From Epilithonimonas lactis (GTDB lineage: Bacteria; Bacteroidota; Bacteroidia; Flavobacteriales; Weeksellaceae): a DNA stretch of 64,000 nt. Each line of letters starts with the position of its first letter. Positions within the stretch are counted from its first letter, which is position 1. Below are positions 1-64,000 of this stretch, piece after piece. The notes under the pieces were generated by a model. That model had not been told where the DNA came from. It ran no database searches and was given only the letters and a program-made list of their open reading frames with translations. Location of the stretch: positions 124,001 to 188,000 of the forward strand of contig NZ_FOFI01000003.1 in NCBI RefSeq assembly GCF_900110605.1, given 5' to 3'. A program made the translations under genes and the position numbers.

Positions 1-460
1 TCTTACCAGATTTCAGGAATTTTTTAGCTTTATCTACCGCTTTCCCAATGGCTTCCAGATCTTTCAATTGAAGTTCGATATCGATGATCTCTTTATCTCT
101 GATCGGATCCACAGAACCTTCCACGTGGATGATATTCCCATTATCGAAACATCTTAGCACATGAATGATCGCTTCACACTCTCGGATGTTTGCCAAGAAC
201 TGATTTCCCAATCCTTCACCTTTGCTCGCACCTTTTACCAATCCGGCAATGTCCACGATCTCTACGACTGCAGGCAAAACGCGCTCTGGATTGACGATCT
301 TTTCTAATTCAAAAAGTCTAACATCCGGAACAGAAACAGTTCCAAGATTTGGTTCTATGGTACAAAACGGATAGTTTGCAGATTGCGCTTTGGCGTTGCT
401 AAGACAATTAAAAAGGGTTGATTTTCCTACATTCGGAAGACCTACGATTCCACATTTCAT
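1..460 (-). CDS. ychF: YchF/OLA1-type ATPase, 3' part cut off by window edge
   Basis: This is the N-terminal 153 residues of the YchF (OLA1) P-loop protein, a ribosome-associated, redox-sensitive ATPase of the Obg-related GTPase class. The start is the ATG at 460, giving [15 protein letters not shown] with the G1 loop GLPNVGKS. The G3-type region is [21 protein letters not shown], as expected for the Obg/YchF class, where the residue after DxAG is hydrophobic. The rest of the gene, including the TGS domain, lies outside the window. A TATATTTG hexamer-like -7 box (592-599, minus strand) lies about 130 bases upstream, without a convincing TTG partner. Identity is very secure from the N-terminus alone. 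Confidence 0.95.
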
Positions 461-663
461 AACGAAATTTTTATTTATTTGTTTGAGTTATGCAACCTTT
501 CGGTTTCATAATTTTCTGTTCAATGTTGATGGTTTAATATTCTGAGTTTAAACCTTGAATTCTAAACTTTGAACATTAAATTTTAAGTGTGCAAATATAC
601 TGATTTTTGCGTTTGAATTTTCTACTTTTACAATCTTAATTAAGATCAGGAAACAAACTCAAA

Positions 664-960
664 ATGGCCAGGAAAAAACGCGAATATCTATCTTCGGAAT
701 TAGTGAATTCTTTCGCCAGAATCTATGGTTTTGAAGATAAATTGAAAGCTTTTGAGGTCAAGGATTTTCTTGAGGATTATCTTTCCAGTGATCTTTACGC
801 CGAGATCGTGAGCGTGAATCTGAAAGAACAGGTCTTGATCATCAGAATAAAATCGCCACTTTTGAAGAACGATTTCCGATTGAGAAAAACTTTTTTTCTG
901 AAAAAGTTTCGTGAAGTTTTGAAGGACGATTCTCTGATCAATGATTTGTTGATCCTGTAG
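664..960 (+). CDS. Small DUF721-like (DciA-like) protein
   Basis: The 98-residue protein is basic at its N-terminus (MARKKREYLS). It has the general shape of the DUF721/DciA family: an amphipathic N-terminal half, then a beta-rich stretch ending VLIIRIKSPLLKNDFRLRK, like the family pattern in which a short strand is followed by a 'S..L+NE+' helix. DciA proteins load the replicative helicase in many bacteria, but Bacteroidetes DUF721 proteins are short and their role is not settled. The gene is divergent from ychF. Its last 23 bases overlap the 3' end of the convergent COG4389 gene. The family call is by pattern only; a plain hypothetical protein remains possible. Confidence 0.55.
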   Translation: MARKKREYLSSELVNSFARIYGFEDKLKAFEVKDFLEDYLSSDLYAEIVSVNLKEQVLIIRIKSPLLKNDFRLRKTFFLKKFREVLKDDSLINDLLIL

Positions 961-2965
961 TGATCTCATCGATCATCCGCTTGCTTCTCTCGTCCAATCT
1001 GGATTTTATCGGGAAGAAAAATCGGAACGGATTTCGCACAAAATATCGGAAGATCTCACTGAATATTTCCCGCGCCTCGCTCATCTCCACTTTTCTGGAA
1101 CGGAATGCCAACAACATAGACAATCCAAAACTAACGGCAAAGTTGAAAAAACCGATCACGAAAACCGTGATGAATGAGATCCAAAATGCGTAGGAAGTGA
1201 TCACAAAATCTTTACCATATAGTCCAAGTGCAAAGTTACCAGCTGCAAACGTAATATGCCTAATATCGAGATCCAATCCCAAGAAAAGTCCTATAGGCGC
1301 AGTGGCACCAAGAAAAACACCGAACCAGAAATTGGAAACGATCCCAGCCCAATTGTTGGAATAATAGACCGACAAACGCTTTGCGATCCGCTGCCCAAAG
1401 AAATAATTGATAAAAGGATTTTTTGCAATCCGCTTAGGAATCTGGAAGAAGACCGCATTGTTACTGATATTCCCTGAAATGACACCCGAAATAAATAGAA
1501 AAACCCCAGCAATACAAGCATGCAAAATAGCTTTGGATTGAAATGGATCCAGATCATAAAGCAATCTACTCGACTTATCAAAAGCAAAATTCTGTTTGAA
1601 AAGAATCTCCAGGCCGTAAATAATGATCAAGGAAACTGGAAAAGACATCAACACATTGCCTACAAATGCAATAAATTGAGATCTGAACAATTGGGAAACA
1701 ACATGCGCAAACTCAATGTAGGTATTCCTGCTATTACCATCGGACAACACCTTTGCCATCGTAGCTGCAGTCATCGCCGGCTGTTTTGTAGCCAAAGTGA
1801 AATGCATCAAATAGATCATGACAAAACCCATGGCATAATTCATAGAATAGAGAAAAGCGTGGGCAAAATCACTGGCAGGAATGTAACTGTAAAGCATCTT
1901 CAAAACACAAAGCGCTCCAACGATGACGCCGCCGCCAGATGCTTTCCAAAACATTTTCATGTAGGCTCTAAGCGTGGAAGTAATATAATGAGTTCCTGTT
2001 TCTGCAGTGTGATTGGTGATCAGATGCGACATCAATCTTGTACTGTCCGAAACCAAATCGCGAAGATTGTTCTTATGCGATTTATACTTTAGAATATTAA
2101 AAAATAACTGCTTGGAATTGATCAAATAATCCCGGTCATCATCTATCACAAATAATTTGATAATGTCGGACATTCTATTCAGCTGTTGTCTAATCTTCAA
2201 CAGTGCCTGATTGGTCTTGCTGGAAATCCCATATTTTGCAGAATTCTTGAATGCAATATTTACGAACTCCAGACATTGATCCATGTAGATCTTGGTCTGT
2301 TTGTAAACCTCATCTGTTGAAGTGAACTTGAAATCCGAATTTTGGTTGAAGTCGGCATTGATGACATCCAATTCATTTTGCAGAGCCAGAAAAGGATTGT
2401 CAAAATTACGATATTCTGGTGCCATCTTCATGACATCGACATCCAAAGCATTTCCGATAACTCGCCAAGCCAGGATATTAAGCGAAAATAAAAGTTCTTT
2501 CTTAACATGGGGATTGCTGATAAATCTATCGATCTTCAACAACTGAAAGAGTTCATCCAACTTATCCTCCGGCGAATTCTGGAAAAACTGAAGGTCCTTT
2601 TTCGGTGTTACCAAAACATTGTCCACCAAATACCAAATGGTGTTTTCGTTTTCTATTGGCGGTAAAACCTTGTTAAGAACTCTTTTTTTAAACTCAGGAT
2701 AGAAAGCATTTTCGGATAAGATATCCGCTTCCGTCAATGACAGATTGAATGGCTTATCCTGAAAAATATTATGGATGTAAAAAGTCAGATTATCCTTTAT
2801 GGTATCATTATCTTTGAGATACGCTGTGAAAACACCTAAGTCTTCTCGCTTGAGGCTTGTGATAATTTCGGATAAAGGCTGCAAAGACAAAGTCTCATTT
2901 CTTTCGCTGAAATAATTCTTTAAAATAGTACTGAAACTGTCTTTTCTAATTAATCTAATTGGCAT
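938..2965 (-). CDS. COG4389 membrane protein (family misnamed 'site-specific recombinase')
   Basis: This 675-residue protein matches the length and build of COG4389 (Pfam SpecificRecomb, 'Gcr'). A soluble helical N-terminal half of about 330 residues precedes a C-terminal half with several hydrophobic segments, for example GGGVIVGALCVLKMLYSYIP near residue 345 and YAMGFVMIYLMHF near 385. The family name comes from one early report. Nothing here looks like a tyrosine or serine recombinase, and a membrane role is more likely. It starts 16 bases after the mtgA stop on the same strand, so the two are probably co-transcribed. Its 3' end overlaps the convergent gene ending at 960. Family assignment is good; function is unknown. 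Confidence 0.75.
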   Translation of the reverse strand: MPIRLIRKDSFSTILKNYFSERNETLSLQPLSEIITSLKREDLGVFTAYLKDNDTIKDNLTFYIHNIFQDKPFNLSLTEADILSENAFYPEFKKRVLNKVLPPIENENTIWYLVDNVLVTPKKDLQFFQNSPEDKLDELFQLLKIDRFISNPHVKKELLFSLNILAWRVIGNALDVDVMKMAPEYRNFDNPFLALQNELDVINADFNQNSDFKFTSTDEVYKQTKIYMDQCLEFVNIAFKNSAKYGISSKTNQALLKIRQQLNRMSDIIKLFVIDDDRDYLINSKQLFFNILKYKSHKNNLRDLVSDSTRLMSHLITNHTAETGTHYITSTLRAYMKMFWKASGGGVIVGALCVLKMLYSYIPASDFAHAFLYSMNYAMGFVMIYLMHFTLATKQPAMTAATMAKVLSDGNSRNTYIEFAHVVSQLFRSQFIAFVGNVLMSFPVSLIIIYGLEILFKQNFAFDKSSRLLYDLDPFQSKAILHACIAGVFLFISGVISGNISNNAVFFQIPKRIAKNPFINYFFGQRIAKRLSVYYSNNWAGIVSNFWFGVFLGATAPIGLFLGLDLDIRHITFAAGNFALGLYGKDFVITSYAFWISFITVFVIGFFNFAVSFGLSMLLAFRSRKVEMSEAREIFSEIFRYFVRNPFRFFFPIKSRLDERSKRMIDEITTGSTNH

Positions 2966-2981
2966 CTTAGCACAAAAGTAA

Positions 2982-3629
2982 TCATTTCAGAACAATGTTA
3001 TTCATCTGTCTCATGATCCACTTATGTTTTTTGTTGAGATACGCACTTGGATTTTTAGGATCATATTTCTTGGGATTTGGTAAAACTGCTGCAATCCAAG
3101 CCGCTTCACTTTTAGTCAGATCTTTTGCTGGTTTGTTGTAGTAATATTGAGCAGCCGCTTCCACACCAAACACGCCTTGACCCATTTCTATGACATTCAG
3201 ATATCTCTCAAGAATAATATCTTTTCCCCAAATCTTTTCGATGATGAAGGTGTAGATCGCTTCCAAGCCTTTTCGCAACCAACTCCTACCTTGCCAAAGG
3301 AAAACATTTTTTGCAGTCTGCTGAGAAACCGTACTTCCGCCACGCACGACTTTGCCCTTCTTATCATTCTTTTGCATCGCCTTTTCTATGGCTTTGTAAT
3401 CAAAACCGTTGTGGTTGAAAAATGCTTGATCTTCGGATGCCAGTACCGCTTTTTTGATGTTGGTTCCCATATCATCATAGGCAATATAATCCCGTTGCAT
3501 TTTCCCGTACTTGAAGACACTTCCCAACTGTGTCCATGTAACAGGCGGATTGAAAAATATACCAAAGATCACGAAAAGTATATTGGCTATAATAAGGATA
3601 AAGACCAGTTTTTTGATAAGCTTCCACAT
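2982..3629 (-). CDS. mtgA: Monofunctional peptidoglycan transglycosylase
   Basis: The 215-residue protein polymerises lipid II into glycan strands at the outer face of the inner membrane. An N-terminal signal anchor (LVFILIIANILFVIFGIFF) is followed by a GT51 domain. The family motifs are visible in order: SEDQAFFNHNGFD with the catalytic Glu, RGGSTVSQQTAKN, IIEKIWGKDIILERYLN, and GVEAAAQYYYNKPAKDL. There is no transpeptidase domain and the length is typical of MtgA, so this is the monofunctional form. The COG4389 gene follows after 16 bases. The region upstream (3630-3760) is AT-rich and shows no clear promoter. Confidence 0.95.
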   Translation of the reverse strand: MWKLIKKLVFILIIANILFVIFGIFFNPPVTWTQLGSVFKYGKMQRDYIAYDDMGTNIKKAVLASEDQAFFNHNGFDYKAIEKAMQKNDKKGKVVRGGSTVSQQTAKNVFLWQGRSWLRKGLEAIYTFIIEKIWGKDIILERYLNVIEMGQGVFGVEAAAQYYYNKPAKDLTKSEAAWIAAVLPNPKKYDPKNPSAYLNKKHKWIMRQMNNIVLK

Positions 3630-3758
3630 ACTGCAACAAATTTTCAGCGAAAATAAAACAAAAAAATATTTTATCCGATCAAATCTCTACAAAGAATTTG
3701 AGATCTATTTACATTTAGAAATTGGGAAAATAAATCTTTATAATAAATAATGTCGGTA

Positions 3759-3790
3759 AAGTAACTTCGACAGGATTCAAACCTATAACC
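3759..3790 (-). pseudogene. Decayed tRNA 3' fragment, Pro-like
   Basis: Read on the minus strand, this piece can form a tRNA T-arm: a 5-bp stem ATAGG/CCTGT around the loop TTTGAAT. It aligns by eye with the T-arm and variable-loop side of the two intact tRNA-Pro genes just upstream, matching most positions around caggattc. The loop has T where the almost invariant C56 should be, and no 5' half, anticodon arm or D-arm is present. It lies directly after the terminator of the last tRNA-Arg. The best reading is a decayed third tRNA-Pro unit of the array; an old attachment-site remnant is an alternative. Confidence 0.45.
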
Positions 3791-3799
3791 TTTTAAAAA

Positions 3800-3830
3800 C
3801 AAAAAACCTCACAATAAAAATTGTGAGGTT
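3800..3830 (-). terminator. Terminator after the tRNA array
   Basis: An 11-bp stem (AACCTCACAAT with ATTGTGAGGTT, loop of four bases) is followed on the minus strand by TTTTTTG. It sits four bases beyond the last tRNA-Arg and closes the tRNA transcript. Confidence 0.85.
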
Positions 3831-3834
3831 CTTG

Positions 3835-3908
3835 TGAGCGCGTCAGGATTCGAACCTGAGACCGTCTGCTTAGAAGGCAGATGCTCTATCCAGCTGAGCT
3901 ACGCACCC
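3835..3908 (-). tRNA. tRNA-Arg (UCU), copy 2
   Basis: A 74-base cloverleaf. Acceptor GGGTGCG pairs with CGCGCTC, the anticodon arm is TCTGC/GCAGA around CTTCTAA (anticodon TCT), and the T-arm loop is TTCGAAT. No CCA is encoded, and the discriminator is A. The sequence is identical to the copy at 4105-4178. Confidence 0.97.
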
Positions 3909-3941
3909 ATTTGTAATTTTTTCGAAAATCACTAAAAATTG

Positions 3942-4016
3942 TCGGGGCGGCAGGATTCGAACCTGCGACCTCCTGGTCCCAAACCAGGCGCGATGACCGG
4001 ACTACGCTACGCCCCG
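3942..4016 (-). tRNA. tRNA-Pro (UGG), copy 2
   Basis: A 75-base cloverleaf. Acceptor CGGGGCG pairs with CGCCCCG, and the anticodon arm is CCTGG/CCAGG around TTTGGGA (anticodon TGG). It lies 33 bases upstream of tRNA-Arg copy 2 and is identical to the copy at 4211-4285. Confidence 0.97.
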
Positions 4017-4071
4017 AAAATTAAAAATATTTAATATCACCTAGCGAAATAAATATCTAGCTTTGCGATAT

Positions 4072-4100
4072 AAAAAAAAGAGACCAAGAATGATCTCTCT
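4072..4100 (-). terminator. Weak terminator between the two Pro-Arg units
   Basis: On the minus strand AGAGA...TCTCT forms a short hairpin followed by a run of T (plus-strand a-tract 4072-4079). The stem is only about 5 bp, so partial read-through into the second Pro-Arg unit is likely. No strong promoter was seen between the units. Confidence 0.5.
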
Positions 4101-4104
4101 TTTG

Positions 4105-4178
4105 TGAGCGCGTCAGGATTCGAACCTGAGACCGTCTGCTTAGAAGGCAGATGCTCTATCCAGCTGAGCTACGCACCC
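4105..4178 (-). tRNA. tRNA-Arg (UCU), copy 1
   Basis: The same 74-base sequence and folding as 3835-3908, anticodon TCT. It is the second half of the first Pro-Arg unit of the tandem duplication. Confidence 0.97.
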
Positions 4179-4210
4179 ATTTGTAATTTTTTCGAAAATT
4201 ACTAAAAATG

Positions 4211-4285
4211 TCGGGGCGGCAGGATTCGAACCTGCGACCTCCTGGTCCCAAACCAGGCGCGATGACCGGACTACGCTACGCCCCG
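4211..4285 (-). tRNA. tRNA-Pro (UGG), copy 1
   Basis: The same 75-base sequence as 3942-4016, anticodon TGG. The 32-base spacer to tRNA-Arg is nearly identical to the spacer in the other unit, showing that the whole pair was duplicated. Confidence 0.97.
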
Positions 4286-4306
4286 ATAAGTCATCTTTTT
4301 TAGCTG

Positions 4307-4393
4307 CGGAGAGTAAGGGATTCGAACCCTTGGAACCGTTTCCAGTTCGCTTGTTTAGCAAACAAGTCCTTTCGGCCTCTCAGGCAACTCTCC
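4307..4393 (-). tRNA. tRNA-Ser (GCU)
   Basis: An 87-base class II tRNA. Acceptor GGAGAGT pairs with ACTCTCC, the anticodon loop is TTGCTAA (anticodon GCT), and there is a long variable arm. It is the first gene of the minus-strand tRNA transcript, 21 bases upstream of tRNA-Pro copy 1. Confidence 0.97.
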
Positions 4394-4434
4394 TTGCAGT
4401 TTCAGTGATATATTCTATCCCGTTATTGCGAGTG

Positions 4435-4465
4435 CAAATATAGAAGACTTTTGCGTAACTACCAA
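4435..4465 (-). promoter_or_regulatory. Bacteroidetes-type promoter for the tRNA array
   Basis: On the minus strand TTG (4463-4465) and TATATTTG (4435-4442) are separated by 20 bases. This fits the Bacteroidetes primary sigma consensus TTG-N19/20-TAnnTTTG. It lies about 40 bases upstream of tRNA-Ser, a suitable place for the tRNA transcript start. Confidence 0.75.
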
Positions 4466-4527
4466 AAAATTTTATTTATTTTTTTTCTTATTTTTGACTC
4501 ATTAAATATAACCCAAAACAGACACGA

Positions 4528-5535
4528 ATGCGTAATTCATTATATCTCATAACATTAGGATCATTAATCATTTCCTGCGGATCCCAACAAAAAACTGTAA
4601 AAAGTAAAACTCCGGTAAAATCTACCACGCCAGTTGCAGTTGTTCCTATAAAAAAACCAGAAATCAAACAGGATGAAGGCGACTATTACAAAGTCAATAT
4701 TGCGGATATAACGAAAAATGACAACACGATAAGTTATGGTTCTATAGTAAGCGCCAATCCGGCAGGATACAAAGTGACCAAAACATATTTTCCTTCTGTC
4801 GGGCAGAATTTCCGCCAACGCTATGTAATTTTACATCATACAGTATTAAATGATGAAAAATCAATCTCAACTCTTACACAACAAGCTGTAAGCGCCCATT
4901 ACCTTGTGAATACATTGCCAGATAAAGAAATCTATCAATTGGTGGATGAAAACAAGCGCTCTTACCATGCTGGAATTAGTTTCTGGAGAAAGGACCAACA
5001 ATTAAATGATACTTCCATAGGAATCGAGATCGTGAATATGGGTTACACCGTCGATTCTACAGGTCTGCGGGTTTTCACGCCGTATCCAGAGGAGCAAATC
5101 AAAAAAGTAGCCGCTTTGGTGAAGGATCTTGTCGTTAGATACAACATCCAACCAACCAATGTTCTTGCTCATTCCGACATTGCCCCAACCAGAAAACAAG
5201 ACCCAGGTCCACTTTTCCCTTGGAAGAGACTTTACGACGAATATCAAATCGGGATGTGGTACGACGAAACCGCGAAACAGACTTTCCTAAATCAAATCTT
5301 AACAACCAACGAAATTACTTTACAATATAATAATCCTGAATTTGTTTCCAGAGTTCAACAACAGTTGGCTCAGTTTGGCTACGCATTGAATGTGAATGGC
5401 GTTTGGGACAAAGCTACAAAGCAAACGATTGAAGCTTTCCAATTCCACTTCCGACCAATGAATTACAGTGGGATTATGGATGCGGAGACTTTGGCAATTT
5501 TGCAGGCTTTGATTCAGAAGTATCCGCAGAAGTAA
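4528..5535 (+). CDS. N-acetylmuramoyl-L-alanine amidase lipoprotein with peptidoglycan-binding domain
   Basis: The 335-residue lipoprotein cleaves the bond between MurNAc and the L-Ala of stem peptides. The signal peptide ends at a lipobox LIISC (Cys near residue 17) and is followed by a low-complexity linker. An Amidase_2 (PGRP-like) domain then spans about residues 80-240, with zinc-ligand motifs VILHHTV, SAHYLV and LAHSDIAPTRKQDPG. A C-terminal PG_binding_1 domain (about 265-330) contains NGVWDKATKQTIEAFQ. The architecture matches AmiD-type outer-membrane amidases used in wall recycling. It is the first gene of a short plus-strand run; the GNAT gene begins one base after its stop. Substrate preference cannot be read from the sequence. 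Confidence 0.93.
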   Translation: MRNSLYLITLGSLIISCGSQQKTVKSKTPVKSTTPVAVVPIKKPEIKQDEGDYYKVNIADITKNDNTISYGSIVSANPAGYKVTKTYFPSVGQNFRQRYVILHHTVLNDEKSISTLTQQAVSAHYLVNTLPDKEIYQLVDENKRSYHAGISFWRKDQQLNDTSIGIEIVNMGYTVDSTGLRVFTPYPEEQIKKVAALVKDLVVRYNIQPTNVLAHSDIAPTRKQDPGPLFPWKRLYDEYQIGMWYDETAKQTFLNQILTTNEITLQYNNPEFVSRVQQQLAQFGYALNVNGVWDKATKQTIEAFQFHFRPMNYSGIMDAETLAILQALIQKYPQK

Positions 5536-5536
5536 G

Positions 5537-6082
5537 ATGAATATTATTTTAAAAACTGAAAGATTAAATTTAAGACCGATTTCTGAAAACGACATTGAAA
5601 ATATTTTTGAACTACAATCTTTAGAGCAAACTTCCAAATTCAATACTTCGAAATCCCCGAGTGACATTAATGAAACCAAAATTAATGTTGAGAAATGGAT
5701 TGCGGAAAACAATAAAGAAAATATCAAGCATTTTACATTTGCAATCGAATTGATTGATGAGGAAAAATTCATCGGGTTAATTGGATTGCATTTAGGGAAA
5801 GAACATTATAAGAATGCCGAAGTTTGGTTTCAATTGGATTACAGATTTTGGAACAAAGGTTACGCAACAGAAAGCTTAAGAAAAATTATAGACTTTGGTT
5901 TTGAAACCTTGAAGTTGCACAGAATCGAAGCCGGTTGTGCTGTTGATAATATTGGCTCATTCAGCGTTTTAGAAAAAGTGGGGATGTTGAGGGAAGCACA
6001 CATGAGACAATTATTACCTTTAAAGTCTGGTTGGTCGGATAATTACGGATATGCGATTTTATCAACTGATGAGAGGAAATAA
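5537..6082 (+). CDS. GNAT acetyltransferase, RimJ/RimL type
   Basis: The 181-residue protein has the RimJ/RimL/Acetyltransf_3 layout. It opens with ILKTERLNLRPISENDIENIF, has a central strand FIGLIGLHLG, and then the acetyl-CoA loop region FWNKGYATESLRKIIDFGF and the HRIEAGCAVDNIGSFSVLEKVGM motif typical of the family. It transfers an acetyl group from acetyl-CoA to an amine, probably a protein N-terminus or small molecule. The start codon lies one base after the amidase stop, so the two are likely translated from one message. The substrate is unknown. Confidence 0.9.
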   Translation: MNIILKTERLNLRPISENDIENIFELQSLEQTSKFNTSKSPSDINETKINVEKWIAENNKENIKHFTFAIELIDEEKFIGLIGLHLGKEHYKNAEVWFQLDYRFWNKGYATESLRKIIDFGFETLKLHRIEAGCAVDNIGSFSVLEKVGMLREAHMRQLLPLKSGWSDNYGYAILSTDERK

Positions 6083-6112
6083 ATACTGTGAAATTTAAAA
6101 ACTAATAACAAA

Positions 6113-6778
6113 ATGAATTTTCTGAAAAAATTATTTACCTCACAAAAAGAACTGAATTTAGAATTTTATCAATGCGAAAATGGATTACATAAGCTAGGAG
6201 GGAAATTCCCATCTAACTTTATAATTCCAAAAAATGATTTCCTAAGTGGGTTTCAATATGTAGGTTTTATAAATAAAGGCGATAATTATTTTGATTGGAT
6301 TCCTTTCGACATTCATCTTATTTGTCCTATTTATTTGGATATAGAAAATGTATTTTTAGATTATTCAAATCCTTTTGCTCCGATAATTATTGAGCCTAAA
6401 AACACAAGCGAAATAACTTCGGCTTTTGATGACTTAGAAAAAAATTCTATAGTTGAATTTCAAGAAACAAAACTCTCAATTCGAGAATTCGAAGGAATTA
6501 CAGATGATAATGAATTTGATATATTAGGGGTTGCTGGAAAAGCAAATTTCTTACAACACGAAGACATTCCTATTTGTCCTAAAAGTGGAAAGAAAATGAG
6601 ATTCCTATGTCAATTTTTAACTTTTAATAATATTGCAACCGAATTCACAAATGTAGAATGTGAGGATAAATATATGCAACAATATTTTGAACATATGAAT
6701 TTCTGGTGCGATGGAAGTCTATATGTTTTTATTGAACCAGAAAGCAAAACTTTATGTTATTACATTCAAAATACTTAA
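6113..6778 (+). CDS. Hypothetical protein, possibly DUF1963 (YwqG)-like
   Basis: The 221-residue protein has no signal peptide or membrane segment. The C-terminal third has CPKSGKKMRFLCQF followed by LYVFIEPESKTLCYYIQ. This resembles the closing part of DUF1963/YwqG proteins, where a zinc-knuckle-like C-P-x-C piece precedes a strand for food-like quality statements on text-book 'GDGG' loops; here only one Cys of that pair is present, so the match is weak. The gene is clearly poorer in GC than its neighbours. It follows the GNAT gene by 30 bases and is closed by a terminator shared with prmA. Function is not recognised. Confidence 0.6.
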   Translation: MNFLKKLFTSQKELNLEFYQCENGLHKLGGKFPSNFIIPKNDFLSGFQYVGFINKGDNYFDWIPFDIHLICPIYLDIENVFLDYSNPFAPIIIEPKNTSEITSAFDDLEKNSIVEFQETKLSIREFEGITDDNEFDILGVAGKANFLQHEDIPICPKSGKKMRFLCQFLTFNNIATEFTNVECEDKYMQQYFEHMNFWCDGSLYVFIEPESKTLCYYIQNT

Positions 6779-6784
6779 AAATAA

Positions 6785-6820
6785 AAAGCCTCAGAAATTA
6801 AATCCTGAGGCTTTGTTTTT
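6785..6820. terminator. Bidirectional terminator
   Basis: The stem AAAGCCTCAG/CTGAGGCTTT (6785-6814) is flanked by T-rich DNA on the plus strand and by the complementary A-run upstream. It serves the gene ending at 6778 and, on the minus strand, prmA. Confidence 0.85.
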
Positions 6821-7646
6821 ATTTACTCAACAACAAAGAAACCCACTCTTCTCTCTGGATTTTCTTTTCAAGCTTCAGATTTTGTTCTGTGCAAACTTCC
6901 AGAATATCTTCCACATCGAAGAAGCAAAGTCCGGACAACAGTAGTTTTCCGCCATCTTCCAAAACGGAAACATAAGTCGGGATATCGGAAATCAAAATAT
7001 TTCTGTTGATGTTTGCCAGGATGATTTCGAATTTTTCTTTGCCAAGATTGTCAGCCGTTCCCAGCTCGATATCCAATTCTACATTATTTCGCACTGCATT
7101 TTCTTTGGAATTCTCTACAGACCATTCGTCGATGTCGATGGCAACGGTTCTCCCCGCTCCTTTTTGTTTGGCGAAAATAGCCAACACCGAGGTTCCGCAA
7201 CCCATATCAAGCACTTTTTTGTCCGCCAAATCCATATCCAACATTTGCTGAATCATCAGGTGCGTCGTAGGATGATGCCCAGTTCCAAATGACATTTTTG
7301 GCTGAATCACAATCTCGTGCATATTCGGGTCGGAGTCGTGAAATTCGGCTCTGATAAGGACTTTATCTTCCACATTGATGGGTGAGAAATTCTTTTCCCA
7401 TTCTTCGTTCCAATTGATGTTCGGCATTTCTTCGTAGGTGTATGAGATCTCGACATCATCATTTTGAAGGAGATAGATATTTTTCAACTCTTCTTCTTTG
7501 AAAAGGTCTTTTTGAATATAGCCCAGGATGCCGTCATACTCTTCTGTGAAGCTGTCAAAACCGATTTCTATCAGTTCTGCCATCAATATTTCGTTCCAGG
7601 GTTGTAGAGGTTTTATTTTAAAATTGAATTCAAGGTAAACTGCCAT
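6819..7646 (-). CDS. prmA: Ribosomal protein L11 methyltransferase
   Basis: The 275-residue SAM-dependent enzyme methylates lysines of ribosomal protein L11. The N-terminal part (1-110) is the L11-recognition region, ending EEWEKNFSP. The catalytic part shows PKMSFGTGHHPTTHLM, the SAM-binding VLDMGCGTSVLAIFAKQKG, and the active-site-type strand ILANINRNIL. Length is normal for Bacteroidetes PrmA. A TAAATTTG -7 box (7661-7668, minus) sits 15 bases upstream of the ATG. The gene ends in the terminator it shares with the convergent hypothetical gene. Confidence 0.96.
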   Translation of the reverse strand: MAVYLEFNFKIKPLQPWNEILMAELIEIGFDSFTEEYDGILGYIQKDLFKEEELKNIYLLQNDDVEISYTYEEMPNINWNEEWEKNFSPINVEDKVLIRAEFHDSDPNMHEIVIQPKMSFGTGHHPTTHLMIQQMLDMDLADKKVLDMGCGTSVLAIFAKQKGAGRTVAIDIDEWSVENSKENAVRNNVELDIELGTADNLGKEKFEIILANINRNILISDIPTYVSVLEDGGKLLLSGLCFFDVEDILEVCTEQNLKLEKKIQREEWVSLLLSK

Positions 7647-7660
7647 TGTTTAATTTTTTG

Positions 7661-7668
7661 CAAATTTA
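7661..7668 (-). promoter_or_regulatory. -7 box upstream of prmA
   Basis: TAAATTTG on the minus strand matches TAnnTTTG and lies 15 bases before the prmA start. No TTG is found at the usual distance, so this is a half-supported promoter. Confidence 0.4.
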
Positions 7669-7670
7669 GG

Positions 7671-7776
7671 TTAAAACCACAAAGTCACGAAGTTTTTCAC
7701 AAAGAACACAAAGAATTTTTACGTTTAGAAAACTTGTGAACCTTGTGCAGAACCTTTGTGTCTTTGTGGTTAAAAA
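7671..7776. repeat. CACAAAG-type intergenic inverted repeat, copy 1
   Basis: The gap between the TonB receptor and prmA is bounded by TTAAAACCACAAAG and its reverse complement CTTTGTGGTTAAAA. Several further CACAAAG/CTTTGTG motifs lie between, so the whole gap can fold on itself. A second copy with the same ends is at 14803-14937. Confidence 0.75.
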
Positions 7777-9576
7777 TTAATTCATTTTAATTTGATACGT
7801 AAATCCGACGTGAAACCACCTTCCCGGCATAGGAACCAAGTTTGTTTCCACATATTTTGTATTCGTCAGGTTGTTGATTAAAACATAAAAATTAAGGTCT
7901 TTGTATCGAAAATTGATTTGCTCATCCAAGACATTATAACTTCCAAGATTCACACGTTCCGAATATTTATAAATCAATTGATTGCTGAAATATTTTAAGA
8001 ATTTCACATCCACTTGCGCTACAAACTGATGTCTCAAATTCTGCAAAGCGTATCTGGAAAGTTCCTCATTTTTATATTGATTATCAAGATAGGTGTAGCC
8101 CAAACGATAATTAAGGAATGAGAACAATTGATGTTTAAATTCAGTTTCAAAACCTTTAAGATGAATCTTTCCTACATTTTCCGCTTTCCAAGGACTTTCT
8201 GGCGTTTCTTTCAGCCAATCGATTCCATTATCTGTATTTCGGATGAAACCACTGACTTTCGCCAATATTTTTTCATTTTGAAATCGATATCCTAATTCCG
8301 ATGAAATGGCAGACTCAGGAACCAAGTTTGGATTTCCAATTTCCGCCGGACTCACGTAATACAAATCGGTGAAAGTCGGAATCCTGAAACCTTTGGAAAC
8401 TGCACCGAAAACTTTATGATTGGGATTGAAAATAAAACCAACATCCATTCCCGGATAGAAAAAATCCTGCCCTGAATAATTCGCCCAACTCGCGCCAGGA
8501 TTGACTTCCAGTTTTTGATTGAAGAATTTGAACTGATGGTCAAAAAATACCTGCGTCACATCCCGTTCTCTGTCGCCGAGATTACTGCTCGCTAGATATT
8601 CTTTTCTGTAATCCACGCCAATTCCTGTGGTTCCAAGTGACGATTCGTAAGTCGCATTCACCGTTCCGCCGACATTATTTCCAATGTGCATATTTCTGTA
8701 ATAGGACGGATTTTGACGGATAAAAAGATACATATCCTGCCCTCTCCGCCAATAAACACTTGAGTTCACAGACAATTTATCAAACCTTTGCTCATACTGT
8801 AAACTTACCACAGAAGCCTGTGTTTCCTCATATTGATTGATGGCGGTTGGCGATGCGTAAAATCCATTGGCTCCAAATTTCTTCTCAGAAAACCCAGCCT
8901 GCAAGCTTAGACTTCCATCATTCAGCTTTAATTTATTTTGATAAAAAAAGTTTCTGATTTGATAATCTGTATTGAACCGATAACCGTCCGAAGCGCCATT
9001 GCTAATGGTAAAAAGATTCGTGAATTTCTCAGAACCAAAGGTTGCAGAAGCTGACAAATCGTAAGTTTTGAAATCACCGCCTTGCGCTTTTATCGTCACT
9101 TGCTCTTCGGAAGATGATTTGGTGACTATATTAATAACACCTGCGTAAACATTCTGTCCATAGAGTTTTGCCGATGAACCTTTCATAATCTCTACCCTTT
9201 CCACCGCCGAAATATCAAACGGAAGGTTGAAAGTGTTATGACCAGTCTGAGAATCATTCATCCTGATACCATTTACCAAAATCAAAACCTGCTCAAACGA
9301 ACTTCCCCGAATCGTAATATCGCTCTGAACACCGTTCGAACCTCGTCTTTTGATATCCAACCCCGAGTGAAATTGCAACAATTCATCGATGCTGGTCGCA
9401 GGACTGTTTTGGATTTGTTGCTTGGTAATGACCGTCACATTTTCGTTCACATCATTATACGGAATCGATAAAAACCGACCTTGCAAATTCACCTCATCGA
9501 TTTCGTTTTCTTTGTTCTGCGCAAATCCATTGATTGACAAAACGACAACCGACAAAGCCACAATTATTCTCTTCAT
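7777..9576 (-). CDS. TonB-dependent outer-membrane receptor
   Basis: The 599-residue receptor has a signal peptide ending near GFAQ. An N-terminal plug domain (about 30-150) reads VTVITKQQIQNSPATSIDEL, then DITIRGSSFEQVLILVNGIR and VERVEIMKGSSAKLYG. A roughly 440-residue beta-barrel follows and ends in the aromatic residue pattern WFHVGFTYQIKMN. It imports a scarce nutrient (metal chelate or cobalamin-like) using TonB energy. The plug and short length resemble the BtuB/Cir group, but there is no cobalamin riboswitch or transporter operon beside it to fix the ligand. The promoter region (9577-9727) has a TATATTTG box at 9605-9612, minus strand. Confidence 0.92.
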   Translation of the reverse strand: MKRIIVALSVVVLSINGFAQNKENEIDEVNLQGRFLSIPYNDVNENVTVITKQQIQNSPATSIDELLQFHSGLDIKRRGSNGVQSDITIRGSSFEQVLILVNGIRMNDSQTGHNTFNLPFDISAVERVEIMKGSSAKLYGQNVYAGVINIVTKSSSEEQVTIKAQGGDFKTYDLSASATFGSEKFTNLFTISNGASDGYRFNTDYQIRNFFYQNKLKLNDGSLSLQAGFSEKKFGANGFYASPTAINQYEETQASVVSLQYEQRFDKLSVNSSVYWRRGQDMYLFIRQNPSYYRNMHIGNNVGGTVNATYESSLGTTGIGVDYRKEYLASSNLGDRERDVTQVFFDHQFKFFNQKLEVNPGASWANYSGQDFFYPGMDVGFIFNPNHKVFGAVSKGFRIPTFTDLYYVSPAEIGNPNLVPESAISSELGYRFQNEKILAKVSGFIRNTDNGIDWLKETPESPWKAENVGKIHLKGFETEFKHQLFSFLNYRLGYTYLDNQYKNEELSRYALQNLRHQFVAQVDVKFLKYFSNQLIYKYSERVNLGSYNVLDEQINFRYKDLNFYVLINNLTNTKYVETNLVPMPGRWFHVGFTYQIKMN

Positions 9577-9702
9577 AGTTTATTTCCTTTCAGATAATCG
9601 GGCGCAAATATAGAGATTAGCCTGAGTTAAGTCGCTAAATTCATTAAGAAAATCTTAATAGTTTAAATCCAAAATCATATTCCAATTCGATATAATTTTC
9701 CG

Positions 9703-9710
9703 TAATTTTG
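9703..9710 (+). promoter_or_regulatory. -7 box upstream of uvrA
   Basis: TAATTTTG fits TAnnTTTG and lies 17 bases before the uvrA ATG; no good TTG partner was seen. Confidence 0.4.
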
Positions 9711-9727
9711 TAGGTCTCATTTTTACT

Positions 9728-12514
9728 ATGGCTACAACAACCGACATCGATATCAAGAAATTTCTTTTCGTTAAAAACGCGCACCTTAACAACCTGAAAC
9801 ACATAGATGTTCTCATCCCGAAGAACAAACTGATTGTGATTACGGGCGTCTCGGGAAGTGGAAAATCCTCACTGGCTTTCGACACCATTTATGCCGAAGG
9901 ACAGAGGCGTTATGTGGAAAGTTTGAGTTCCTACGCGCGTCAGTTTTTGGGTAAATTAGAAAAACCAAAAATCGATGATATCAAAGGTTTGGCGCCGTCT
10001 ATTGCGATTCAGCAAAAGGTGATTTCGTCCAATCCGCGTTCAACCGTTGGAACTTCTACGGAGATTTATGATTATATGAAGTTGTTCTTTGCGAGAGTTG
10101 GCCGAACTTATTCCCCGATTTCCGGCGAAGAAGTGAAGAAAGACAGCGTGACGGACGTCATCGATTTCATTAAAAATTCGAAGAAAGATTCGACGTTTCT
10201 GCTTTTGGCTCCTCTGTCATTTGATGCGGAGAATTTTGCCGAGCAACTGAAAACCCTGAAAGTTTCCGGTTTCACAAGATTAGAAGTGAACGGAAATGTA
10301 GCTGGAATTGAGGATTTGGAAAGTTTTGGATTTGTGCCCGAGAAAGATATGACGATTAATCTGGTCATCGACAGGTTCAGTTATGAGGAAGATGAGAGTT
10401 TCCTTCAAAGATTGGCAGATTCTATCCAGATGGCTTTCTACGAAGGTCACGGCTATTGTTCTCTGAAAAATACAGACACCGAAAAAGTACGGGATTTCTC
10501 GAATAAATTTGAATTGGATGGCATTGTTTTCAATGAGCCGACTGTACATTATTTCAGTTTCAACAATCCTTACGGCGCTTGCCCGACTTGCGAAGGTTAC
10601 GGAAAAGTGATTGGCATTGATGAAGATTTGGTGATTCCGAACAAAAACCTGTCGCTTCACGAAGATGCAGTCGCGTCGTGGCGTGGCGAAAGTATGAGCG
10701 AATGGAAAAAGGATTTCATTAAAAAGAACAAAGACTTCCCTATTCATAAGCCTTACCACCAGTTGACCAAAGAACAAAAACAGTTACTTTGGAGAGGTGA
10801 CAAAACGAAAACGTTCCCAAGCATTGATAATTTTTTCAAAATGCTGGAGGAAAATCTTTATAAAATCCAGTACCGCGTGATGCTTTCGCGCTACCGTGGT
10901 AAAACACTGTGTCCGACTTGCGAAGGATTGAGATTAAGAGAAGAAACGAGCTGGGTGAAAATCGATGGACACAATATCCAATCGTTTATCGAATTGCCTT
11001 TGGATGAATTTCTTCCATTAATAAAATCCTTAAAACTCAACGAGCACGACAGAGAAATTGCCAAACGACTGACCTACGAAATCGAAACCCGACTGGAATT
11101 TTTGACGAAAGTTGGTCTCGGATATCTAACCTTGAACAGAACTTCGAATACACTTTCCGGTGGAGAAAGTCAGAGAATCAACTTGGCGACCAGTTTGGGA
11201 AGTTCTTTGGTTGGTTCAATTTATATTTTGGATGAGCCGAGTATTGGATTACATTCCCGAGATACAGAAAATCTGATTGGCGTTTTGAAGCAACTTCGAG
11301 ACCTCGGAAATACCGTAATCGTTGTCGAACACGATGAAGATGTGATGAAATCTGCGGACCATATTATTGATATTGGACCTGAAGCTGGTTACCTCGGCGG
11401 TGATTTGGTTTTCAACGGTAGTTATGACGAGATGATGAAATCCGATACGCTGACTGCTAAATATCTGAGTGGCGAGATGGAAATCGAAGTGCCTAAAAAG
11501 CGTAGAAAGACTAAAGAATATATTGCCATCAAAGGCGCTCGTCAAAACAATTTGAAGAACATCGACGTGAATGTTCCATTGGAATGTTTGACCGTCATCA
11601 CAGGCGTTTCCGGAAGTGGAAAATCGACTTTGATGAAAGAAGTGATGACGAATGCGATTCAAATCCAACTCGGAATGGGTGGAAAAAAAGCGGATTATGA
11701 CTCCGTGGAATTCCCTTCAAAACTGATTCAAAATATCGAATTGATTGACCAAAATCCAATTGGAAAATCGTCCCGTTCCAATCCAGTCACTTACCTGAAA
11801 GCTTACGACGACATCCGTGACCTTTTTGCGAAACAAAAATCAGCGAAAGTTCAAGGTTTGAAGCCAAAACATTTTTCCTTCAATGTGGACGGCGGACGTT
11901 GCGACGAATGTAAAGGTGATGGTGTAATCACGGTCTCAATGCAGTTTATGGCCGACATCGAGCTTGAATGTGAACACTGCCACGGAACACGTTTCAAGAA
12001 AGAAATCCTTGAAATCAAATACGACGAGAAAAACATTTCCGACATCCTTCATATGACGGTTGACGAGGCTTTGGAATTCTTCTCAGAAAACCACGAGGAA
12101 AAAATTGCGACTAAGATAAAACCTTTGCAGGACGTTGGTTTGGGTTATCTTCAACTCGGGCAATCCTCTTCTACCCTTTCGGGCGGTGAGGCGCAGAGAG
12201 TGAAACTGGCATCGTTCCTTGTGAAAGGTGTGACCACGGAGAAAACGCTTTTTGTTTTTGATGAGCCATCAACAGGATTGCATTTCCACGACATCAAAAA
12301 ATTATTGAAATCGCTTCAGGCCTTGATAGAATTAGGACATTCGGTGGTCGTGATTGAGCATCAGCCAGATATTATGAAAACGGCAGACTACATCATCGAC
12401 ATCGGTCCGAATGCCGGAAAATACGGTGGCGAAGTTGTTTTTGCCGGAACGCCCGAGGATTTGGTGAAGGTGAAGGAGTCGGCTACGGCGAAGTATGTTG
12501 CGGAGAAACTATAA
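9728..12514 (+). CDS. uvrA: UvrA-family excinuclease ATPase with a degenerate first zinc module
   Basis: The 928-residue protein is the damage-recognition ATPase of nucleotide excision repair, or a close paralogue. Two ABC modules are complete: Walker A GVSGSGKSSLAFDT near residue 40 and GVSGSGKSTLMKEV near 632, signatures LSGGESQR and LSGGEAQR, and Walker B ILDEPSIGL and VFDEPSTGL. The UvrB-binding region between residues 130 and 250 is present. In canonical UvrA, CPxCG precedes the FSFNNPxGACPxC block; here the place (about 259-266) reads FELDGIVF with no cysteine, so half of the first zinc site is missing. The C-terminal zinc hook keeps CDECKGDG and CEHCHGTRF, but the text between (SMQFMADIELE) differs from the usual form. 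It may be a second, UvrA2-like paralogue. Confidence 0.9.
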   Translation: MATTTDIDIKKFLFVKNAHLNNLKHIDVLIPKNKLIVITGVSGSGKSSLAFDTIYAEGQRRYVESLSSYARQFLGKLEKPKIDDIKGLAPSIAIQQKVISSNPRSTVGTSTEIYDYMKLFFARVGRTYSPISGEEVKKDSVTDVIDFIKNSKKDSTFLLLAPLSFDAENFAEQLKTLKVSGFTRLEVNGNVAGIEDLESFGFVPEKDMTINLVIDRFSYEEDESFLQRLADSIQMAFYEGHGYCSLKNTDTEKVRDFSNKFELDGIVFNEPTVHYFSFNNPYGACPTCEGYGKVIGIDEDLVIPNKNLSLHEDAVASWRGESMSEWKKDFIKKNKDFPIHKPYHQLTKEQKQLLWRGDKTKTFPSIDNFFKMLEENLYKIQYRVMLSRYRGKTLCPTCEGLRLREETSWVKIDGHNIQSFIELPLDEFLPLIKSLKLNEHDREIAKRLTYEIETRLEFLTKVGLGYLTLNRTSNTLSGGESQRINLATSLGSSLVGSIYILDEPSIGLHSRDTENLIGVLKQLRDLGNTVIVVEHDEDVMKSADHIIDIGPEAGYLGGDLVFNGSYDEMMKSDTLTAKYLSGEMEIEVPKKRRKTKEYIAIKGARQNNLKNIDVNVPLECLTVITGVSGSGKSTLMKEVMTNAIQIQLGMGGKKADYDSVEFPSKLIQNIELIDQNPIGKSSRSNPVTYLKAYDDIRDLFAKQKSAKVQGLKPKHFSFNVDGGRCDECKGDGVITVSMQFMADIELECEHCHGTRFKKEILEIKYDEKNISDILHMTVDEALEFFSENHEEKIATKIKPLQDVGLGYLQLGQSSSTLSGGEAQRVKLASFLVKGVTTEKTLFVFDEPSTGLHFHDIKKLLKSLQALIELGHSVVVIEHQPDIMKTADYIIDIGPNAGKYGGEVVFAGTPEDLVKVKESATAKYVAEKL

Positions 12515-12524
12515 AACAACAGAC

Positions 12525-12548
12525 TTATCCACAAAAAAATGTGGATAA
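12525..12548. promoter_or_regulatory. Inverted pair of perfect DnaA-box 9-mers
   Basis: TTATCCACA (12525-12533) and TGTGGATAA (12540-12548) are two exact copies of the 9-mer DnaA-box consensus facing each other across six A residues, 11 bases after the uvrA stop. A 9-bp hairpin could form, but no T-run follows on either strand, so a simple terminator is not supported. Confidence 0.5.
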
Positions 12549-12684
12549 CTACAAAACTTTAACATTTAGTTTACATTTCGTATTGTTTTTCTTTCTAAAT
12601 TTACATCAATAAGATTAAGGAAATCGTTATGAAAACTTATCTATTTTCAATCAGAATCACTCAAATTTATTTGATATAAAAATC

Positions 12685-12716
12685 AAAGGATAGCACCGTC
12701 GGCTATCCTTTTTTGT
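12685..12716. terminator. Terminator-like hairpin downstream of uvrA
   Basis: AAAGGATAGC/GCTATCCTTT forms a 10-bp stem followed on the plus strand by TTTTTTG. It may end the uvrA transcript, 170 bases after the stop, or a short transcript from the gap. A 16-codon open frame at 12629-12679 precedes it but cannot be supported as a gene. A weaker hairpin (GAGCCG/CGGTTC, 12753-12781) lies just beyond it. Confidence 0.7.
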
Positions 12717-12799
12717 TGTTGTTTAACTAAAAAAATGAGATGTCTTTATCTACTGAGCCGGCTCCTAAAGGGTCGGTTCTTTTGTGTCTATCAAATAAA

Positions 12800-12827
12800 A
12801 AAGACTGTCTCTTTCGATACAGTCTTC
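12800..12827 (-). terminator. Terminator of the YceI gene
   Basis: On the minus strand AAGACTGT and ACAGTCTT pair, followed by TTTTTATTT. It lies 23 bases beyond the YceI stop. Confidence 0.75.
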
Positions 12828-12849
12828 TCCTTTTCACTTTTAAAATCTA

Positions 12850-13518
12850 TTATTTAGCAGCATTTACGTTGATGCCAATTTCGATGTCTTTGCTAATCAT
12901 CCATTCAGCTGGGTCGGTTTCGTCTGTCCCGAATTTAATTCCCCAATCGGTTCTGTTCACTGTAAATTTGGCTTCTACAGCCGCTTTACCTTCCGTCACA
13001 GTCACTTTTGCAGGGAAAGAAACGTTCAGCGTTTTTCCTAGTAAAGTCAAGTTTCCGCTCACTGTTTTGTTAGAACCTGCTACAGCATCTTTTGGAAGTT
13101 CTCCCGCCAAGTCCGCTACAGAAGTGATTTTGAAATCAGCAGTTGGATTTTTGGTCACGTTGAAGAAATCTTCATTTTTCAAGTGTGCTTCCAGGTCAGC
13201 CGGCTTTTTGTCCGCTTCAGTTACAGACGCTGGGTCTACTTTCAAAGTCGTCATATCGATTACGAAATCTCCGGAGGTTACAGCATTGTCAGCAACCGTT
13301 ATTTCGCCAGATTTCAAGTTCAAAGTTCCCCATCTTGGTGCGAAACCACCTTTGTGGAAAGCTTTCCAGTTCACGTTGGACGTCGCCAAATCTACTTTGT
13401 AAGCATCTCCGGTTTTCGCTGCAACTTCTTGCGCGTCTTTCACAGTTTCTTTTTTGTCATTACAAGCAGTGAACAATAATGCCGCTCCTGCAAATGCCAA
13501 TACGGTTAATTTTTTCAT
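12850..13518 (-). CDS. YceI-family lipoprotein
   Basis: The 222-residue protein has a signal peptide with lipobox LFTAC (Cys near residue 19), so it is a lipoprotein. The YceI lipocalin-like domain fills about residues 42-220. It starts YKVDLATSNVNWKAFH, with the core AHLKNEDFFNVTKNPTADFKITSV and the closing FTVNRTDWGIKFG. YceI proteins bind isoprenoid-like molecules in the envelope. The YceI domain usually begins with 'W.ID..HS.+.F', which is modified here in the way seen for Bacteroidetes lipoprotein members. The gene stands alone between a terminator and a long repeat-bearing gap. Confidence 0.93.
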   Translation of the reverse strand: MKKLTVLAFAGAALLFTACNDKKETVKDAQEVAAKTGDAYKVDLATSNVNWKAFHKGGFAPRWGTLNLKSGEITVADNAVTSGDFVIDMTTLKVDPASVTEADKKPADLEAHLKNEDFFNVTKNPTADFKITSVADLAGELPKDAVAGSNKTVSGNLTLLGKTLNVSFPAKVTVTEGKAAVEAKFTVNRTDWGIKFGTDETDPAEWMISKDIEIGINVNAAK

Positions 13519-13621
13519 AGAAAATTATTTTGATTAAACTTTTTTAGTGCAGCAAAAATAAGACCTTAAACAAAGAACAGACGTTGATGTACATCAAGAA
13601 AGGTACTACTTATATTTATTT

Positions 13622-13711
13622 GGGCAGCTTTTCCGCCTTACACTCCCGCTATTTTTTGCCCTCGCCAGATTGCAGCCGCAAAAAAAATGAGCTCCGTTCA
13701 AGTCGGGCTGC
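13622..13711 (-). repeat. Structured GCAGC/GCTGC repeat, copy A
   Basis: Read on the minus strand it opens GCAGCCCGACTTGAACGGA, holds an inner hairpin (GCTCA plus a T-run and GC, against GC plus an A-run and TAGC), and closes AAGCTGCCC. The outer stem and flanks match copies B (32542) and C (54327); the inner stem sequence differs but stays paired. It lies in the 398-base divergent gap between the YceI and deacetylase genes. The rest of that gap is AT-rich with nothing else recognised. Confidence 0.75.
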
Positions 13712-13916
13712 GAAAGATTCCACGTTTTAAAGCATCTTAAATTTTAACACAATTTCAAAATATCAATAAAAAGCAAATACAAAAACATAAATAGTTGATT
13801 ATCAATTAATATTTATTTTTAAAAACAGTCTAAACTAAAGGATTTCGGCATCCAATTTGATTCTAAATTTTAACTTAATTAACATTTTTTAACAACTTTA
13901 AATTCCATTATTTACA

Positions 13917-14798
13917 ATGAAAAAAACTTTTGCGGAAAAATCAAATCTGTTGGTTTTTCTTGGGACTGCTGCCTTAATCTCTACAGCAGTATTTTTTTTG
14001 AAATCCTGTAACAAAAAATCAGAAAAAGAAGAGGCACAAATTTCAAAAGATATCAATTCAGAAAAAATCGTCCCCAACTCAGCAAAAGTTATCTCCGCAA
14101 AACCCGATGTTCCCGACGACCCTAACAAACGTTACATTTACTTGACGTTCGATGATGGGCCTAACAGAGGAACGAGCAACCTTTTGAAAATCACCGATAA
14201 ATATCAAATTCCCATCACAGCTTTTGTCGTTGGAAAACACGCGTACGACAGCAAAACCCAATCAAAAGAATTGAAGGAACTGGAAAGTAACAAACTCGTT
14301 GAGATTGCGAATCACAGCTACACGCACGCCTTGAACCGATATTCTGACTTCTACAAAAATCCGGAAAATGTGATTCACGACTTTGACAGAGCAAGAGACA
14401 GCCTGAAATTCAAAAACAAATACGCCAGAACGCCCGGACGAAACATCTGGAGAACAGCAAACATAAACAATACCGACATCAAAACTTCAAAATTAGCAGC
14501 AGATGAATTACAACAAGCCGGCTATGTTTTGGTAGGTTGGGATTTGGAATGGAAACCAACGAACGCGATGAAACTGAAAGGCACTCACAAGGAAATGACA
14601 AAACGTGTGGACAGCATCTTCTTCAACGACTTGGAAAAGACTTCCCGACATCTGGTCTTCCTGACGCACGACCAATATCTTCAGGACGATGATTCGGTTC
14701 GGGAATTGGATTTGTTCATTTCAGATTTGCAGAACAGCAACCGTTTTGAGTTCCGGAAAATCTCGGAATATCCTAATATTAATGATATTTTGAAATAA
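13917..14798 (+). CDS. Polysaccharide deacetylase (NodB domain), membrane-anchored or lipoprotein
   Basis: The 293-residue protein starts with a hydrophobic segment (LVFLGTAALISTAVFFLKSC), either a signal anchor or a lipoprotein signal with Cys near residue 31. The NodB domain follows from about residue 73. Motif 1 is YLTFDDGPN with the catalytic and metal-binding Asp pair. Motif 2 is EIANHSYTH with the two metal-ligand His. Motif 3 is YARTPGRNIWR. A late GWDLEW and FLTHDQYLQDD supply the remaining motifs. Such enzymes remove N- or O-acetyl groups from glycans such as chitooligosaccharide, peptidoglycan or capsule polymers; the substrate is not evident. The gene is alone. Confidence 0.93.
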   Translation: MKKTFAEKSNLLVFLGTAALISTAVFFLKSCNKKSEKEEAQISKDINSEKIVPNSAKVISAKPDVPDDPNKRYIYLTFDDGPNRGTSNLLKITDKYQIPITAFVVGKHAYDSKTQSKELKELESNKLVEIANHSYTHALNRYSDFYKNPENVIHDFDRARDSLKFKNKYARTPGRNIWRTANINNTDIKTSKLAADELQQAGYVLVGWDLEWKPTNAMKLKGTHKEMTKRVDSIFFNDLEKTSRHLVFLTHDQYLQDDDSVRELDLFISDLQNSNRFEFRKISEYPNINDILK

Positions 14799-14802
14799 TT
14801 TT

Positions 14803-14937
14803 TAAACCACAAAGGCACAAAGGTCTTTGCAAGGTTCACAATTTTTATTCTTTATGTTTTAAATTGGTTTTATCATATTTCTATGACAAAAAAACTTTGT
14901 GTGCTTCGTGAAAAAACTTTGTGTCTTTGTGGTTAAT
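14803..14937. repeat. CACAAAG-type intergenic inverted repeat, copy 2
   Basis: The ends AACCACAAAGGCACAAAGG and CTTTGTGTCTTTGTGGTT are near-perfect inverted repeats, the same ends as in the 7671-7776 copy. The element fills the convergent gap between the deacetylase and TIGR02757 genes. Confidence 0.75.
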
Positions 14938-14939
14938 CT

Positions 14940-15710
14940 TTATTCAAACTCTTTAGAAACGCCCAATCCAAACAAAGCAAAATCGTAAATCGCAGGGTCA
15001 GCAGAATTATATTTTCGAAGAATCAAATCCAATTCTTCCACAGCTTTCCAATCGTTTTGTTTTCGGGTTAAGATTCCTAATTTTCTGGAAATATTTGCCG
15101 TATGAACATCCAATGGAACAGATAAAAATCTGGCATCAATGTTTTCCCAAATCCCAAAATCGACGCCTTTTTTATCTTTCCGAACCATCCAACGCAGAAA
15201 CATTATCAATCGTTTTGAAGCCGAATTTTTGTAAGGTGAACTCACGTGTTTCTGTCCGCGGTGTTGTTCTGAAACGAATTGGTTTCGGAATCGTTCAATC
15301 GAATGATAGAAATTGGTTTCATCTTCGTTGATGAGAAACGCGTCTTCGAGACTTTCAAATTGAGAATAAATGCGTCGGAAATTTCTCAGAAAAAAAATAA
15401 AATCTTCGTGGTTGAAAGTTCTGTGAATTGCTTTCTGTGGAATCTTATCCAAATCACTTTCTATAAAATTCATTACAAAATCGTAAGGTGAATTTCCCAT
15501 CAATTCCATCATTTTATTAGCGTCATTGATGATTGATTTTCGATTTCCCCAAGCGATACTTGCGGACAGAAAACCTGCAATCTCGATATCTTGCTTCAAA
15601 GAAAAACGATGCGGAATCTGGATTGGGTCATCATTTATAAAATCCGGTGAATTGTAGAGTTCTGCTTTCTCATTGAGCAAATCGAAGATGTCTTTTTCTT
15701 TTAAATTCAT
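14940..15710 (-). CDS. TIGR02757 (DUF2400) family protein
   Basis: The ATG at 15710 gives MNLKEKDIFDLLNEKAELYN and 256 residues; a TTG four codons upstream is also open but less likely. The protein fits the TIGR02757/DUF2400 family, with FINDDPIQIPHRFS, DIEIAGFLSASIAWGNRK near residue 50, and the HRGQKHVSSPYKNSASKRL block near residue 150. The C-terminal part (MFLRWMVRKDKKGVDFGIW, then PLDVHTANISRKLGI) resembles the helix-hairpin-helix DNA glycosylase fold, so a DNA or RNA repair-type role has been suggested for the family, but none is established. It is a single-gene unit on the minus strand. Confidence 0.88.
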   Translation of the reverse strand: MNLKEKDIFDLLNEKAELYNSPDFINDDPIQIPHRFSLKQDIEIAGFLSASIAWGNRKSIINDANKMMELMGNSPYDFVMNFIESDLDKIPQKAIHRTFNHEDFIFFLRNFRRIYSQFESLEDAFLINEDETNFYHSIERFRNQFVSEQHRGQKHVSSPYKNSASKRLIMFLRWMVRKDKKGVDFGIWENIDARFLSVPLDVHTANISRKLGILTRKQNDWKAVEELDLILRKYNSADPAIYDFALFGLGVSKEFE

Positions 15711-15737
15711 AATCAGTTGCAAATTTCTGCAAAAAAA

Positions 15738-15792
15738 TTGTCATTCTGCAAGAATCTCTACAAAGGCTGTTTAGATTCCTACGGAATGACAA
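15738..15792. repeat. GTCATTC-type inverted repeat, copy 1
   Basis: TTGTCATTC ... AGAATCT and AGATTCCTACGGAATGACAA form an interrupted inverted repeat of 55 bases between the pafA and TIGR02757 genes. A related element is at 54209-54287. Confidence 0.65.
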
Positions 15793-15867
15793 TATTGGGT
15801 TTTATATTTTATTTAAAAATTAAAGTTGTAAATTATAATCTAAATTATAATCATTAACTTCTATTTT

Positions 15868-17514
15868 CTATCTTCCAATCACTTCAGTAATAGGATTTCC
15901 GATATTTCCACTTGGGAATTCGATGTGAAGTAATGCGGAAACGGTTGGTGCGATATCGGTCATATTATAATCCTTGTTGCTTTCGCCGTGCTTGATTCCC
16001 CAACCCATAAAAATCAATGGAATGTGAGAATCGTAGGAATTCCAAACGCTGTGCGTCGTTCCTTTTTTAGCGTAGGTTGGTAGCATTCCGTCGTGGGAAA
16101 CGATTTGGATATCGCCACTTCTTTGCCAGTTGTAACCATTGATGGCTCTGGTTTTTATAGGCTCTGGAATCGCAGATGAACCGATTTTTTTCAAATCAAC
16201 GGCGTACAAAACTCTTGGGTCTTTGTTCAGACTGTTGATGATGGTGGTCTTGATATCATCTTCGTCCAGTTTTTTTTCCTTAATCAAACTTTGATTTAAA
16301 TAGATTTGATAATTATCAATTCCCAAAATCACTTTAGAATTCGCATATTTCTTTTCTAATTCTGCACCGAGATTTTTTTCCATTCCGTCGTCATAGAAAC
16401 CGCCGAGAATTTTGTTAGTTCTCAAGAAACCTTCTGCATTGGCGCCGCCGTGGTCAGCAGAAAGGAAAACCAGATAATTGTCCTTCCCTACTTTCTCATC
16501 CAACATTTTGAAAAACGCGGCCAAATCCTTGTCCAATCTGATGTAAGTATCTTCAACCTCGATGGAATTTGGCCCATAAGAATGTCCTACATAATCCGTC
16601 GAAGCTAAGTTAATTGCAAGGAAATCCGTTTCAGTTCCTTTTCCTAAAGTATAATTATCCAAAGCTGCCTCAGCAAACTTCAGAGTCAAAGTATTTCCGA
16701 AAGGCGTGGTTCTGATGACACCTTTCTTTGTCGCGTAATCCGTCAATAGATTTTTGTACGGAAAAACCGGGTCTTTCGCTGTTCCGACCGGATATTCCCA
16801 TTCTACATTATCGGCTGTGCTTTCTGTATATTCACCAATTGGCAAAGTTGTTTCCCAACCGTTTGCCAATAGTTTTTCAGGAACTTTTTGACCATTAAAA
16901 TCATTGACCCATTTTGGCAATTCGTTCATATAATATGAACTCGTGATAAAGTTGCCTGAAGAATCATCAAACCAAAAAGCGCCTGTCGGATTGTGTCCAG
17001 CCGGCAAAATAGAAGCTCTATCTTTCAAAGAAACGCCAACGACTTTTGATTTGAAGTTGCTTGCGATTCTCAATTGGTCTGTAACCGTAGTTGACCAAAG
17101 ATTTTTGGGAGAGTGACTTCCGATTTTTTTGCTGTCCGACCCAACTGGATTCACACTGTCATCTGCTGTACAATAGACATTTTTTCCGGTTTCTTTATCC
17201 GTCCAATCGTTTCCTGCAATCCCGTGAATCGATGGAACCGACCCTGTGTAAATAGAAGTGTGACCAATCGCCGTCACCGTAGGAATGTACGGAATATGAA
17301 CATTGTTGAGAGAATAGCCTTCGCCCAAAAGTCTTTGAAATCCACCTTTCCCGAATTTCTTTTCGAAGCGGTAAAGATAATCCCAACGCATCTGGTCAAC
17401 GACCAATCCTACAACTAGTTTTGGTCTTTCTCCTGAATTGATTTTTGTTTTCTGAGCATTTACATTTCCGAATGTAGCCACCGCCAACACGAAAATCTGA
17501 ATTTTTCTGAACAT
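15868..17514 (-). CDS. pafA: PafA-type alkaline phosphatase
   Basis: The 548-residue periplasmic phosphomonoesterase has a signal peptide ending at NVNAQ. Its catalytic set can be placed by a fixed +2 offset against Elizabethkingia PafA. Metal ligand D40 lies in VVDQMRWDY, nucleophile T81 in PTVTAIGHTS, N102 in HGIAGND, and the K164/R166 pair in SLKDRAS. Downstream ligands sit in STDYVGHSYG, SADHGG and the late TTHSVWNSYD. PafA releases phosphate from many phosphoesters, is zinc-dependent and is not strongly phosphate-regulated in related genera. The gene stands alone, with repeats on both sides. Confidence 0.95.
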   Translation of the reverse strand: MFRKIQIFVLAVATFGNVNAQKTKINSGERPKLVVGLVVDQMRWDYLYRFEKKFGKGGFQRLLGEGYSLNNVHIPYIPTVTAIGHTSIYTGSVPSIHGIAGNDWTDKETGKNVYCTADDSVNPVGSDSKKIGSHSPKNLWSTTVTDQLRIASNFKSKVVGVSLKDRASILPAGHNPTGAFWFDDSSGNFITSSYYMNELPKWVNDFNGQKVPEKLLANGWETTLPIGEYTESTADNVEWEYPVGTAKDPVFPYKNLLTDYATKKGVIRTTPFGNTLTLKFAEAALDNYTLGKGTETDFLAINLASTDYVGHSYGPNSIEVEDTYIRLDKDLAAFFKMLDEKVGKDNYLVFLSADHGGANAEGFLRTNKILGGFYDDGMEKNLGAELEKKYANSKVILGIDNYQIYLNQSLIKEKKLDEDDIKTTIINSLNKDPRVLYAVDLKKIGSSAIPEPIKTRAINGYNWQRSGDIQIVSHDGMLPTYAKKGTTHSVWNSYDSHIPLIFMGWGIKHGESNKDYNMTDIAPTVSALLHIEFPSGNIGNPITEVIGR

Positions 17515-17595
17515 TTAATTTTACTTTTTATTGAGCCCAAATTTACGGCTTTCAAAAGTTTTGGGATGTGAAATTTTATTAAAGTTTCGTGATAT

Positions 17596-17698
17596 TGTGA
17601 AAATTAAACACAAAGCGCGCAAAGCTTTTTTTGAACTTATTAAAAATATTTTTAAGGTTCGCAAAGACATTTCACTGAGCAAAGACTTGGATTTTATT
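17596..17698. repeat. CACAAAG-type repeat, copy 3 (short form)
   Basis: AAACACAAAGCGCGCAAAG, then TTATTAAAAATATTTTTAAGG and TTCGCAAAGACA, closely match the element at 54112-54196 in order and spacing. The element lies in the gap between pafA and the 712-residue receptor. Confidence 0.7.
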
Positions 17699-17704
17699 CT
17701 AAAC

Positions 17705-17732
17705 AAAAAGAACGAGCAATTGCCCGTTCTCA
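17705..17732 (-). terminator. Terminator of the outer-membrane barrel gene
   Basis: On the minus strand AGAACGGGCAATTGCTCGTTCT can fold into a hairpin and is followed by TTTTGTTT, about 57 bases after the stop of the gene at 17789. Confidence 0.7.
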
Positions 17733-17788
17733 TTAATCATAAATATTTTAAAAGCTAACAGCCAAAAGCCACTGCCAAAAGCTATCTG

Positions 17789-19927
17789 CTATTTGCTTCC
17801 GCCAGAGTTTTTCTCAACATCGGTTTTGGTATTTTCTTTTACTTTTTGGTTTCCGAAACGTTTTACGAATGTGAGCGAGAAACCGTACCAATCCCATTTG
17901 TTGCGGTTTTGGAATGTTCCGATTTGGCTGTAAGTCGTCATATCCATAGATGGTCTTTTGAAGATGTTCATCAACTGCAAACTGGTTTCAATCTGAGAGA
18001 CCGGGAAAATCTTGGTGACAGAAATGTTGTGGAAGAAGTTGTATTGATTGGCTACAGAGTTTCCATTATTTTGATTATCAACACTCATCCAAGCGCTGAT
18101 GTTGATGTTTTTATTAAACAAATTGGTGTACGACAAATTGGTAGAACCTGAGAAGTAATTGATATAATTGCTTTCCGGGCTCAATCTGTTTCTACTGTTG
18201 AAATCGCTGTTGTCAATGTAATACCAGCCAATTCCAAAGTTCACGTTCAACTTGTTTTTGAATAGATTCTGATTGGTGTTTGCAAAAACGTAAAGTTTCT
18301 CCACTTTCCCTTTGAAGTTGTCTGGAAAACTGATTGTTCTGCCGTCTTCCTCCAAATAATTAGTCCAATAATCCTGGTCTGTGAACATATATCTCGCGGA
18401 GATGAAGTATTTTTTATGAATCCCAAACTTCAAAGCAATCCTGTCGCTTGGATTGGGTAGAAGTTCGGTGTTTCCACGGTAATAAAACCCATTGTTTGAA
18501 GGCATTTCGAACGTGTTAAACTCCGAATACCACGGTCGCCAGAGATTTCGATTGTACGTCAAACTCAAGTCATAATTTGGTGAGAACGCATATTTTATCA
18601 AGAGATTTGGCAAGAACGTTCCGTAGGAATCAGTTCTCGCATCAACGCCATTTTGGCGGATTTTGTATTTGATATATTCGTAGCGAAGTCCGATTCTGGT
18701 TTCCAATTTCTCGAAAAAAGTCCGGCTGTAATTGGCATAAAGCGAGTTGATGTTTTCCGTGTATTTAAAAATATTGCTGTCGACCTCCAAGCCATTATCA
18801 AAAAAATAACGATAGTTGTTCGGAATCACATTGTTGTTGAAATTCGCTTTTCCGCCGACTTCAAAACTTCCGCCTTTGCCGATTGGCATTGTGTAATCCA
18901 CCTTGGCGAAGTAATTTCGGTTTTGAGAATAATTGTCGATAAATCTCTGCTCGGTGAGAGAATTGCTTTCATCAAATCTATCAAAATTGGTCGTGCCTTT
19001 TTCAGAATCGTAGTTGGTTCCAATGTTGACGTCCAGAATCCGATTTTTCTCCTTGTCATAATATTTATAGAACAAATTGGTTCCCAAAGTATTATTGATT
19101 GTGGCCGAATTCAGATTTTGAACAAATCCATTCTGAAAAACGTCGCCCAGATAATTGTTGACTGTTGAATTGGTCGTAGCACCTCGGTCACCACGGAAAT
19201 ATTCTAAGACGAGACCGACGTTATTTTTGTCATTCAACTCAAATTCCGACGTGGAGGAAAACGATGGACTTTTCCCCGTGTAAGCACTTTCCGCATCAAT
19301 CAGTTGCAAAGAATTGTCTTTGTAATAAGTGTTTCGGCTGGAGTTTGAGTTGATAAAAACATTGTCGCTGTAACTTCCTGTAAAGGTCTGCGTGAAGTTC
19401 TTTTTATGATAATTAAGGTTCAAACTTCCGTACTGGTTGTTCTTTGTATTCTGAGTATTTGTTAGGGAAATACTACCTTTCAAACCTTCATCATCACGCT
19501 TTTTCAAGACGATGTTGATGACGGAACCAGTGGCCTCATAACGCGAAGACGGACTGGTGATGACCTCGATTTTCATCAAGTTGTCAGCAGGAATTGTTTT
19601 AAGATATTCCTTAAGTTCCTTACCTGTGAAAACCGATTTTCTATCATTAATGTAAACCGTCACCGATTCGCCTTCCGCTTTCACATTATCATTGTTATCG
19701 ATGCTCACCAAGGGCGTCATTCTCACGATGTCCCAAGTCGTATTTCCTGCAAGAATAGAGCTGTTTGCGACGTTGAAGACCGTTCTGTCGGCTTTGTTCT
19801 CGACAGTCGGTTTTCTGGCGACCAAAGTCACGGCTTCTATTTCTTTGGATTTGATGGTATCATTTGTAGTTTGCGCTAAAAAAAGCGTAGCTGTGAGTAA
19901 TCCCAGAGAGGAAAACAATATTCTCAT
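17789..19927 (-). CDS. TonB-dependent-receptor-like outer membrane beta-barrel protein
   Basis: The 712-residue protein has a signal peptide ending FLAQ. A plug-like domain (residues 28-145) contains VTLVARKPTVENKADRTVF, then TVYINDRKS and IKTIP-type spacing with KIEVITSPSSRYEATG. A large OMP_b-brl_3 barrel of about 550 residues follows, rich in alternating aromatic strands. It lacks the N-terminal carboxypeptidase-like domain seen in many relatives. Such proteins are usually TonB-linked transporters of unknown ligand. The C-terminus is a charged tail after the last strand (SLTFVKRFGNQK), not the usual terminal aromatic. The gene is alone, with its own terminator. Confidence 0.88.
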   Translation of the reverse strand: MRILFSSLGLLTATLFLAQTTNDTIKSKEIEAVTLVARKPTVENKADRTVFNVANSSILAGNTTWDIVRMTPLVSIDNNDNVKAEGESVTVYINDRKSVFTGKELKEYLKTIPADNLMKIEVITSPSSRYEATGSVINIVLKKRDDEGLKGSISLTNTQNTKNNQYGSLNLNYHKKNFTQTFTGSYSDNVFINSNSSRNTYYKDNSLQLIDAESAYTGKSPSFSSTSEFELNDKNNVGLVLEYFRGDRGATTNSTVNNYLGDVFQNGFVQNLNSATINNTLGTNLFYKYYDKEKNRILDVNIGTNYDSEKGTTNFDRFDESNSLTEQRFIDNYSQNRNYFAKVDYTMPIGKGGSFEVGGKANFNNNVIPNNYRYFFDNGLEVDSNIFKYTENINSLYANYSRTFFEKLETRIGLRYEYIKYKIRQNGVDARTDSYGTFLPNLLIKYAFSPNYDLSLTYNRNLWRPWYSEFNTFEMPSNNGFYYRGNTELLPNPSDRIALKFGIHKKYFISARYMFTDQDYWTNYLEEDGRTISFPDNFKGKVEKLYVFANTNQNLFKNKLNVNFGIGWYYIDNSDFNSRNRLSPESNYINYFSGSTNLSYTNLFNKNINISAWMSVDNQNNGNSVANQYNFFHNISVTKIFPVSQIETSLQLMNIFKRPSMDMTTYSQIGTFQNRNKWDWYGFSLTFVKRFGNQKVKENTKTDVEKNSGGSK

Positions 19928-20054
19928 TTCATAGTTTTCTTATTAGACAACTATCGGAGCTGGAATGTTACATCGGAATTTCAATTTTTCTTAATATCGA
20001 TATTTATTTTGATTAAATTTGAAGCAACGTTTTGAAAACTAAACCATTGAAAAA

Positions 20055-20618
20055 ATGAGCATCAAAAATAAATTATCACCAGACGAACAATCAGAATTGA
20101 TTGATATTCTAAAAACCCGTTTCGAAAAAAATCCAGCGCGCCACGAGAATATCAAATGGGAAAACGTTCAGAAAAAATTGGAATCAAATCCGGAAAAACT
20201 TTGGTCACTCAGTGAAATGGAACGAACCGAAGGCGAGCCAGATGTTGTTGATTATGATAAAAAGTCAGATGAATATCTCTTCTTCGATTGTTCCACAGAA
20301 AGTCCAAAAGGCAGACGAAGCCTTTGCTACGACCGAAAAGCATTAGATTCCCGAAAGGAAAACAAACCGGCAAATAACGCCATAGATTTGGCCAATGAAA
20401 TCGGCGTCGAGATTTTGGATGAAGTACAATATCGCCATTTGCAATCTTTAGGAAACTTTGATTTGAAAACGTCGAGCTGGGTGAAAACGCCGGAAGATAT
20501 TCGGAATTTAGGCGGTGCAGTTTTCTGTGACAAGCGATACAACACGGTTTTCCTTTATCACAACGGCGCGGAATCGTATTATTCGGCGAGAGGTTTTCGT
20601 GGTTTTGTGAAGGTTTGA
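20055..20618 (+). CDS. DUF4256 family protein
   Basis: The 187-residue cytoplasmic protein matches the DUF4256 pattern. It opens with LKTRFEKNPARHENIKWENV, then MERTEGEPDVVDYD, FFDCSTESPKGRRSLCYD, and a closing GRSYYS-like stretch, here AESYYSARGFRGFVKV. No enzymatic role is known. It starts 127 bases from the divergent receptor and precedes an MmcQ/YjbR gene by 9 bases, so the two probably form one transcript. Confidence 0.85.
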   Translation: MSIKNKLSPDEQSELIDILKTRFEKNPARHENIKWENVQKKLESNPEKLWSLSEMERTEGEPDVVDYDKKSDEYLFFDCSTESPKGRRSLCYDRKALDSRKENKPANNAIDLANEIGVEILDEVQYRHLQSLGNFDLKTSSWVKTPEDIRNLGGAVFCDKRYNTVFLYHNGAESYYSARGFRGFVKV

Positions 20619-20627
20619 TTTTGATTG

Positions 20628-21005
20628 ATGAAAAAGCCCATCGAATTTAATTATTCAGATTTTGATTTCGTGAAAAATATTGCGTTGACTTTTCCCGACA
20701 CCGAGGAAAGTGTTTCTCACGAGGGAACGCCTTCTGTGAAAGTCCGTGGAAAGTTGATGTGCAGACTTCACGACAATGGAGAATTTATCCCAATCAGAAT
20801 TGGTTTTGACTCACGGGATTATTATTTGGAAACTTATCCAGAGATTTTTCATTTGCCTGAGCATTTCAAAAATTATCCCTACATCTGTTTGTGGAAAGAC
20901 TGTCACGACAGGAAATTGGTGATTGAAGTCCTGGAAATCGCGTGGCGTTCTTTAGCAACGAAAAAACAGATTAAGGATTTCGAAACTGGAAATTCTTTAG
21001 ATTAA
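20628..21005 (+). CDS. MmcQ/YjbR family protein
   Basis: The ATG at 20628 gives 125 residues; a TTG one codon upstream is open but unlikely. The CyaY-like fold of this family shows in the order DFVKNIALTFPDTEESVSHEG, TPSVKVRGKLMCRL and the closing WRSLATKKQIKDFE. YjbR proteins are small and have been proposed to bind DNA, but their role is unclear. The stop is three bases from the stop of the convergent Fur-like gene. Confidence 0.85.
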   Translation: MKKPIEFNYSDFDFVKNIALTFPDTEESVSHEGTPSVKVRGKLMCRLHDNGEFIPIRIGFDSRDYYLETYPEIFHLPEHFKNYPYICLWKDCHDRKLVIEVLEIAWRSLATKKQIKDFETGNSLD

Positions 21006-21008
21006 TTA

Positions 21009-21383
21009 TTACGCGCAATCCTTACAAACACCCGTTAACACACAATTCACACTTTCCACTTCGTAATCTGCTGGCAAAGAAAACTGAACCGGAACCGGCA
21101 GACATTCTATCGTTTGACAAACTGTGCATCGGAAATGAAAATGATGGTTAGCTAATTTTTTAGCGTCACATTTGATGCAAACGGCGAAGTATTGTTTCCC
21201 ATCTTCCGCTACAATTCTGTGGAGAATTCCGTCTTCGCAAAATCGATTTAAGACTCTGTAAATCGTGGCTCTGTCCATTTCCAGATTGATTTTCCCCTCG
21301 ATGGCGTCTTGGCTCATCGCCTTTCCTGTGGTCGTCAACAGATTCAAGACGGCTTCTTTTGCGGGTGTATTTCTTCTTTTCAT
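21009..21383 (-). CDS. Fur-family metal- or peroxide-responsive repressor
   Basis: The ATG at 21383 gives MKRRNTPAKEAVLNLL and 124 residues; the frame is open further upstream but that part is not protein-like. The winged helix covers residues 1-75, with MDRATIYRVLNRFCEDGILHRI as recognition helix and wing. The regulatory region has HHFHFRCTVCQTIECLP and a late CVLTGVCKDCA, giving two Cys pairs for a structural zinc. It is short for Fur and resembles the Zur/PerR-like Bacteroidetes group, so iron is not certain. It is divergent from the thioredoxin-reductase-like gene and probably controls the shared 111-base gap. Confidence 0.88.
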   Translation of the reverse strand: MKRRNTPAKEAVLNLLTTTGKAMSQDAIEGKINLEMDRATIYRVLNRFCEDGILHRIVAEDGKQYFAVCIKCDAKKLANHHFHFRCTVCQTIECLPVPVQFSLPADYEVESVNCVLTGVCKDCA

Positions 21384-21402
21384 TTTTATTAATGCGATTC
21401 TG

Positions 21403-21432
21403 TTGCAATAATAAAAATTAATCTTAACTTTG
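21403..21432 (+). promoter_or_regulatory. Promoter of the thioredoxin-reductase-like gene, with possible operator
   Basis: TTG (21403-21405) and TAACTTTG (21425-21432) are separated by 19 bases, an exact fit to the Bacteroidetes promoter pattern. An imperfect dyad on the other strand, TGCAACAGAATCGCA (21393-21407), overlaps the TTG and could be the binding site of the adjacent Fur-like regulator; that part is inference. Confidence 0.65.
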
Positions 21433-21494
21433 GCAAGAAATAATTGGCTTTTGGCAGTTAGCATTTAATTAAGGATATAAATAGAAAAATTAAA

Positions 21495-22397
21495 ATGGAA
21501 AATCAATGCGATGTTATCATAATCGGAGGCAGTTACGCCGGACTGTCGTCGGCAATGTCATTGGGAAGGTCATTAAGAAAAGTTTTGGTCATCGACAGTG
21601 GAAAACCTTGCAATGCACAGACGCCACATTCCCATAACTTCCTGACGCAAGACGGAAAAACGCCGAAGGAAATTTCGACCATCGGGAGAGAACAAGTTGG
21701 GAAATATAAGACGGTCGAGTTTTACGAAGGTTTGGCGACAGCAGGCATCAAAACAGAAAATGGATTTGAAATCACAACTGAAAACGGCGAGAAATTCTCA
21801 TCCAAAAAACTGATTTTCGCAACTGGAATTGTGGATGAAGTTCCAAACATCAAAGGTTTTGCTGAGTGTTGGGGAATTTCATTAATCCATTGTCCTTATT
21901 GTCACGGCTATGAATTTCAGAATAAAAAAACGGGAATCATTGCGAATGGCGACCGCGGTTTTCATATTGCATCTTTAGTAAATAATTTGACTAAAGATTT
22001 GACGATTTTCACAAGAGGAAAAGCCGACTTCACCGATGAGCAACTTGAAAAATTAAATAAAAATAATATTCAAATCATTGAAACCGAAATTGAGGAATTA
22101 AAATATCAAGATGGAATGGTAGAAAGCCTGATTTTATCCGATGGCAAAGTTTTGAGCTTCGAAGCGGTTTATGGTGCGTTTCCATTCACACAACATTCCA
22201 TCATTGCCGAATCTTTTGGTTGCGAGATGACAGAAATGGGTCACATCAAAATCGACCAATTTCAGAAGACTAATGTTGCAGGATTATTGGCTTGTGGTGA
22301 CAATTCCAGCCCGATGCGTTCGGTTGCCAATGCGGTTTACACAGGCAATCTTGCTGGCGCGATGGTGAACGCGGAGTTGACCGCAGAATCATTTTAG
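21495..22397 (+). CDS. Thioredoxin-reductase-like FAD/NAD(P) oxidoreductase
   Basis: The 300-residue flavoprotein begins DVIIIGGSYAGLSSAMSLGR, the FAD dinucleotide-binding motif. The redox centre is HCPYCHGYEF near residue 140, the place of the CxxC of bacterial thioredoxin reductases. NAD(P)-binding is less canonical (IIANGDRGFHIASLV), and the C-terminal FAD motif is GLLACGDNSSPMRSV. It probably reduces a thiol partner or peroxide-handling protein, though no thioredoxin gene is adjacent. Divergent from a Fur-like gene and followed by a Crp/Fnr regulator and RidA, it looks like part of a stress group. Confidence 0.9.
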   Translation: MENQCDVIIIGGSYAGLSSAMSLGRSLRKVLVIDSGKPCNAQTPHSHNFLTQDGKTPKEISTIGREQVGKYKTVEFYEGLATAGIKTENGFEITTENGEKFSSKKLIFATGIVDEVPNIKGFAECWGISLIHCPYCHGYEFQNKKTGIIANGDRGFHIASLVNNLTKDLTIFTRGKADFTDEQLEKLNKNNIQIIETEIEELKYQDGMVESLILSDGKVLSFEAVYGAFPFTQHSIIAESFGCEMTEMGHIKIDQFQKTNVAGLLACGDNSSPMRSVANAVYTGNLAGAMVNAELTAESF

Positions 22398-22444
22398 ACC
22401 ATTAAAATTGAATCTTTATATTCGCAAATCAAAACCTTAATGGA

Positions 22445-23020
22445 ATGAACATCCTGCGAAATCACATCGAAAAAATAATCACCCTCACAGACGAGGAATT
22501 TGAGTTGATTGATTCCTGCTTTCATTCTAAAAAGTACAGAAAAAAGGATTTAGTCATCAAAGAAACTGATTTTGTAAGCCAAGTCTATTTCATTGTTTCT
22601 GGCTTAATGAAATTGTACATCATAGACCGCGATGCCAAGCAACATATCATCTCCTTTTCTATGGAAGACTGGTGGGAAACGGATTATATGGCATTTTACA
22701 CCGAGAGCAAAGCCACGCAGTTTTTGCAATGTTTGGAAGATACGGAAGTGCTTTGTCTGTCATTTTCAGATTATCAAAAACTTAATGAGGCGATTCCAAA
22801 ACTTGAACATTTTTTCCTCAAAAAAGCAATTGGAGGACATATTGCCAATCAGAAAAGAATTTTGTCTTTGCTCACTTTGACGGCAAAAGAAAAATATGAA
22901 CAGCTCCTACATTCCTATCCAAGCCTGTTGCAGAGAATTCCAAAGACGGTTTTAGCAAATTATCTCGGCGTGTCTCGTGAGACCTTGAGTCGGTTTTTTG
23001 TGGAATCGAAAAAGATGTGA
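22445..23020 (+). CDS. Crp/Fnr-family transcription regulator
   Basis: The 191-residue protein has a cyclic-nucleotide-binding-like beta-barrel (about 20-110, with VSQVYFIVSGLMKLYIIDRD), a long dimer helix, and a C-terminal helix-turn-helix LANYLGVSRETLSRFFVESKK. No Fnr-type Cys cluster is present, and the cAMP phosphate-binding RxS motif is not obvious, so the effector is unknown. This short Crp-type regulator is common in Bacteroidetes. It lies 47 bases after the oxidoreductase gene and 64 before RidA. Confidence 0.92.
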   Translation: MNILRNHIEKIITLTDEEFELIDSCFHSKKYRKKDLVIKETDFVSQVYFIVSGLMKLYIIDRDAKQHIISFSMEDWWETDYMAFYTESKATQFLQCLEDTEVLCLSFSDYQKLNEAIPKLEHFFLKKAIGGHIANQKRILSLLTLTAKEKYEQLLHSYPSLLQRIPKTVLANYLGVSRETLSRFFVESKKM

Positions 23021-23084
23021 TGTACATCACACAAGATATTTCGGGCATCGGCGGAACTTTGCTCCATCATTAAAATTATTTAAA

Positions 23085-23474
23085 ATGGAAAAAAGAATCA
23101 TCAATCCCTGGAAATGGCAAGACGCAAGAAACTATGCACAGGCGGTAGAAGTCAAAAATGTACATAGCACGCTTTACGTTTCGGGCCAGACTGCCATAGA
23201 TGAAGATGGAATATCAAGTAATGCTGATATGCAAACGCAACTTATCAAAACCTTGGAGAATCTTGAAAAGGTTATCCACGAAGCTGATTTTGAATTGAAA
23301 AACATCGTTCGTCTCAATGTTTATACCACTGAGCATTCTGAATTGTTTGAAAACTTTGATGTTCTCCAAAACTGGATTTCCACGAATGGAATTCAACAGG
23401 CGACAACTGTGATGGAAGTCAAAACATTATTCGAAACTTTGAAGGTGGAATTGGAAGCCACCGTTGTAAAATAA
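23085..23474 (+). CDS. RidA/YjgF-family enamine/imine deaminase-like protein
   Basis: The ATG at 23085 gives a 129-residue protein of normal RidA length. Family traits include TLYVSGQTAIDEDG near residue 27, TLENLEKVIHEADFELKNIVRLNVYTT, and the closing KVELEATVVK. RidA proteins hydrolyse reactive enamine/imine intermediates made by PLP enzymes. The usual catalytic Arg near residue 105 of R-x-x-V-E is replaced here (TLKVELEA), so this is a divergent member whose deaminase activity is uncertain. A bidirectional terminator follows. Confidence 0.88.
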   Translation: MEKRIINPWKWQDARNYAQAVEVKNVHSTLYVSGQTAIDEDGISSNADMQTQLIKTLENLEKVIHEADFELKNIVRLNVYTTEHSELFENFDVLQNWISTNGIQQATTVMEVKTLFETLKVELEATVVK

Positions 23475-23513
23475 AAAAAAAACCGTCCTAAGTAATCAGG
23501 ACGGTTTTTTTTA
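23472..23513. terminator. Bidirectional terminator between RidA and mdh
   Basis: AAACCGTCCT/AGGACGGTTT (23480-23507) with an A-run before and a T-run after serves both convergent genes. Confidence 0.9.
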
Positions 23514-23529
23514 TATCAAAATCTAAAGC

Positions 23530-24456
23530 TTAGAACTTCAAATCTCCGTTCACATCTCTTACAGCTTTTGCAGCCTCCGTAAACTTCGCTTTTTCGTCTT
23601 CTGTCAATGTAATGTCTACAATCTTCTCAACACCATCTTTTCCGATGATTGCCGGAACACCAAGACAGATGTCGCTTTCGCCATATTCGCCGTCAAGCAT
23701 CAATGAACAAGGAATCATTTTCTTTTGGTCGCAAAGGATGGACTGAACCATTACAGAAACCGCCGCGCCTGGTGCGTACCAAGCAGAAGTTCCTAATAAC
23801 TTGGTCAATGTTGCTCCACCAACTTTGGTTTCTTCGATTACGTTGGCTTTTTGCTCATCATTTAAAAATTCTGAGACTGGAACACCATTTCTAGTCGCTT
23901 TGCTGAAAAGTGGTAACATTCCCGTGTCAGAATGCGCCGCGATCACCATTCCATCCACGTCTGAAATTGGAGATTCCAAGGCTTCTGCCAATCTGTATTT
24001 GAATCTGGCAGAGTCCAAAGCACCACCCATTCCGATGATTCTCTCTTTTGGAAGACCAGATGTTTTGTGCACCAAATAGGCCATTGTATCCATAGGATTG
24101 GAAACCACAATGATGATCACATCTGGCGAATGCTTTACCAAGTTTTGAGTCACCTCTTTCACGATTCCAGCGTTGATGCCGATCAATTCTTCTCTCGTCA
24201 TTCCAGGTTTTCTTGGGATTCCGGAAGTGATCACAGCTACTTTGGAACCTGCAGTTTTGGAATAATCTCCAGTTGTTCCGGTAATTTTGGTATCAAAACC
24301 GTTAAGAGAAGCCGTCTGCAGAAGGTCCATTGCTTTTCCTTCTGCGAAACCTTCTTTGATGTCCACCAAAACAACTTCTGCTGCAAAATCTTTCATTGCA
24401 ATGTATTCTGCACAACTGGCTCCTACTGCGCCTGCGCCAACTACGGTAACTTTCAT
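23530..24456 (-). CDS. mdh: Malate dehydrogenase
   Basis: The 308-residue NAD-dependent enzyme of the TCA cycle interconverts malate and oxaloacetate. It is of the lactate-dehydrogenase-like type. The NAD motif is VVGAGAVGASCAEYIA, an Asp (VDIKEG) ends strand 2, substrate loop Arg lie in GIPRKPGMTREEL, IIVVSNPMDTMAYL includes the conserved Asn, and the catalytic His is in AAHSDTGMLP. Length and motifs are complete. It is single-gene, convergent with RidA through a shared terminator, and divergent from pfkA. Confidence 0.97.
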   Translation of the reverse strand: MKVTVVGAGAVGASCAEYIAMKDFAAEVVLVDIKEGFAEGKAMDLLQTASLNGFDTKITGTTGDYSKTAGSKVAVITSGIPRKPGMTREELIGINAGIVKEVTQNLVKHSPDVIIIVVSNPMDTMAYLVHKTSGLPKERIIGMGGALDSARFKYRLAEALESPISDVDGMVIAAHSDTGMLPLFSKATRNGVPVSEFLNDEQKANVIEETKVGGATLTKLLGTSAWYAPGAAVSVMVQSILCDQKKMIPCSLMLDGEYGESDICLGVPAIIGKDGVEKIVDITLTEDEKAKFTEAAKAVRDVNGDLKF

Positions 24457-24687
24457 AATGTATTTATTTGTTTGTTTTTTGATATTATGAATCGGTAGAT
24501 CTCACAATATTATTATCTGATTACTTTAAAATTTCATTTTGTATTGTTCGTAAATATAATAAAACTTGGAAAGCCTGAGAAAAAATTAATTCTAATATTT
24601 GTCATATTTCGTATCAATAACTGATTAACCTATGATATAATTTACAGCATAATATTAAAGTCGTTCTTTAATGTGATTCCTATTTCG

Positions 24688-24695
24688 TAAATTTG
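24688..24695 (+). promoter_or_regulatory. -7 box upstream of pfkA
   Basis: TAAATTTG fits TAnnTTTG and lies 20 bases before the chosen pfkA ATG, which supports that start over the upstream TTG. No clear TTG element is visible. Confidence 0.45.
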
Positions 24696-24715
24696 CTTTG
24701 AAAAAAATTGAAAAT

Positions 24716-25702
24716 ATGTCAGAAAACAACATAAAATCTATTGCGGTTTTGACTTCCGGCGGCGATGCTCCTGGGATGAATGCTGCACTTAGAGCTGTTG
24801 TAAGAACAGCAAATCACTACAAGATAGACTGTTATGGTATCCGAGAAGGTTACAATGGTCTTATTGCAGGTGATATTATAAAGATGGGACCACGTTCTGT
24901 CAAAAATATTATCAATCAAGGTGGAACGATCCTGAAGTCTGCCAGATCAAAGGAATTTATGACGCCGGAAGGTAGAAAAAAAGCTTACGATCAATGTGTC
25001 AAATTAGGTGTTGACGCGATAGTTTGTATCGGTGGAGACGGAAGTTTTACAGGTGCAAAGGTTTTCAATGAGGAACACGGCATCAAAGTAATTGGTGTTC
25101 CAGGAACCATTGACAATGATATCTTCGGCACAGACAAAACCATTGGGTATGACACTGCGCTTAATACAGCGATGGATTCTATCGACAAGATCCGTGATAC
25201 GGCAACTTCCCACAACAGAGTTTTCTTTGTGGAAGTGATGGGACGTGATGCAGGTTTTATTGCGCTTAACAGTGGAATCGCAACTGGCGCGCTTGATATC
25301 CTGATTCCAGAAAGAAAAGACAGCTTGGAAGATCTCTTCAACACGTTCAGAACTGCTGAAAAAGTAGGAAAATCATCCAGCATTGTAGTGGTAGCGGAAG
25401 GTGAAGAACTTGGAAACATCTACGATCTTGCGAAAGCGACCAAAGGAGAATTCCCAAACTACGACATCCGTGTAACCATTTTGGGCCACATCCAAAGAGG
25501 TGGATCACCGAGCTGTGCAGACAGAGTACTTGCGAGCCACTTGGGTTATGGTGCCGTGATCGGTCTAATGGAAGGACAGAACAAAGTAATGGTCGGAATG
25601 CAGTCGAACAAGATCGTCTACACACCAATAGAAGAAGCCATCAAAAAACATAACGAAATAGACAAGGACCTACTGAAAATAGCTGAGATTTTGGCGATGT
25701 AA
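24716..25702 (+). CDS. pfkA: ATP-dependent 6-phosphofructokinase
   Basis: The 328-residue PfkA phosphorylates fructose 6-phosphate in glycolysis. The ATG at 24716 (MSENNIKSIAVLTSGGDAPGMN) is preferred over a TTG at 24698. Substrate and nucleotide loops are visible: GGDAPGMNAALRAVVR, CIGGDGSFTGA, the catalytic PGTIDNDIFGTDKTIGYDTA, and EVMGRDAGFIAL. The Gly of GGDGS marks ATP instead of PPi use. gap follows 57 bases downstream, so two consecutive glycolytic steps lie together. Confidence 0.97.
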   Translation: MSENNIKSIAVLTSGGDAPGMNAALRAVVRTANHYKIDCYGIREGYNGLIAGDIIKMGPRSVKNIINQGGTILKSARSKEFMTPEGRKKAYDQCVKLGVDAIVCIGGDGSFTGAKVFNEEHGIKVIGVPGTIDNDIFGTDKTIGYDTALNTAMDSIDKIRDTATSHNRVFFVEVMGRDAGFIALNSGIATGALDILIPERKDSLEDLFNTFRTAEKVGKSSSIVVVAEGEELGNIYDLAKATKGEFPNYDIRVTILGHIQRGGSPSCADRVLASHLGYGAVIGLMEGQNKVMVGMQSNKIVYTPIEEAIKKHNEIDKDLLKIAEILAM

Positions 25703-25720
25703 TTCCTTATTTTTTCGTAA

Positions 25721-26764
<1,044 letters not shown>

Positions 26765-26785
26765 TCTGAATCATTCAATAAAACT

Positions 26786-26819
26786 GAAACCTTTCAATTC
26801 ATTTTGGAAGGTTTTTTTA
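26786..26819 (+). terminator. Terminator of gap
   Basis: AAACCTTTC and GAAGGTTT pair and are followed by TTTTTTATTTT, about 25 bases after the stop. Confidence 0.8.
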
Positions 26820-26880
26820 TTTTAATCAATGATAAAACTCACCGTCCAATTTTGGAGCAATAATTGTAACTTTATCCTAG

Positions 26881-28077
26881 ATGGACAAATCAATTCTACA
26901 ACCTCGATTCAGAGATTCAGCACATTTCAAAAACTTTTGGGAAACCGGAAACGGCAAACAACTCATCGAATTTTCCGGCGCAGAAGTCAGCTTCAAAGAT
27001 TTTGATAAATTTTCTAAATATTATTATGATGTTGATGAAATTGGAGATGAAATCGTTAAAGACATTTACTTCACACAACCATTTCCTGAAGCTTCAAAAC
27101 AAATTGAAAATTATATCCGAAATGGCGTTTCTGAAAACGATGATGTTCCAGAAAGTGTCAAATCACTTTTTGGACAAACACAGTCAGTTCCAGATTGGGT
27201 AGATTTTGAATTGATAAAAAGTGGCGCCGAACTCTGTATGCGTTGCAATGTGGATTCTTTGATTTCACTGAGAGATTATTGCTTAATTGGTGGATATGAT
27301 TACGCTTATCTCAACAAACCATTGATTGTTACTGAGGCATTGAAAAAAGGTGCCGTCAAACGCCTATCCGAGACATTGGATTTTTGGGTTAATGTTACCC
27401 GACCCGATTCACTTCTCACCCACCAAAAAGGTTATGAGTTTGCTATCAAAACAAGGCTCATCCATTCCTACGCAAGAATTTCCATCAAGAAACATTATAA
27501 AAATTGGGATACGAAAAACTGGGGAGAACCCATCAATTCCTGGGATATGATGGCAACTTACATTGGCTTCAGTCTGGTTTTTTTATACAGTTTGAAAAAA
27601 TTGGGAAACAACTTTTCTGAGCAAGAGGAAAAAGGTCTTTTCCACCTTTGGAAATATGTCGGCTATTTGTTAGGAATTCCAGAGGAACTTCTACCCGATG
27701 ACAAAAAGCAAGCGACAGAATATTTCTATCTATGGACTTCTGTGCAACCTTCAGCGGACAAAGATTCCGTTTTATTAGCACATTCTTTATTAAATGAATC
27801 TTTGGAAAATCCAATCCTTAAATTTGATTTTCAAAGACGAAACCTACGCTATCTGCACATCTGTTGCACTTGGTTTTTGTTAGACGATGAAGTTTGCGAA
27901 AGATTGGAAATTCCGAAAGTGAAGAACAAAAACCTATTTCCTGTTTCAAAAAAGATTTTCAACAAAATCTATGAAAAAACAATCAGCCGAAAAGCACGAA
28001 TTAAGAAGGGAAACAAAGACCAAATGAAAGTTCTGACAGATTATTTGAACATCACAAAAAATTCGAATTTTCATTAA
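26881..28077 (+). CDS. MpaB/latex-clearing-protein-type oxygenase (DUF2236)
   Basis: The 398-residue protein is helical, without signal peptide. It has the DUF2236 (ER-bound oxygenase MpaB) layout: an N-terminal ...GNGKQLIEFSGAEVSF region, a central long helix FWVNVTRP and TRLIHSYARISIKK, where the His is a likely haem ligand of this family, and NSWDMMATYIGFS. Relatives include rubber-oxygenase Lcp (b-type haem) and fungal MpaB. The natural substrate in Bacteroidetes is unknown; a membrane-lipid or prenyl side chain is possible. It is monocistronic between gap and recA. Confidence 0.85.
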   Translation: MDKSILQPRFRDSAHFKNFWETGNGKQLIEFSGAEVSFKDFDKFSKYYYDVDEIGDEIVKDIYFTQPFPEASKQIENYIRNGVSENDDVPESVKSLFGQTQSVPDWVDFELIKSGAELCMRCNVDSLISLRDYCLIGGYDYAYLNKPLIVTEALKKGAVKRLSETLDFWVNVTRPDSLLTHQKGYEFAIKTRLIHSYARISIKKHYKNWDTKNWGEPINSWDMMATYIGFSLVFLYSLKKLGNNFSEQEEKGLFHLWKYVGYLLGIPEELLPDDKKQATEYFYLWTSVQPSADKDSVLLAHSLLNESLENPILKFDFQRRNLRYLHICCTWFLLDDEVCERLEIPKVKNKNLFPVSKKIFNKIYEKTISRKARIKKGNKDQMKVLTDYLNITKNSNFH

Positions 28078-28116
28078 TTTTCAATTGATAAATTAAAACC
28101 GCAAACTAAAATAATA

Positions 28117-28148
28117 TTGGATTTTGATTTTAAAATTCCGTATTTTTG
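28117..28148 (+). promoter_or_regulatory. Promoter of recA
   Basis: TTG (28117-28119) and TATTTTTG (28141-28148) are separated by 21 bases, near the Bacteroidetes consensus, 19 bases before the recA ATG. No LexA-type dyad was recognised. Confidence 0.55.
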
Positions 28149-28167
28149 AGAATAATTTTTTGACATA

Positions 28168-29169
28168 ATGAGTACAAACGACGATAAGAAAAAAGCACTA
28201 CAACTGGTGCTGGAAAAACTAGATAAAACCTACGGAAAAGGAACCGTAATGACTTTGGGCGAGGATTCTGTGGACCACACGATAGAAGTAATTCCATCAG
28301 GTTCATTGGGAATTGACCTGGCTTTAGGTGTTGGTGGCTATCCGAGAGGAAGAGTGATTGAGATCTACGGACCAGAATCTTCCGGTAAAACAACATTGAC
28401 CTTGCACGCCATCGCAGAAGCTCAAAAAACTGGTGGAATCGCTGCTTTCATAGATGCAGAGCACGCATTCGACAGAAGCTACGCTGCAAAATTGGGTGTG
28501 GATCTGGAAAACCTGATCATCTCTCAACCAGACAATGGTGAGCAAGCGTTGGAAATTGCAGACAACTTGATTCGTTCAGGTGCAATTGACATTGTGGTGA
28601 TCGATTCCGTTGCCGCTTTGACGCCGAAAGCAGAGATTGAAGGTGAAATGGGAGATTCGAAAATGGGTCTTCACGCAAGATTGATGTCTCAGGCTTTGAG
28701 AAAATTGACAGGTTCGATCTCAAGAACAAAATGTACTGTGATCTTCATCAACCAGCTTCGTGAAAAGATCGGTGTAATGTTCGGAAATCCAGAAACGACA
28801 ACTGGTGGAAACGCATTGAAATTCTACGCTTCTGTGAGAATTGACATCAGAAAAGCAAGTGCACCGATCAAGAATGGTGACGAAGCCGTTGGAAGCCGTG
28901 TAAAAGTGAAGGTTGTGAAAAACAAAGTAGCACCACCTTTCAAAATGGCTGAATTTGACATTATGTACGGTGAAGGAATTTCTAAATCTGGAGAGATCTT
29001 GGATACTGCGGTAGATCTTGCTGTAGTTAAGAAAAGTGGATCTTGGTTCAGCTACGAAGACACCAAATTGGGTCAAGGCCGTGATGCTGTGAAAGACGTA
29101 TTAAAAGATAATCCTGAACTTTCTGAGGAGATCGAAGGTAAAATCAGAGAGATCATCAAAAATAAATAA
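28168..29169 (+). CDS. recA: RecA recombinase
   Basis: The 333-residue DNA strand-exchange protein is complete. MAW motif and N-terminal polymerisation helix are followed by Walker [15 protein letters not shown] near residue 69, IDAEHAF, Walker [10 protein letters not shown], and the L2 loop [16 protein letters not shown]. It has no intein. It drives homologous recombination and, in species with LexA, SOS induction. It is single-gene and closed by a strong bidirectional terminator. Certain by sequence. Confidence 0.98.
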
Positions 29170-29187
29170 CATCAACGTTATTCAAGA

Positions 29188-29222
29188 CAAAAGGCTGTGA
29201 AATTTCACAGCCTTTTGTTTTT
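29188..29222. terminator. Terminator of recA, also usable on the minus strand
   Basis: CAAAAGGCTGTGAAATTTCACAGCCTTTTG is a 15-bp perfect dyad followed by TTTTTT, 18 bases after recA and at the 3' end of the convergent barrel gene. Confidence 0.9.
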
Positions 29223-29899
29223 TATTTGAAGAAATAAGTTAATCCCAAACTTATCACTTGTTCTGATTTTTTCTTTTGCGCATCAGGATCCATAGTCCAC
29301 GCCTCTACGAGATTTGGATATGTATTTGATAAACCAATATCATATTTGAAGGCGATCTCTAATTGTCGTTTATAGCTGTAACCTATACCAGCACCAATTC
29401 CAAAATTGAAAGAATTCGCCTTCCCATTGATATCTGGATATTCAGGATTGATGACATTCGGATCATAATATTCTCTACCTACAGGAACATTTTTGACTTT
29501 TTGACTGAGCAAGAAATTAAATCGAGGTCCTATCAATCCATAGAACTCAGATTCAGCTTCCGAGAAGTAAGCTTTGAAGTTGAAAGGTACACTCAAATAG
29601 TTATTTGCATATACGCCATTGTACGAAGGACTTCCTTTGGCATCTTTTGCCTTTCCAGTTTCACCTGCACCAAAATATAAAGCCTCCGCTTGAATGTAAA
29701 ACTGCTCGCCTGTTCCCATTGGTACCTGAGCTGTAACACCACCTAAGACAGAAAATCTTGGTCCTGACGGATTGTGCGCGTTTCTAACTCTGGAATAGGT
29801 TCCTCCGGCAACAATACCAAATTCAGTAGACCTGAGATCGATCTGAGCTTGTGATAATAAAGAAGAGAAAACTAGCGATGCAAAAAGGATCTTTTTCAT
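29222..29899 (-). CDS. Outer membrane beta-barrel protein (OMP_b-brl_2-like)
   Basis: The 225-residue protein has a signal peptide ending near SSLLSQAQ and a series of short amphipathic strands. One is FGIGAGIGYSYKRQLEIAFKYD, and it ends in VISLGLTYFFK, the terminal aromatic typical of outer-membrane barrels. It looks like a small 8- or 10-stranded barrel of the porin_family/OMP_b-brl_2 kind common in Bacteroidetes. Function is unknown. It is single-gene between sucD's terminator and recA's. Confidence 0.85.
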   Translation of the reverse strand: MKKILFASLVFSSLLSQAQIDLRSTEFGIVAGGTYSRVRNAHNPSGPRFSVLGGVTAQVPMGTGEQFYIQAEALYFGAGETGKAKDAKGSPSYNGVYANNYLSVPFNFKAYFSEAESEFYGLIGPRFNFLLSQKVKNVPVGREYYDPNVINPEYPDINGKANSFNFGIGAGIGYSYKRQLEIAFKYDIGLSNTYPNLVEAWTMDPDAQKKKSEQVISLGLTYFFK

Positions 29900-29936
29900 G
29901 TGTGTGTTTTAAATATTTTCTGGCTCAAAATTAAAC

Positions 29937-29969
29937 AAAAAAAATGAGAAGCTCAGATAGAGCCTCTCA
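29937..29969 (-). terminator. Terminator of the sucD transcript
   Basis: On the minus strand GAGAGGCTC and GAGCTTCTC pair (loop TATCT) and are followed by ATTTTTTTTG, 35 bases after sucD. Confidence 0.8.
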
Positions 29970-30003
29970 AAATATATTTAATAAAAGATCTTAGCAGATC
30001 ATA

Positions 30004-30876
30004 TTATGCTAAAACTTTTGCTACAGTTACTCCAATTTCTGCTGGAGAATCTACAACGTGAATTCCGTTTTCTGCCATGATAGCCATTTTTGCTTGTGCA
30101 GTATCATCATCACCACCTACGATTGCACCTGCGTGACCCATTGTTCTTCCTTTTGGAGCCGTTTGTCCAGCGATGAAACCTACAACTGGTTTTGTAGAAC
30201 CACTCGCTTTGTACCATCTTGCCGCTTCAGCTTCCAAAGATCCACCAATCTCACCGATCATTACAACCGCTTCCGTTTCTGGATCGTTGATGAACAATTC
30301 CAAAGCTTCTTTTGTAGTTGTTCCAATGATTGGATCTCCACCTATTCCGATAGCTGTAGAAACGCCGAAACCAGCTTTCACAACTTGATCTGCTGCTTCG
30401 TAAGTCAAAGTTCCAGATTTTGAAACAATACCAACTTTTCCTTTTTTGAAAACGAAACCTGGCATAATTCCGATTTTCGCTTCGTCTGAAGTGATGATAC
30501 CCGGACAGTTTGGACCGATCAAACGAACGTCTCTATCTTGGATATAATCCTTAACTTTTACCATATCAGCAATAGGAATCCCTTCTGTGATACATACAAT
30601 AACTTTGATACCTGCCTCAGCAGCTTCCATTACAGCATCTGCAGCAAATGCAGGTGGAACGAAAATAATACTCACATTAGCGCCTGCTTTCTCTACAGCT
30701 TCTGCCACAGAATTGAAAACTGGCTTACCAAGGTGCTCAGAACCTCCTTTTCCTGGAGTTACACCACCAACAACGTTGGTTCCGTAATCGATCATTTGAC
30801 CTGCGTGGAAAGTACCTTCGTTACCTGTAAATCCTTGTACGATAACTTTAGAATCTTTGTTTACTAATACTGACAT
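30004..30876 (-). CDS. sucD: Succinyl-CoA synthetase alpha subunit
   Basis: The 290-residue subunit binds CoA and carries the phosphohistidine of the TCA-cycle ligase. It begins [19 protein letters not shown], with CoA-binding GGVTPGKGG, and the active-site His is in [13 protein letters not shown] near residue 246. The beta subunit is not in this window, so the two genes are split, as in many Bacteroidetes. It follows a small secreted protein gene by 26 bases and belongs to the tail of the lipid A block. Confidence 0.97.
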
Positions 30877-30902
30877 TTTTTATTGTAATTTATTATTTGT
30901 TA

Positions 30903-31502
30903 TTATTTTTTGTCTTTGAGAGACTCATATTTTTTGATGATAGACTCCATCACATTATCTATGCTATTTTCAGCATTTCTTAGTGAACTGCTTTTAGTTT
31001 CTTCTATAAAACTTTCCATGTCTGGCTCGTCTTTTAAAAACTCTTGCAATTTCTTTTTTGGAATTCCTGTAAAATATCCAATTGGAATACCAGTATTTGT
31101 GGTCTTATTAAAAAGGAAATCAACACCAGTTTCCCCACCCGTACCAGCTGTATAACCTCTGTACCAATCTAAAACTTTTCCGTTGAAAAGATGCTCATTC
31201 AGAGATTTTTTATCTTGAGAATTATTAACAAAAACTCTTCTTTTTCCACTAAAATCTTCAAATGAAATTTCTTTTACGGTCGAAGCTTCAATATTTACTT
31301 TTTTATTGTCCTCAGTTATACTTTTGATCTTCGTTGTAAAGCTACTTCCGTAAATCAAAGTTGGGTCAAACATATTGGTAGCTACTTTTACTCTTGTCCG
31401 CAATGTATCGTTGTCTAAAGTAATAATTCTCGCATTCACAGTTTTTTGACCAAATGTGAACGAAAATACTAAAGATGATAAAAGACCTAGGTAAAATCTC
31501 AT
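30903..31502 (-). CDS. Secreted hypothetical protein
   Basis: The 199-residue protein has a signal peptide ending FTFGQ. After it comes a repeated beta-rich pattern (ITLDNDTLRTRVKV, then TTKIKSITEDNKKVNI) and a charged helical C-terminus (NSIDNVMESIIKKYESLKDKK). Such small proteins are frequent in Flavobacteriia as GLPGLI-like or carbohydrate-stress members, but the family is not recognised here. It lies 26 bases before sucD and 73 after the LpxD paralogue, on the same strand. Confidence 0.7.
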   Translation of the reverse strand: MRFYLGLLSSLVFSFTFGQKTVNARIITLDNDTLRTRVKVATNMFDPTLIYGSSFTTKIKSITEDNKKVNIEASTVKEISFEDFSGKRRVFVNNSQDKKSLNEHLFNGKVLDWYRGYTAGTGGETGVDFLFNKTTNTGIPIGYFTGIPKKKLQEFLKDEPDMESFIEETKSSSLRNAENSIDNVMESIIKKYESLKDKK

Positions 31503-31575
31503 ATGTTTATATTGAACCGTAAAAATAAGATTTTTAGTTTAATAAATTTTTATTTTTAGATTAATAAAATATGAT

Positions 31576-32478
31576 TTACTTCAGATTTTTGAGTTTAACC
31601 TCTTTTCTGAGATAATCTCGGAATTCTTCGGCAATTGGGCCAAAGTAAGTTCCTTTTTTCAGATCTCTGTTCACTCCACATTTTGCTAGTAGAACAGTTC
31701 CTTTTTCGATTCTTACACCAGAAGCCATTCCGACTTGTCCCCAGATCGTCACTTCATCCTCTATGATGCAGCAGCCTGCGATTCCGGTTTGAGAAGCGAT
31801 AAGACATCTTTTACCAATGATCGTATCGTGACCGATTTGGATCTGATTGTCCAGAATACTGCCTTCTCCAATGATTGTTGGATCCGTTACGCCTCGATCG
31901 ATGGTGCAACCGTTTCCGATCTCTACATTATTTTCGATGATGACGTTTCCGACAGAGATCAGTCTATCGAAATTTCCATTGAGTTTTCTGTAATAAAATG
32001 CGTCACCACCTAAAACTGTATTGGCCTGGATGATCACATTATCACCAATAACGGTTCTGTCGCCAATCACAACATTCGGGAAAATGTGGCAGTTCTTTCC
32101 TATTTTTACATCGTTTCCAATGACGACTGAAGGATGAATAAACGTTCCGTCTCCCACTTCCAGGTCGTGAAGTTCTTCTCTGAAGTTTGAGATCCTTGTG
32201 AAGTGTGTATTGATCTTGTTAAAATCCCTGAAAGGATCATCGGAGACCAAGAGAGCTTTTCCGACCGGGCATTCTACTTCTTTGTCAATTAGAATGATCG
32301 TAGCGGCAGAATTGAGCGCTTTGTCGTAATATTTTGGATGGTTGACGAAGACAATTTCTCCGGCTTTTACCATGTGGATTTCGTTGGTTCCTAAGACTGG
32401 AAAATCTTCTGGGCCGATGTATTTAGCATTGATGATATCAGCAATGGTCTTGAGTTGTTGTGGCTGATTGAATGTCAT
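31576..32478 (-). CDS. LpxD-like left-handed beta-helix acyltransferase, divergent paralogue
   Basis: The 300-residue protein has an LpxD-type N-terminal domain (1-100) followed by hexapeptide repeats, such as [20 protein letters not shown]. The acyl-transfer His is kept in [11 protein letters not shown] near residue 220. The DGFG-type motif of LpxD reads GGDAFYYRK here, in contrast to the true LpxD at 35534 (GGDGFGFQP), so the donor or acceptor may differ. Bacteroidetes often carry this second copy beside efp. A role in lipid A or a related acyl-sugar is likely but not proven. The repeat at 32542-32634 and the efp terminator precede it, suggesting its own start of transcription. Confidence 0.85.
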
Positions 32479-32541
32479 AGTGAGATGTTAGAATTAAGAC
32501 ATTTGATATTAGATGGAAATCGTCTTTGTGGATACGAATCT

Positions 32542-32634
32542 GCAGCCCGACTTGAGTGGAGCTCTTTTTCTTTTTGCCTGGGACAAAGCCTGGGAAAAGA
32601 AAAAAGCGGGAACGGAAGGCGGATAAAGCTGCCC
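32542..32634 (+). repeat. Structured GCAGC/GCTGC repeat, copy B
   Basis: On the plus strand it opens GCAGCCCGACTTGAGTGGA and closes GGATAAAGCTGCCC. The inner hairpin is CTTTTTCTTTT against AAAAGAAAAAAG, a different sequence from copies A and C but still complementary. It lies antisense to the neighbouring genes, between efp's terminator and the LpxD paralogue. Confidence 0.8.
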
Positions 32635-32650
32635 TAATAATTATTTGGTT

Positions 32651-32696
32651 TTAAAATAAAAATGGAAGTGTGAAGATCAACTTCAGACTTCCATCC
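32651..32696 (-). terminator. Terminator of efp
   Basis: On the minus strand TGGAAGTCTGAAG pairs with CTTCACACTTCCA and is followed by TTTTTATTTT, 12 bases beyond the efp stop. Confidence 0.8.
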
Positions 32697-32707
32697 TATA
32701 TTTTGTT

Positions 32708-33271
32708 TTATTTTACTCTTTCAAGGTAAGAACCGTCCTCTGTACTGATCTTGATCTTGTCGCCTGGCTCGATGAATAATGGAACCATTACTCTTGCGCC
32801 TGTTTCTACGATCGCATTTTTCAGTGCGTTGGTCGCTGTGTTTCCTTTCACGCCTGGATCTGCTTCTACCACTTCCAGATAAACGGATTGTGGAAGTTCG
32901 GCAGAAAGTGGAGATTCGTCCGCTTCCTTCAAGATGATGGTGATCTCTTCGCCAGCTTTCATGAATTGTGCGTTTTCAATCATTTCCTTATCAAGGTAAA
33001 GCTGAGAGAAATCGTCGTTGTTCATAAAGTGGAATCCATTCTCGTCATCATACAGATACTGGAATTTTCTTGTGATCACTTTTACTTCGTCGATCTTGTG
33101 ACCTGCGGAGAAAGTGTTGTCCAAAACTTTTCCATTGGTTACAGATTTCAATTTCGTTCTTACGAAAGCAGGACCTTTTCCTGGTTTTACGTGTAGAAAC
33201 TCGATCACTTTGAAAATATCATTGCTGAATTCGATGCAAAGTCCTTTTCTTATATCGTTGCTTGTTGCCAT
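32708..33271 (-). CDS. efp: Translation elongation factor P
   Basis: The 187-residue three-domain factor relieves ribosome stalling at proline runs. KOW-like domain 1 shows VKPGKGPAFVRTKLK, with the loop Lys (about residue 32) that contacts the peptidyl-tRNA CCA end. The middle domain and the C-terminal VMVPLFIEPGDKIKISTEDGSYLERVK are complete. Whether it needs EpmA-like modification is not visible from the window. It is 27 bases after lpxA and ends with its own terminator. Confidence 0.97.
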   Translation of the reverse strand: MATSNDIRKGLCIEFSNDIFKVIEFLHVKPGKGPAFVRTKLKSVTNGKVLDNTFSAGHKIDEVKVITRKFQYLYDDENGFHFMNNDDFSQLYLDKEMIENAQFMKAGEEITIILKEADESPLSAELPQSVYLEVVEADPGVKGNTATNALKNAIVETGARVMVPLFIEPGDKIKISTEDGSYLERVK

Positions 33272-33298
33272 TAGTTATATATAAACTTGTATTATTTT

Positions 33299-34087
33299 TT
33301 ATTCTTTGTTAGATCCGTAACCTTTTACAATACCTCTCGGAGAGTTTTGGATGAATTGGATGATCTCATCTCTTTCCACCGTTGGAAGCATTTCTTTCTC
33401 GATGAATTCAATTGCTTGGGTTGTATTCATTTTCATTTGGAAGATGGCTCTGTAGATCTTTTGGATCTCGAAGATCTTGTCATTGGTAAAACCTCTTCTT
33501 CTCAATCCTACAGAATTGATTCCTGCATAAGAAATTGGTTCTCTTGCTACTTTTACATAAGGTGGAATATCTTTTCTGATCAATGAGCCTCCAGAGATCA
33601 TCACGTGTTTTCCGATCTTTCCAAACTGTTGTACGGCAGAAAGTCCGCCCATTACCACAAAATCTCCGATCTCAACGTGTCCAGCGATCCCGCAACCATT
33701 TGCAATGATGACATTGTCACCTACGATGCAATCGTGCGCTACGTGTGAAGTTGCCATGATCAGGCAGTTGTTTCCAATTTTTGTATATCCCAAAGCTTTT
33801 GTTCCTCTGTTGATCGTCACACATTCTCTTAGCGTAGTACCGTCTCCGATAATCACCTGAGTGTCTTCACCATCGAATTTAAGATCCTGTGGAACGGCTC
33901 CGATCACGGTTCCTGGAAAAATCTTGCAATTTTTACCGATCTTAACATTTTCCATAATGGTCACATTAGGACCGATCCACGTATCAGAACCAACTGTAAC
34001 GTTGGCACCAATGGTAGTGAATGGTTCTATGGTAACGTTTTTGCCGATCTTTGCGCGAGGATCTACTGCCGTAAGCTGATGAATCAT
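33299..34087 (-). CDS. lpxA: UDP-N-acetylglucosamine acyltransferase
   Basis: The 262-residue first enzyme of lipid A synthesis transfers a hydroxyacyl chain from ACP to UDP-GlcNAc. The left-handed beta-helix repeats fill residues 1-190 (for example TIGANVTVGSDTWIGPNVTI), the catalytic His lies in TSHVAHDCIVG, and a helical C-terminal domain contains GLRRRGFTNDKIFEIQKIYR. It starts three bases after the lpxC/fabZ stop, so translation is probably coupled. Confidence 0.97.
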   Translation of the reverse strand: MIHQLTAVDPRAKIGKNVTIEPFTTIGANVTVGSDTWIGPNVTIMENVKIGKNCKIFPGTVIGAVPQDLKFDGEDTQVIIGDGTTLRECVTINRGTKALGYTKIGNNCLIMATSHVAHDCIVGDNVIIANGCGIAGHVEIGDFVVMGGLSAVQQFGKIGKHVMISGGSLIRKDIPPYVKVAREPISYAGINSVGLRRRGFTNDKIFEIQKIYRAIFQMKMNTTQAIEFIEKEMLPTVERDEIIQFIQNSPRGIVKGYGSNKE

Positions 34088-34090
34088 AGA

Positions 34091-35485
34091 TTAATTTTTT
34101 GTTTTTGCAACTTGGGCCATCAATTCTGCTTCTACAACAACGCTGTCACCAACGTAACCGTAACCCTGCATATGGACGATTCCTCTTCTGATCGGCTCTA
34201 TCAATTCAATTTTGAATATCAGCTGATCTCCTGGAACTACTTTTTTCTTGAATTTCACATTGTCCATCTTTACAAAGTAAGTGGAGTAATTTTCCGGATC
34301 TGGCACATTTGCCAGAACCAAGATCCCACCAACCTGAGCCATGGCCTCGATTTGCAAAACACCTGGCATTACTGGTTCTTTCGGGAAGTGACCTACGAAA
34401 AATGGCTCGTTCATAGAAACATTCTTCAGTCCTACCACGTGGGTCTCTGACAATTGTAAGATCTTATCAACTAGAAGAAACGGTGGTCTGTGAGGCAATA
34501 ATTTCATAATGCCATTGATGTCAAAAACAGGTTCTGCTTTGAGATCAAAATCAGGAACATTTTTTCTTTTTTGCAATTTGTATTGTCTGTTTAGTTTTTT
34601 CGCGAACTGCGTATTTACGAAGTGTCCAGGTTTGTTGGCAATCACCCTACCTTTGATCCTTACACCAACCAAAGCCAAATCTCCGATCACATCCAATAGT
34701 TTGTGACGGGCAGCTTCATTTGGGAAGTTAAGTGTAAGATTGTCGAGAATTCCGTTTGGACGGATAGAAACTTCGTCTTTACCGAAAGCTAATTTCAGTT
34801 TTTCTGTGGTTTCCGGCGTCAATTCCTTATCAACATAAACGATAGCATTGCTGATATCACCACCTTTGATAAGATTTGCATCCAGAAGTTGCTCCAACTC
34901 GTGCAAAAAACTGAATGTTCTCGCTGGTGCAATCTCGTCCTTAAACTCGGAAAGATTTTTCATACTTGCATTCTGAGTTCCCAAAACTTTGGTCCCAAAA
35001 TCTACCATGGTCGTGATCTCGTAATCGTCTGCTGGAATGACTGTAATCTCGGAACCTGTGGAAGGGTCGATGTAGTTCATCACTTCCTTCACCACAAGAT
35101 ATTCTCTTGCAAGATCTTGTTCCTTAACACCAGCTTTCTCAATAGCTTCTACAAAATATTTGGAAGATCCATCCAAGATCGGTGGCTCTGCACTATTCAT
35201 TTCAAGGAAGGCATTATCAATATCCATCCCGACCAAAGCAGCCAAAAGGTGCTCGCAAGTGTGGATTTTGACCCCTAACTTTTCCAGAGTGGTTCCTCTT
35301 TCTGTAGTGGTTACATAATTGACGTCAGCCTCTACCTGAGGATGACCTTCTAGATCTGTTCTTACGAAAACAAATCCGGTGTTTTCCTTAGCCGGTTTGA
35401 TTGTAAGATTAACTTCTCTACCTGTGTGAAGACCGATACCCGAAAGTTTGATCTCTTCTCTGATTGTTTTTTGTTTATCACTCAT
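34091..35485 (-). CDS. lpxC/fabZ: Fused LpxC deacetylase and FabZ dehydratase
   Basis: The 464-residue fusion joins the committed lipid A step to fatty acid synthesis. LpxC spans residues 1-305: SGIGLHTGREV, zinc ligand in HTCEHLLAALVG, catalytic Glu/Asp and later ligands in LDVIGDLALVG, with a late KPGHFVNTQFAKKL. The linker (about 305-320) leads into FabZ (320-464) with IMKLLPHRPPFLLVD and FFVGHFPKEPVMPGVLQIEAMAQ, whose His and Glu form the hot-dog active site. The fusion is characteristic of Bacteroidetes. It lies between lpxD and lpxA in the same direction. Confidence 0.97.
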   Translation of the reverse strand: MSDKQKTIREEIKLSGIGLHTGREVNLTIKPAKENTGFVFVRTDLEGHPQVEADVNYVTTTERGTTLEKLGVKIHTCEHLLAALVGMDIDNAFLEMNSAEPPILDGSSKYFVEAIEKAGVKEQDLAREYLVVKEVMNYIDPSTGSEITVIPADDYEITTMVDFGTKVLGTQNASMKNLSEFKDEIAPARTFSFLHELEQLLDANLIKGGDISNAIVYVDKELTPETTEKLKLAFGKDEVSIRPNGILDNLTLNFPNEAARHKLLDVIGDLALVGVRIKGRVIANKPGHFVNTQFAKKLNRQYKLQKRKNVPDFDLKAEPVFDINGIMKLLPHRPPFLLVDKILQLSETHVVGLKNVSMNEPFFVGHFPKEPVMPGVLQIEAMAQVGGILVLANVPDPENYSTYFVKMDNVKFKKKVVPGDQLIFKIELIEPIRRGIVHMQGYGYVGDSVVVEAELMAQVAKTKN

Positions 35486-35533
35486 TGTAATAGTTTTGAG
35501 GCGGGAAGAACTGTGTCTTGGCTCCTGATACCT

Positions 35534-36556
35534 TTACTCTGATTTTTTATTTTCTAAATCGTTTATTCTCTTGACTATGTCGGTAAAATTACGAAAATGT
35601 ACGTAATTTCTTCTGTAATCGCTGTAATTGATTGCTGGCGAACCATAAAGTGTCTCACCATCTTTCGCCGCGTGGTTCACGCCACTTTGTGCTTGGATCT
35701 TGACTTGATTGCCAATTTTGATATGACCAACGATTCCAACTTGACCTCCAATTTGATTCCAGTCTCCAATGATCGTAGAACCTGCAATCCCAGCTTGAGC
35801 GGCAATCACATTGTTTTGACCAATCTTGACATTGTGAGCAATTTGAATCAAATTATCGATCTTAGTTCCTTTGCCGATAACCGTTGAACCAATGGTTGCA
35901 CGGTCGATACTGCAATTGGAACCAATCTCTACATCATCCTCTATAATGACATTTCCTAATTGTGGAATTTTCTTGAAACCTTCTGCCGTTGGTTGGAAAC
36001 CAAATCCATCGCCACCAACAACTGTATTGGAATGAATCACGCAATTATCACCAACAATACAATAATCGTAGATTCTTGCACCACTATCAATTTTACAGTT
36101 CTTTCCGATTTTCACGCCTTTGCCGACGTAAACGTGAGGAAAAATTTGTGTTCCATCACCAATATCTGCTTTTTCCGAAACATACGTGAATGCACCAATG
36201 TAAACATCCTCTCCTACTTTTGCAGTCTCGTGAAAGAAAGAGCCAGGCTCAATACCTGTTCTTCTGCCTTGCATTTCCTGGTACAGATTCATCAACACCT
36301 GGAAAGAAAGATAGGCATCTTCTACCGCAATAATTGCTGGTTTGTAATCTTTGTTTTCTACGATTAAGCTTTCTGAAACAATAAGAACTGCGCATTCTGT
36401 ATTCTCCAAAAATTCTAAAAATCTGGATTGTCCAATGAAAGACAAATGTCCCTTCTCTCCATTCTCAATAGGAGAAACGCCTGTGATGACCGTTTCGGGA
36501 TTTCCGATGATTTTCCCGTTTATAAAATTTGCAATTTGTTGCGCAGTAAATTCCAT
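35534..36556 (-). CDS. lpxD: UDP-3-O-(3-hydroxyacyl)glucosamine N-acyltransferase
   Basis: The 340-residue third lipid A enzyme adds the N-linked acyl chain. The ATG at 36556 (MEFTAQQIANFINGKIIG) is chosen over a TTG three codons upstream. An N-terminal uridine-binding domain (1-100, ENGEKGHLSFIGQSRFLE) is followed by a long beta-helix. The canonical GGDGFGFQP motif and the acyl-transfer His in IQIAHNVKIGQN are present. A basic tail follows. It is 48 bases upstream of lpxC/fabZ and 73 downstream of the HD gene. Confidence 0.96.
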   Translation of the reverse strand: MEFTAQQIANFINGKIIGNPETVITGVSPIENGEKGHLSFIGQSRFLEFLENTECAVLIVSESLIVENKDYKPAIIAVEDAYLSFQVLMNLYQEMQGRRTGIEPGSFFHETAKVGEDVYIGAFTYVSEKADIGDGTQIFPHVYVGKGVKIGKNCKIDSGARIYDYCIVGDNCVIHSNTVVGGDGFGFQPTAEGFKKIPQLGNVIIEDDVEIGSNCSIDRATIGSTVIGKGTKIDNLIQIAHNVKIGQNNVIAAQAGIAGSTIIGDWNQIGGQVGIVGHIKIGNQVKIQAQSGVNHAAKDGETLYGSPAINYSDYRRNYVHFRNFTDIVKRINDLENKKSE

Positions 36557-36629
36557 AGTTTGCAAAGATAAATATTTTATTAATTAACCATTAATTTTTT
36601 ATGACGAATCAAACTTACTTTTACTTTAC

Positions 36630-37844
36630 CTACAAAATCTCTCTGGGGAAATAAACAATGTATTTCTTGGTCGCATTTTCCATACAGCCAAACAAAATCT
36701 GATTTTCCGATTCTTCCAATTTGAACGTTTCACCCACTTTATTCATCAGATAAATCGGCTGTTTTTCAGTATCATACGGCAACAGCGTTCTGGAAATCTG
36801 GCCAACCAATTCTTCTGCATTATGGATATTAAAATGTTGATTGGTCTTGTCAATTTTTTCTTGAATAAATTCTTGAGAAAATGGTTTTGATGAAATGATA
36901 CTTTTCGGAAAATCTCTATAAATTACCACTTTGCAAAGCTTAGCTAAAATAAAATCAGGATTCTCCGTCCACTCTTTTATCGCCTGGAAAACATCCATAT
37001 CATCGAGCATTGTGAATCTTCTGATGTCTTCTTCCGTGGCTTCATCAAATTTATTTTTAATCAAAAAATATTTCAGGTTTGATGGCGCATCTAGTTCCAA
37101 ATTCTGAGAAACCAGATATTTGGCTCTGTTTAAGATTTGGACCAAAACGTGTTCCGCCAACGCCGCCGTTTTGTGATAATAAACCTGCCAATACATAAAC
37201 ATTCTGGCAGTCAAATAATTTTCGATGGAATAAATTCCTTTTGCATCGATGACCAATTTTTCGTTGCTCACGTTCATCATTGAGATGATTCTTTCCACAT
37301 TCACGTCGCCTTCCGAAACGCCTGTGTAAAAGCTGTCACGCTTCAAATAATCCATCCTATCAACATCCAACTGCGAGGAAATCAATTGGTTAAAAAACAT
37401 TCTGTGGTATTTTCCCTGGAACATTTCTATCGCCAAATCCAATTTTCCATCAAATTCCTCATTCAGTCTGGTCATCAACAAAATCGAAATCTTCTCGTGG
37501 TGCCAATCGTCCATCAACATGTTTTCCAACGCGTGGGAAAACGGACCGTGACCAATATCGTGCATCAAAATCGCCAACATCGCCGCTTCTTCTTCCTCTT
37601 TTGAAATCTTGATTCCTTTCAGCTTCAAAGTTTCCAATGCTTTGAACATCAGATTCATTGCACCAAGAGCGTGGTGAAATCTGGTATGTTTTGCGCCGGG
37701 AAAAATCAGTGAAAGTAAGCCGGTTTGGGAAATGCGTCTTAGTCTTTGAAAATAAGGATGTTCTATGACGTCAAACAGAATCTCGTGTGGAATTTTGATA
37801 AAGCCGTGAACGGGGTCGTTGATGATTTTGAGTTTGTTCTGCAC
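36630..37844 (-). CDS. HD-domain phosphohydrolase (dNTPase-like)
   Basis: The 404-residue protein begins KIINDPVHGFIKIPHEI, like SAMHD1/YwfO-type HD hydrolases. HD motifs are H-T-R-F-H-H-A-L-G near residue 54 and ILMHDIGHGPFSH near residue 94, with a later SSQLDVDRMDYLKRDS. The family hydrolyses dNTPs or related nucleotides. It is conserved next to lpxD in many Flavobacteriia. No promoter with both boxes is evident in the 114 bases upstream. Confidence 0.93.
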   Translation of the reverse strand: MQNKLKIINDPVHGFIKIPHEILFDVIEHPYFQRLRRISQTGLLSLIFPGAKHTRFHHALGAMNLMFKALETLKLKGIKISKEEEEAAMLAILMHDIGHGPFSHALENMLMDDWHHEKISILLMTRLNEEFDGKLDLAIEMFQGKYHRMFFNQLISSQLDVDRMDYLKRDSFYTGVSEGDVNVERIISMMNVSNEKLVIDAKGIYSIENYLTARMFMYWQVYYHKTAALAEHVLVQILNRAKYLVSQNLELDAPSNLKYFLIKNKFDEATEEDIRRFTMLDDMDVFQAIKEWTENPDFILAKLCKVVIYRDFPKSIISSKPFSQEFIQEKIDKTNQHFNIHNAEELVGQISRTLLPYDTEKQPIYLMNKVGETFKLEESENQILFGCMENATKKYIVYFPREIL

Positions 37845-37958
37845 CTATTATAATTGATAAATGATTATTGATGAATGATACAAAAATAGGGAAATTGGAT
37901 GATTTTTTTATAAAATTAAATTGTATTTGAAATTTCATTCATAAATTGATTTGTATAT

Positions 37959-38525
37959 TTGAGTAACTCATCAAATAAGCAAAAATCAAATGTCCATAAG
38001 TTTATTGAACGTTTTAATTATTCAATCTTTCCAACTCTACTTGGAAGTTTATTTACTCTATATTTAACCGAAAAGGTAAAAGGACGAGTTAAAAGTAGTT
38101 TTGATTCAAAGTTGGAGAATATTAAAAACTCTAATAATATGGAACTTTCAAAATTTCAAGCAGAAATAAATTCTTTAAAAAGTCGTGAAAATTTTAAATT
38201 CACAAAACTTCACGAGAAGAGACTTGTTGTAATGGAAGTAACATATAAACTAATAAATGAGGTTTTGAATGAACTTCACAGATATGTGAATCCATTAAAA
38301 ATGCTTGAACAAGGCAAAAATTTTGTGGAAAATGATAATATACTACAGGATATATTTTTAAAGAAACACTCTGAATTCACAACCCATTATATAAATAACA
38401 GGTTTTATTTTGACACTGAAACAAAAAAAATAATTGACAATTATTTGAGCGATGTTAGAGAAGCATACGATTTGTATAATGAGCAACATTCATTTAGACA
38501 AATGGGAGAAAGACCGGATAGATAA
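37959..38525 (+). CDS. Membrane-anchored coiled-coil protein, apparently cut by an in-frame stop
   Basis: The frame starts at a TTG (no upstream in-frame ATG) and gives 188 residues. A short hydrophobic segment (SIFPTLLGSLFTLYL, about 23-37) is followed by a charged helix likely to form a coiled coil (residues 45-75). A helical C-terminal domain ends GERPDR. No family with known function is recognised. The base composition is poorer in GC than the neighbours. Directly after the TAA the same frame continues with ATG and 33 more codons (see 38526-38627), so this may be a broken version of a 222-residue protein. A TATATTTG box overlaps the start codon, which argues against a promoter there or against this start. 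Confidence 0.6.
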   Translation: MSNSSNKQKSNVHKFIERFNYSIFPTLLGSLFTLYLTEKVKGRVKSSFDSKLENIKNSNNMELSKFQAEINSLKSRENFKFTKLHEKRLVVMEVTYKLINEVLNELHRYVNPLKMLEQGKNFVENDNILQDIFLKKHSEFTTHYINNRFYFDTETKKIIDNYLSDVREAYDLYNEQHSFRQMGERPDR

Positions 38526-38627
38526 ATGATGAGAAATGCTTCAAAAGCTTTTAAAAATATTGAACTAAAGATTAATCCAATAAAAGAAAATATAGAAAAT
38601 AGATTTGCAGAAATTTTAGAGAAATAA
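38526..38627 (+). pseudogene. Detached C-terminal tail of the coiled-coil protein
   Basis: These 33 codons follow the TAA at 38523 in the same frame: MMRNASKAFKNIELKINPIK, then a helix ending FAEILEK and TAA. The amphipathic helical character fits the preceding domain, so a nonsense mutation in an originally longer gene is the simplest reading. Independent translation from the ATG directly after the stop is also possible. Confidence 0.45.
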
Positions 38628-38657
38628 TTGAGAGCAATTAAGTAATTATATTAATTC

Positions 38658-39506
38658 TCAAACCAAAATCCTCAAACTCTTAGGCAAAACCTTGATAGAA
38701 ATCGGGGATTTTATCTTTTTGAATTCGCCGTCGATGTGCCAATTTTTGGTGTTGACTTCAAATTCCACTTCTGAAACGGGAAGATAGGAAACGTAATCGT
38801 CGTCTTTCAAACGTTTTGTGAACATCCGATACGCGAAAAACGGTGAATAATAAAGCGGAAACTTTTTGACCAAAACCAAATCTACCAAACCATCACTTTT
38901 GCTTGCCATTGGCGCAATGTAGGCATTGTTCCCGAACTGGCGCGTATTGGCGACATTTACCATTAAGTAAGTTCCGTTATAGGATTGAAATTTGGAATCG
39001 AAAAACCTAATCGTGATTGGTTTATAATTGAAAAAAGTCTCGATGGAAACTTTTATGTAATTTTTGAAACCGCGATTGGTCTTTTCAAATTCCTTCACGA
39101 CTTTTCCATCAAAACCAGTTCCTGAAACGTTGATAGAGAAATGTTCGTTCACTGTAAACGTATCGATTTCACGGAATTTCTCATTTTTAATTTTATCTAA
39201 TAATAAGGAGATATTTTTGCTAAAATTAGTTTCGTTGGAAAATCCGTTTCCTGAACCTGCAGGGAAAACTGCCAGAATTTTTTCTGAATTAATGAGCTTC
39301 TTCGCCACTGTAGAAATCGTTCCATCGCCACCAACAGCCACAAAAACATCAACTTCACTCCAATGTTCATCAATGAAAGCATCTGTATCTTCCAGGGATT
39401 TTGAAACCAGAAACAGAGGATTTTCCACTTTTTTTGAAAGCTCGTCCAAAAAAGGCTGGTAGTTTTTCTTTGCGGAAAATGGGTTGATGATGAAGGCTAC
39501 GTTCAT
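38658..39506 (-). CDS. Diacylglycerol kinase-family lipid kinase
   Basis: The 282-residue enzyme has the DAGK catalytic domain, with INPFSAKK at the start, the nucleotide loop VAVGGDGTIST near residue 57, and AVFPAGSGNGFSNE near residue 80. The C-terminal half contains the second half-site (MASKSDGLVDLVLV). It phosphorylates a lipid such as diacylglycerol or a sphingosine-type base; Bacteroidetes of this group make sphingolipids, so either is possible. It is single-gene, and its 5' flank holds REP-like repeats. Confidence 0.92.
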   Translation of the reverse strand: MNVAFIINPFSAKKNYQPFLDELSKKVENPLFLVSKSLEDTDAFIDEHWSEVDVFVAVGGDGTISTVAKKLINSEKILAVFPAGSGNGFSNETNFSKNISLLLDKIKNEKFREIDTFTVNEHFSINVSGTGFDGKVVKEFEKTNRGFKNYIKVSIETFFNYKPITIRFFDSKFQSYNGTYLMVNVANTRQFGNNAYIAPMASKSDGLVDLVLVKKFPLYYSPFFAYRMFTKRLKDDDYVSYLPVSEVEFEVNTKNWHIDGEFKKIKSPISIKVLPKSLRILV

Positions 39507-39580
39507 AGGTTCAAAAGTAAAAATACTCCGAGGATTTCAGAGTATTTTGTTGAGTTATTTTATTTTTAATTTAAAAAATT

Positions 39581-39740
39581 GATCGCTCCTCTGGAGCTTT
39601 GCATATATTGTTCGGTTCTTTTCTACCAATGGTTTCTCCGCTCTGCGGTTCTATTTTTTAAGGTAAATCTAAGAGAGGTCCTTCTCTGGAACTTTGCTAG
39701 TTATTTTTACAAACACTCTCCGCTTTGAGATTCTATTTAG
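39581..39740. repeat. REP-like doublet
   Basis: Unit 1 has two short palindromes, GCTCCTCTGGAGC (39585-39597) and CCGCTCTGCGG (39638-39648), followed by TTCTATTT. Unit 2 (about 39670-39740) is a decayed copy with the same order: TCTCTGGAACTTTGC, then TCTCCGCTTTGAGATTCTATTT. Units of this kind are often associated with REP-type transposases elsewhere in Bacteroidetes; none is in this window. Confidence 0.65.
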
Positions 39741-39754
39741 ATAAAATATTTTTA

Positions 39755-40204
39755 TTAAATCCTTCTATTGTCGGACTTCCAATGATTGATGTTTTCTTTG
39801 ATTTTGGAAGCGGACCAATCGTTTTCGCTTGCTTTGCTCATTAATTCAACCAAATCTTCGTCTTCTGAAAATCTGAGTGCGAAAATTTGAGAATCAGAAA
39901 ATTGATATGGTAAACTTTCAAGTCTCGTGCCTGTCAAAGTAAAATATCGAAGTTTGAATTCATTGATGATAATCCTGTCCTGCAGACCAACTGCATAATG
40001 TTGCCTCAACATATATGATATTAAAATTATCAAAATTGAAGCGAAAGAAATCGCAGTCCAAATCCATACAAACTCCTCGTTGACATTGATGTTTTTCCAT
40101 AATCTGTAAAGTGAAAAAACAAGTAAAACTAAACCGGCCGGATAAATCACAAAATGATGAAGCGGATAAAACTTGCGATAATTCTTAAGATTTTGATTGC
40201 CCAT
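39755..40204 (-). CDS. DUF6526-like membrane protein
   Basis: The 149-residue protein has two transmembrane segments (FVIYPAGLVLLVFSLYRLW and WTAISFASILIILISYML) after an N-terminal NQNLKNYRKFYPLHH, the DUF6526 hallmark. A soluble C-terminal part (RIIINEFKLRYFTLTG) resembles a PH-like fold. Its role is unknown. It begins one base before the end of the upstream DUF3298 gene's stop region, only one base apart, so the two are in one transcript. Confidence 0.75.
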   Translation of the reverse strand: MGNQNLKNYRKFYPLHHFVIYPAGLVLLVFSLYRLWKNINVNEEFVWIWTAISFASILIILISYMLRQHYAVGLQDRIIINEFKLRYFTLTGTRLESLPYQFSDSQIFALRFSEDEDLVELMSKASENDWSASKIKENINHWKSDNRRI

Positions 40205-40205
40205 T

Positions 40206-40991
40206 TTATTTGATTTTATATTGTTGGATGAACTCTGGTTTCAGTTGGTCCTTGATGTCTTTGAAATTTAAAGTGATGTAAACTACGCCAGCTGCATAAG
40301 CCGTGATTTCGTATTGGTTGTAAACGAATGTGATTTTATTCTGGTCAAAAAAGAAGTTATTATTTAGTTCAATTTTATCAACCAACAACATTTCTTTTTG
40401 CTCTGGCTCATCAAAATGATTTTGAAGAATCTTGTTCCAATTGACATCAGTAGGATTTTTGAAAATATCGTTTTGTGAAATCACTTTGTAATTTTTCAAA
40501 TCAAAAGCTTTGTAACTTTCGAAATAATAGCCGTGTGCGCCGCCAGAATATCCGTTTCCTGCATATTGCAAAGTCAAGACATTGTCTTTGTTAGAAATCA
40601 GTTTCATTGCGGACATATCTTCCCAGGTCTGTTTGAACTCTGGCATAAAATCCTGTGATTCATCTTTTTTCAAAGATGCTGCTTTTAGTTTCTCAAGTAC
40701 GGCTGACAAAGCTTGCTTAGAATACTCTGGAGAAGTGATATTGGCCGGTTTGTAAATACTGTCAAGCAGTGTTTTGTTGGTAATATCCGGGAATAATAAA
40801 ATTTGTTTTTCGAAGGATAAAGTCAATGTTTTTGCAACTTGTACAGAATCCTGAACTCTCAGGGAATCGATTGCGAATTCTTTTTTGGTTTCAATGCTAT
40901 CGGATTTCGTGTTGGAAACTTTTGTGTTTTCTGTTTTATTACAGGACGAAAGTAGAACTGCGAAAGATAAAATTGCGATTAAGTTTTTCAT
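40206..40991 (-). CDS. DUF3298/DUF4163 lipoprotein
   Basis: The 261-residue protein has a signal peptide with lipobox LLSSC (Cys near residue 17). A DUF4163-like middle part (KTLTLSFEKQILLFPDITN) is followed by DUF3298 (AHGYYFESYKAFDLKNYKVI, then the closing ITFVYNQYEITAYAAGV). The same pair of domains occurs in the anti-sigma factor RsiV of Firmicutes, where they bind lysozyme. Here there is no sigma factor neighbour, so an envelope or peptidoglycan-sensing role is only an idea. It is coupled to the DUF6526 gene downstream. Confidence 0.85.
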   Translation of the reverse strand: MKNLIAILSFAVLLSSCNKTENTKVSNTKSDSIETKKEFAIDSLRVQDSVQVAKTLTLSFEKQILLFPDITNKTLLDSIYKPANITSPEYSKQALSAVLEKLKAASLKKDESQDFMPEFKQTWEDMSAMKLISNKDNVLTLQYAGNGYSGGAHGYYFESYKAFDLKNYKVISQNDIFKNPTDVNWNKILQNHFDEPEQKEMLLVDKIELNNNFFFDQNKITFVYNQYEITAYAAGVVYITLNFKDIKDQLKPEFIQQYKIK

Positions 40992-41013
40992 AAATTTAAT
41001 TTTTAGAATGATA

Positions 41014-41043
41014 ACAAAAAACCTTCCAAAATTGGAAGGTTTT
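41014..41043 (-). terminator. Terminator of gyrB
   Basis: AAAACCTTCC/GGAAGGTTTT pairs around AATTTT, with TTTTTTG following on the minus strand, 11 bases beyond the gyrB stop. Confidence 0.85.
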
Positions 41044-41053
41044 AAATTATAAC

Positions 41054-43448
<2,395 letters not shown>

Positions 43449-43847
43449 ATGAAAAAAGCAATCTTTTTATTAGGTGCTTTCGCAGCACTTTCAATGACTT
43501 CTTGCAAGAAAGAAGAAGTAAAAACGACCGAGCCGGCCGCAACCGTAGGTACAACCGAAGCAGCTGAAAAAGTAGAGAATGTTGTAGAATCCTCTGACCT
43601 TCCGAAATTCAGCGACCCTGCAATCACAAAGTTTGCTGAAGAGTACAACACTTACGTGAAAGATATGATGGCTGCAAGTAAAGCGCAAGATGCTACAAAA
43701 ATCCAAGAGCTAACCGCAAAAGCGCAAGAATGGGCAACAAAAGCGCAAACAGCGATGGCGAAAATGACGCCGGAAGACCAAAAACTATGGACAGAATATT
43801 ACACCAAACTGTCGCAAGATATGACCAACGCGGCGATGGGTAAATAA
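43449..43847 (+). CDS. Small lipoprotein of unknown family
   Basis: The ATG at 43449 gives 132 residues; the frame is open upstream, but MKKAIFLLGAFAALSMTSCKKEE is a clear lipoprotein signal with lipobox SMTSC. After a Thr/Glu/Ala-rich linker the mature part is a predicted long helical bundle (ITKFAEEYNTYVKDMMAASK, then Lys/Ala/Gln-rich repeats TAKAQEWATKAQTAMAKM). No domain is recognised. Its composition suggests a small soluble helical envelope protein. It is single-gene with a strong terminator. Confidence 0.75.
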   Translation: MKKAIFLLGAFAALSMTSCKKEEVKTTEPAATVGTTEAAEKVENVVESSDLPKFSDPAITKFAEEYNTYVKDMMAASKAQDATKIQELTAKAQEWATKAQTAMAKMTPEDQKLWTEYYTKLSQDMTNAAMGK

Positions 43848-43867
43848 TCTAACCCACTTCAAAAAAT

Positions 43868-43897
43868 TAAGCGAGTCCAGAATCTGGACTCGCTTTC
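43868..43897. terminator. Bidirectional terminator between the small lipoprotein and gltD
   Basis: AAGCGAGTCCAGA/TCTGGACTCGCTT is a 13-bp stem with T-runs on both sides, shared by the two convergent genes. Confidence 0.9.
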
Positions 43898-43920
43898 TAT
43901 TTTAATTTTAACGCTGACAA

Positions 43921-45354
43921 TCAGTTTTCCTGACTCAAAAACTCATCCACTTTCTGCGCACATTTCCGCCCTTCAGCAATTGCCCAAACCACTAGACTCT
44001 GCCCCTTTCTCGCATCGCCACAAGAGAAATATTTCGTCTGATTGGTTTTGAATTCCTTATCATTTCCGATGAGATTTCCTTTCGGGTCGAGGTTGATATC
44101 CAAATCTTCCACCAAACCCTTGTGCTCCACGTGCGTGTAACCCAACGCGATGAAAGCCAAATCGCAATCGATGACAAATTCTGAGTTTGGTTTTTCCGTA
44201 TAGAGATTCCATTTTCCGTCGGCATCTTTTGTCCATTCTGCTTCTACCAATCGGATTCCAGTTAGATTTCCGTTTTCATCTTTCACAAACTCTTTGGAAT
44301 TGACAGACCATTTCCTATCAACGCCTTCCTCGTGAGACGACGTGATGTGCAAAGTCATTGGCATTGTCGGCCAAGGCATCGTAGCATCACGTTCGGTCGG
44401 TTGCATTGGTTTATAATAGATTTGATAAACCACTTCCGCACCTTGACGATTTGAAGTTCCAATACAATCCGAACCCGTATCTCCACCGCCAATCACAACT
44501 ACTTTTTTCCCTTTTGCATCAATATCGTTTTCATTAAATGAAATTCCACTGACTTTTTTGTTGCTTTGAGAAAGATAATCCATCGCGAAATGGACACCTT
44601 TCGCATCACGATTCGGAATCATCAATTCTCTCGGAACCGTACTTCCCAACGACAAAACAACAGCATCAAAATTCCGATTGAGGTCTTCCACAGAATAGTT
44701 GACACCGACATTGACATTCGTTTTAAATTCAATTCCTTCTTCTTTCATCCACTGAACACGGCGTTCCACGATATTTTTATCCAGTTTAAAATCCGGAATT
44801 CCAAACCTCAATAAGCCACCAATTTCAGGGTCACGTTCAAAAACCGTGACTTGATGTCCCATTTGATTTAATTGATAGGCCGAAGCTAAACCAGCTGGTC
44901 CAGAACCAACAACTGCCACTTTTTTATCTGTTTTGAATTTTGGAATAATTGGTTTCGCAAAACCTTTTTCGAAGGCAATTTCGATGATATTTTTCTCCAC
45001 TTCTTCTATCGCAACCGGCAAACTATTGATTCCCAAAACACAAGCGCCTTCGCAAGGTGCAGGACAAATTCTTCCCGTAAATTCAGGGAAATTGTTGGTT
45101 GAAATCAATAATTGATAAGCCTTTTCCCATTGCTCCTTATAAACCGCTTCATTGAATTCCGGAATCATATTCCCCAGCGGACAGCCACTTTGGCAAAACG
45201 GAACTCCACAACTCATACAGCGCGACGATTGTTTGTGAAGATAATCTTCGGAAATCGGTTTGTAAAATTCTTTATAATGCTGAATCCTTTCTTCCACAGG
45301 AAGTTTTTTCGGCAACTCTCTATCATATAATAAAAATCCGTCTGCTTTTCCCAT
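43921..45354 (-). CDS. gltD: Glutamate synthase small subunit
   Basis: The 477-residue subunit feeds electrons from NADPH to GltB. N-terminal Cys residues for [4Fe-4S] centres are in CMSCGVPFCQSGCPLGNMIP and GRICPAPCEGACVLG. FAD and NAD(P) Rossmann motifs follow (VVGSGPAGLASAYQL and VVVIGGGDTGSDCIG). Its ATG overlaps the gltB stop by one base (TAATG), a sign of translational coupling. Together they make glutamate from glutamine and 2-oxoglutarate. The terminator at 43868 closes the operon. Confidence 0.97.
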   Translation of the reverse strand: MGKADGFLLYDRELPKKLPVEERIQHYKEFYKPISEDYLHKQSSRCMSCGVPFCQSGCPLGNMIPEFNEAVYKEQWEKAYQLLISTNNFPEFTGRICPAPCEGACVLGINSLPVAIEEVEKNIIEIAFEKGFAKPIIPKFKTDKKVAVVGSGPAGLASAYQLNQMGHQVTVFERDPEIGGLLRFGIPDFKLDKNIVERRVQWMKEEGIEFKTNVNVGVNYSVEDLNRNFDAVVLSLGSTVPRELMIPNRDAKGVHFAMDYLSQSNKKVSGISFNENDIDAKGKKVVVIGGGDTGSDCIGTSNRQGAEVVYQIYYKPMQPTERDATMPWPTMPMTLHITSSHEEGVDRKWSVNSKEFVKDENGNLTGIRLVEAEWTKDADGKWNLYTEKPNSEFVIDCDLAFIALGYTHVEHKGLVEDLDINLDPKGNLIGNDKEFKTNQTKYFSCGDARKGQSLVVWAIAEGRKCAQKVDEFLSQEN

Positions 45355-48300
45355 TATTTCAATTCATTTATTTTATTTTCAATCGCTTTTTTGTAATCTC
45401 GAGGATAAACTTTGATAATGTGTTTCAAATTATTTTCGAAGTCACTTAATAAATATGAAGCGAGTTCACTATTTGTCATTTCGAAATGTTCTTTAATCAA
45501 ATCATTAATAATCAATTTATCGTCTTCCGTAATCTCTTCCAGGTTTGCCATATCAGGATTGAAATTCTCTTCCAAAGACCTTTCAATATCCCAAACATAG
45601 GCAATTCCGCCACTCATTCCCGCCCCGAAATTCCTTCCGACGCCACCAAGTATCAAAACTGTTCCGCCAGTCATATATTCGCACCCGTGGTCGCCAACGC
45701 CTTCCACAACAGCCGTTGCACCCGAATTCCGAACTGCAAAACGTTCACCTGCCATTCCCGAAACAAAGATTTTGCCCGAAGTTGCGCCATACAAAGCGAC
45801 ATTTCCGATGATGCTATTTTCGTGAGCTTTGATGACAGATTCCTTATCGTGATAAACCGCCAGCTTCGCTCCCGAAATTCCTTTACCAAAATAATCATTG
45901 GCATCGCCTTCGAGAATCATCGTGATTCCTTTATTACAAAACGCACCGAAACTTTGTCCGGCTGTTCCTTTAAAATTGAATTTCAAAGAATCGTCGGGCA
46001 TTCCTTCTGAATGATATTTTTTGGTCAATTCGTGCGAGAGAATTGTTCCGACGGTTCTATCTGTATTTTTAATTTGGAAATCAGCTTCCGCAGTTCCATT
46101 TTCTTCGATTGCCAACTTCGAAGCTTCCAACATTTCCCAGGAAAGGGAATCATCGATACCGTGGTCTTGATTTTCATCTTTAATGATTGGCAAATCAGTT
46201 TCAGGCTTGAAAAGAATTGGACTTAAGTCAATATTTTTATGTTTCCAGAATGAGATATCTTTTTTCGTGGTCAGACATTGAGATTGCCCGACCATTTCGT
46301 CAATCGTTTTAAAACCTAAACTCGCCATTATTTCTCTAACTTCCATCGCCAAAAAAGTGAAATAACTGACCAAATGTTCTGGTTTCCCTTTGAACTTCTT
46401 GCGAAGTTCTTCATTTTGAGTGGCGATACCGACCGGACAAGTGTTGAGATGACATTTTCGCATCAGAATACAACCTTCAACAATCAGCGCAGAGGTGGAA
46501 ATCCCCCATTCTTCCGCGCCAAGCAAAGTCGCAATCACAATATCTCGACCAGTTTTTACCTGGCCATCAACTTGAACTGTCACGCGCTGGCGAAGTTTAT
46601 TTTTAATTAAAGTCTGCTGCGTTTCCGCCAATCCCAATTCCCAAGGCAAACCTGTATGTCTCGTCGAACTTAACGGAGAAGCGCCAGTTCCGCCGTCATA
46701 ACCGGAAATTAAGATATGGTCAGCTTTCGCTTTTGCAACACCGGAAGCAATCGTTCCGACGCCAGCTTTTGAAACCAATTTGACCGAAATCCTTGCGTGG
46801 CGATTGGCATTTTTTAAATCAAAAATCAATTGTGCCAAATCCTCAATCGAATAAATATCGTGATGCGGTGGTGGCGAAATTAATCCAACGCCCGGTGTGG
46901 AATGTCGGGTTTTTCCAATCCATTCATCCACCTTGAATCCTGGCAATTGTCCACCTTCGCCAGGTTTTGCACCTTGCGCCATTTTGATTTGAATCTCTTC
47001 GGCTTCCGCTAAATATCTTGCTGTGACTCCAAATCTTCCCGAAGCGACCTGCTTGATTGCCGAACGCATATCATCGCCATTTTCATTAATGGTGTAACGA
47101 TTTTCATCTTCGCCACCTTCGCCTGTATTGCTTTTCGCACCGATTCTGTTCATCGCAATCGCAAGTGTGGTGTGTGCTTCCCAGGAAATCGAACCGAAAG
47201 ACATTGCGCCCGTTGCAAAACGTTTCAGAATATTTTCCAAAGGTTCAACTTCATCAATTGAAATCCCTTCTCGGTCATTTTTAAAATCCATCAAACCTCT
47301 TAATAAAGAAGCCTTCTCGGATAATTGATTAACGGTTCTGGAATATTTTTTGAATAAATCATAACGGTCATTCCACGTCGCCTGTTGCAAAAGATGAACA
47401 GATTGTGGATTGAACTGATGATATTCATTTTCCGGTTTCCATTGATAAATCCCACCTGGTTCTAATACTTTTTGCGGAAGTTTTGTTCCGAACGCATTGA
47501 AATGTTTAACTAAAGCTTCTTTGGCGATTTCATCAAAACCAACACCGTTTATTCTGGAAATTGCGCCTGTAAAGCAAGTATTGACAACGGTTTTATCAAT
47601 CCCAATGATTTCGAAAATCTGTGCACCGTGATAAGATTGCAAAGTCGAAATTCCCATTTTGGAAAATATCTTCAACAATCCATCGCCGACTGCTTTTTTA
47701 TAATTGTATTTTAATTGGTCTAGGTCTGCTTCTTCACCAAATTCATTCTTACGAAACATCTCTCTGATACTTGCCAAAGCCAGATAAGGATTGATAGCCG
47801 TAGCTCCGAATCCCAGCAAAGACGCAAAATGATGAACTTCCCAAACATCACCAACTTCCATTACCAAACCGACTTTTCTGCGAACACCTTTGCGAATCAA
47901 ATGGTGATGAACAGCCGAACAAGCCAAAAGTGAAGGAATCGTCGCGTGACCAGAATCCATCGAACGGTCGGAAAGTACAATCACTTCAAAACCGTCGTCT
48001 ACCGCATCTGTTGCGTAACGGCAAATCCTGTCAATCGCTTTTCTAAGATTTCCATCTTTTCCGTCAGACTTGAAATAAGTATAAATCGTTTTCGACTGGA
48101 ATTTCCCTGTATCAACACTTCGAAGTTTTTCTAGTTGTTCATTATTAAGAATTGGATTATCGAGTTTTATAGAATGGGCAAAATTTTTATCCTCTTGCAA
48201 AAGATTTCCGCTCCCACCGATTATCGTCGTGAGAGACATTACCAATTTTTCACGAATTGGGTCGATTGGCGGATTTGTAACCTGAGCAAATAATTGTTTG

Positions 48301-49892
48301 AAATAAGAACTGAGATGTTGTGGCTTTTCACTCAAAACGGCCAAGGGCGCATCGAAACCCATAGAGCCAATTGGTTCCTTTCCGAATTCCGCCATTTCTT
48401 TGATAATGACATCCAAATCTTCTCTGGAATATCCAAACGCTTTTTGATATTTGAAAATATCTTCTGACTGCAATTTGTTGAAACGGATTTTCGGACTTGG
48501 TAATTCGTTGATATTGATATTCATTTTATCCAACCAATCTCGGTATGGTTTTGAAGTACAAATCTCTTTCTTCAGCTCTTCATCACTAATGATTTCGCCC
48601 TTTTTCATATCAACCAAGAACATTTTTCCAGGCTGAAGACGACCTCGCTTGATGACTTTTTGAGGGTCGACCGGCAAAGCGCCAGACTCAGATGCCATAA
48701 TCACGCGGTCATCCGACGTAACACAATATCGCGAAGGGCGAAGTCCATTTCTGTCAAGCGTCGCACCGATGATGTCGCCATCGGTAAATGAAACGGAAGC
48801 CGGACCATCCCATGGTTCCATCATACAGGCGTGGAATTCGTAGAAATCTTTTTTGTAAGAATCCATCTGGTCGTGGCCATCCCAAGCTTCGGGAATCAAC
48901 ATCATCATTGTATGTGGAAGTGATTGCCCTGAATGATAAAGCAATTCCACCATATTGTCCAAATAAGAAGAATCGGATTGTCCCGGTTTTGTGATCGGCA
49001 AGATCATATCCATTTCCTGCGCTGTGAAATTGGGACTTTCAAATGTTTTTTCGGAGGACCGAAGCCAATTGAGGTTTCCACCAATTGTATTGATCTCGCC
49101 ATTGTGCGCTAAAAAACGGAAAGGTTGCGCCAAACTCCAAGTTGGATTTGTGTTTGTGGCAAAACGGGAATGCACCATTCCAAAAGCGGAACGAAGTCGC
49201 GGATCCGTGAGATCTTTGAAATAATTCCTGATCTGAACAGAACGCAATTGTCCTTTATATATCAATTTTTTGCACGAGAACGAAGCGACATAGAAACCAA
49301 TGGGATCATTGCTGGTCACACTCATGATCTGATGTGAAATATAATTCTTGAAAACAAAGAGTTTTCTTTCCAAATCTTTTTCCGTTTCAGTATCGTAAGG
49401 ACGTTCTACAAAAAGCATTTCCATTACAGGTTCGACACTTTTCGCCAAATCACCAAGATCCAAATTGTTGACAGGAACCGGACGATAACCTAAGATCTTA
49501 AGACCTAACTTCTCAGCAGATTGCTCAATGATCTCTTTGCATTCCTGTCTGATGAAATTGTTCTGTGGAAAAAAAAGCATTCCGAGTCCATAATGACCAG
49601 GTTCCGGAAGGTCGATTCCGTAATTGAGCGCTTCATCGTAGAGCAACTCGTGTGGAATTTGAATTTGGATTCCGGCGCCGTCGCCAGTATTGCTTTCGTA
49701 GCCGGTTGCGCCCCGATGCTCCATATTTTCGAGCATCGTAATGGCGTCGCTGACAATCTTGAAACTTTTGACACCCTTAATATTAGCGACAAAACCAACG
49801 CCGCAGGAATCGAATTCTGTTTCGGGCAAATAAAGTCCTTGGTTTTTGGGATTTGAATTTTGAGAAATTTCCTTGGCTCTTTTCATCTTCAT
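45354..49892 (-). CDS. gltB: Glutamate synthase large subunit
   Basis: The 1512-residue GOGAT alpha subunit carries the N-terminal amidotransferase nucleophile Cys30 (EFDSCGVGF), the part before it being a cleaved propeptide. The central and FMN-binding synthase domains contain GGTGASPLSSTRHTGLPWELGLAE. The 3Fe-4S Cys cluster is in CILMRKCHLNTCPVGIA, and the C-terminal glutamate synthase beta-helix ends the protein (GGTVLILGGVGRNFGAGMSGG). Length and order are complete. A TAAATTTG box (49909-49916, minus) lies 17 bases before the ATG. Confidence 0.97.
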   Translation of the reverse strand: MKMKRAKEISQNSNPKNQGLYLPETEFDSCGVGFVANIKGVKSFKIVSDAITMLENMEHRGATGYESNTGDGAGIQIQIPHELLYDEALNYGIDLPEPGHYGLGMLFFPQNNFIRQECKEIIEQSAEKLGLKILGYRPVPVNNLDLGDLAKSVEPVMEMLFVERPYDTETEKDLERKLFVFKNYISHQIMSVTSNDPIGFYVASFSCKKLIYKGQLRSVQIRNYFKDLTDPRLRSAFGMVHSRFATNTNPTWSLAQPFRFLAHNGEINTIGGNLNWLRSSEKTFESPNFTAQEMDMILPITKPGQSDSSYLDNMVELLYHSGQSLPHTMMMLIPEAWDGHDQMDSYKKDFYEFHACMMEPWDGPASVSFTDGDIIGATLDRNGLRPSRYCVTSDDRVIMASESGALPVDPQKVIKRGRLQPGKMFLVDMKKGEIISDEELKKEICTSKPYRDWLDKMNININELPSPKIRFNKLQSEDIFKYQKAFGYSREDLDVIIKEMAEFGKEPIGSMGFDAPLAVLSEKPQHLSSYFKQLFAQVTNPPIDPIREKLVMSLTTIIGGSGNLLQEDKNFAHSIKLDNPILNNEQLEKLRSVDTGKFQSKTIYTYFKSDGKDGNLRKAIDRICRYATDAVDDGFEVIVLSDRSMDSGHATIPSLLACSAVHHHLIRKGVRRKVGLVMEVGDVWEVHHFASLLGFGATAINPYLALASIREMFRKNEFGEEADLDQLKYNYKKAVGDGLLKIFSKMGISTLQSYHGAQIFEIIGIDKTVVNTCFTGAISRINGVGFDEIAKEALVKHFNAFGTKLPQKVLEPGGIYQWKPENEYHQFNPQSVHLLQQATWNDRYDLFKKYSRTVNQLSEKASLLRGLMDFKNDREGISIDEVEPLENILKRFATGAMSFGSISWEAHTTLAIAMNRIGAKSNTGEGGEDENRYTINENGDDMRSAIKQVASGRFGVTARYLAEAEEIQIKMAQGAKPGEGGQLPGFKVDEWIGKTRHSTPGVGLISPPPHHDIYSIEDLAQLIFDLKNANRHARISVKLVSKAGVGTIASGVAKAKADHILISGYDGGTGASPLSSTRHTGLPWELGLAETQQTLIKNKLRQRVTVQVDGQVKTGRDIVIATLLGAEEWGISTSALIVEGCILMRKCHLNTCPVGIATQNEELRKKFKGKPEHLVSYFTFLAMEVREIMASLGFKTIDEMVGQSQCLTTKKDISFWKHKNIDLSPILFKPETDLPIIKDENQDHGIDDSLSWEMLEASKLAIEENGTAEADFQIKNTDRTVGTILSHELTKKYHSEGMPDDSLKFNFKGTAGQSFGAFCNKGITMILEGDANDYFGKGISGAKLAVYHDKESVIKAHENSIIGNVALYGATSGKIFVSGMAGERFAVRNSGATAVVEGVGDHGCEYMTGGTVLILGGVGRNFGAGMSGGIAYVWDIERSLEENFNPDMANLEEITEDDKLIINDLIKEHFEMTNSELASYLLSDFENNLKHIIKVYPRDYKKAIENKINELK

Positions 49893-50414
49893 TCTTTTTG
49901 GATATTACCAAATTTAATGAAAAAAGAAAGAAAAATGATTTTAAATTACCAATTCAACAATTATATAAAACATAATTAGAATTAAAATCAACAAAATAAT
50001 ATAAATTTTATCGATAATTTACATTTAATTAATATTAGATGGTTATTTGTTAAAATTAAATTAATATTGAAAATATTTAAATGACTGAAAATGAATACAT
50101 TATTCAAAAAGCATTCATTTTAATTAGAATATCTTCTAGAGAAACTCTTTAAAATGACAATAATTTTTGAGAATGAAATTAATTAAAACATACCCTTTAA
50201 AAATATGAGGTACAAATTTTAAAATTCAGTTTATCATAAAATTCCTATAACTTTTATGTGGTAGAAATTAAAAAAACTAAAAATTAAAACAGAAAACAAA
50301 AACGGTGTAGAAATTAACAAAATGCTAATTCAACATACATATCATCAAATTGATATTAAATCAATAAAAAACCCCACTTTTACAAGCAGGGTCATTAATA
50401 TTATAAAGAAATCA
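49893..50414. other. AT-rich gap between gltB and the lysS-end remnant
   Basis: These 522 bases are extremely AT-rich and hold no supported gene or RNA. Only the gltB -7 box near 49909 and a terminator hairpin at 50366-50392 were recognised. The run lies between the lysS-end remnant and gltB, so it may contain the old boundary of the inserted cassette, but no inverted ends or transposase traces are seen. Confidence 0.5.
50366..50392 (-). terminator. Terminator beyond the lysS-end remnant (probable original lysS terminator)
   Basis: On the minus strand GACCCTGC and GTGGGG can pair, followed by TTTTTTATTG. The stem is imperfect. It lies about 20 bases after the TAA of the duplicated lysS end, the distance expected if this was the native terminator of lysS before insertion. 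Confidence 0.55.
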
Positions 50415-50495
50415 TTAAATTAATTTCATCCACAAAGCCTCATCAATCTTATCAACTTTTACCAAATTATTTTTAGTTAAAGTTTTTGAAGCCTT
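50415..50495 (-). pseudogene. Remnant of the lysS 3' end (duplicated target)
   Basis: These 81 bases align without gaps to the last 81 bases of lysS (52329-52409, offset 1914) with about seven mismatches. In frame they still read KASKTLTKNNLVKVDKIDEALWMKLI and TAA, against the live end ...KVDEVLWMKLV and TAG. The differences at protein level are conservative (V to I, V to A, V to I), so this was once a translated lysS end. The match stops within five bases of the small gene's stop codon. It is best explained as the original lysS end displaced by insertion of the cassette. Confidence 0.8.
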
Positions 50496-50499
50496 TAAT

Positions 50500-51018
50500 T
50501 TAATCAAACAAAATATAATTACCTTCAAAAAGATCAATATTATATTTTAATTTGAACAATACTTTTTTTTCGGACGTACTAGACTGCGGAACTTTTCTTT
50601 TGGTATAACCTCTTGGATTTACACTTTCAAAAACTGCTAAAGCTTCTTTACGTTCAAAATTCTCTAAAAATTCTTTGTAATATTTAAAAGTATTTTCAAG
50701 CTGTTTATATATTTTCTTTCTATGGTTTGCTTTATTTTCTTTAGTAGCTTTTATTTCTACAAAATGAATTTTATTAGAATTGAAAACAACAAAGTCACAT
50801 TGTCCATTTTTCTCACTTAACATTACACAATTATCATTTTGGACAAAATGATAACTTTCATTGATAGTATTTTCTATGTGAATGTGATAAATTTCATTAG
50901 CGCTTACAAAAACACCTTTCTTTGAAACCTCATCATCGTAAGCAAATTTATGTCTATCAGATATTTCTATAGAACATAACTCTTTCAAGGGAAATATATC
51001 ATTAAACTCAGCTATCAT
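50500..51018 (-). CDS. PD-(D/E)xK-like nuclease candidate, partner of the AAA ATPase
   Basis: The 172-residue protein has a likely restriction-endonuclease-like core: D75 in QCDFVVF, then E88-I-K90 in HFVEIKATK, an order of strand, hairpin and ExK found in PD-(D/E)xK nucleases. A downstream helix has Q106 (KQLENTFKYY), comparable with the QxxxY helix of RecB-type nucleases. The N- and C-terminal parts are not recognised. Its ATG overlaps the stop of the ATPase gene by four bases (ATGA), so the two are translationally coupled. The gene is AT-rich. The likely job is cutting nucleic acid when released or activated by the ATPase, but no activity can be shown from sequence. Confidence 0.7.
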   Translation of the reverse strand: MIAEFNDIFPLKELCSIEISDRHKFAYDDEVSKKGVFVSANEIYHIHIENTINESYHFVQNDNCVMLSEKNGQCDFVVFNSNKIHFVEIKATKENKANHRKKIYKQLENTFKYYKEFLENFERKEALAVFESVNPRGYTKRKVPQSSTSEKKVLFKLKYNIDLFEGNYILFD

Positions 51019-52307
51019 AAAGCTAATAGTCTATCAAATTCATTTGAAAATTTGTCAGTCACATTATCTATAATATTGGATTTTATCTGCCCCAGACTAT
51101 CATTCATAATTTTATAAGATTTTCCATTTCTCAACTCATACACATTAAAAAACTCGGGATTAATCCAAGATTCTCTTTTTATAATTTTATGAACTTCATT
51201 TGGTTTTTCTTTTCCTTTTTCGAAAGCTAGCAATAAATTATTAATTGATGCTAAGATATATGGACTATGAGTGGTCATAACCATTTTTTTTCTTTGATAA
51301 TTCTTGACTTTAAAATCAAAAATATTTTTGACTAAATATTTAATTAGTTCATACTGTGTTTCCGGATAAATATTTAGCTCTGGCTCTTCCACAACATAAT
51401 TGAAGTAATAATTTTCTTTTAAAGTATTTGCATACTCTATCAGCAAAATAATAGGTATAATACTCTGAAGCCCCGAAGCGGACTGAAGTAAGTCTGTTTT
51501 TTCTTCTTTATTATGATATATATAAGAGGTTTTACCTTCTCTTTTATAACTATATTTTTTATCTATTAAATTTAAAGGAATTTCCTTTACAACGTTTAGT
51601 GCTTTTTCATACTCTTGTCCAATTTCTAAAAGATGTTTTGGTATTTTAACATCATTATTAATTAAACCCAAGGTGTTTTCAGCTATGATATGTAGAAAAT
51701 TTCTTTCTGATGGAATATATTGAGAATCATAATACTTATAAACTCCTTTATCCTCAAAGCTTTCTTCAATAATTTTAAATACATCTTCTATGTCACTTTC
51801 CGTGATCGGTGCACTTAAGCTCGTATCAATAGCTTCATAAAAAGCATCTAAATCAGGATGAGTTAATCCAGTAGCCAAGAGATCCATCATAATCAAACCT
51901 TTTACATAATCTTTAATCTTCTCCTTATCAACTTTTCCAGTTTTAGTATATTCTTTGACTATATTTTTTTTATATAAATTTCTGAAATTTATTTTATAAT
52001 AACTTTTACTTTCATATTCAAAATGAAAATTATATCCAATATTTTTGTTTTGTTTTACAATTCCTTTGTAAAAACAGATAACAGTTTTTTCATTCAAAAA
52101 CTTGTTCATTCCATATTTTGCCAACTCTTTTTCAAACAAGACATCTTCATTCTCTCTAAAATTTTCATCCTCAAAAATTGCAATTAATTTAGCAATAGTA
52201 CTTTTACCAGTAGCTTGCTTGCCAATAAGACATAGGAAATCCCTGACCTCGATATCAACATCTTTCAGAGGTCCAAAATTTTTAACAATAAGTCTTGCTG
52301 ATTGCAT
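51015..52307 (-). CDS. SMC-like AAA15/AAA21-type ATPase of a two-gene cassette
   Basis: The 430-residue protein has an ABC/SMC-type ATPase split by a long middle region. Walker A is GKQATGKST (29-37), the ABC-type signature is SASGLQSI (276-283), Walker B is YVVEEPELN (304-312), and the H-loop is TTHSPY (345-350). The insert (about 55-260) is helical and charged. This layout is that of AAA15/AAA21 ATPases found in OLD, Septu, PARIS and RloA-type defence systems; no DUF4435 or HNH partner is present. It begins 21 bases after the lysS stop with no promoter between, so it is probably read from the lysS promoter. Codon use and GC are below those of lysS. Confidence 0.85.
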   Translation of the reverse strand: MQSARLIVKNFGPLKDVDIEVRDFLCLIGKQATGKSTIAKLIAIFEDENFRENEDVLFEKELAKYGMNKFLNEKTVICFYKGIVKQNKNIGYNFHFEYESKSYYKINFRNLYKKNIVKEYTKTGKVDKEKIKDYVKGLIMMDLLATGLTHPDLDAFYEAIDTSLSAPITESDIEDVFKIIEESFEDKGVYKYYDSQYIPSERNFLHIIAENTLGLINNDVKIPKHLLEIGQEYEKALNVVKEIPLNLIDKKYSYKREGKTSYIYHNKEEKTDLLQSASGLQSIIPIILLIEYANTLKENYYFNYVVEEPELNIYPETQYELIKYLVKNIFDFKVKNYQRKKMVMTTHSPYILASINNLLLAFEKGKEKPNEVHKIIKRESWINPEFFNVYELRNGKSYKIMNDSLGQIKSNIIDNVTDKFSNEFDRLLAL

Positions 52308-52328
52308 CTTGATTTTTTTACTAAATTA

Positions 52329-54029
52329 CTAAACTAATTTCATCCACAAAACCTCATCAACTTTGTCAACTTTTACCAAATTATTCTTAGTTAAAGTTTT
52401 TGAAGCCTTGTCCCATTTCTTTCCGGACAATTGAGAACGGTTTTTAACTTCATTAAGCTCTAAAGGCTCTTCCTGAGAATTAAGAATCTCGAGAATCACT
52501 TTTTCGTCTTCTCCCAACTCCACTTTTGGAACCACTTTCTCTGGTCTCATTTGGGGGAAGAAAAGAACTTCCTGGATCGATGGATTATTGGTCAGGAACA
52601 TGATCAATCTGTCCATTCCAATTCCCATACCAGATGTTGGCGGCATTCCGTATTCCAAAGCTCTCAAGAAATCTTCATCAATAAATTGCCCGGCTTCATC
52701 ATCTCCTTTTTCAGCTAGTTTCAATTGGTCTTCAAAACGTTCTCTTTGGTCAATTGGGTCATTAAGCTCAGAATAAGCATTCGCAATCTCTTTACCGCAA
52801 ACCATTAATTCGAAACGCTCGGTCAAACCTTCCTGCGTTCTGTGTTTTTTGGTCAAAGGCGACATTTCCACAGGATAATCAGTAATGAATGTTGGCTGGA
52901 TGAAGTTTCCTTCACATTTCTCTCCGAAAATTTCGTCGATTAATTTTCCTTTACCCATTGTTTCATCAACATCAATTCCGATAGATTTGGCAAAATCGAA
53001 CAATTCCTGCTCTGACTTTCCAGTGATATCAAAACCTGTATATTTTTGAATTGCTTCTGTCATAGAAACTCTTGCATAAGGCGCTTTGAAATCAATCTCC
53101 TGGTCACCAAATTTGGCTTTCGTAGTTCCGTTTACAGCAATTGCGCAATGTTCTATCATTTTTTCAGTGAAATCCATCATCCAGTAATAATCTTTGTAAG
53201 CAACATAGATTTCCATTACTGTAAATTCCGGATTGTGCGTTCTGTCCATCCCTTCATTCCTGAAGTTTTTTGAGAATTCATAAACACCGTCAAATCCTCC
53301 AACAATCAGTCTTTTCAGATATAATTCATTAGCAATTCTTAGATATAAAGGAATATCCAAAGCATTGTGATGCGTAATGAAAGGTCTTGCCGCAGCTCCA
53401 CCTGGAATAGCCTGCAAAACAGGAGTTTCAACTTCAATATAACCAGCATCATTGAAAAACTGACGCATTGCGGTGTACATTTTTGTTCTCTTCACGAAAG
53501 TTTCTTTAACGTTTGGATTCACAATTAAATCTACGTAACGCTGTCTGTAACGTAATTCTGCATCGTTGAAAGCATCGTGCACGACTCCATTTTCATCAGT
53601 TCTTGGCTGAGGAAGCGGACGAAGTGTTTTGGTCAAGATTTGAAAATTGGTCACCTTCACGGTCATCTCGCCAACTTGTGTGTTGAACAATTCACCTTCC
53701 ACGCCGATGATATCGCCGATGTCAAGAAGATGCTTGTAAACCTCGTTATACAAAGTTTTGTCTTCACCAGTGCAGATCTCGTCTCGGTTAAAATAAACCT
53801 GGATCTTGCCTTCGGAATCCTGCAATTCTGCAAAACTCGCCTTTCCCTGAATTCTTCTGGACATCAACCTTCCAGCAATCACCACCTTTTTTCCTTCTTG
53901 GAAATCCTGTTTTATAGACTTCGTGGAATCGGTGATTTTGTATTCAGCGGCCGGGAACGCATCGATTCCCAGGTCGGTCAGTTTTTGCAATTTTTCGCGA
54001 CGGATAATTTCCTGTTCTGATAATGACAT
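52329..54029 (-). CDS. lysS: Lysyl-tRNA synthetase, class II, with C-terminal extension
   Basis: The 566-residue enzyme charges tRNA-Lys. The OB anticodon domain fills residues 55-150. The class II catalytic domain shows motif 1 near PVLQAIPGGAAARPF, motif 2 FRNEGMDRTHNPEFT, and motif 3 GMGIGMDRLIMFLTN. After the usual end an extension of about 65 residues (from EDEKVILEILNS to WMKLV), with a winged-helix look, follows, as in Flavobacteriia. Its last 27 codons are those repeated at 50415-50495, so the present 3' end may have come with the inserted cassette. A TATTTTTG box (54053-54060, minus) lies 23 bases upstream. Confidence 0.96.
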   Translation of the reverse strand: MSLSEQEIIRREKLQKLTDLGIDAFPAAEYKITDSTKSIKQDFQEGKKVVIAGRLMSRRIQGKASFAELQDSEGKIQVYFNRDEICTGEDKTLYNEVYKHLLDIGDIIGVEGELFNTQVGEMTVKVTNFQILTKTLRPLPQPRTDENGVVHDAFNDAELRYRQRYVDLIVNPNVKETFVKRTKMYTAMRQFFNDAGYIEVETPVLQAIPGGAAARPFITHHNALDIPLYLRIANELYLKRLIVGGFDGVYEFSKNFRNEGMDRTHNPEFTVMEIYVAYKDYYWMMDFTEKMIEHCAIAVNGTTKAKFGDQEIDFKAPYARVSMTEAIQKYTGFDITGKSEQELFDFAKSIGIDVDETMGKGKLIDEIFGEKCEGNFIQPTFITDYPVEMSPLTKKHRTQEGLTERFELMVCGKEIANAYSELNDPIDQRERFEDQLKLAEKGDDEAGQFIDEDFLRALEYGMPPTSGMGIGMDRLIMFLTNNPSIQEVLFFPQMRPEKVVPKVELGEDEKVILEILNSQEEPLELNEVKNRSQLSGKKWDKASKTLTKNNLVKVDKVDEVLWMKLV

Positions 54030-54052
54030 TTTAATTCAATTTTTTGGAATTG

Positions 54053-54060
54053 CAAAAATA
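54053..54060 (-). promoter_or_regulatory. -7 box of lysS (and probably of the downstream cassette)
   Basis: TATTTTTG on the minus strand fits TAnnTTTG and lies 23 bases before the ATG. No TTG stands at the right distance. It would also drive the ATPase and nuclease genes, as no other promoter or terminator is seen before 50392. Confidence 0.45.
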
Positions 54061-54111
54061 GTGATTTTAAAATGTTTATGGAAGTTAAATTTTGGATTGA
54101 CTCAAAACTGA

Positions 54112-54196
54112 ATTTAAACGCAAAGCCCGCTAAGTTTTCTTTAAAATTATTGAAAACATTTTTAAGGTTCACAAAGACGTAAAACTCATCAAAGAT
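54112..54196. repeat. CACAAAG-type repeat, copy 4 (short form)
   Basis: AAACGCAAAGCCCGCTAAG, ATTATTGAAAACATTTTTAAGG and TTCACAAAGACG follow the same order as the element at 17596-17698. Confidence 0.7.
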
Positions 54197-54208
54197 TTAT
54201 AACAAATT

Positions 54209-54287
54209 TTGTCATTCCATAGGAATCTAGACCGCTAAGATTGACTTCGTCGAACCACTTCGTTAGGTTTCCCACGAAATGACAAAT
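54209..54287. repeat. GTCATTC-type inverted repeat, copy 2
   Basis: TTGTCATTCCATAGGAATCT opens and a decayed ACGAAATGACAA closes the element, matching the copy at 15738-15792. Confidence 0.6.
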
Positions 54288-54326
54288 CTTGAAGTTTATT
54301 TTAACTTTCGATTATATGTTGAATCT

Positions 54327-54413
54327 GCAGCCCGACTTGAGTGGAAATCCTTTTTTTGCGGCTGGAAATGCGATGGCAAAAAGATTGGGAACGGAAGGCG
54401 GATAAAGCTGCCC
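54327..54413 (+). repeat. Structured GCAGC/GCTGC repeat, copy C
   Basis: The outer ends GCAGCCCGACTTGAGTGGA and GGATAAAGCTGCCC equal those of copy B. The inner hairpin pairs AATC plus CTTTTT...GC with GC plus AAAAAGATT, unlike either other copy. It lies eight bases beyond the rlmF stop, on the opposite strand. Confidence 0.8.
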
Positions 54414-54421
54414 AAATAATT

Positions 54422-55345
54422 CTAAAACCAATCTTTCCTACTGTCTTTCGGGACAAATGTCCAAGCCAAAATCCGGCTGATTTTCTGACCTTGCGCCATA
54501 TCGATGGTTTTGAATTCTGGGACATTCAGGTTTTTCAACAAAGTTGTGAGCTGGTGAAGATTGTCTTTCTTGGAAACCAATGTTGTGAACCACAAAACCT
54601 GCGACTTGAACTGGACACTTTCGTTTATCATTTTCTTGATGAAAGCTTCCTCGCCACCTTCGCACCAAAGTTCGGATTGGTTTCCGCCGAAATTGAGAAT
54701 CGGTTTTTGAACTTTGTTATTTCTGAGATTTTTAGTTTTTCTGCGATTGCCTTGCATCGCGTCTTCTGCGGATTCGTGGAAAGGCGGATTGCACATCGAG
54801 AATGCGAATTTGTCTTCGGATGACAATATATTTTTAAAGATAAAATTAGAATCTGGTTGGAATTTCAAATGAATATTTTCTGATAATTCAGAATTGCTGT
54901 CTAAAATTTTTTGAGCGTTTTCCAACGAATCTTTATTAATATCTGTTCCCAAGATTTTCCAACCGTATGAACTATTGGCAATCAAAGGATAAACGAGATT
55001 GGCTCCCGTTCCAATATCCAAACCTTTCACTGAATTTCCAGCTGGAATTTCGCCATTTTCTTCTGCTAACAAATCCGCCAAATAATGAACGTAATCCGCA
55101 CGACCAGGAATCGGCGGACAAAGATTGCCTTCCGGAATATCCCAATTTTTGACATTGTAATATTTCAAAAGTAAGGCTTTGTTGAGTAATTTCACGGCTT
55201 TTGGAAGACTAAAATTAATCGTCAAAGTATCGTAATCATTTTTGAAAACGTAATGTTTGAGTTCTGGAACGGAGACAATCAATTCTTCGAAATCGTAGGA
55301 ATTGCGGTGGATGTTTCTGGGATGGAGGCTGGATTTTTCGGTCAT
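54422..55345 (-). CDS. rlmF: 23S rRNA (adenine-1618-N6)-methyltransferase
   Basis: The 307-residue enzyme methylates A1618 of 23S rRNA. It opens SLHPRNIHRNSYDFEELI, with SAM site GLDIGTGANLVYPLIANSSYGW, and the adenine-N6 catalytic motif MCNPPFHES near residue 190, followed by GNQSELWCEGGEEAFIKKMI. It is full length. Its ATG overlaps the stop of the upstream glucanase-like gene by one base (TAATG), so the two unrelated products are translationally coupled. Confidence 0.95.
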   Translation of the reverse strand: MTEKSSLHPRNIHRNSYDFEELIVSVPELKHYVFKNDYDTLTINFSLPKAVKLLNKALLLKYYNVKNWDIPEGNLCPPIPGRADYVHYLADLLAEENGEIPAGNSVKGLDIGTGANLVYPLIANSSYGWKILGTDINKDSLENAQKILDSNSELSENIHLKFQPDSNFIFKNILSSEDKFAFSMCNPPFHESAEDAMQGNRRKTKNLRNNKVQKPILNFGGNQSELWCEGGEEAFIKKMINESVQFKSQVLWFTTLVSKKDNLHQLTTLLKNLNVPEFKTIDMAQGQKISRILAWTFVPKDSRKDWF

Positions 55346-57483
55346 TATTTTTCTTTATCTAATTTTTGGATTCCGGTTTTTACATCTGGGTGGCTCATAA
55401 ATAGGTTCCAAATCAGACCAGTTCTGTGATTTTCTATCATCACGGTCATTGGCGCCTGATTGAGTCCTAAAAATATAGGCGAACACCAATTGTTGTTCAA
55501 ATCAAACGAATCCCGGAAACCATATTCGCCCCAAAGGAAATCGCCGTAATTGAGGTAGAAATTCTTTAAAACCGCCATAGATTCGGTTGGTGTGTACGGA
55601 AAAGAGGCGATTGCTCCGGTTGGTGTCAACTTTCCTGTATCTTCTCTTTCGGTTGGTTCATCTGGATTGTAGCCTTTTGGACCGTCGGAAGCGGTCAAGC
55701 CCCAACCATCTTTGCCGTAACCTTTTTGTTTTTTCGGATTTTCGACGCAATATAGATAATTAATTTTGGCAATGTTCTGATTGTTCTTGAAATAGTTGGT
55801 GTATCTATCCGTCAAAGCGTGCGGGTCGTAGCCCATAAATGAATAATGTACAAAAAACAACGGCCCACCATTGTTGACCCCAACATCCAACTTGATTCCG
55901 TAGTAGGAATTTCCGTTGGTGTACATTGCGCCTTCGTTGGAATTTCCCCAATCTTTTCTATAATCCTGCGCAATTTTGCCCTGACTTGCCCAGCCGGAAT
56001 AATATAGACTGGCAGGCACAGAATGCGTGGGAGAAGCAATAGCCATCAAGTAAGTCACCATCGTCTCATTCCAGCCAATCAGATTATGATTGATGACCCA
56101 ACCTTGGTCTGGCGACCAGTGCCAGTATAGATATTTGCTGTCGGGCTTTTGGCGGAACCAATCCCACTCGATGCCTTTCCAGAATTTGTCGATTTTTGTT
56201 CTGATGTTTTTTTCCTCGGCGTTGTCTTTGTTAAAATATTGATGCGCCACCAATAATCCCTGAACGAAGAAAGAGGTTTCCACCAAATCTGCTCCATTAT
56301 CTTTAGTTCCAAAAAAAGGTTCTGTCTTTCCGGTTTTTCCGTCGATGAAATGGGCAATCGCACCGTGGTATTTGTCGGCTTTCTCTATGAAGTTGACGAT
56401 TTTTGTAAAACGTTCCACGGATTCTTTTCTTGAAATAAATCCACGTTCTGTTCCTGCAATCAAAGCCATCACACCAAATCCAGAGGCGCCGGTTGCAATC
56501 ATATTTTCTCTTCCGTTTGTGTTTTCTTTCGACAGTCCGCTTACGGTTTCTGCGCCGTCCCAATAGTAATTGAATGAGGCTTCCTGAACCATCGTCATCA
56601 GTTCTTCATCGGTCATATTTTTGGTTTCAGTCGAGACAACTTCTGACAATTTTGATTCATTGAAAAACCTGTCGAGGAAACTGATTTTGTAGGCATATTT
56701 TTTTCCGGTTTCGTTAGTGAAATCTGCAAATCTATCGATATAAGCATCTTGGATTCCGACTGGTTTGAAATCTTTACCATTTTCGGAGCGGTAGATTTTG
56801 ACATATCGGATATTGTCATTTGTTAGTGGATTCCATTTCAGGTCAACGTGTTTCATATAGCCTTTAGCTGATGAAATCGTAGGCGTTTCAGAAATGCTTT
56901 TCTTTTCTTTTGAATCGATGAAGGCAATATCATCCAGCCAAATTTTATTATTTGATTCAGAATTTTCGGATTGAGAAAAAACGAGCGCTTTTATCAATTT
57001 CGGATTATCTTTCACAGAAGCATCAAGGTTTGAAATATCGATTAGAATATGTTCCCATCGATTCTTTTTAGTCAATTTAATATTAATTGATTTCGAAAAT
57101 GTTCCGTCGGTTTTTTGAAGTTTTAAAATTGGTAAAACATTGGCATCATTTTTTTCTGACTTGATCCAAAAACTTAGAAAATTAGCTTTGTTAAAAAAAT
57201 CTTTTCCTCTGACTTCCTCATATTCTATCGATGCATCCCACTTTCCGTTTTTTGCATTTTTGTAATCCAACAAAAGAGAATTTCCCGGAGAATGGAATTC
57301 ATTTTTATCCACCAACAATTTGGAATTCTGATTTTTTATGGCTGAATTTCCAGAAAATTCCACATTTCCATAAAAGAAATTGTCCTTCATCAGGCTGTTT
57401 GTGAACAAAGTATAATCGTATTGATGTTCCTGAGCGAAAATTGAGGCAGAAACAAAAAGAAACGATTTAAAAATAATTTTCAT
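55345..57483 (-). CDS. Secreted glucoamylase-family (PF10091, GH144-like) glycan hydrolase
   Basis: The 712-residue protein has a signal peptide ending FAQ. An N-terminal jelly-roll-type carbohydrate-binding region (30-195, for example GNSLLLDYKNAKNGKWDASI) is followed by an FN3-like module (210-290, HVDLKWNPLTNDNIRYVKIYRS). The (alpha/alpha)6 catalytic domain (about 295-700) contains IATGASGFGVMALIAG, YYSGWASQGK and GPLFFVHYSFMGYDP. Relatives are endo-beta-1,2-glucanases (GH144) and the glucoamylase-like part of cyclic glucan synthases. Substrate beta-1,2-glucan is likely but not certain. It ends one base into the rlmF start. Confidence 0.88.
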   Translation of the reverse strand: MKIIFKSFLFVSASIFAQEHQYDYTLFTNSLMKDNFFYGNVEFSGNSAIKNQNSKLLVDKNEFHSPGNSLLLDYKNAKNGKWDASIEYEEVRGKDFFNKANFLSFWIKSEKNDANVLPILKLQKTDGTFSKSINIKLTKKNRWEHILIDISNLDASVKDNPKLIKALVFSQSENSESNNKIWLDDIAFIDSKEKKSISETPTISSAKGYMKHVDLKWNPLTNDNIRYVKIYRSENGKDFKPVGIQDAYIDRFADFTNETGKKYAYKISFLDRFFNESKLSEVVSTETKNMTDEELMTMVQEASFNYYWDGAETVSGLSKENTNGRENMIATGASGFGVMALIAGTERGFISRKESVERFTKIVNFIEKADKYHGAIAHFIDGKTGKTEPFFGTKDNGADLVETSFFVQGLLVAHQYFNKDNAEEKNIRTKIDKFWKGIEWDWFRQKPDSKYLYWHWSPDQGWVINHNLIGWNETMVTYLMAIASPTHSVPASLYYSGWASQGKIAQDYRKDWGNSNEGAMYTNGNSYYGIKLDVGVNNGGPLFFVHYSFMGYDPHALTDRYTNYFKNNQNIAKINYLYCVENPKKQKGYGKDGWGLTASDGPKGYNPDEPTEREDTGKLTPTGAIASFPYTPTESMAVLKNFYLNYGDFLWGEYGFRDSFDLNNNWCSPIFLGLNQAPMTVMIENHRTGLIWNLFMSHPDVKTGIQKLDKEK

Positions 57484-57531
57484 AAAATGTAATTTTATTA
57501 AAGTTAATCAAAATCTCGAAATGAGACATAA

Positions 57532-57556
57532 AAAAAGACAGCTGAAAACTGTCCTT
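57532..57556 (-). terminator. Terminator of the cytochrome gene
   Basis: On the minus strand GGACAG...CTGTC pairs around TTTTCAG and is followed by TTTTTTTATG, about 28 bases after the cytochrome stop. Confidence 0.75.
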
Positions 57557-57580
57557 AATTTTTTTTCTTGATTTCAAATT

Positions 57581-57958
57581 CTACTTTAAAGATAAAATAT
57601 ATTGCGCCATAAATTTCGCATTTTCCTTGCTGAATCCGTGCGCAGGCATTGGAACATTTCCCCAAACGCCAGAACTTCCATTGATGATCTGATCTGCAAG
57701 CAGTTCTACATTTTCGGGCGTGTTCTCATATTTTGCTGCAACTTCCTTATAAGACGGACCAATCAAGGTTTCGTTTACTTTGTGACAGCCGAGACAGTCA
57801 GAACCTTCTATCAAAGATTTCCCTTCTGCAATCGGGTCTGCAACCACTTTTGGTGCTGGCACTTCTTCCTCAACAAGAACATCTTTTTTGCCTGAGTTTT
57901 CGTTTTTGGAACAAGACAATGAGATCGCAAAAATCATCATTAACATTACCTTTTTCAT
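57581..57958 (-). CDS. Lipoprotein c-type cytochrome (class I, c551/c552-like)
   Basis: The 125-residue protein has a lipobox-type signal (ISLSC, Cys near residue 16). It contains one haem-binding CLGCHK (residues 54-59) with a preceding GSD, and a distal ligand Met in NVPMPAHG near residue 104, then KFMAQYILSLK. It is a single-haem electron carrier on the periplasmic side of a membrane. No oxidase gene is adjacent. Monocistronic, with its own terminator, upstream of the glucanase gene. Confidence 0.92.
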   Translation of the reverse strand: MKKVMLMMIFAISLSCSKNENSGKKDVLVEEEVPAPKVVADPIAEGKSLIEGSDCLGCHKVNETLIGPSYKEVAAKYENTPENVELLADQIINGSSGVWGNVPMPAHGFSKENAKFMAQYILSLK

Positions 57959-58033
57959 AGTTTTCTATTATAATGACAAAGTTATTAATTAAGGAATTAA
58001 GATTCATTTTAAATTAGTCCCAAAATGAATCAT

Positions 58034-58041
58034 TATCTTTG
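58034..58041 (+). promoter_or_regulatory. -7 box upstream of dusB
   Basis: TATCTTTG fits TAnnTTTG and lies four bases before the ATG at 58046. It sits inside the longer open frame, so it argues for the ATG at 58046, or for an almost leaderless message. Confidence 0.4.
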
Positions 58042-58045
58042 CAGA

Positions 58046-59035
58046 ATGGTAAAAATTGGCAACATAGAACTTCCTGATTTTCCGCTTTTACTGGCGCCGA
58101 TGGAAGATGTAAGTGATCCACCTTTCAGAAAACTGTGCAAAATGTACGGCGCAGATTTGATGTATTCGGAATTCATCTCTTCCGAAGGCTTGATCCGTGA
58201 TGCGATAAAGAGCCGCAAAAAGCTGGATATCTTCGATTATGAAAGACCTGTCGGGATTCAAATCTTTGGTGGTGATGAGGAAGCAATGGCGATGTCAGCA
58301 AGAATTGTGGAGACAGTGGAACCAGATATTGTTGATATCAATTATGGCTGTCCTGTAAAAAAAGTTGTCTGCAAAGGTGCTGGCGCAGGGGTTTTAAAAG
58401 ATATTGATCTAATGGTTCGATTGACAAAAGCTGTCGTGAATTCCACCCATTTGCCTGTGACCGTGAAAACGAGATTGGGTTGGGATACAGATTCTATCAA
58501 CATTGATGAAGTTGCCGAAAGATTACAGGATGTCGGCATCAAAGCTTTGACCATCCACGCCAGAACGCGTTCTCAGATGTACAAAGGTGAGGCTGATTGG
58601 GAACATATCTCCAGAATCAAAAACAATCCAAACATAGAAATTCCAATTTTTGGAAACGGCGACATCGATTCTCCGGAAAAAGCTTTGGAATATAAAAACA
58701 AATACAACTGCGACGGCATTATGATCGGTCGTGGTGCGATCGGCTATCCTTGGATCTTCAACGAGGTGAAACATTTCTTCGAAACTGGCGAGATCTTACC
58801 GGAACCAACAATCTCTGAAAGACTGGAAGCTGTGAAAAATCACGCCCTTTGGTCCGTGGAGTGGAAAGGTGAACGACCTGGAATTGTGGAAATGAGACAG
58901 CATTACAGCAACTACTTCCGTGGAATTCCGCATTTCAAAGAATTTAAAACTAAGTTTCTTCAAGCATTGACACTTGAACAAATTGATGAGATCATCGAGG
59001 AGACCAAGCATTTCTATTTGGAAAATGCATTCTAA
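58046..59035 (+). CDS. dusB: tRNA-dihydrouridine synthase B
   Basis: The ATG at 58046 (MVKIGNIELPDFPLLLAPMED) gives 329 residues and the usual N-terminus of Bacteroidetes DusB; an ATG seven codons upstream is open too. The FMN TIM barrel shows APMEDVSDPPFR, INYGCPVKKVVCKGAGAGVL with the catalytic Cys, VKTRLGWD, and MIGRGAIGYPWIF. The C-terminal helical domain binds tRNA. It reduces uridine to dihydrouridine in the D-loop. No fis gene follows, unlike in Enterobacteria. Confidence 0.96.
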   Translation: MVKIGNIELPDFPLLLAPMEDVSDPPFRKLCKMYGADLMYSEFISSEGLIRDAIKSRKKLDIFDYERPVGIQIFGGDEEAMAMSARIVETVEPDIVDINYGCPVKKVVCKGAGAGVLKDIDLMVRLTKAVVNSTHLPVTVKTRLGWDTDSINIDEVAERLQDVGIKALTIHARTRSQMYKGEADWEHISRIKNNPNIEIPIFGNGDIDSPEKALEYKNKYNCDGIMIGRGAIGYPWIFNEVKHFFETGEILPEPTISERLEAVKNHALWSVEWKGERPGIVEMRQHYSNYFRGIPHFKEFKTKFLQALTLEQIDEIIEETKHFYLENAF

Positions 59036-59089
59036 TTGTAACTTTTAGTACTTAGGTCAACACTTATTAGACCTCAAAAAAAATTAAAA

Positions 59090-60718
59090 ATGAAAAAGTT
59101 AATACTTCTTTCCATCCTTATTTCGGGCGTTTCGCAAGCTCAGTTTTTCGAAGATGCCAAAGCAACAAAAATTGATACTTTAAAAGGTTCTAATACAGAA
59201 TTCCGAAATTTTTGGGATGTCAAGAAATATGATATCGTACTTGAACCCAATTTCCAGGCAAAAAGCATCAAAGGCAGCAACAAGATCAGCCTGACCATCG
59301 AGAAAGATGTAAAAAACCCTACCTTCCAGATCGATCTTCAAAAGCCGATGAAAGCCGACAAGATCACCGCAAGTTTTCCTATCTCTAGCCAAAAGGTGGA
59401 TGGCGATTTCATTTTCCTATCAACCAAAAAGAACTTTAAAAAAGGAGAAACCTACACTATCGACATTGATTACTCAGGAAATCCTTTGATAGCGAAACAC
59501 GCACCTTGGGACGGCGGATGGATCTTTACCACAGATAAAAACGGAAATCCATGGATGACAGCTGCAGATGAAGGCATCGGTGCGAGCATCTGGTTGCCTG
59601 TCAAAGATATTTGGAGTGATGAGCCGGACAATGGGATCACTTTCAAGATCATTACACCAAAAGACCTTGTAGGTGTTGCAAACGGAAGATTAATTAAACA
59701 AGAAAATATTGGCGACAAGAAATCCTGGACCTGGGAAGTGAAGAATCCTATCAACGACTACTCCATCATTCCATCTATCGGGAAATATGTCAATTTCAAA
59801 GATACCTTCGACGGGGAAAAGGGAAAACTGGACCTTGACTATTGGGTTTTGGATTACAACCTGGACAAGGCAAAAAAACAATTTGAGATTGTGAAACCCA
59901 TGATGAAGGCTTTCGAATATTGGTTCGGACCTTATCCTTTCTATGAAGATTCTTATAAATTGGTAGAATCTCCACACCTTGGAATGGAGCATCAGAGCAA
60001 CGTAGCGTACGGAAATCAATATCAGAATGGTTATCTAGGAAGAGACCTGTCTGGAACTGGTGTTGGTCTAAAATGGGACTACATCATCGTTCACGAGTCC
60101 GGGCACGAGTGGTTTGCGAACAACATCACGGCGAAAGATCAGGCCGACATGTGGATCCACGAAAGTTTCACCATGTATTCTGAGCCACTTTTTGTAGAGA
60201 AATTTATGGATAAGGCTTCTGCGGAAACCTATATTCAAGGTGTTCGAAAAGTGATTTCCAACGACAAGCCGATCATCGGAACTTACGGCATCAGAAACGA
60301 AGGCAGTGGCGATATGTATCCAAAAGGTGCGAATATGATCCACACAATCCGTCAGATCATCAATAATGATGAGAAATTCCGTCAGATCCTGAGAGGACTT
60401 AATAAAGATTTTTATCACCAAACAGTGACTACGGAACAAATTGAAAAATATTTCTCTGACAAATCCGGAATTGACCTTTCAACTATTTTCACCCAATATT
60501 TGAGAACGATCAAAATCCCGACTTTGGAATACAAACAAACCGGAAATCAACTGACCTACAAATGGACCAACGTGATCCCTGGACTGAAATTACCAATACG
60601 CCTGACGGACGGACAGGAATTGACACCAACCGAACAACCGCAGACCATCACTTTGAAATCTGACAAACCAGTGGAAGTCAACAAGAATTATTACATCAAT
60701 GTGAAGCAAATCCAATAA
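59090..60718 (+). CDS. Secreted M1-family metallopeptidase
   Basis: The 542-residue protein has a signal peptide ending VSQAQ. An N-terminal beta-sandwich (30-230) is followed by the thermolysin-like domain. GMEHQSNVAYGN stands in the place of the GAMEN motif, and the zinc site HESGHEWFANN with a third ligand Glu 18 residues on (MWIHESFT) is intact. It is shorter than typical aminopeptidase N and lacks the long C-terminal helical superhelix, ending in a beta-rich domain, like bacterial M1 enzymes of the cold-active/leukotriene A4 type. It removes N-terminal residues from peptides outside the cytoplasm. It is monocistronic with a terminator. Confidence 0.93.
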   Translation: MKKLILLSILISGVSQAQFFEDAKATKIDTLKGSNTEFRNFWDVKKYDIVLEPNFQAKSIKGSNKISLTIEKDVKNPTFQIDLQKPMKADKITASFPISSQKVDGDFIFLSTKKNFKKGETYTIDIDYSGNPLIAKHAPWDGGWIFTTDKNGNPWMTAADEGIGASIWLPVKDIWSDEPDNGITFKIITPKDLVGVANGRLIKQENIGDKKSWTWEVKNPINDYSIIPSIGKYVNFKDTFDGEKGKLDLDYWVLDYNLDKAKKQFEIVKPMMKAFEYWFGPYPFYEDSYKLVESPHLGMEHQSNVAYGNQYQNGYLGRDLSGTGVGLKWDYIIVHESGHEWFANNITAKDQADMWIHESFTMYSEPLFVEKFMDKASAETYIQGVRKVISNDKPIIGTYGIRNEGSGDMYPKGANMIHTIRQIINNDEKFRQILRGLNKDFYHQTVTTEQIEKYFSDKSGIDLSTIFTQYLRTIKIPTLEYKQTGNQLTYKWTNVIPGLKLPIRLTDGQELTPTEQPQTITLKSDKPVEVNKNYYINVKQIQ

Positions 60719-60741
60719 GATTTCACTACATTTAAATCATC

Positions 60742-60777
60742 AAAACCATTTCAAATTTTATCTTTGGAATGGTTTTA
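60742..60777 (+). terminator. Terminator of the M1 peptidase gene
   Basis: AAAACCATT and AATGGTTTT pair (with TC/GA inside) across an AT-rich loop and are followed by a short T-rich stretch, 24 bases after the stop. Confidence 0.65.
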
Positions 60778-60812
60778 TATTTAAGACCAAATTAAAAACT
60801 CAAAAATTTATT

Positions 60813-62321
60813 ATGAGGAATAAATTCATTTTCTGGGGAATCGTCCTATTAATTGTCACATGGACTACAGCTCTTTTGATTAAAGCCCATTATTGGATCC
60901 CAATACTGCTGACTTTTTTATACATCCTTGGAATTTACAACACGTACCAAACAAAACACGCCATTCTAAGAAACTTCCCTGTTTTAGGCTATTTCCGATA
61001 CATCTTTGAAGAAATATCGCCTGAGATCCAACAGTACTTTATTGAAAGAGAAACGGACGGAAAACCTTTTCCTCGACATCAAAGATCTGCGGCGTACAGA
61101 CGCTCTAAAAATGTAGGTGACACTGTACCATTCGGGACACAGCTGGAAATCAATCACAGGAAATACGAAGGCATAAAACATTCCATCTACGCAAAGCATC
61201 CGAAAGAAGAATTACCGAGAGTGACCATTGGTGGACAAGATTGCAAACAGCCTTACAACGCTTCGCTTTTCAATATTTCTGCGATGAGTTTCGGAGCATT
61301 GAGTGACCGTGCTCAGCAAGCTTTGAACCGTGGGGCGAAAAAAGGAAATTTCTATCACAACACAGGCGAAGGTGGCATTTCACCACATCACCTGGAAGGT
61401 GGTGACCTTTGCTGGCAGATCGGTACAGGCTATTTTGGCTGCCGAGATGATGAAGGAAATTTCAATCCGGAACTGTTCACCAAATATGCGAATCTTGAGA
61501 ACGTCAAAATGATCGAGATCAAATTATCACAAGGCGCAAAACCAGGTCACGGTGGTGTTTTACCAGGCGTGAAAAATACGCCTGAGATTGCGAAAATACG
61601 TCACGTAAAACCTGGCATCACGATTCTTTCGCCACCGTCACACAGTGCATTTTCAAATGCTGAAGGTTTGCTGAAATTTGTACAGCAACTTCGAGATCTG
61701 TCTGGCGGAAAACCGACAGGCTTCAAACTTTGTATTGGCGATACACAGGAGTTCGAAGATATCTGTGAACAAATGAACATTCTGAACATCTTTCCAGATT
61801 TTATTACTGTTGACGGTGCAGAAGGCGGAACAGGTGCCGCGCCGCCAGAATTCTCAGACGGTGTGGGAATGCCTCTAGAACCTGCTTTGATCTTTGTCAA
61901 CAGAACGTTGATCAATTATGAAGTACGAGATAAATTGAGGATCATCGCCAGCGGAAAAGTTTTGACGTCACTTGACATTCTGAGAGCTGTGGCAATGGGT
62001 GCTGACCTTTGTAATAATGCCAGAGGTTTTATGTTCTCACTTGGCTGCATCCAAGCTTTGCGATGCAATACCAACACTTGTCCGACGGGCGTGGCAACGC
62101 AGGACAAAATGCTGATCAAAGGCCTTGATACCAATGATAAAACGGAACGTGTTTATCAATTCCATAAAAATACCTTGCACACTTGCAATGAGTTGATAGC
62201 AGCCGCAGGAAGAGAAACTTATGACCAAGTTGATGCCTCAATGTTCATGCGAGGTGATGAGTTTGAGCATTTGTCTGACACTTACTTCCCAGATATTCTG
62301 GAGAATGTGAGAAAGAGATAA
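60813..62321 (+). CDS. Membrane-anchored GltB-like FMN-binding oxidoreductase
   Basis: The 502-residue protein begins with one or two hydrophobic segments (FWGIVLLIVTWTTALLI and PILLTFLYILGIY). The remainder resembles only the FMN/3Fe-4S synthase domain of glutamate synthase: PYNASLFNISAMSFGALSDRA, VDGAEGGTGAAPPEFSDGVG and the cluster Cys motif CNTNTCPTGVATQ. It has no amidotransferase domain, so it cannot be a complete GOGAT. Substrate unknown; relatives include archaeal-type glutamate synthases and other flavoproteins that work with membrane electron carriers. It is not linked to gltBD (43921-49892). Confidence 0.88.
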   Translation: MRNKFIFWGIVLLIVTWTTALLIKAHYWIPILLTFLYILGIYNTYQTKHAILRNFPVLGYFRYIFEEISPEIQQYFIERETDGKPFPRHQRSAAYRRSKNVGDTVPFGTQLEINHRKYEGIKHSIYAKHPKEELPRVTIGGQDCKQPYNASLFNISAMSFGALSDRAQQALNRGAKKGNFYHNTGEGGISPHHLEGGDLCWQIGTGYFGCRDDEGNFNPELFTKYANLENVKMIEIKLSQGAKPGHGGVLPGVKNTPEIAKIRHVKPGITILSPPSHSAFSNAEGLLKFVQQLRDLSGGKPTGFKLCIGDTQEFEDICEQMNILNIFPDFITVDGAEGGTGAAPPEFSDGVGMPLEPALIFVNRTLINYEVRDKLRIIASGKVLTSLDILRAVAMGADLCNNARGFMFSLGCIQALRCNTNTCPTGVATQDKMLIKGLDTNDKTERVYQFHKNTLHTCNELIAAAGRETYDQVDASMFMRGDEFEHLSDTYFPDILENVRKR

Positions 62322-62344
62322 GCACATCTTTCACAATGAAGAAC

Positions 62345-62380
62345 AAAGACCTATTCAAAACATGAATAGGTCTTTTTTTG
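62345..62380 (+). terminator. Terminator of the GltB-like gene
   Basis: AAAGACCTATTC and GAATAGGTCTTT pair around AAAACAT, followed by a T-run. It closes the transcript 24 bases after the stop. Confidence 0.85.
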
Positions 62381-62638
62381 GCTTCGGGAAATTCAGTTCT
62401 GTGTTTTGGGACAAAGATGAAGCTCTGATGGTTATTGTCTTTTCAAAACTATAGATTCATCAGAATATACACAAATAATAAGAGTGGACATTGGATGGAC
62501 AAATTAGCAATACAAATAAACTCCACTGATTACCAAAACATTACTAAACATACTCTTATAAAAAAAGACAACTTATCATTTTAATTCTAAATAAAAAATG
62601 CTTGAAATTTTGTAGATTGCATTAGCATAAATCATTAT
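62381..62638. other. Intergenic region upstream of the TPR gene
   Basis: Of the 317 bases between the GltB-like and TPR genes, the part beyond the terminator is AT-rich and holds no gene, RNA or known repeat. No TTG-plus-TAnnTTTG promoter was found. Confidence 0.5.
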
Positions 62639-64000
62639 TTGAAACACATCTATTTTTTCTTATTGCTATTTCTAATCTTCGAAAATCTATTTTCGCAGCA
62701 AATTGTCATCAAAAATAACCTAGATTCAAAGAGAAAACTAGAATCTGTCATTCTTCAAAACAAAAATTTTGGAAAGGACACGCTTGCTCTAAAAGCTTTC
62801 CTATCGCCACTCCTCAAATCATCTGACAAGGATTTGCACGTGATTTACTACAATCTCCTCGCCAGTGGTTTTGCCTCTGCCAATGAAGCTCTGAATACCA
62901 GCAGTAACCGTTACTTTTCAAAATCGCTAGAAATCGCAAAGTCTAATGTTAAGCCAGGATTGGAAATCTGGGTATTGGTCAATTATGCTTTCTACCTGTA
63001 TGATTATAAAAAAACATCAGAAGCGCTACAGGTCTATCTGGATGCGGACAACAGGATCAGGGACACAGACCATCATTCTATCGTGCTACCAAGTGACTGT
63101 TTCAAAAAAATAGGTTTCTTTATGGGAACAATTGGCGACACTACCGAAGCCATCGACTATCTCAAAATGGCACAGCAATTTGCAGATCCTAATTCCAAAG
63201 AACTGGCCGCAATCATAGACAATATTGGGTTTTATTATTTAGAACTCGATCAATTTGAAGATGCAAGGAAATATTTATCCCAAGCAGACAAAATCTCTAG
63301 ATCGATCAATGACCAGATCCGCTATGCAAAGGTTTTAGGAAATATGGGCTTGTTGGAATATAAAACAGGAAATCTTGAGAGAGCCATTGAGTTTTTAAAA
63401 CAAGACCTTGCGATCTCAGAAAAATTTCAAAGTCATTACAATACCAATTACGCCAGAATATTATTAAGTAAAATCCTTATTGACAAAGATCAGATCAATG
63501 AAGCAAAAGTATTGTTGACTGAAGCTCAGAAATTTGCTGAATCAAAACCCAATCTAAAAAAAGATGTTTTTGAAATCGAAGAACTGAAACTGAAAATTGC
63601 GCAACGCGAAAACAATCCTCAAAAAGAGTTATTAGCCTTAAGAAAACTCAAGTTCCTAGACGAACAACTCATCAATAGTGACAGCAAAAAAAATCTGGAA
63701 CGTAGTAACATCCGCGCCCAAAAGGAACGTTACGCGAGCAAACTGAGTCTTGCAAACGCTCAATTTGAAAAAGAACAATTCAAAAGCAAAGCGGTGATCG
63801 TGATCTCCATTCTCTTGTTTTGCCTTATAATCTTACTCATCATTTTCCACAAAAAGCAACTCAAAACAAGTCAGGACAAATATGACAAAACGGTTCTTCG
63901 ACTGCAATTGGAAAAGGTGCAATCTGAACAAAAACTATCCGAGACCAGCAACACGCTATCATCCTACAGCACTTATCTCTACGAAAAAAATGAGCAGATC
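62639..64000 (+). CDS. TPR-repeat membrane protein, 3' part beyond the window
   Basis: The frame stays open from a TTG at 62639 (no in-frame ATG) to the window end, giving 454 residues. A signal peptide (LKHIYFFLLLFLIFENLFSQ) is followed by a helical repeat region, with TPR units such as AAIIDNIGFYYLELDQFEDA and AKVLGNMGLLEYKTGNLERA between residues 90 and 330. A transmembrane segment (VIVISILLFCLIILLIIF, about 387-404) leads into a coiled coil. In Flavobacteriia this build usually ends in a cytoplasmic LuxR-type or AraC-type helix-turn-helix or histidine-kinase domain; here the ending is not visible. It is probably a sensor-regulator in the inner membrane. Confidence 0.85.
   Translation, partial: MKHIYFFLLLFLIFENLFSQQIVIKNNLDSKRKLESVILQNKNFGKDTLALKAFLSPLLKSSDKDLHVIYYNLLASGFASANEALNTSSNRYFSKSLEIAKSNVKPGLEIWVLVNYAFYLYDYKKTSEALQVYLDADNRIRDTDHHSIVLPSDCFKKIGFFMGTIGDTTEAIDYLKMAQQFADPNSKELAAIIDNIGFYYLELDQFEDARKYLSQADKISRSINDQIRYAKVLGNMGLLEYKTGNLERAIEFLKQDLAISEKFQSHYNTNYARILLSKILIDKDQINEAKVLLTEAQKFAESKPNLKKDVFEIEELKLKIAQRENNPQKELLALRKLKFLDEQLINSDSKKNLERSNIRAQKERYASKLSLANAQFEKEQFKSKAVIVISILLFCLIILLIIFHKKQLKTSQDKYDKTVLRLQLEKVQSEQKLSETSNTLSSYSTYLYEKNEQI

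What the first reader, a model, noticed from the sequence alone, without database searches (positions are those of the whole stretch)
50415..52409. Two-gene cassette inserted into the 3' end of lysS with an 81-base direct repeat
The last 81 bases of lysS (52329-52409) recur at 50415-50495 with no gaps and about seven mismatches. Between the two copies lie only an SMC-like ATPase gene and a nuclease-like gene. The remnant still reads as lysS protein with conservative changes and is followed by a terminator at the expected place. This implies the cassette arrived with its own, slightly diverged lysS end and displaced the original one, a strategy better known for islands at tRNA genes. No integrase is present, so homologous exchange of the lysS end is a possible mechanism.
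Basis: partly seen in the sequence, partly recalled or inferred. Interest (0 to 1): 0.8.

Follow-up and report, generated by a model that had tools for sequence, protein, structure and literature searches.

The report
Phage-defence genes docked behind lysS
A two-gene cassette that looks like a phage-defence system has inserted between the end of an essential gene (lysS) and its stop signal, leaving a second copy of the gene's end, and close relatives of this cassette in other bacteria sit at the same spot although they seem to move between species without carrying an integration enzyme.

Summary
The repeat is real: 74 of 81 bases, no gaps, copy A 50415-50495, copy B 52329-52409; the best match elsewhere in the region is 39 and in 100 shuffles 46. 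Between them lie an AAA_15 ATPase and a PD-(D/E)XK-like nuclease, both matching PADLOC candidate defence system PDC-M29. None of 22 same-genus relatives has a close homologue, and copy A plus terminator is colinear with the lysS end of the nearest ones. The larger result: close homologues with readable context lie directly behind lysS in 16 of 16 loci (this genome, a Chryseobacterium MAG, 14 Flavobacterium), while nine distant ATPase-nuclease pairs do not. The lysS-linked ATPases form one clade. Within Flavobacterium, ATPase similarity does not follow lysS similarity (rho -0.01), so the cassette seems to move horizontally yet stay at lysS. A second lysS end was found here and in the Chryseobacterium MAG only; Flavobacterium cassettes follow the lysS stop codon. 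The ATPase has a hypervariable middle, and nucleases come in several types. Best reading: a defence cassette spread by recombination anchored at lysS. That it carried its own lysS end is possible, not shown.

The parts
52329..54029 (-). lysS, lysyl-tRNA synthetase, 566 aa, intact; its last 81 bases are copy B
   Evidence: NCBIfam lysS_bact 614 bits over a cut-off of 427.6; ORF
52329..52409 (-). copy B: functional 3' end of lysS (26 codons plus stop)
   Evidence: 74/81 identical to copy A
52308..52328 (-). 21-base spacer, lysS stop to ATPase start; no terminator-like site, so probably co-transcribed with lysS (inference)
51015..52307 (-). AAA_15/OLD-like ATPase, 430 aa, with Walker A GKQATGKST (motif recalled); presumed sensor/ATPase subunit of a PDC-M29-type system
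   Evidence: Pfam AAA_15 1.1e-24; PADLOC PDC-M29A 2.1e-33, AriA 4.1e-25; 15 of 15 aligned homologues match PDC-M29A
51738..52166 (-). ATPase codons 48-190: hypervariable block between conserved ends, presumed recognition domain
   Evidence: 13 Flavobacterium homologues: 33% mean identity here against 94% (1-47) and 87% (191-430); DNA 49% for codons 76-190 against 90% (1-47) and 83% (211-430)
50500..51018 (-). PD-(D/E)XK-like nuclease, 172 aa; presumed effector subunit
   Evidence: PADLOC PDC-M29B 1.2e-11, 9 of 9 aligned homologues; invariant D75, E88, K90, Q106; weak Foldseek hits, many to PD-(D/E)XK nucleases (fold class recalled)
50749..50796 (-). nuclease codons 75-90, D-x12-E-x-K candidate active site
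   Evidence: D75, E88, K90 invariant in 9 of 9; motif meaning recalled
50415..50495 (-). copy A: displaced second 3' end of lysS, reading frame kept
50370..50393 (-). terminator-like stem, colinear with the lysS terminator of the nearest relatives, now ends the cassette
   Evidence: relatives

Best explanation
The cassette is a two-gene anti-phage system of the PADLOC candidate type PDC-M29: an AAA_15/OLD-like ATPase that probably senses infection through a hypervariable middle domain, and a PD-(D/E)XK-like nuclease that it probably releases or activates. It belongs to a subfamily that lives behind lysS. It moves between Flavobacteriales without an integrase in the cassette: incoming DNA is anchored by homology in lysS (or in a resident cassette) and the far end is joined by a non-homologous event, or a circle with a lysS end inserts by one crossover. 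lysS stays intact and the cassette enters between the lysS coding end and the lysS terminator. When the far junction falls inside the resident lysS end, a duplicate end remains, as here (81 bases) and in a Chryseobacterium MAG (about 50 bases). When it falls after the stop codon, only the terminator is displaced, as in Flavobacterium. Shown: the repeat, the empty sites, the lysS linkage, the lack of correlation with lysS inside Flavobacterium, the mosaic ATPase. Inferred: defence function, recombination route, sensor role.
For: No close homologue in 22 of 22 same-genus genomes (20 of them at least 90% complete), one lysS end each, terminator after copy A colinear with the nearest ones. A second lysS end after the nuclease in the Chryseobacterium MAG: protein score 66, against at most 38 in 20 other family lysS regions; window copy 124. 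Close homologues lie behind lysS in 16 of 16 readable loci; nine distant pairs have no lysS in the 9-16 kb read. lysS-linked ATPases are one clade, support 100/98. Patchy: 12 of 259 Flavobacterium genomes with a nuclease hit, 11 of them lysS-linked. Flavobacterium-only correlation of ATPase and lysS identity -0.01 (78 pairs), e.g. lysS 92% with ATPase 63%, lysS 87% with ATPase 91%. In 26 Flavobacterium lysS loci without the cassette a terminator-like stem follows lysS within about 100 bases (by eye); in 6 of 13 carriers the commonest such stem (CCCGACA type) follows the nuclease within 130 bases instead (by eye). PDC-M29A/B profiles match all members tested. Precedent in E. coli: incoming DNA with a gene end gave duplications of that end (14 sequenced, 109-950 bp), explained by single crossing-over (PMC3240628, passages).
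Against: No donor DNA identified, so the crossover is not seen. Carriers' lysS tails in Flavobacterium show no excess likeness over the body on average (392 to 553 of 1000 label shuffles reach the observed value); only the nearest-tail count leans that way (8 against 5 of 13; 6 for the last 81 bases). None of 13 Flavobacterium carriers tested has a lysS remnant in 1.2 kb, nor the 14th, G1159 (L059), so the duplication is the exception. In 7 of 13 carriers the stem after the nuclease is not of the commonest empty-site type, or lies farther off. No phage or growth assay. No homologue on plasmids or viral contigs at the sensitivity used; two unannotated phage records hold distant ATPases. The pairs behind the correlation are not independent.
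Confidence: 0.6

Rival explanations
1. Insertion with long target duplication, as proposed for restriction-modification genes: the cassette inserted at lysS and duplicated 81 bases of the target; both copies were identical at first and diverged since.
For: Both copies look native; differences fall on both sides, 5 rarer states in B and 2 in A (read by eye on six relatives). Flank upstream of B and downstream of A is host-like. The concept is cited for RM systems in PMC3031569 (passages and reference list).
Against: Does not by itself explain why lysS is always the target, nor the Flavobacterium cases without a lysS repeat. 9% divergence implies an old event, yet no genus relative has the cassette.
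Confidence: 0.2
2. Vertical inheritance: the lysS cassette is ancient in Flavobacteriales and most lineages lost it; the repeat is an old scar.
For: Across the two families ATPase and lysS identities correlate (rho 0.56, 105 pairs). G1091 has a carrier-like terminator but no cassette behind lysS.
Against: Within Flavobacterium the correlation vanishes. No close homologue in 22 of 22 genus relatives; 4 of 320 family genomes, this one included, have even a nuclease-level hit.
Confidence: 0.1
3. A site-specific recombinase acting in trans recognises the lysS 3' end as an attachment site, as integrases do at tRNA genes.
For: Strict site fidelity over genera and a duplicated gene end like attL/attR.
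Against: No recombinase between the repeats. The right-hand boundary differs: 81 bases inside lysS here, about 50 in the Chryseobacterium MAG, after the stop codon in Flavobacterium, unlike a fixed core site. Host recombinases were not surveyed.
Confidence: 0.05
4. The linkage is kept by selection on function (not exclusive of the others): the effector acts on tRNA-Lys or the system needs lysS expression, so only copies beside lysS survive.
For: The ATPase is AriA-like (4.1e-25), and the PARIS effector AriB cleaves tRNA-Lys(UUU) among others (PMC12409363, passages). Linkage holds although spacer, terminator and nuclease type differ.
Against: The nuclease is PD-(D/E)XK-like rather than Toprim, a superfamily best known for DNA cleavage (recalled). 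Recombination anchored in lysS explains the linkage without function.
Confidence: 0.12

Closest known systems
PADLOC candidate system PDC-M29 (M29A ATPase, M29B nuclease)
   Same: Both genes match; 15 of 15 ATPases and 9 of 9 nucleases
   Different: lysS linkage and hypervariable middle are not part of the profile; in the held library, searched only for the name, 0 papers hold it
PARIS (AriA/AriB)
   Same: AAA_15-type ATPase next to a small nuclease; ATPase aligns with AriA over residues 5-352
   Different: Effector is PD-(D/E)XK-like, not Toprim
Septu (PtuA/PtuB), Gabija GajA and OLD-family systems
   Same: Related ATPases match at lower scores; the one PDB sequence hit at E up to 1e-5 is an OLD-family nuclease, 8e-6
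   Different: No HNH (PtuB, recalled) or Toprim domain found in the two proteins
Insertion with long target duplication of restriction-modification genes (Nobusato et al. 2000, seen only as a reference)
   Same: Defence-type cassette flanked by a direct repeat of target sequence
   Different: Here one gene is used again and again, and most carriers lack the repeat
Minimal mobile elements of Neisseria (recalled)
   Same: Cassettes exchanged at one locus through flanking conserved genes
   Different: Only one flank, lysS, is constant among the loci read
tRNA-gene genomic islands (recalled)
   Same: Gene 3' end restored by the insert, old end displaced
   Different: Protein gene, no integrase in the cassette, variable right boundary

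Membership tests
PADLOC PDC-M29 candidate defence system | adjacent genes matching PDC-M29A and PDC-M29B | tested here: met
   for the window; 15 of 15 and 9 of 9 homologues
PADLOC PDC-M29 candidate defence system | anti-phage activity | not testable with these tools
   no assay; the system is listed in the library as a candidate
PARIS | AriA-type AAA_15 ATPase | tested here: met
   AriA 4.1e-25, 87 bits, but PDC-M29A scores higher (114 bits)
PARIS | AriB Toprim nuclease | tested here: not met
   no Toprim or AriB hit for the 172-aa protein; D-E-K motif instead
Septu | PtuB HNH nuclease beside PtuA | tested here: not met
   no HNH or PtuB hit for the nuclease or its 8 aligned relatives
PD-(D/E)XK nuclease superfamily | conserved D, E-x-K active site on the fold | tested here: inconclusive
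   D75, E88, K90 invariant in 9 of 9; model pLDDT 79; Foldseek top hits largely PD-(D/E)XK but 0 of 426 with E up to 0.001; VRR_NUC hit in 2 of 9
Integrase-driven genomic island | integrase gene within the element and fixed att core | tested here: not met
   no integrase between the repeats; right boundary varies
Insertion with long target duplication | empty site in relatives plus direct repeat of target sequence | tested here: met
Insertion with long target duplication | repeat copies identical at insertion | not testable with these tools
   copies now differ at 7 of 81; no close strain carrying the cassette was found

The most novel reading that the evidence does not exclude
lysS is not just a docking site but part of the system: a horizontally moving, sensor-variable ATPase-nuclease system tied to lysyl-tRNA synthetase because its effector attacks tRNA-Lys (or because it watches lysS expression), so that an essential aminoacyl-tRNA synthetase acts as address, promoter and antidote of a mobile defence cassette.
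Probability: 0.12. Interest if true: 0.85.

Novelty: new variant of a known kind. Interest (0 to 1): 0.6.

Why it matters
It gives a clean natural case of a defence cassette with strict address fidelity but no integrase in it, apparently moving between species with the end of an essential gene as its anchor. That makes a long-standing question testable: how small integrase-less defence cassettes travel. Carriers, empty sites and junctions are listed, and the hypervariable ATPase middle and differing nucleases point to an immune locus that diversifies by recombination at one place. The lysS tie also offers a concrete guess for the effector target.

Tried and rejected
Chance repeat: rejected. 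Foreign lysS end: looked for by identity along lysS and flanks; neither copy is foreign-looking. Carriers' lysS tails in Flavobacterium are not enriched for likeness on average, with a lean in the nearest-tail count (8 against 5 of 13); the 26 comparison genomes were the nearest to G499, so they are a poor yardstick for the remoter carriers. Recombination inside lysS within 52951-53550 exists but is separated from the cassette by host-like sequence, so it was not taken as its left border. Hotspot with varied cargo: 20 further family lysS regions, taken from the top of the list (19) plus the second lysS contig of G172, show diverse downstream genes but no second lysS end; no other cargo seen before the terminator in 26 cassette-free Flavobacterium loci (by eye). 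Phage or plasmid vehicle: no homologue in plasmids or viral contigs, two distant phage records. ATPase structure: model poor (pLDDT 53), not searched. The search of 320 family genomes for a doubled lysS end did not answer the question, because its match list was cut off. One genome-contig scan with the single nuclease found nothing; the alignment found five. A PDB sequence search with the nuclease profile gave one irrelevant hit at E 0.55. Rows dropped: G1159 left out (broken reading frames, lysS cut by the contig); G919 left out of the tree (ATPase frame broken); G172 not counted in the 16 because its contig begins inside the ATPase. Papers: 0 hold the name PDC-M29; 0 hold three of the four terms lysS, defense system, insertion hotspot, Flavobacterium; the listings showed nothing on point, one passage was read (PMC10865869).
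Full report
Observation. The 81-base repeat stands at the stated coordinates with 74 identical positions and no gap. The next best match to the lysS end in the same region is 39 of 81, and 100 shuffles reach at most 46. Copy B (52329-52409) is the real lysS end; copy A (50415-50495) keeps the reading frame and stop. The repeat breaks off sharply at its inner edge; past the stop codon only weak likeness remains. A terminator-like stem follows copy A. The stretch between the copies is 26% G+C against 40% in lysS.

The two genes. The first product matches AAA_15 (88 bits) and PADLOC PDC-M29A (114 bits), then AriA (87 bits); the second matches PDC-M29B (43 bits) and, below threshold, NERD and HSDR_N_2. 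All 15 aligned ATPases and all 9 aligned nucleases match PDC-M29 A and B. The nucleases share an invariant D75, E88, K90 and Q106. A model of pLDDT 79 finds only weak Foldseek matches, none with E up to 0.001, the top ones largely PD-(D/E)XK nucleases (fold class recalled). The ATPase model was too poor to use. Defence function is therefore an inference from families.

Empty sites. The genus sample holds 22 relatives, 20 of them at least 90% complete. None has a close homologue of the ATPase; G007 has a 37% one about 524 kb from its lysS. Each relative shows one lysS end only in the stretch read. In 16 of 22 the gltB-like gene of the window follows within the 1.5 kb read; of the other six, five lead to gyrB and one ends at a contig edge (gene names gltB, gyrB, cydB are by recall). 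Copy A and the terminator after it match the empty sites of the nearest relatives; the 522 bases beyond copy A are 93-95% identical to G010, 83-88% to G015 and G013, while remoter relatives have other sequence there. So copy A is the displaced resident end. Copy B and the lysS stretch before it also resemble the nearest relatives (93-94% for 52410-52569; 90% for B and 94% for A against G010 and G015). Of the seven differences, by eye on the six nearest relatives, A holds the commoner state at five (at two of these the relatives vary) and B at two. Neither copy looks foreign.

lysS linkage. A search of 320 family genomes with the nuclease gave, beside this genome, two close hits, G194 and G172, and a weak one, G035. 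G194 (a Chryseobacterium MAG by the matching record) has the cassette 13 bases behind lysS and, after the nuclease, a second lysS end of about 50 bases followed by a terminator-like stem. That second end scores 66 as protein; the window's copy 124; 20 other family lysS regions reach at most 38. Further searches (order, 395 genomes; class, 395; Flavobacterium, 259; genome contigs; samples overlap, so the counts should not be added) gave more homologues. Those with ATPase identity of about 49% or more and readable context all lie directly behind lysS on the same strand: 16 of 16 (window, G194, G321, G425, G499, G614, the JQJY01 record, G1186, G1149, G1062, G1100, G1192, G1238, G1131, G1070, G1159). 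G172 is not counted, as its contig starts inside the ATPase. Nine more distant pairs (G007, G035, G639, G671, G821, G873, G919, G967, G1119) have no lysS in the 9-16 kb read. A tree of 15 lysS-linked and 8 other ATPases puts the lysS-linked ones in one clade, support 100/98; long outgroup branches make the deeper order unsure.

Movement. In 13 Flavobacterium carriers (G1159 left out) ATPase identity does not follow lysS identity: Spearman -0.01 over 78 pairs; with the two other genomes 0.56 over 105 pairs. The pairs are not independent. Examples: G499 and G1100 share 92% of lysS but 63% of the ATPase; G614 and G1238 share 87% of lysS and 91% of the ATPase. The cassette is rare: 12 of 259 Flavobacterium genomes have a nuclease hit, 11 of them lysS-linked. 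This fits transfer with address fidelity better than descent with loss.

Junctions in Flavobacterium. In 26 lysS loci without the cassette a terminator-like stem follows within about 100 bases (by eye). In 12 of 13 carriers a leader of about 82-88 bases stands between the lysS stop and the ATPase start, with its own terminator-like stem; leaders of the commonest type are 92% alike and 49-56% like 23 of the 26 empty sites, 60-73% like the other three. After the nuclease, 6 of 13 carriers show the commonest empty-site stem within 130 bases; the rest have another stem or a small reading frame first. The thirteenth, G425, has a longer spacer with a tRNA-end-like stretch that ARAGORN does not call. 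None of 13 carriers, and none of the 26 empty loci, has a second lysS end. The lysS tail does not visibly travel with the cassette: carrier pairs show no excess (392 to 553 of 1000 label shuffles reach the observed value), though the nearest tail belongs to a carrier in 8 of 13 (last 150 or 240 bases; 6 for the last 81) against 5 of 13 for the body. So one rule fits the cases, entry between the lysS coding end and its terminator, while the lysS repeat marks only events whose far junction fell inside lysS.

Mosaic cassette. Among the 13 Flavobacterium ATPases, residues 1-47 are 94% identical on average, 48-190 33%, 191-430 87%; at DNA level 90% for codons 1-47, 49% for 76-190, 83% for 211-430. 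The nucleases fall into types of about 27-57% mutual identity that do not follow the ATPase (rho 0.06 over 105 pairs). I read the middle block as the part that recognises a trigger, and the locus as one that exchanges parts by recombination; both are inferences.

Mechanism. I favour lysS-anchored recombination. In E. coli, incoming DNA sharing one gene end with the chromosome gave, in 56 of 60 clones, a PCR product diagnostic of a duplicated end; 14 were sequenced, with duplications of 109 to 950 bp, explained by single crossing-over of a circle; one-sided homology with an illegitimate far junction is the related route (PMC3240628, passages). Either would leave what is seen here. Insertion with long target duplication, cited for restriction-modification genes (PMC3031569, passages), is the main rival. 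A functional tie to tRNA-Lys is the boldest reading: the AriA-like ATPase recalls PARIS, whose effector cuts tRNA-Lys(UUU) and others (PMC12409363, passages), but the nuclease here seems to be of another fold, and nothing was tested.

Verdict. The finding is a new variant of a known kind: a PDC-M29-type defence cassette with lysS as a fixed address and no integrase in it.

Noticed in passing
window 52951-53550: In three of four 150-base steps this part of lysS is 92-95% like G004/G012 but only 73-81% like the nearest relatives G010, G013, G015, G020: recombination inside lysS, apart from the cassette.
   Followed up: partly
L094 600-1900 and L056 1-900 (G172): One MAG holds two versions of the interval before cydB: lysS, stem, 246-aa gene, terminator; and ATPase, nuclease, terminator of the same kind. 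Probably two strains with different content at one locus.
   Followed up: partly
L021 (G019) and L024 (G018), lysS 3' part: The LysS C-terminal extension ahead of SGKKWDKASK is strongly diverged (both) and longer (G019), while the last codons are ordinary.
   Followed up: no
L063 6301-6625 (G425): The spacer between lysS and the cassette holds a stretch like the 3' end of a tRNA; ARAGORN finds no tRNA gene.
   Followed up: partly
L164 (G1091), behind lysS: No cassette, but a terminator region 73% like the carriers' leader: perhaps a scar of loss or a source type.
   Followed up: no
L144 (G1159): Cassette behind lysS with broken reading frames: decay or sequencing errors in a MAG.
   Followed up: no
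L136 after 8402 (G1186) and L139 after 8327 (G1100): A short reading frame of similar sequence follows the nuclease; a similar one follows the lysS terminator in G1071, which lacks the cassette. Possibly a small partner gene.
   Followed up: no

Follow-up and report, generated by a model that had tools for sequence, protein, structure and literature searches.

In a 64,000-nucleotide stretch of Epilithonimonas lactis DNA (the window), two adjacent genes, A and B, form a compact foreign pair that was inserted at a specific point of lysS by replacement of the end of that gene, leaving lysS unbroken, as comparison of the two junctions with the same region in relatives establishes. By its profile matches, the pair belongs to the already catalogued PADLOC-DB candidate system PDC-M29. 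What is new is the placement of the pair, and its pattern of mobility interests us more than its identity. Our preferred reading, to which we give a probability of about two in three, is that the locus is an integrase-less gene-end cassette, similar to a cis-mobilizable element (CIME), whose cargo is a candidate PDC-M29-type immune system of two genes, in which an ATPase gates a nuclease.

Both genes are on the minus strand. Gene A (51015 to 52307) encodes a 430-aa ABC/AAA15 ATPase and gene B (50500 to 51018) a 172-aa protein predicted to be a PD-(D/E)xK-type nuclease. Both open reading frames are intact, and our reading of the window recovered the positions and the four-base overlap that an initial annotation of this DNA had reported. 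The low GC content noted there was also found again, with 27% in A and 26% in B against 40-41% in the flanking lysS and gltB. A and B are the sole genes of the 1.9-kb insert, which holds no integration or transfer genes. The start of A lies 21 nt past lysS, and the stop codon of B lies 4 nt ahead of a remnant of lysS.

The motifs that had been read in A are a Walker A (G29-KQATGKS-T37, residues 29-37, at 52197 to 52223 on the minus strand), an SASGLQ signature (S276-ASGLQ), a Walker B of sequence EEPE (307-310) and the histidine of an H-loop (H347). Their key residues are invariant across 15 A homologues, namely G29, G34, K35, S36, S278, G279, Q281, E307-E310 and H347. The Pfam family AAA_15 matches A at 1e-24 and the AriA profile does so at 4e-25, while the best PADLOC profile is PDC-M29A at 2.1e-33. 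An AlphaFold model of A (pLDDT 83) has as its nearest folds Rad50 heads and the PtuA proteins of Septu and retrons, with a Foldseek value of 1.6e-8 against PtuA. No Toprim fusion was found within the 430 residues of the protein.

Only six columns are invariant among 16 homologues of B: C74, D75, F86, E88, K90 and Q106. Since so few positions are invariant and they include D75, E88, K90 and Q106, this nuclease-like set is not due to chance, and the initial annotation was right to single out D75, E88-x-K90 and a downstream Gln (the stretch from D75 to K90 is at 50749 to 50796, minus strand). Sub-threshold Pfam matches for B are to NERD and HSDR_N_2, both nuclease families. In the fold list for the AlphaFold model of B (pLDDT 85), McrC, Can2, Cdn1, FokI and Card1 stand near the top, all of them PD-(D/E)xK nucleases, with Z of only 5-6. 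These matches are modest (best Z 5.9, Foldseek E never below 0.07), and as far as they go they point to the nuclease-like character that had been proposed for the small protein. Together, the homologues and the predicted fold support B as a PD-(D/E)xK nuclease. There was no match in B to an HNH domain at E values up to 1, nor to DUF4435 or AriB in Pfam and PADLOC, and a search of PDB sequences with the B profile returned unrelated weak matches only.

The best PADLOC profile for B is PDC-M29B (1.2e-11), and B homologues from other genomes match the same profile at 1e-10 to 1e-16. Because A and B have PDC-M29A and PDC-M29B as their best matches in PADLOC-DB 2.0.0, and homologous B proteins also match PDC-M29B, the pair belongs to a catalogued candidate defence system. 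The profiles are matched in the same order and by overlapping genes, although the scores of the window pair are moderate. Thus, of the initial description of an undescribed module, the word undescribed falls, and the AAA15-type ATPase with a PD-(D/E)xK-like partner, its foreign character and its insertion at a gene end all stand. PDC-M29 is named in no paper of the literature that we searched, and nothing published on its location or mechanism was found there. Candidates of the PDC series are largely unvalidated (PMC12988326), and that article cites a 2024 preprint by Payne et al. (doi 10.1101/2024.01.29.577857) as the origin of the series.

As had been proposed, the pair is not Septu, PARIS or Gabija, from which it differs by the type of partner. 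The predicted fold of A is near PtuA of Septu (PtuA-PtuB) and of the retron PtuAB effectors, but PtuB is an HNH protein, whereas B carries PD-(D/E)xK residues. With PARIS (AriA-AriB) the pair shares an AAA15 ATPase that the AriA profile recognizes, while B shows these same residues and no match to an AriB of the DUF4435/Toprim type. Gabija (GajA-GajB) resembles it in an OLD-like ATPase domain, seen in A as weak profile matches, but A is without the Toprim fusion and no UvrD-type GajB is present, the neighbours of the pair being lysS and gltB. A complete Gabija system (GajA 2e-209, GajB 4e-257; L095 10788-14961) is found a few genes from a PDC-M29-type pair in Flavobacterium sp. 270. The window pair is probably a phage-defence switch composed of an ATPase and a small nuclease-type enzyme; its profile matches, the nearness of the ATPase fold to PtuA and Rad50, the invariant nuclease residues, the fold list of the partner, the foreign GC content and the patchy distribution all favor this function.

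The host gene of the insertion, lysS (52329 to 54029, minus strand), is intact and encodes 566 aa. In line with the gene-end insertion that had been suggested, the pair is bracketed by a 101-nt direct repeat, 86% identical, one copy of which is the lysS 3′ end; a search of the organism's own genome found only these two flanking copies. Comparison of the repeat with relatives identifies the copy at 52309 to 52409 (minus strand) as the incoming 3′ end with which the intact gene now closes, together with a few bases past the stop codon. The second copy is a remnant of the native 3′ end (50415 to 50495, minus strand; 81 nt including the stop codon), and it is followed by the predicted native lysS terminator (50370 to 50393, minus strand) and the lysS-gltB spacer. 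In relatives, the same terminator and spacer lie directly behind lysS. When translated, the remnant reaches a score of 123, where the background maximum is 44. The copies first differ past a 23-nt core, AAGGCTTCAAAAACTTTAACTAA, present at the left junction on the lysS side (52387 to 52409, minus strand) and at the right junction (50473 to 50495, minus strand), and so the exchange point lies inside or just before this core. The gene gltB (45354 to 49892, minus strand) comes next after lysS, with no pair between them, in 15 of the 22 other genomes of the genus, and a credible B is absent from all 22. The incoming lysS tail is Weeksellaceae-like, not Flavobacterium-like. No terminator was predicted between lysS and A on their strand. 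A and B are therefore probably cotranscribed with lysS, in a unit that the native terminator now closes.

A search for lysS tails in 197 genomes of the family flagged five besides the window with a second match, and four of these (G464, G561, G570 and G480) were readable with both tail copies in one locus. The insert in G561 is a lone methyltransferase (L242 2345-3109) and that in G570 is a HigB-type toxin with a partner (L243, reversed, 2472-3142); these genomes represent two genera other than that of the window, and the cargoes are unrelated. The inserts of the window, G561 and G570 join lysS at 81-84 nt from the stop-codon end, which is within 3 nt of each other, at the Asp-Lys codons of KKWDK, and two of these three near-identical junctions depend on decayed remnants. 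Three unrelated cargoes at one point of lysS argue for site-specific recombination. At the lysS 3′ end of G464 lies a 5.5-kb element (L240 2890-8448) that encodes a tyrosine recombinase (Phage_integrase 5e-27) together with an HTH protein and a replication protein of the G2P type. It brings its own lysS tail, and its junction is at the FFPQMRPEKK codons, at 225 nt and therefore 144 nt upstream of the shared point. In G480 a short unknown gene at lysS is accompanied by a longer duplication; 350 nt that span the end of lysS and the sequence past it, near-identical in both copies (L241, reversed, 2366-2715 and 4551-4900), flank a 172-aa open reading frame. The genome of the window itself encodes 16 tyrosine recombinases, all outside the window. 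Literature searches on lysS as an integration site and on gene-end defence cassettes gave nothing specific.

Because the lysS junction is shared with unrelated inserts and the insert contains no integrase, we read the pair as an integrase-less, CIME-like gene-end cassette. The sequence shows that an incoming piece made up of its own lysS tail, A and B was joined to lysS by recombination at one set point, some 27 codons short of the gene's end, so that lysS stayed whole with a new tail and the old tail was left behind B. The recombinase would have been either supplied in trans or since lost. Like a CIME, the insert has att-like flanking repeats derived from the end of the target gene and no integration genes; as a putatively mobile element, it differs from a CIME in its small size and in showing no trace of a parent element, none of which was found in our searches. 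In the proposed mechanism, A would assemble into an ABC-type ATPase complex resembling Rad50 and PtuA and would keep B inactive, as in PtuAB or AriAB. An infection signal would shift the ATP state of A, and the released B would then cut DNA or another nucleic acid, which would stop the infection or the cell.

Searches for homologous pairs and their neighbourhoods describe patchy accessory genes and not housekeeping genes, and the relatives, which are spread over Bacteroidota, likewise tend to lie immediately behind core genes. The close copies of A in Flavobacterium have the pair directly behind lysS in 12 of 12 genomes, most with a terminator ahead of A, and no lysS remnant was found behind these pairs by eye or by alignment. 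Three more distant copies are behind metG (G708), behind dnaK (G677) and elsewhere (G611). An alignment scan of GTDB yielded 80 loci, while a scan of GTDB contigs with A as a single sequence gave no confirmed relative. Besides lysS, the GTDB loci lie behind metG (Maribacter), dnaK (five Flavobacterium), metF and between sdhA and sdhB (the pair is wedged between the latter two in L147, L152 and L166), and ligA, carB, smc, murI, apt, gapA and others were recognized as upstream genes by eye only. The metG-linked pairs come from three genomes; in one of these (L107, Maribacter) a decayed remnant of the metG end lies behind B, and its score of 46 compares with a background maximum of 44. Across 70 of 86 loci, a co-directional open reading frame of at least 100 codons ends within 350 nt ahead of A, a count without a matched control that takes in some spurious frames from high-GC genomes and some genomes twice. 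A quick tree of A groups the loci by site, and it requires one origin for metG and two for lysS, the latter being Flavobacterium with the window and a Saprospiraceae MAG (L138, upstream gene 68% identical to LysS). No B homologue was found in plasmid and phage records at 1e-5, and viral contigs gave distant ATPases only, with best segments 22-38% identical. The loci L145 (5880-6000), L148 and L158 drew attention through a dnaK-type stop-codon stretch and terminator ahead of a pair that is no longer beside dnaK, and through terminators that recur on either side of pairs linked to dnaK. These recurring terminators were not taken as proof, since terminators of the same genome can be alike.

Several other accounts of the locus have to be weighed. 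One possibility, though a doubtful one, is that the insert descends from a larger integrative element whose integrase and transfer genes disappeared once it had arrived, as opposed to a cassette that was always small. CIMEs are defined as elements that decayed in this way (PMC5704250), and the element within lysS of G464 bears an integrase. That element sits at a different point, however, and the spacing of 21 nt ahead of A and 4 nt behind B leaves no residue of other genes; relatives at other genes are equally compact. We consider it rather unlikely that the repeat arose when donor DNA carrying lysS, A and B was taken up and joined by RecA-dependent or illegitimate recombination. The absence of an integrase from the insert would suit this explanation, as would the close Flavobacterium copies, which are also behind lysS and would give donor DNA a stretch homologous to that gene. 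Against this, the junction is common to three unrelated inserts within 3 nt, and the incoming tail resembles Weeksellaceae instead of Flavobacterium.

The remaining two alternatives concern function. PARIS cuts tRNA-Lys, and the pair could likewise be tied to lysS, guarding or using the lysyl-tRNA pathway, with lysS co-expression as the reason for its location. The 12 Flavobacterium copies, the window and, independently, the Saprospiraceae MAG are all behind lysS, as this would predict, but related pairs are found behind metG, dnaK, metF, sdhA and other core genes, unrelated cargo occupies the same lysS spot, and the Flavobacterium copies mostly have a terminator ahead of A, which together make this idea very improbable. 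A toxin-antitoxin-like or plasmid-stabilising module with no role against phages, in which A keeps the nuclease B in check and cells that lose the pair die, strikes us as unlikely. The four-base overlap suits restraint of one protein by the other, and G570 has a HigB-type toxin pair in the same spot; however, the ATPase A is of the ABC type seen in PARIS, Septu and retron effectors, the PADLOC profiles match, and no antitoxin-like DNA-binding domain was found in the pair by a Pfam domain search.

Returning to the gene-end cassette that we favor, the pair offers a concrete, testable defence candidate in Bacteroidota, with A as the ATPase and B as the nuclease. As a tentative extension, to which we give a good deal less than even odds, gene-end cassettes without an integrase may form a class of their own in Bacteroidota, made up of PDC-M29-type pairs and other small cargo; each would carry the 3′ end of the core gene that it targets, be moved in trans and switch targets (lysS, metG, dnaK and others) over evolution. 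If so, the class would be a reservoir of defence genes outside islands, concealed behind housekeeping genes. Defence discovery looks mostly in islands and prophages, and gene-end cassettes, if real, would be missed by island-based searches. The gene-end repeats would then provide a direct sequence handle for more cargo and for the recombinase that moves the cassettes. Two further observations were made along the way. A cluster of tRNA genes at 3834-4393 of the window has Arg-Pro repeated twice, then Ser. Among the relatives, B falls into two clades (L066, L086, L089, L092 and L093 versus L060, L065, L085, L087, L088 and L090), with 27-29% versus 41-54% identity to the B of the window. The A proteins remain similar, which would suit an exchange of the nuclease partner.
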